Below, piece by piece: positions 1 through 13,168 of a stretch of DNA of 13,168 nucleotides. A model generated the notes under the pieces. The model searched no databases, was not told where the DNA came from, and worked only from the letters and a program-made list of their open reading frames with translations. Positions within the stretch are counted from its first letter, which is position 1. Each line of letters begins with the position of its first letter. Source of the stretch: Filomicrobium sp. (GTDB lineage Bacteria > Pseudomonadota > Alphaproteobacteria > Rhizobiales > Hyphomicrobiaceae); contig JAJFHK010000055.1 in NCBI GenBank assembly GCA_021775655.1, positions 1-13,168 on the forward strand, written 5' to 3'. Made by a program: the position numbers and the translations under genes.

Positions 1-873
1 GACTGCGAACTTGGCGACCGCGCCTATCGCGAATGCTGGGTCGAGCAGGCGGCAATGCTGGCGAACGGCACCTCCACGAAAGGTGCCGCCCGCCGCGCCT
101 GCGGTACTCCAGCATGGTTGGTACCCTATCCGGCCGAAGGACTGCGAAGAGATCCCAAAGCATTCGCAGCCCTCAGCCGACCGCTTGTCACACCGATCCG
201 CAATGAGCGCGCAACGAAACCAAATGAAATTCCGCCTGCAACCGAAACGGCGCCACCTGTTACCGTACCGGACGAATCTGCACCGGCCCCAAATACCGCA
301 ATCAGCCCACCACCAATCCCCGTGGGTCCGTGCAATGAGCCCGAGCCGGCACCAATAATAGTTTCCGGGAATTCGCCAACGAGCATACCCGTTCAAGCTG
401 AACTCCCACTCACTCCCCCAGCTCAGCCGTCTTCTGAGCAGATTCCAGGTGATGGACTGGAGCGCGCTGATAACAACTTCGAAAGCCTTGATCACGAACA
501 ATATGAAGAGGCCGAAGTAACGATCCGGCCGCGCGCCTGCTCATCTCTCGAAAGCGATCTAAAATCGGCAAACGAGAATGACGAGGAATCCAAAGACCTG
601 GATAACTTCGACGAGCCGGAATCGCTTTCCTCAAGACTGTCGGAACCCGACCGACCAACCAGCAATGGAGGCGATGAACAAGCCGCCTACCTGCAAAACG
701 TCGCAGAAGCTTCAGTCGAAATCGTTGGCGCGCGGCCGTTCGAAAAATCCCGTCAGAGCCAGCAGACCGCCTCTGTACCTTCAATTCCCAAACGTGAAAG
801 CCCGGCCAAAAAGCCACCAGCGGTGGAACAGCGCGCTGTCAGCCGATTTCTAAAGGCCCTGCGAGGGCGTTGA
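1..873 (+). CDS. Unrecognised Pro/Glu/Ser-rich protein, 5' end cut by window edge
   Basis: The frame is open from base 1 to the TGA at 871-873 (290 codons), so the gene starts outside the window; an internal ATG at 55 exists but the reading frame and protein-like composition continue upstream of it. The visible N-terminal part, up to about residue 45, contains three cysteines and looks folded (Cys-Trp-Val-Glu-Gln followed by a basic Arg-Arg-Ala-Cys segment). Residues from about 60 to 280 are rich in Pro, Glu, Asp and Ser with few large hydrophobic residues, as expected of a disordered linker, and the last residues are basic (ending Arg-Gly-Arg). There is no signal peptide or membrane helix in the visible part. 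I do not recognise the family and assign no function. Strong overlapping ORFs in other frames make it important that this frame alone is open to the window edge and has plausible composition. Confidence 0.6.
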   Translation, partial: DCELGDRAYRECWVEQAAMLANGTSTKGAARRACGTPAWLVPYPAEGLRRDPKAFAALSRPLVTPIRNERATKPNEIPPATETAPPVTVPDESAPAPNTAISPPPIPVGPCNEPEPAPIIVSGNSPTSIPVQAELPLTPPAQPSSEQIPGDGLERADNNFESLDHEQYEEAEVTIRPRACSSLESDLKSANENDEESKDLDNFDEPESLSSRLSEPDRPTSNGGDEQAAYLQNVAEASVEIVGARPFEKSRQSQQTASVPSIPKRESPAKKPPAVEQRAVSRFLKALRGR

Positions 874-920
874 CGGCGCGCGAGCATGCTTTAGTTATTG
901 CTGCATCGCGAAAAGACCGT

Positions 921-934
921 ATGCCAGACGGCAT
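921..934. other. Small inverted repeat in the gap before mcd
   Basis: ATGCC and GGCAT pair around an AGAC loop in the 206-bp gap between the first gene and mcd. There is no T-run on either side, so it is a poor intrinsic terminator. It could be part of a regulatory site, or chance. I see no convincing promoter in 874-1079. Confidence 0.25.
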
Positions 935-1079
935 GTCCTCGCTATCCTAAGCCGAAAATCGGTCGGATCACGCCCTTACAACAGCCAGCTTGGGACATGC
1001 ACCAAAGTGCAGGCGTTCCTGGCCAAGATCAATAATCGCCGCCGCCTGACGCGCCGCACGAATTTAAGGACGACATCGC

Positions 1080-2762
1080 ATGAGCACCGTCGAAGTTGTT
1101 GCAGACACCGAAGCATTGGCCGATCCGACTGAGTTCATGGATCGCGCAAACGCTTCACTTGAGGCCGCCACACGAATTCTCGAACTCGCCAAGACTGGCG
1201 TACGCGGCATCGTTGAGAGTGCCGGCAAAGATCTCGATGCAGTCCAGCACACGACACACGGACTAGCCTGGCTTGCGACGACGGTTGAAGGTCTGCGGCA
1301 GATGCACGCCTGGGCTAGTAAACTACGCGACGAAGGCCGCTTCAGCGACACGGAAGAATTATTGACGCGCGTCGCATTCGCCGAATACCTCAGCCAGATC
1401 GCCGGCGGCATTCCAATGAGCCAGGTCGAGATGATCCGCCCTACTGAATTGGGCATTTCCCGCTCGGAAATTCGTGCATTCGAGGACGCTACGGCCGATC
1501 TCGTAACGAGCGGTTCCGCAGCGAGTGTGAAAGCGCGGCTCGCCAAACTCATCTCGGACGCCCAAGGCGCCACGACGTACGGCGACTCTGGCCTGGATGA
1601 AATGTATGCGGAAATTCACGAACAGATGCGCCGGTTCTCGGAAGCAGAAGTCGTACCCCACGCGCATGAATGGCATCTGGCCAACGACTACATTCCAATG
1701 GAAATAATTGAGAAGGTTTCTGAACTCGGCGTATTCGGTTTGACGATCCCCGAAGAGCTTGGCGGCCTGGGGCTTGGCAAGGAGGCCATGTGCGTCGTCT
1801 CCGAGGAACTGTCGCGCGGTTACATTGGTGTCGGTTCGCTCGGCACCCGCTCCGAGATCGCTGGCGAACTTATCCTTCACAACGGCACCGAGGAACAGAA
1901 ACAAAAGTACCTGCCGAAAATCTCGACCGGCGAAATTCTCCCTACCGCCGTCTTTACCGAACCCAACGTTGGTTCGGACCTAGCTTCACTAAAGACGCGC
2001 GCCGTCAAGAACGGCGACACTTACAAGGTCACCGGCCAGAAGACCTGGATCACGCACCCAGTTCGCGCCGACCTGATGACGCTCCTCGTGCGCACCAACC
2101 CGGATGAGAAAGGCTACCGCGGCCTCTCCATGCTGCTTGTTGACAAGCCGCGTGGCGATGACAGCAACCCGTTCCCGGCGGAAGGCATGACCGGTGGCGA
2201 GATTGAGGTGCTCGGCTATCGCGGCATGAAAGAATACGACATCTCGTTCGACGACTACTCAGTGTCCGAAAGCCAGCTTCTCGGTGGTGTCGAAGGTCAG
2301 GGCTTCAAGCAGCTTATGAACACCTTCGAAGGCGCCCGCATCCAAACCGCAGCCCGTGCCGTCGGCGTTGCCCAATGCGCAATGGACCTGGCGCTAAGCT
2401 ACGCCCTCGACCGCGTTCAGTTCGGCAAACCGATTTATGAATTCCCTCGCGTCGCAAACAAGGTCGTCATGATGGCGACCGAGGTCATGATCGCACGCCA
2501 GCTCACATATTTCGCGGCCCGCGAAAAGGACATGGGCCATCGTTGCGATCTGGAAGCTGGCATGGCTAAGTTGCTCGGCGCACGCGTTGCATGGGCAGCC
2601 GCTGACAACGCTTTGCAGATCCACGGCGGCAATGGATTCGCCCTCGAGTATCCGGTATCGCGCGTTCTTTGCGATGCACGTATCCTCAACATCTTCGAAG
2701 GTGCCGCCGAAATCCAGGCCCAGGTCATTGCCCGCCGCCTATTGGAACCGGCTAAGGGTTGA
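1080..2762 (+). CDS. mcd: Acyl-CoA dehydrogenase, probably (2S)-methylsuccinyl-CoA dehydrogenase
   Basis: A 560-residue FAD-dependent acyl-CoA dehydrogenase. In the ethylmalonyl-CoA pathway, Mcd oxidises (2S)-methylsuccinyl-CoA to mesaconyl-CoA. The ATG is preceded by AAGGA (1066-1070) at 9 nt spacing. Residues 1 to about 170 form an Ala/Glu-rich helical extension absent from ordinary 380-residue acyl-CoA dehydrogenases; the canonical core begins near residue 173. The core shows the flavin/substrate signature FTEPNVGSD, then GQKTWITH, the RVQFGKPI segment and the C-terminal IHGGNGF. Glu540 in FEGAAEIQ aligns with the catalytic base of medium-chain acyl-CoA dehydrogenase (YEGT motif). Long Mcd-type enzymes of about 550 residues with such an extension are known from Rhodobacter, Paracoccus and Methylobacterium, so length and architecture favour Mcd over isovaleryl- or butyryl-CoA dehydrogenase. 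phaA and phaB, which supply the same pathway, lie 7 kb away. Substrate assignment is inference; the family is certain. Confidence 0.82.
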   Translation: MSTVEVVADTEALADPTEFMDRANASLEAATRILELAKTGVRGIVESAGKDLDAVQHTTHGLAWLATTVEGLRQMHAWASKLRDEGRFSDTEELLTRVAFAEYLSQIAGGIPMSQVEMIRPTELGISRSEIRAFEDATADLVTSGSAASVKARLAKLISDAQGATTYGDSGLDEMYAEIHEQMRRFSEAEVVPHAHEWHLANDYIPMEIIEKVSELGVFGLTIPEELGGLGLGKEAMCVVSEELSRGYIGVGSLGTRSEIAGELILHNGTEEQKQKYLPKISTGEILPTAVFTEPNVGSDLASLKTRAVKNGDTYKVTGQKTWITHPVRADLMTLLVRTNPDEKGYRGLSMLLVDKPRGDDSNPFPAEGMTGGEIEVLGYRGMKEYDISFDDYSVSESQLLGGVEGQGFKQLMNTFEGARIQTAARAVGVAQCAMDLALSYALDRVQFGKPIYEFPRVANKVVMMATEVMIARQLTYFAAREKDMGHRCDLEAGMAKLLGARVAWAAADNALQIHGGNGFALEYPVSRVLCDARILNIFEGAAEIQAQVIARRLLEPAKG

Positions 2763-2819
2763 ACTCATGCGGCCGCGCGTAAACGTATCTTCGCCAAGGC
2801 CAACAACCAATATGAAAGC

Positions 2820-4076
2820 ATGCCGATGTCCGCCGCCGCCAACGAACTGATTGCCCCGCGCCGCAAGTCGGTTGCCGTCAGCGTTGGTGGCATCGTCGTC
2901 GGTGGCGATGCGCCAGTCGTTGTGCAGTCGATGACAAATACCGACACGGCAGATATCGCTGCAACGGTAACGCAAGTAGCTGCCCTCGCTCGCGCCGGTT
3001 CGGAACTTGTCCGCATCACCGTCGACCGCGACGCAGCCGCCAAAGCTGTTCCGCACATTCGCGACAAGCTTGAAGCCATGGGCTGCAACGTGCCACTTGT
3101 CGGCGACTTCCATTACATCGGCCACACGCTACTTGCTGACAATCCTGCATGTGCCGAGGCGTTGGCGAAGTACCGCATCAATCCCGGTAACGTCGGCTTC
3201 AAGGACAAGAAGGATCGCCAGTTCTCGTCCATCATTGAGATGGCGATCAGGTGCGCCAAGCCCGTGCGCATTGGCGTCAATTGGGGTTCGCTGGATCAGG
3301 AACTCCTGACCCGCTTGATGGATGAAAACGCAACATCCCCCGACCCCAAGGATGCCCGCGCCGTCATGCATGAAGCGATGGTGCTTTCCGGCCTGCATTC
3401 GGCCGAACGAGCTGAAGAATTGGGCCTCGGCGCTGACGAGATCATCATCTCTGCCAAAGTCTCGGCGATCCAGGATCTCATCGCAGTCTACTCAGCGTTG
3501 GCGCGCCGCTGCGATTACGCCCTGCACCTGGGGCTCACTGAAGCCGGCATGGGTTCGAAAGGCATTGTCGCCTCTTCAGCCGCGATGGGCATTCTTCTGC
3601 AGCAGGGTATCGGCGACACCATTCGCTTTTCGCTGACGCCCGAACCCGGCGGCGACCGCACCGTTGAGGTTCAGACCGCCCAAGAACTGCTGCAAACGAT
3701 GGGCTTGAGATCGTTCGTCCCCATCGTCGCCGCCTGCCCCGGTTGCGGCCGCACCACGTCAACCGTCTTCCAGGAACTGGCACGCGACATCCAGAACATG
3801 ATCCGCGAACGCATGCCCGACTGGAAGTCGCGCTACCCCGGCGTTGAAACACTTAACCTTGCCGTCATGGGCTGCATCGTCAATGGTCCTGGTGAATCGA
3901 GGCACGCCGATGTCGGCATATCGCTTCCTGGCACCGGCGAAACTCCAGCCGCTCCAGTTTTCATAGACGGCAAAAAATCTATCACGCTGCGCGGTCCAGC
4001 TATTGCCGCTGAATTCAAGGCGATTGTCGAGGACTACATCGAGAAGCGCTTCGGCGCCGGCTCGTCTATCCAATAG
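2820..4076 (+). CDS. ispG: 4-hydroxy-3-methylbut-2-enyl diphosphate synthase (GcpE/IspG)
   Basis: Penultimate enzyme of the MEP isoprenoid pathway: reductive ring opening of methylerythritol cyclodiphosphate to HMBPP using a [4Fe-4S] cluster. The 418-residue product has the usual bacterial IspG length. The N-terminal TIM-barrel part shows [11 protein letters not shown] and GDFHYIGH. The C-terminal cluster domain has Cys306 and Cys309 in ACPGCGRT and Cys352 in [10 protein letters not shown], with Glu359 as the fourth-ligand/catalytic glutamate of the family. Start: ATG 2820 is taken, but ATG 2826 is equally possible and has a GAAAG at a better distance; neither has a strong Shine-Dalgarno. The frame is the same as that of mcd and stays open from mcd's stop (2760-2762) to 2820 without ATG, GTG or TTG. 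The 57-nt gap has no terminator, so cotranscription with mcd is likely. Confidence 0.97.
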
Positions 4077-4089
4077 CGAAACAAAAACG

Positions 4090-4113
4090 AACGCGCCCGT
4101 TTCCGAGCGCGTT
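4090..4113 (-). terminator. Hairpin between convergent ispG and the repeat-protein gene
   Basis: AACGCGC (4090-4096) pairs with GCGCGTT (4107-4113) around a 10-nt loop. Read on the minus strand it is followed by CGTTTTTGTTTC, so it is a good intrinsic terminator for the minus-strand gene at 4154-4660. On the plus strand the following bases (GCAAAGTTTCTT) are a weaker U-tract, so it may also slow transcription leaving ispG. Confidence 0.7.
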
Positions 4114-4153
4114 GCAAAGTTTCTTGAACGTATGTCTGCTGATCCGTGCCGGC

Positions 4154-4660
4154 TTACCGAGTACGGGCACCGCTATCGCGACGCGTGAACAGCGGAGCGC
4201 GTAGCTTGCGCTCAATTTTCGGCCAAACGATCGGGCGACGAACGAGGGGCGCACGCTCGCGCTTGAACAAGCGAACCGCCGGTCGCGGCTCGCGCGGCAA
4301 CAGCTTGAACAGCGGATCGCGAGGCTTGCGCTCGAATTTTGGCCAAACGATCGGACGGCGCACCATGGGAGCACGCTCACGCTTGAACAAGCGAACTGCT
4401 GGTCGCGGCTCGCGAGGCAACAGCTTGAATAGCGGATCACGAGGCTTGCGCTCGATCTTTGGCCAAACGATCGGGCGGCGTACGAGCGGAGCAACCGGTG
4501 CACGTTCACGGAGCACCACCAAACGTGTGCGCACTTTGGAAACGGCCTTGCAAAGTCGGCAGTCATGCCCGCGATCGCGGGCATGGCCGGCTTCCGAAAT
4601 GGTTGGCATGCCGGAAACCGCAACGGCGACCAGCGCTGCGGTGGCAACGAACTTGAACAT
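4154..4660 (-). CDS. Small secreted, very basic protein made of 40-residue tandem repeats
   Basis: 168 residues from the ATG at 4658-4660, chosen because GGAGAG stands 6-7 nt upstream and because a typical signal peptide follows; the frame is open further upstream but with no ribosome site. Residues 1-24 are a signal peptide (MFKFVATAALVAVAV core, probable cleavage after SEA). A CRLC pair lies at 34-37. Residues 61-100 and 101-140 are two nearly identical 40-residue repeats, each with RRPIVWPK, an ERKPRDPLFKLLPREPRP stretch and FKRER; a third, diverging and truncated copy runs 141-168. The product is rich in Arg, Lys and Pro and has no membrane helix after the signal, so it is probably periplasmic or surface-exposed and may bind something acidic (inference). 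I do not recognise the family. It lies 141 bp downstream of ispA, with palindromic sites in the gap that suggest its own promoter. Confidence 0.72.
   Translation of the reverse strand: MFKFVATAALVAVAVSGMPTISEAGHARDRGHDCRLCKAVSKVRTRLVVLRERAPVAPLVRRPIVWPKIERKPRDPLFKLLPREPRPAVRLFKRERAPMVRRPIVWPKFERKPRDPLFKLLPREPRPAVRLFKRERAPLVRRPIVWPKIERKLRAPLFTRRDSGARTR
4187..4510. repeat. 120-bp tandem repeat inside the secreted-protein gene
   Basis: Copies begin at 4187, 4307 and 4427, each with GAACAGCGGA or a close variant. The first two full copies match at about 104 of 120 positions by hand count. The third matches until about 4487, then diverges, with extra bases near 4490-4500. The period is 40 codons, so gain or loss of a unit keeps the reading frame. 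Confidence 0.95.
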
Positions 4661-4706
4661 GTGAACTCTCCAGATCTGACAAGTGATACACATCGCATCC
4701 AGTGTG

Positions 4707-4737
4707 CATCGATGGCGCCAAAATGCTGTGATCACAG
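4707..4737. promoter_or_regulatory. Cluster of palindromes upstream of the repeat-protein gene
   Basis: Three perfect palindromes lie within 31 bp: CATCGATG (4707-4714), TGGCGCCA (4713-4720) and the 12-mer CTGTGATCACAG (4726-4737). They are 47-77 bp upstream of the minus-strand start at 4660, where a promoter or operator would be. The 12-mer is the most operator-like. No regulator can be named from sequence. Confidence 0.4.
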
Positions 4738-4765
4738 AGAAAACTCATCTCAAGCCTGCGTCTAT

Positions 4766-4780
4766 GGTTAAGATTTAACC
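4766..4780. other. Short hairpin just downstream of ispA
   Basis: GGTTAA and TTAACC pair around GAT (plus strand). It lies 22 nt beyond the ispA stop on the minus strand. It is AT-rich and short, so it is at best a weak terminator; it might instead be an operator dyad. Confidence 0.3.
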
Positions 4781-4801
4781 TCTTTGTCCATTCCCGGACC
4801 C

Positions 4802-5719
4802 TTATCGATCCCGCTCGGCAACAAAATCGGCAGCCTGCAGCAAGGTCTCAGCACGCCCACCGAAGGGCGCCAGCGCCAATTTTGCCTCTTGAACGGCCCG
4901 GCTTAGCTCGCCGCGCGCTTCTTCCAAGCCGATGAGCGACACCAGCGTCGCCTTACCAGCTGCCGCATCCTTTGCAACGGCCTTGCCAACGGTCGCTTCG
5001 TTGCCTTCAACATCGAGGAGATCATCGGCAATTTGAAACGCCAGTCCAATTTTCGTTCCGAAAGCCCTGAGCGCTGACTGCTCACCCTGACCTGCTTGCG
5101 CCAAAATTGCACCAGCCTCACACGAGAACCGGATCAGCGCCCCGGTCTTCATCGCTTGTAACCGGCAGATATATGCAGAATCGGGCGGCGACGGGGTGCC
5201 AAGCTTGTCCGCTTCTAAATCAAGCGCCTGTCCTCCAACCATTCCCCGAACGCCACTCGCCTCGGCAAGACCTGCGACAAGACTGGAGCGGACGCCATGA
5301 CCGTGACCACTGTGGGCATCGTCTTTTGAGGACGCCACCAGAATCTCGAATGCCAATGCCTGCAGCCCATCGCCGGCAAGAATTGCCGTCCAGTCGTCGA
5401 ATTCACTCCAAACCGTCGGCCGCCCCCTGCGTACCTCGTCATTGTCCATCGAAGGCAGGTCGTCGTGAACGAGGCTATAACCGTGGATGAGTTCGACCGC
5501 TATGGCTGTCGGAAGTGCCCTTTCACGACTCACTTCAAACAGATGAGCGCTCTCCAAAACCAGAAACGGCCGCAACCGTTTTCCACCTCCAAGAATCGCA
5601 TGCCGCATGGCAGCAACCAAGCGCTCCGACGCTCCTGTTACGAACTCGCTTTCGAGAAGTCGCGCCAGTTCCTCTTCGACCAGCTCTTCCGTATGTCCAA
5701 GACTGTCGGCAAAATTCAT
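4802..5719 (-). CDS. ispA: Polyprenyl (farnesyl/geranyl) diphosphate synthase
   Basis: Short-chain trans-prenyltransferase that condenses IPP with DMAPP/GPP to farnesyl diphosphate, feeding quinones, hopanoids and undecaprenyl phosphate. From the ATG at 5717-5719 the product is 305 residues, the usual IspA length. It shows GGGKRLRP (44-51), the first aspartate-rich motif DDLPSMD (86-92) in the DDxxxxD form of bacterial type II FPP synthases, GQALDLE, KTGALI, and the second motif DDLLD (232-236) followed by GKATLVSL. Tyr81, five residues before the first motif, is the aromatic residue expected for C15 product length. A TTG at 5726-5728 would add three residues; ATG is preferred, with CCGGAA about 9 nt upstream. 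It is divergent from rpmF and together with ispG gives two isoprenoid genes in this window. Confidence 0.93.
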   Translation of the reverse strand: MNFADSLGHTEELVEEELARLLESEFVTGASERLVAAMRHAILGGGKRLRPFLVLESAHLFEVSRERALPTAIAVELIHGYSLVHDDLPSMDNDEVRRGRPTVWSEFDDWTAILAGDGLQALAFEILVASSKDDAHSGHGHGVRSSLVAGLAEASGVRGMVGGQALDLEADKLGTPSPPDSAYICRLQAMKTGALIRFSCEAGAILAQAGQGEQSALRAFGTKIGLAFQIADDLLDVEGNEATVGKAVAKDAAAGKATLVSLIGLEEARGELSRAVQEAKLALAPFGGRAETLLQAADFVAERDR

Positions 5720-5988
5720 CTTCGGCAATTCCGGTTATGGGGCCTCGACCTGGAAAGACTAGAATGCGGGTCGTCGCCATACCAGCGCGGCTCCGCAAGA
5801 ATCATTGTCACGTGGGACTGGCGCTGGCGGACGATTACGCCTATAACCCCGCCTTCAAAGCTCCCCGTGAAAGCGGGCTGAGAGGAATTGGCGCTGCGCC
5901 GGTTTTCCGGTGGGTACTGGCAGATTTAGCCGAACGCTGCCCCTGCGACCCGCCTTGTGACCAATAAATACCTGCCTGGAGAAGACTA

Positions 5989-6174
5989 ATGGCCGTTCCA
6001 ATGAAGAAAGTCTCGCGCCAAAAGCGCGGGTCCCGCCGTTCACACGACACACTATCAGCGCCGACATACGTCGAAGACAAGGATTCTGGCGAGCGCCGCC
6101 GCCCGCATCATATTGATCTGAAGTCCGGAAAATACCGCGGCCGTCAGATTTTGGAACCAAAGTCCGACGTCTGA
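5989..6174 (+). CDS. rpmF: 50S ribosomal protein L32
   Basis: A 61-residue basic protein starting MAVP, with RRSHD near residue 17, then SAPTY, EDKDSGE and the [19 protein letters not shown] stretch characteristic of alphaproteobacterial L32. It lacks the zinc-binding cysteines found in some other L32 lineages. GGAGAAG (5978-5984) precedes the ATG at 5 nt. The 269-bp gap to the divergent ispA must hold promoters for both but none stands out. From memory, in Sinorhizobium rpmF lies next to aniA/phaR and phbAB, so its place here fits a conserved neighbourhood. Confidence 0.95.
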
Positions 6175-6238
6175 TCGGCGGCAAATCGACTTGCGCGTTC
6201 TGAATTCAATGCTCGACCCCTCGATCAGGCCAGCAATT

Positions 6239-6316
6239 GATCATTCGTATGCGTACTTGCCGCCCTGAAGTGAAAACGCCATAAAGTCGCTTTAAGCCGA
6301 TCATGCGCTTGCGTAT
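6239..6316 (+). repeat. Pair of imperfect 18-bp direct repeats, 60 bp apart
   Basis: 6239-6256 and 6299-6316 both start GATCAT and share CG and TGCGTA at the same offsets (14 of 18 bases agree). They lie in the 279-bp gap between rpmF and the membrane-protein gene. They could be paired binding sites upstream of the 6454 gene, or a decayed duplication. I see no other gene in this gap. Confidence 0.4.
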
Positions 6317-6453
6317 TGTTGGCGACGGACAACAGTACCCAACATGCATCGTCGCATTGTTGGAGTTGAGCATAAGTATCCAGCACGCGTCAGGGTCGTG
6401 TTGGTCAGGCAACAACCAGCTACGCACGTCACCGGCTGACAGGGGAGTAACGT

Positions 6454-6900
6454 ATGTCGATCCGATCCTTGCCGCTCATGATCTTAGCATTCATCTTCTA
6501 CAACATCGTGGTTTTGTTCGGTTCGAGCGACGTCGGAAGTTCCGAGGGCATCCTACGTTCCGTCTTCTTCTCCTTACCATCGTTCCGCGGCGTTGCCGAT
6601 GGAGTGGAAGCCGTCAAATGGACCTTCACTTGGGGCGATCTAATAATCCTGGTGTCGATGTTCCTCCTGTTCATCGAGATTTTGAAAGCGACCTACACCT
6701 CGACCGCTTCCTTGCTCGATCACGGACTTTCCATGCTGGTATTCATCGCCTGCCTGGTTGAGTTCCTGTTGGTTGACGCGGCCTATACGAGTGTCTTCTT
6801 CCTAATCATGATCGCGACGCTCATTGATGTTGTTGCCGGCTATACCATCGGCATCCGGGTTGCACGTCGCGATATCGGCTTCGGCGCCGGCATGCACTAA
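6454..6900 (+). CDS. Four-helix integral membrane protein of unknown function
   Basis: 148 residues from an ATG with AGGGGAG (6441-6447) close upstream, a strong ribosome site. Hydrophobic segments are at about 6-22, 61-79, 88-107 and 111-132. The loop between helices 1 and 2 (about 23-60) is the only long one; the tail is short and has RVARRD. Acidic residues (Glu75, Glu103, Asp108, Asp125) sit in or at the ends of helices, which is unusual enough to note. No signal motif, metal motif or named domain is visible. It is a single-gene unit with a strong terminator at 6931-6960, so it is probably transcribed alone or from rpmF. Function not assigned. Confidence 0.8.
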   Translation: MSIRSLPLMILAFIFYNIVVLFGSSDVGSSEGILRSVFFSLPSFRGVADGVEAVKWTFTWGDLIILVSMFLLFIEILKATYTSTASLLDHGLSMLVFIACLVEFLLVDAAYTSVFFLIMIATLIDVVAGYTIGIRVARRDIGFGAGMH

Positions 6901-6930
6901 TCACGCTGCTTCTGGCTATTAAGATTTTCG

Positions 6931-6965
6931 TAAGGGCCGGCTCGCAAAGACCGGCCCTTATTGGT
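6931..6965 (+). terminator. Strong intrinsic terminator after the membrane-protein gene
   Basis: TAAGGGCCGG (6931-6940) pairs perfectly with CCGGCCCTTA (6951-6960) around a 10-nt loop, and TTGGTTTT follows. It starts 31 nt after the stop codon of the gene at 6454-6900 and separates it from the EAL gene. Confidence 0.88.
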
Positions 6966-7103
6966 TTTGGGCGTTCGAAAGTGGCCTATCCAATAGCACT
7001 GCACTTCAATTGTTGTTAGGAGTTTATCTTTAATCTCTCAGATGATGACCGTTCACCGCCGCGTTGGAGGCGGCAGCGGAACCTACCTACTAGGACATCC
7101 TCT

Positions 7104-8909
7104 GTGAGCATTTCGCCCCAACCGATGATGGCAATCAAAGGCCGAGACGACATGCCGAAACCGGATGCATCCAGCGTAAATTCCGACAGGGCTGGCGCGA
7201 TCAAGCCCTCTGCAAAGCCTAGCGAGCTAATTGAATCCGAAGCCCTTGATCTGGTTGGAACGCTTTCGGCATTTGACGAAAGCGCTTACGTATGGACCTT
7301 GGCAACCGACTCACTTGAATGGGAAGAAAATGCCGCGGCAGTCTTCGGATTGGATGACGCGAAAGAAATCTCGACCGGCAAGTCTTTCGAAGCGCGCATC
7401 GTCCCCGAACATCGTACGCGCCGCATATCCGTCGTTAGCAGTTCCACTTCCTCCCCCCATGACCGAGGGGTTCCCTATCGCGTTCAGTACCGGTTCCGCC
7501 CCGGTGCACTTCGCGGCATCGCCTCGATCTGGCTTGAAGACCATGGCCGCTGGTGGCCTGACAAGGACGGCAAGCCTGCCCGTGCCCGCGGTACCATTCG
7601 TGTCGTCAACGAGAGCTTCGTCGCTGAACAAGCCGCGCTCCATGGCTCCGACAGCGATGAGATGACAAGCCAGCTAAACCGTACGCGATTGCCCCAGGCC
7701 ATCGCAGCGGTGCTGGGCCGCGCTGAACACCGCCAAACTTCGAGCGCGTTCCTAATGATCGCAGTCAATAACCTAGCGTCGGTCAACGAGACCTTTGGCT
7801 TCGACATCGGCGACGAGGTCCTTAACGCGACAGCGAAGATTGTAAAGGGCAAGCTAAGGAGCGGCGATCTGCTTGGGCGCTATTCCTCAAACAAATTCGG
7901 CGTAATCATCTCAAATAGCGGCGCCGGCGCCATGCGCATCGCCGCGGAACGCTTCATGAAGGCGGTCCGCCAGACGCAGATCGATACCAGCGCCTGCCAG
8001 TTGACCGCGACAATTTCTATTGGCGGCATTACCATTCCCGATCAGGCGAGCACCGTTCAACAGGTTTTCAGCCGGTCATTGCATGCACTTGAAGCTGCCA
8101 AATCTCAGCGCTTTGATAGCTTTGTCCCATTCGAATCCGACAACGATCAAGAATCGATCCGCCAGCGTCGCATCACTATTGCTGACGACATTATGTCAGC
8201 TCTCGACGACGATCGAATGCGTCTCGTCCTGCAGCCTTTGGTGAATTCGAAAACCCGCAAGGCGGACCTCTACGAATGCCTTTTGCGAATGGAAAAACCA
8301 GATGGCTCGATTACTTCAGCCGGCGAGTTCATTCCATTCGCTGAGCAGTTCGGCCTGCTGCGTCTCATCGACAAGCGCACCCTGGAACTTTCGGTTGCCT
8401 TGCTGCGCAAGCACCCGCGGTTGTCACTTTCCGTCAACGTCTCGAGCATGACGTCCACCGACCAGGACTGGCTTTCGACATTGCAACGCCTCGCCGACCA
8501 CGACCGCTCACTAACCAAGCGCCTCGTCATCGAGATCACCGAAACGAAGGTAATCGATGATCTCGACCATGCCATCGCCTTCGTTGACACGCTGCGCGAA
8601 ATGGGCTGCCGCGTCGCGATCGACGACTTTGGCGCCGGCTACACGTCCTTCAAGAACCTTAAGCACCTGCCCGTCGACATGGTCAAAATCGACGGCGCCT
8701 TCGTCAAGAACCTATCTGTCGATAGCTCCGACAAGATTTTCATAAAGACGATGGTGGAGTTGGCCGAGACGTTCGGCATGGAAACCGTGGCAGAATGGGT
8801 CGGCGATGCAGAAACAGCCGATATTCTCACAAAAGCCGGTATTACTTATTTGCAGGGCTTCCACTTCGGCCTGCCCATCAAGGCAGAAGATCTAATCGAC
8901 GACGAATGA
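7104..8909 (+). CDS. PAS / degenerate GGDEF / EAL protein, probable c-di-GMP phosphodiesterase
   Basis: 601 residues from a GTG with AGGA (7092-7095) at 8 nt; an ATG at 7125 is possible but lacks a ribosome site. Residues about 45-180 resemble a PAS fold (ending in IASIWLEDHGRWW and a charged strand). Residues about 190-345 are a GGDEF domain whose active site is replaced: the GGDEF position reads SSNKF (261-265), so cyclase activity is not expected. Residues about 365-600 are an EAL domain. Its metal and catalytic set is present: Glu391 (in ECLLR, the EAL position), Asn445, Glu477, Asp507-Asp508 in DDFGAGY, Lys528, Glu564 and Gln584. The usual EGVE is AEWVG, so the second glutamate of that motif is missing. 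No membrane segment is seen, so it is cytoplasmic. It should hydrolyse c-di-GMP to pGpG, perhaps tuned by PAS and pseudo-GGDEF. It is convergent with phaR. Confidence 0.92.
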   Translation: MSISPQPMMAIKGRDDMPKPDASSVNSDRAGAIKPSAKPSELIESEALDLVGTLSAFDESAYVWTLATDSLEWEENAAAVFGLDDAKEISTGKSFEARIVPEHRTRRISVVSSSTSSPHDRGVPYRVQYRFRPGALRGIASIWLEDHGRWWPDKDGKPARARGTIRVVNESFVAEQAALHGSDSDEMTSQLNRTRLPQAIAAVLGRAEHRQTSSAFLMIAVNNLASVNETFGFDIGDEVLNATAKIVKGKLRSGDLLGRYSSNKFGVIISNSGAGAMRIAAERFMKAVRQTQIDTSACQLTATISIGGITIPDQASTVQQVFSRSLHALEAAKSQRFDSFVPFESDNDQESIRQRRITIADDIMSALDDDRMRLVLQPLVNSKTRKADLYECLLRMEKPDGSITSAGEFIPFAEQFGLLRLIDKRTLELSVALLRKHPRLSLSVNVSSMTSTDQDWLSTLQRLADHDRSLTKRLVIEITETKVIDDLDHAIAFVDTLREMGCRVAIDDFGAGYTSFKNLKHLPVDMVKIDGAFVKNLSVDSSDKIFIKTMVELAETFGMETVAEWVGDAETADILTKAGITYLQGFHFGLPIKAEDLIDDE

Positions 8910-8918
8910 TCCCAGATA

Positions 8919-8969
8919 CAGGCTTCGCGCAATTTTCAATGCCTAATTGTGGGCCAGTGAACAAGCCTG
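8919..8969. terminator. Nested hairpin between convergent EAL gene and phaR
   Basis: CAGGCTT (8919-8925) pairs with AAGCCTG (8963-8969), and inside it CGCAATT (8928-8934) pairs with AATTGTG (8945-8951) with one G-T wobble. The pair fills the whole 64-bp gap between two convergent stops, the usual place for a bidirectional terminator. U-tracts are weak, so function is likely but not proven. Confidence 0.5.
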
Positions 8970-8973
8970 CGCT

Positions 8974-9606
8974 TCACTCGTCCTTATCCTGAGCCAACTT
9001 TTCGATCTTGTGCTGCATGGCTGCAAGTTGAGACTTCAGCTCATCGATCTCGTTGCGCGCAGCAGGAGTTTCCGCATTTCCCTCTTCCCCGGCTCCATCG
9101 ACACCTTTTGCGCCGGGGTCGGCCGCCGTATTCGGGAACGGGCTCCACATCGACATTGCCTGTTCAAAGATCGCCATGTTCCGCCGAGCATGTTCTTGAT
9201 AGGCCTCGAACGGGGTCGAATGTGAACCAAACGCCGTCGAAATCTGATCGCGGAAGCGGTCCTGTTCACGCGCCAGCGTCTCCATACTGAATTGGAGATA
9301 CGTCGGCACCATCCGCGAAATACTGTCCCCATAAAGCCTGATAAGCTGTCTCAGGAATGGAACCGGCAGCAGTGTTTGCCCCTTGCTTTCCTGATCGACG
9401 ATAATCTGCGTGAGGACCGAATGCGTCAGGTCATCGCCGCTTTTGGCATCGTAGACCACGAAATCTCGATCTGAACGGACCATGTCAGCAAGGTCGTCGA
9501 GCGTTACATACGTGCTCGTCTCAGTATTATAAAGACGGCGATTGGCGTACTTCTTGATGACGACAGATTCGCGTTTCTCGTCTCGCGTTTCGGTCTTTTT
9601 CAACAT
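8974..9606 (-). CDS. phaR: Polyhydroxyalkanoate synthesis repressor PhaR (AniA)
   Basis: 210 residues from the ATG at 9604-9606. PhaR binds DNA and PHB granules and represses phasin and other PHA genes; in rhizobia its homologue AniA affects carbon partitioning. The N-terminal DNA-binding domain is unmistakable: VVIKKYANRRLYNT (15-28) then TSTYVTLDDL. The middle region (about 55-125) carries LTQIIVDQESKG and FLRQLIRLYG, the PHB-accumulation regulatory segment, followed by MVPTYLQFSMETL. An acidic, Pro/Ala-rich linker leads to a C-terminal coiled-coil (about 184-210). The frame is open further upstream, with an ATG at 9639 and a TTG at 9675; 9606 is preferred because PhaR proteins usually have 10-20 residues before VVIKKY. 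None of the candidate starts has a strong ribosome site. It is divergent from phaA, the classical arrangement. Confidence 0.94.
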   Translation of the reverse strand: MLKKTETRDEKRESVVIKKYANRRLYNTETSTYVTLDDLADMVRSDRDFVVYDAKSGDDLTHSVLTQIIVDQESKGQTLLPVPFLRQLIRLYGDSISRMVPTYLQFSMETLAREQDRFRDQISTAFGSHSTPFEAYQEHARRNMAIFEQAMSMWSPFPNTAADPGAKGVDGAGEEGNAETPAARNEIDELKSQLAAMQHKIEKLAQDKDE

Positions 9607-9657
9607 TTCGCGCTCGGCTCGGTTTGAATTGGTGAACATCGGCAAACAGGTGCCGCT

Positions 9658-9676
9658 CTTGTTGCGATGCGACAAG
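9658..9676. promoter_or_regulatory. Candidate PhaR operator
   Basis: CTTGTTGC and GCGACAAG are inverted around GAT, with 7 of 8 positions complementary. It lies about 52 bp upstream of the chosen phaR start and 250 bp upstream of phaA. PhaR proteins studied in Paracoccus bind TGC-rich dyads and regulate their own gene; this TTGC-N3-GCGA core is compatible. Assignment is inference. Confidence 0.4.
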
Positions 9677-9685
9677 GTATCACAA

Positions 9686-9732
9686 CCGCTGTTCGACTTG
9701 GAAGCCGTTTATGCCCGAAATCTGAACAGCGG
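9686..9732. promoter_or_regulatory. Perfect 9-bp inverted repeat in the phaR-phaA gap
   Basis: CCGCTGTTC (9686-9694) and GAACAGCGG (9724-9732) are exact reverse complements, 29 bp apart. Half-sites start 38 bp apart, close to four helical turns, which would allow two dimers or a small loop. It could alternatively form a hairpin in an RNA leader. Confidence 0.4.
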
Positions 9733-9926
9733 CAGAAGTCTGGCGACCAAAAGTTCGCCTCATGTCTCGATTGCAGGTGCGAAGTAAGACCTGTTATGAC
9801 CTGCCTAGGCACTATCGATCATATCGAGCACCGTGCCGAATCTGCCCATCGGCACTTGAATTGAGACGAACCTCAGCCCCGCCATCGCGAGCCGAGTATC
9901 CCACGGCCAACCCAGGAGCCCAATTA

Positions 9927-11117
9927 ATGAGTAACGACAACGACATCATCGTAATCGCCAGCGCCGCGCGTACCCCCGTCGGCTCGTTCGGCGGTTCACT
10001 TGCATCCCTCCCAGCTCACGACCTCGGAAAGGTAGCGATCCAGGCGGTAATGGAGCGCGCTGGTGTTGAACCTGCCGACGTTTCCGAAGTTATTCTGGGT
10101 CAGGTTCTTTCCGCGGGTGCCGGGCAGAATCCGGCCCGCCAAGCATCCGTCAATGCTGGTATACCTGTCGAAAGCCCAGCCTGGGGCATGAACCAGTTAT
10201 GCGGTTCCGGATTGCGTGCGGTCGCCCTCGGCGCTCAGCAAATCAGCGACGGTTCAGCGACTATTGTTATCGCCGGCGGTCAGGAAAGCATGAGCCAAGC
10301 TCCACATCTGGCGCATTTGCGCGATGGCACCAAAATGGGTGACCTCAAATTTCTCGACAGCATGCTTCGCGATGGTCTGATAGACGCGTTCCAGGGCTAC
10401 CACATGGGCACAACCGCTGAGAACGTCGCCAAGAAATACCAGATTACCCGCGACGAGCAGGACGCATTCGCAGTTGCCTCGCAGAACAAAGCTGAAGCCG
10501 CCCAAACGGCCGGCAAATTCAAAGACGAAATTGCAGCCGTCACGGTGAAGCATCGCAAAGGGGAAACCGTTGTCGATGCCGATGAATACATCAAGGCCGG
10601 AACGACACTAGAGTCGGTTGGTAAACTTCGGCCGGCCTTCGACCGCGACGCGGGAACCGTGACCGCAGGTAACGCCTCCGGCATCAATGACGGTGCCGCC
10701 GCTGTACTTCTCATGACCGCCGCCGAAGCCAAACGCCGCGGTATTGAACCTCTCGCCCGCATCGTCTCTTCGGCAACCGCAGGCGTCGACCCTGCAATCA
10801 TGGGAACCGGCCCGATCCCGGCTTCCCGCAAGGCTCTCGAAAAAGCCGGTTGGTCGATCGACGATCTCGACCTGATCGAAGCCAACGAAGCGTTCGCTGC
10901 ACAGGCGTCTGCCGTTAACAAGGACCTGGGTTGGGATACCTCCAAGGTCAACGTAAACGGCGGTGCCATTGCCATCGGCCATCCAATTGGAGCATCCGGT
11001 GCCCGTGTCCTCAACACACTGCTGTTTGAAATGAAGCGCCGTGGCGCCAAGAAGGGCCTCGCCACGCTTTGCATCGGTGGTGGCATGGGCGTTGCGCTGT
11101 GCGTCGAGCGCGACTGA
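9927..11117 (+). CDS. phaA: Acetyl-CoA acetyltransferase (beta-ketothiolase)
   Basis: Condenses two acetyl-CoA to acetoacetyl-CoA, first step of PHB synthesis and of the ethylmalonyl-CoA pathway. The ATG at 9927 has AGGAG (9914-9918) at 8 nt and starts the conserved [16 protein letters not shown] segment at residue 7; a longer open frame from 9762 is not conserved. The 396 residues match the family length (about 392). Catalytic residues are in place: Cys92 in NQLCGSGL, His352 in [10 protein letters not shown] and Cys382 in CIGGGMG, each shifted by 3-4 from Cys89/His348/Cys378 of Zoogloea thiolase. The MGTTAENVA and NEAFA segments also fit. phaB follows after 141 bp; hairpins in that gap may lower or uncouple downstream transcription. 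Confidence 0.97.
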
Positions 11118-11135
11118 TCGTTGCTGCGCAACGAT
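11117..11135 (+). other. 8-bp hairpin overlapping the phaA stop codon
   Basis: ATCGTTGC (11117-11124) pairs with GCAACGAT (11128-11135) around TGC. It begins on the last base of the phaA TGA. No T-run follows (GAGAGCGGG), so it looks like an mRNA-end protector rather than a terminator. Confidence 0.5.
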
Positions 11136-11191
11136 GAGAGCGGGACGGTCGACTATCAACGTTCCGCATAGCATCCCGTGAATTGCATCCT

Positions 11192-11218
11192 AGGCGCGGC
11201 CAACGCACAGCCGCGCCT
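11192..11218 (+). terminator. GC-rich hairpin in the phaA-phaB gap
   Basis: AGGCGCGGC (11192-11200) pairs perfectly with GCCGCGCCT (11210-11218) around a 9-nt loop. What follows (CTAAATTCTCC) is only modestly T-rich. It could be a partial terminator, making phaB expression lower than phaA or dependent on its own promoter, or a processing/stability element. Confidence 0.45.
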
Positions 11219-11258
11219 CTAAATTCTCCACCAACTCAACAATTAAAGAGGAATCCTC

Positions 11259-11984
11259 ATGGCACGAGTAGCACTCGTAACTGGCGGCTCACGCGGCATC
11301 GGCGCTGCGATCTCCGTCGCACTCAAGGCAGCAGGTCACAATGTCGCCGCGAACTATGCAGGCAATGACGACGCCGCCAACGCCTTCAAGGCAGAAACGG
11401 GCATCCCCGTATTTAAGTGGTCCGTCGCCGACTACGACGCCTGTGCTGAAGGCATCAAAAAGGTCGAGGCCGAACTTGGTCCGGTAGATATCCTGGTCAA
11501 CAACGCCGGCATCACCCGTGACGGCATGTTCCACAAGATGACGAAGGAACAATGGCAGGAGGTCATGAGCACCAACCTCAACGGCCTCTTCAACATGAGC
11601 CACCCCGTATGGCCCGGCATGCGTGATCGCAAATTCGGGCGCATCATCAACATCTCTTCCATCAATGGCCAGAAGGGCCAGATGGGCCAGGTCAACTATT
11701 CGTCAGCAAAGGCCGGCGATCTGGGCTTCACCAAATCGCTCGCCCAAGAAGGAGCCTTCAAGGGCATCACCGTCAACGCTGTCTGCCCCGGCTACATCGG
11801 CACTGAGATGGTTCGTGCCATCGACGAGGAAGTTCTGAAAAAGAATATCCTGCCGCACATCCCGGTTGGTCGTCTCGGCGAGCCAGAAGAAATCGCCAGC
11901 ATCGTTGCCTTCCTGTCGCGCGACGATTCCGGCTTCATTACCGGCTCGACGATCTCCGCCAACGGCGGCCAGGCGATGATCTAA
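11259..11984 (+). CDS. phaB: Acetoacetyl-CoA reductase (NADPH-type SDR)
   Basis: Reduces acetoacetyl-CoA to (R)-3-hydroxybutyryl-CoA, the PHB monomer donor. 241 residues, the usual PhaB length. AAAGAGGAA precedes the ATG at about 5 nt. Short-chain dehydrogenase features: cofactor loop TGGSRGIG (8-15), NNAGITRD, and the catalytic set Ser134, Tyr147 and Lys151 in the ISSINGQ...NYSSAK region; the C-terminal FITGSTISANGGQ matches PhaB/FabG enzymes. Adjacent phaA and the GQKGQMGQVNYSS segment favour PhaB over FabG. The phaC synthase gene is not in this window, as is common when phaC lies elsewhere. Confidence 0.95.
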   Translation: MARVALVTGGSRGIGAAISVALKAAGHNVAANYAGNDDAANAFKAETGIPVFKWSVADYDACAEGIKKVEAELGPVDILVNNAGITRDGMFHKMTKEQWQEVMSTNLNGLFNMSHPVWPGMRDRKFGRIINISSINGQKGQMGQVNYSSAKAGDLGFTKSLAQEGAFKGITVNAVCPGYIGTEMVRAIDEEVLKKNILPHIPVGRLGEPEEIASIVAFLSRDDSGFITGSTISANGGQAMI

Positions 11985-12014
11985 GCGCACTTGCGTACGA
12001 CTGTTTTGACGATG

Positions 12015-12047
12015 ACGGGTCGGCCTTCGGGTCGGCCCGTCCGTGTT
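12015..12047 (+). terminator. Intrinsic terminator after phaB
   Basis: ACGGGTCGGC (12015-12024) pairs with GTCGGCCCGT (12031-12040), ten pairs including two G-T wobbles, around CTTCGG. CCGTGTTTC follows. It starts 30 nt after the phaB stop and closes the phaAB unit. Confidence 0.8.
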
Positions 12048-12185
12048 TCTGATGTCCTGTTTCAAGGGGCTGTCACAAAATTGTTAGGCTGCGAAAAAGC
12101 CCGTCGTTGGAGGCTCCTTCGGCAATGAAGCTTTCGGAACCAAGAACTCCCCGAGCACGTTCATCTCATCAGACGTTGGAACCAG

Positions 12186-12214
12186 CAGGCTTGCATGAAA
12201 ATGCAGCACCCCTG
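12186..12214 (+). promoter_or_regulatory. Leader hairpin before the BA14K-type gene
   Basis: TGCAT (12192-12196) pairs with ATGCA (12201-12205) around a GAAA tetraloop; CAGG (12186-12189) and CCTG (12211-12214) could close it further with an internal loop. It ends about 14 nt before the ribosome site GAGGAG (12228-12233). It may be an mRNA leader structure; function unknown. Confidence 0.35.
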
Positions 12215-12240
12215 TCCAAAGCTAATTGAGGAGTACCAAC

Positions 12241-12792
12241 ATGCTAATGAGAGATATCTTGAGCCCAATCGCTGCCGTCGGAGCGCTGGCGGTCGTATCA
12301 TCGTCATCGCTGACAGCGGCGCCTGCGACCTCTCCTGCTGCAACCATCCAACCTGTGTTGGCCGTCAACACACTCATCGATAAGTCAAGCGTTGGTGGCA
12401 AAACAGCCGGTAGCTATCTTCACTTGATACAGAGTAAAAAACAGCGGCGCGCTCGCCGAGCGCGCGGTATCGCAAGAAAAGCTGAGCGTCGCAGAGTTCG
12501 GCGCGCCAAGCGGAAATTCAGAAATCGCAATCGGCGCCTGCGCAACCACTATTATGGTCGCCGTCACCGCTACGGTCGCCGCCACCACTACGGTCGCCGT
12601 CACCGCGGCGCAAGTGTTGCAGCCGGGATTGCCGGTCTGATCATTGGCGGAGCAATTGCAGCGTCGCAAAGAAAATACTCAAGCCGCTGGGACCGGTGCG
12701 ATGCAGCCTACCGGACGTTCCGATGGAGCGATGGTACCTACATTCCATACGTTGGCAGCCCGCGTGTTCTTTGCCCTTATCTTCGTAGGTAA
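12241..12792 (+). CDS. BA14K-family secreted/membrane protein with Arg-rich middle
   Basis: 183 residues from ATG 12241, which has GAGGAG at 7 nt; a TTG at 12226 in the same frame overlaps that site and is rejected. Residues 1-29 are a signal peptide (IAAVGALAVV core, AAPA at the end). Residues 66-122 are very basic, with three GRRH units in a Tyr/His/Arg-rich run (104-122). A small-residue helix follows (124-142, GIAGLIIGGAIAAS, glycine-zipper-like). The C-terminal module 150-181 has the BA14K pattern: Trp150, Cys153, Tyr-Arg, Tyr167, Gly172 and Cys178-Pro-Tyr. BA14K was described in Brucella as a 14-kDa lectin-like immunoreactive protein and is common in Hyphomicrobiales; its molecular role is unclear. 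The Arg-rich insert is longer than in minimal family members. Confidence 0.85.
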   Translation: MLMRDILSPIAAVGALAVVSSSSLTAAPATSPAATIQPVLAVNTLIDKSSVGGKTAGSYLHLIQSKKQRRARRARGIARKAERRRVRRAKRKFRNRNRRLRNHYYGRRHRYGRRHHYGRRHRGASVAAGIAGLIIGGAIAASQRKYSSRWDRCDAAYRTFRWSDGTYIPYVGSPRVLCPYLRR

Positions 12793-12846
12793 TCAGTTCA
12801 CCAGAAGGCCTCGTGCAACGGCAGGTTCGGCAATCGCATCGTGGGC

Positions 12847-12922
12847 CTAGTGTTCCGGTTCTGACATTTGCCCCCTGTCCGGCGAGGTTCTGAGCAAATG
12901 TCAGAACCATGAGGAACACGAG
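12847..12922 (-). repeat. Hairpin unit 1 of the CTAGTGT array
   Basis: Inner arms GGTTCTGACATTTGC (12857-12871) and its exact complement (12894-12908) enclose a 22-nt loop. Outer arms GTGTTCC (12850-12856) and GGAACAC (12913-12919) continue the stem; ATGA (12909-12912) bulges on one side only. CTAG at the left foot faces GAG at the right. Read on the minus strand the bulge is TCAT on the 5' side, the same polarity as the other units. Confidence 0.95.
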
Positions 12923-12993
12923 TGTCGTGATCGCGAAATTCGTCACATTCGTCGGCACCCTCAGAACGAATTTCGCGATCTGAACGACACTAG
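12919..12993 (-). repeat. Hairpin unit 2 of the CTAGTGT array
   Basis: Inner arms GATCGCGAAATTCGT (12929-12943) and its exact complement (12966-12980) enclose a 22-nt loop. Outer arms AGTGTCGT (12921-12928) and ACGACACT (12984-12991) pair exactly; TGA (12981-12983) bulges. The right foot is ACACTAG. The left foot shares CGAG with the right foot of unit 1, so the two units abut or overlap. Confidence 0.95.
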
Positions 12994-13006
12994 CAACATC
13001 AATGAT

Positions 13007-13084
13007 CTAGTGTGATTCAGATCGAGAAGTCCGCCTCGAAACCCAGCCGCAAAGTATGAAGCGGACTTCTCGATCATCACACTA
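13007..13084 (+). repeat. Hairpin unit 3 of the CTAGTGT array, opposite orientation
   Basis: Inner arms GATCGAGAAGTCCGC (13020-13034) and its exact complement (13061-13075) enclose a 26-nt loop. Outer arms TAGTGTGAT (13008-13016) and ATCACACTA (13076-13084) pair exactly over 9 bp. The bulge TCA (13017-13019) is on the left, the mirror of unit 2, so this unit points the other way. Confidence 0.95.
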
Positions 13085-13098
13085 TCAACTCCATGATT

Positions 13099-13168
13099 CT
13101 AGTGTAGCTTTTGTCTTCGACGTTTGCTCGCCAACAAAGCAGCGGAGCGGAGGCAAACGTCGGAGACC
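13099..13168 (+). repeat. Hairpin unit 4 of the CTAGTGT array, cut by window edge
   Basis: Inner arms GTCTTCGACGTTTGC (13113-13127) and GCAAACGTCGGAGAC (13153-13167) pair at 14 of 15 positions, the odd one a G-T wobble, around a 25-nt loop. The left foot is CTAGTGTAGC followed by TTTT, where other units have TCA. The matching right foot should lie just beyond the window. Confidence 0.82.

Follow-up and report, generated by a model that had tools for sequence, protein, structure and literature searches.

At the end of one contig of a draft Filomicrobium sp. genome (529 contigs, 70% complete), four hairpins occupy the final 322 bases (12847–13168) of the stretch that was analysed; their arms are 15 bp long and pair perfectly in three of them and at 14 of 15 positions in the fourth. 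This stretch, hereafter the window, is the entire contig C480 (13,168 bases). The earlier note, made from the sequence alone, had described an array of four consecutive hairpins with conserved feet and differing stem sequences, and had offered as candidate roles a landing or recombination site folded as a single strand, a family of non-autonomous palindromic elements, or a transcribed structured RNA. The locus raises the question of what element these hairpins form and what keeps each pair of arms complementary while its sequence changes.

Of the ten longer open reading frames (ORFs) preceding the hairpins, seven matched Pfam families of ordinary enzyme or regulator types (acyl-CoA dehydrogenase, GcpE, polyprenyl synthetase, GGDEF/EAL, PHB regulator, thiolase and short-chain dehydrogenase). 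An 18-nt tandem repeat is present three times at 12540–12606, inside an ORF (12226–12792) in which basic codons are abundant. No Rfam family exceeded its gathering score in the window, the best sub-threshold match having an E value of 0.15.

Results

The four hairpins are two nested doublets

Hairpins with at least 14 of 15 arm positions paired and a loop of 18–30 nt occurred nowhere else in the 13,168-nt window and in none of 20 whole-window shuffles, and only 3 of 1,000 dinucleotide shuffles of 12847–13168 yielded one or more. Folded as single-stranded DNA, units 1 to 4 gave z values of −6.95, −5.93, −8.47 and −3.72, and for each unit none of 200 shuffles folded as well. The hairpins and their 15-bp arms were thereby confirmed, and shuffled sequence did not give such hairpins at this density, an outcome that the earlier note had named as refuting. 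The note's description of four consecutive units needs correction: units 1 and 2 overlap by CGAG, unit 3 is inverted with respect to the first two, with its 3-nt bulge on the 5′ side, and unit 4 is cut.

The segment reads in the order L1, L2, spacer, R2, spacer, R1 (Table 1). The four hairpins make up two copies of one element, which is about 165 bp long and has no gene; one copy has inserted into the other, and a doublet nested within a doublet replaces the array as the unit of description. The doublet of units 2 and 3 was placed at the CTAG that separates unit 1 from its spacer, which is the internal foot of the doublet of units 1 and 4. The foot of unit 2 reads CGAGTGT and unit 3 terminates in ACACTAT; the arms of unit 3 sit within an 18-nt pair at 94%. 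Unit 1 is of a left-unit type also found in locus L131. The nesting plan of the window was repeated in L102 and L172, whereas the inserted doublet of L125 occupies the second of the two internal CTAG feet. Neighbouring doublets with one common CTAG, either nested or head-to-tail, were found at nine distinct places (the window, L102, L109, L117, L125, L133, L134, L149 and L172).

Table 1. Features of the nested doublets at the end of the window
Feature	Position	Strand	Description
Unit 1, left hairpin of outer doublet	12847..12922	+	Foot CTAGTGT; arms 12857-12871/12894-12908 (15/15); ATGA unpaired on 3′ side
CGAG common to units 1 and 2	12919..12922		Left-hand copy, altered, of the CTAG into which the inner doublet inserted; unit spacing −4
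Unit 2, left hairpin of inner doublet	12919..12993	+	Arms 12929-12943/12966-12980 (15/15); TGA unpaired on 3′ side; model R1 67.1 bits
Spacer of inner doublet, 13 nt, CAACATCAATGAT	12994..13006	+	Length and form as in other doublets
Unit 3, right hairpin of inner doublet	13007..13085	-	Arms 13020-13034/13061-13075 (15/15); TCA unpaired on 5′ side; model R1 64.2 bits, minus strand
CTAT	13082..13085		Right-hand copy, altered, of the CTAG into which the inner doublet inserted
Spacer of outer doublet, 13 nt, CAACTCCATGATT	13086..13098	+	Sequence reading of the nested order
Unit 4, right hairpin of outer doublet, truncated by contig end	13099..13168	-	Arms 13113-13127/13153-13167 (14/15); model R1 38.6 bits, 5′ end cut

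The doublet is the unit of a dispersed family

A doublet comprises a left hairpin (about 76 nt), a 13-nt spacer and a right hairpin, the diverged counterpart of the left one in inverted orientation. When 10–18 nt were permitted between the inner feet, a search of five genomes returned 115 forward matches in four of them; the spacer was exactly 13 nt in all 75 matches listed, and its sequence was mostly CAAnnnTATGATT-like. Close pairs stood in left-then-right order in 122 of 131 cases, some loci being counted more than once. We collected 161 unique doublets with both outer feet, the 13-nt spacer being fixed at collection; their lengths were 141–171 bp, and 156 were 163–170 bp long. Among 197 ends, the outer foot carried C in 194, T in 187, A in 190 and G in 196, and the bases beyond it showed no strong preference. 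The unpaired bases lay on the spacer side of every stem.

Several departures from this plan were seen. Four loci (L268, L271, L282 and L344, in genomes G180 and G397) carried a short-loop form with 55-nt units and a doublet of about 120 bp, the loop being 4 nt in L268; several copies of this form in G180 and G397 were almost identical. Solo units (L335, L336, L337 and L340–L342), inspected by eye, combined the outer half of a left hairpin with that of a right one and lacked the bulge. At G010:C71:4207-4283, halves of two unit types were joined differently from those of the solo units.

Pairing is conserved within each hairpin

Each stem has 25 bp in two parts, an inner one of 15 bp and an outer one of 10 bp. 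In a set of 60 aligned units, hand-picked for diversity (25 pairs, 1,500 cells), 97.4% of the cells were paired. Two-sided changes were found in 285 cells, compared with 83.8 in shuffles and at most 53 in slid structures, and were distributed over 16 of the 25 pairs (13.2 in shuffles). One-sided standard changes affected 10 cells, and G-U pairs accounted for 12 of the 1,500. These data strongly bear out the earlier observation that pairing was preserved while sequence changed. Almost invariant were the feet and, in the inner arm, the initial G and the GA..TT positions.

Among 196 units in doublets, excluding those with fewer than 13 of 15 positions paired, the arms were perfect in 139, had one mismatch in 50 and two in 7. 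The two arms of a hairpin agreed on average at 14.67 of 15 positions, whereas the left and right arms of a doublet agreed at 10.5 of 15 (97 doublets; shuffled, 9.6). The constraint acts inside each hairpin and not between the two ends of the element. Avoidance of equal left and right arms was not significant (0 of 69 distinct pairs with at least 14 equal positions; permutation P = 0.14), and an analysis of wobble bias by strand gave no result, the changes being too few.

GANTC, the CcrM site, was present in 144 of the 161 doublets and was located mainly at the base of the inner stem; its frequency was 2.06 per doublet, compared with 0.21 in 245 flanking windows. Since TCNGA was enriched as much in the doublets (2.85), common ancestry of the arms may suffice to explain the enrichment.

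Copies multiply and probably decay

One genome (G010) contained 26 doublets with 26 different flanks and a median identity of 97.6% (range, 94.0–100%), pointing to recent multiplication. Among 137 unit copies, grouped by contig names and by manual matching of loci to record titles, arm changes were one-sided in 26 cases and two-sided in 8; in two groups the modal copy was itself mismatched, so some of the one-sided changes are reversions or reflect the choice of reference. Seven of the eight two-sided changes fell in L173, L210 and L211, copies that, as is usual for subtypes, have two or three differing positions, and one stood alone in L174. A mechanism that writes palindromes, which the earlier note had considered, thus received little support from young copies. 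Two genomes of one genus (G450 and G468) had a decayed doublet at a shared place (L375 and L376), indicating that some copies persist by descent.

Insertion occurs at CTAG

The element inserts at one CTAG, and CTAG is afterwards present on both sides. The sequence fits both a 4-bp duplication and a cut site carried by element and target. Orthologous sites were located by their flanks in a single genus of the order; a query from B. pachyrhizi loci matched one member at 100%, and the genus is accordingly regarded as Bradyrhizobium. At the L197 site, one of 30 loci was filled and 29 had no doublet at the junction; four of the empty loci (L414, L419, L421 and L429) had the identical junction with a single CTAG, L428 had almost the same, and the others differed. 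At the L363 site, the filled copy of which reads GTAG on its left side, five of 15 other loci aligned through the element and ten did not. The ten element-free loci comprised five with a single CTAG at the junction, four with a longer variant containing C/TTAG and one (L405) with another insert. This insert is a different palindromic repeat, occupying a CTAG that is empty in relatives. The single empty relative of the L367 site reads TTAG, one base different, and the empty relatives of the L371 and L372 sites have no clear CTAG at the junction; for the L366 site the one relative was filled. In the window's own family, a first comparison with empty sites met divergence too high for exact junctions. 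That sites are occupied in one genome but vacant in its relatives, and that dispersed copies are many, supports the candidate role of a non-autonomous palindromic element family.

On 65 of 211 sides, an open frame of 100 or more codons ended at the outer CTAG, the TAG of which was its in-frame stop. The corresponding values were 79 of 460 for the other two frames and 224 of 1,088 for other CTAG sites, and the excess is modest.

The family is found in Alphaproteobacteria

Genomes matching the exact-foot pattern CTAGTGT-N(52-82)-ACACTAG were defined as carriers by pattern. The pattern was present in 22 of 59 genomes, including that of the window, with up to 105 copies per genome (reversed control, 0–5); all 22 carriers were among the 35 genomes of the window's family, and none of the 24 genomes outside it carried the pattern. 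A zero count does not mean that a genome is free of the element, as G017 and G027, both zero by pattern, had six and two matches to model R1, respectively. Model R1 matched in 62 of 347 genomes of the order (28 of 129 genera), in 16 of 289 of the class and in 15 of 398 of the phylum, all 15 inside the class; these counts include the window's genome and come from overlapping samples, with 12–16 candidates scored per genome under strict filters. The units have homologues in related genomes, for which the earlier note had proposed to search.

A scan of genome contigs returned at least 114 stretches, the titles of which were alphaproteobacterial or, in a few cases, merely 'Proteobacteria'; among the matches listed were Hyphomicrobium, Bradyrhizobium, Nitrobacter, Afipia, Devosia, Phenylobacterium, Caulobacter, Acidiphilium, Paramagnetospirillum and others. 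All matches found belong to Alphaproteobacteria wherever title or kinship is specific enough. One full doublet used as a query gave no matches in plasmids at E 1e-5, and searches with the right hairpin, spacer and flank of L110 gave short, weak matches only (E limit 10), which carry little weight. Three stretches of viral contigs matched. In the viral contig L204 (2100-4475), two inverted doublets flank approximately 2 kb that by eye resembles a phage terminase gene. No prior description of the family was found in the open-licence literature searched.

Search for the mover

Matches to PF01797 (Y1 transposase) were present in 12 of the 59 genomes and in 4 of the 22 pattern carriers; the other 18 carriers, including G010 with its 102 exact-foot units, gave no match. 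Model R1 detected no units in 17 Y1 loci searched together with approximately 1.5 kb of flanking sequence. G017 had two PF01797 genes together with its six R1 matches. In L073 (G011:C23), an IS200-like element at approximately 1360-2175, with a Y1 gene containing one internal TAG, appears to be inserted in the outer foot of a doublet; this doublet is of an unusual subtype and provided the sole unit seen near a Y1 gene. On the basis of the 18 carriers without a PF01797 match and the 17 Y1 loci without units, Y1 (RAYT/IS200) was rejected as a necessary mover. Against the rejection stands that the exact-foot count misses some carriers, G017 with its two Y1 genes among them.

A gene-bearing partner, with a left hairpin, a gene and a right hairpin, was found neither in gaps between close units, nor in 20 further regions, nor by matching ends. 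A search for longer elements whose ends match and whose YTAR flanks are identical covered 1.54 Mb of DNA around doublets and Y1 genes, which is not a fair sample of insertion sequences; it returned seven pairs, of which six were doublet ends or feet and one was L079. The genes between neighbouring doublets in L195, L178, L172 and L097 resemble host genes (translations judged by eye). The 27 ORF clusters common to at least three loci contained no mover candidate, as judged by eye from example sequences, and the largest of them, present in 15 loci, includes a frame that overlaps the element. For an 18-kb region holding three doublets, 48 ORFs were listed; of the 10 that were scanned, six lacked a Pfam match and four resemble host genes.

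Discussion

The doublets form a real, mobile family with a REPIN-like build and a foot, stem and target of its own. REP dimers and REPINs associated with RAYT have much in common with them (PMC3733652): they are dispersed and free of genes, two palindromes stand in inverted orientation on either side of a short conserved spacer, the foot is a tetranucleotide, and hybrid dimers and solo remnants occur. The foot is CTAG here and GTAG in REPINs and GTAG REPs; the stem has 25 bp in two parts, compared with 5–13 bp in the REP table of PMC3733652, and the unit about 76 nt, compared with 20–40 bp. Our elements differ from REPINs also in having CTAG on both sides after insertion and in that no RAYT flanked by the repeats was found, 18 of the 22 carriers having no Y1 gene. 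CGTC REPs, according to PMC3733652, are mostly head-head dimers in Alphaproteobacteria without an associated transposase, as here, and differ in their foot (CGTC), stem (8–9 bp) and loop (4–5 nt, from the table). As regards Br-REP1 and Br-REP2 (PMC5082802), the Br-REP1 consensus and the first part of Br-REP2 each matched 0 of 161 doublets at up to 5 mismatches, and the second part of Br-REP2 (18 nt) matched 2 of 161 at up to 4 and 11 of 161 at up to 5, so neither repeat corresponds to the family.

The CIR (Caulobacter CcrM-associated intergenic repeats), as presented in PMC2229807, share two hairpin arms with a linker, TA ends, GANTC and occurrence in several Alphaproteobacteria. Compared by that description, CIR measure about 110 bp, against 163–170 bp in 156 of our 161 doublets and about 120 bp in the rarer form, and have GANTC at a terminal loop; here it lies in the loop of only 18 of 196 units. 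The MITEs RUP, ERIC and Correia/NEMIS resemble our elements in being small and gene-free and in duplicating a short target on insertion; each is a single end-to-end long hairpin (PMC2229807), whereas two separate hairpins are present here. Like a MITE, the family is small, gene-free and dispersed, with a single CTAG in empty sites and CTAG or a one-base variant on both sides of filled ones (two further sites are unclear).

In integron attC sites, the folded strand is recognised by its shape and the stem sequence varies freely; shape recognition of a folded strand would be a principle common to both systems. The attC core sites are RYYYAAC and GTTRRRY. These were found near opposite ends in none of 322 units, and no cassette arrays were seen. 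The exclusion of CRISPR and attC in the earlier note agrees with the nested-doublet reading and with this motif result.

We propose, with a probability of roughly 0.7, that the doublets are REPIN-like non-autonomous elements on which a putative mover acts in trans, in the form of a folded single strand, a mechanism inferred from the covariation. An enzyme supplied in trans would recognise the shape of this strand more than the full stem sequence, using the CTAG foot, the unpaired bases on the spacer side, the long stem and the fixed G and GA..TT positions. Selection for movement would maintain the complementarity of each stem while its sequence drifts. Inserted copies would then decay, with deletions between hairpins giving rise to solo units, and the CTAG feet would themselves serve as targets, generating nested groups like that of the window. 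The data are also compatible with a folded landing site. Counting against our proposal are the mover searches, which produced no candidate, the unclear CTAG at L371 and L372, the TTAG at L367 and the two-sided change in L174.

CTAG on both sides would be expected also from a transposase of the double-strand-cutting (DDE) type with a 4-bp duplication. The doublet could accordingly be a MITE of an ordinary DDE insertion sequence, the hairpins being incidental or regulatory; IS5/IS427-like or IS630-like elements are insertion sequences that target CTAG, and a small, gene-free, dispersed element with CTAG on either side suits this explanation, the most serious of the rivals. We nevertheless consider it unlikely, because recognition of ends in double-stranded DNA needs the two ends to agree better than the arms of each hairpin, the reverse of what was observed (10.5 against 14.67 of 15), and six of the seven pairs from the matching-end search, in its biased 1.54-Mb sample, were doublet ends or feet. 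Decidedly more improbable is that these are genuine REPINs in which CTAG has replaced GTAG and which a Y1 tyrosine transposase (RAYT or IS200 type) moves. In favour of this are the inverted doublet, the conserved spacer and the position of a tetranucleotide foot next to a bulged hairpin, all known from REP dimers (PMC3733652), and PF01797 matches in four carriers and, for two genes, in G017 with its R1 matches; most carriers, G010 among them, however, have no such match, the 17 Y1 loci contained no R1 units, and the doublet of L073 seems to have been hit by the IS200-like element.

The remaining explanations concern what maintains the pairing. Template switching, in which one arm is copied onto the other, would preserve complementarity by mutation and not by selection. 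Near-perfect arms across very different subtypes, the small number of G-U cells and the lone two-sided change in L174 are in its favour, but it is very hard to reconcile with the 26 one-sided against 8 two-sided changes in the grouped copies, seven of the latter lying in three subtype-like copies, and we give it little credence. Least probable of all is a transcribed structured RNA or 3′-end element retained to regulate a neighbouring gene. The excess of in-frame stops at the outer CTAG fits such a role; the scarcity of G-U pairs speaks against selection at the RNA level, and the absence of Rfam matches and the fact that sites are mostly empty in relatives also weigh against it.

A more far-reaching proposal can be made for the family, although as a whole it is quite unlikely. 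The hairpin pairs would be class-wide, their mover would be neither Y1/RAYT nor an integron integrase and would read the shape of the folded strand, and CcrM methylation of GANTC at the stem base would couple movement to the cell cycle. Dam methylation ties the movement of IS10 to the cell cycle, and CcrM is proposed as a parallel. If the folded-strand reading is true, the family would constitute a large natural data set on shape recognition by a DNA-processing enzyme, with many stem sequences that all pair while foot and core positions stay constant and the bulge keeps to one side. The mover itself is a well-defined object of search that should be possible to find. In Alphaproteobacteria, the family is a widespread source of insertion differences and of stop codons at gene ends, and probably also of assembly breaks, as the contig that forms the window ends in one of its copies.
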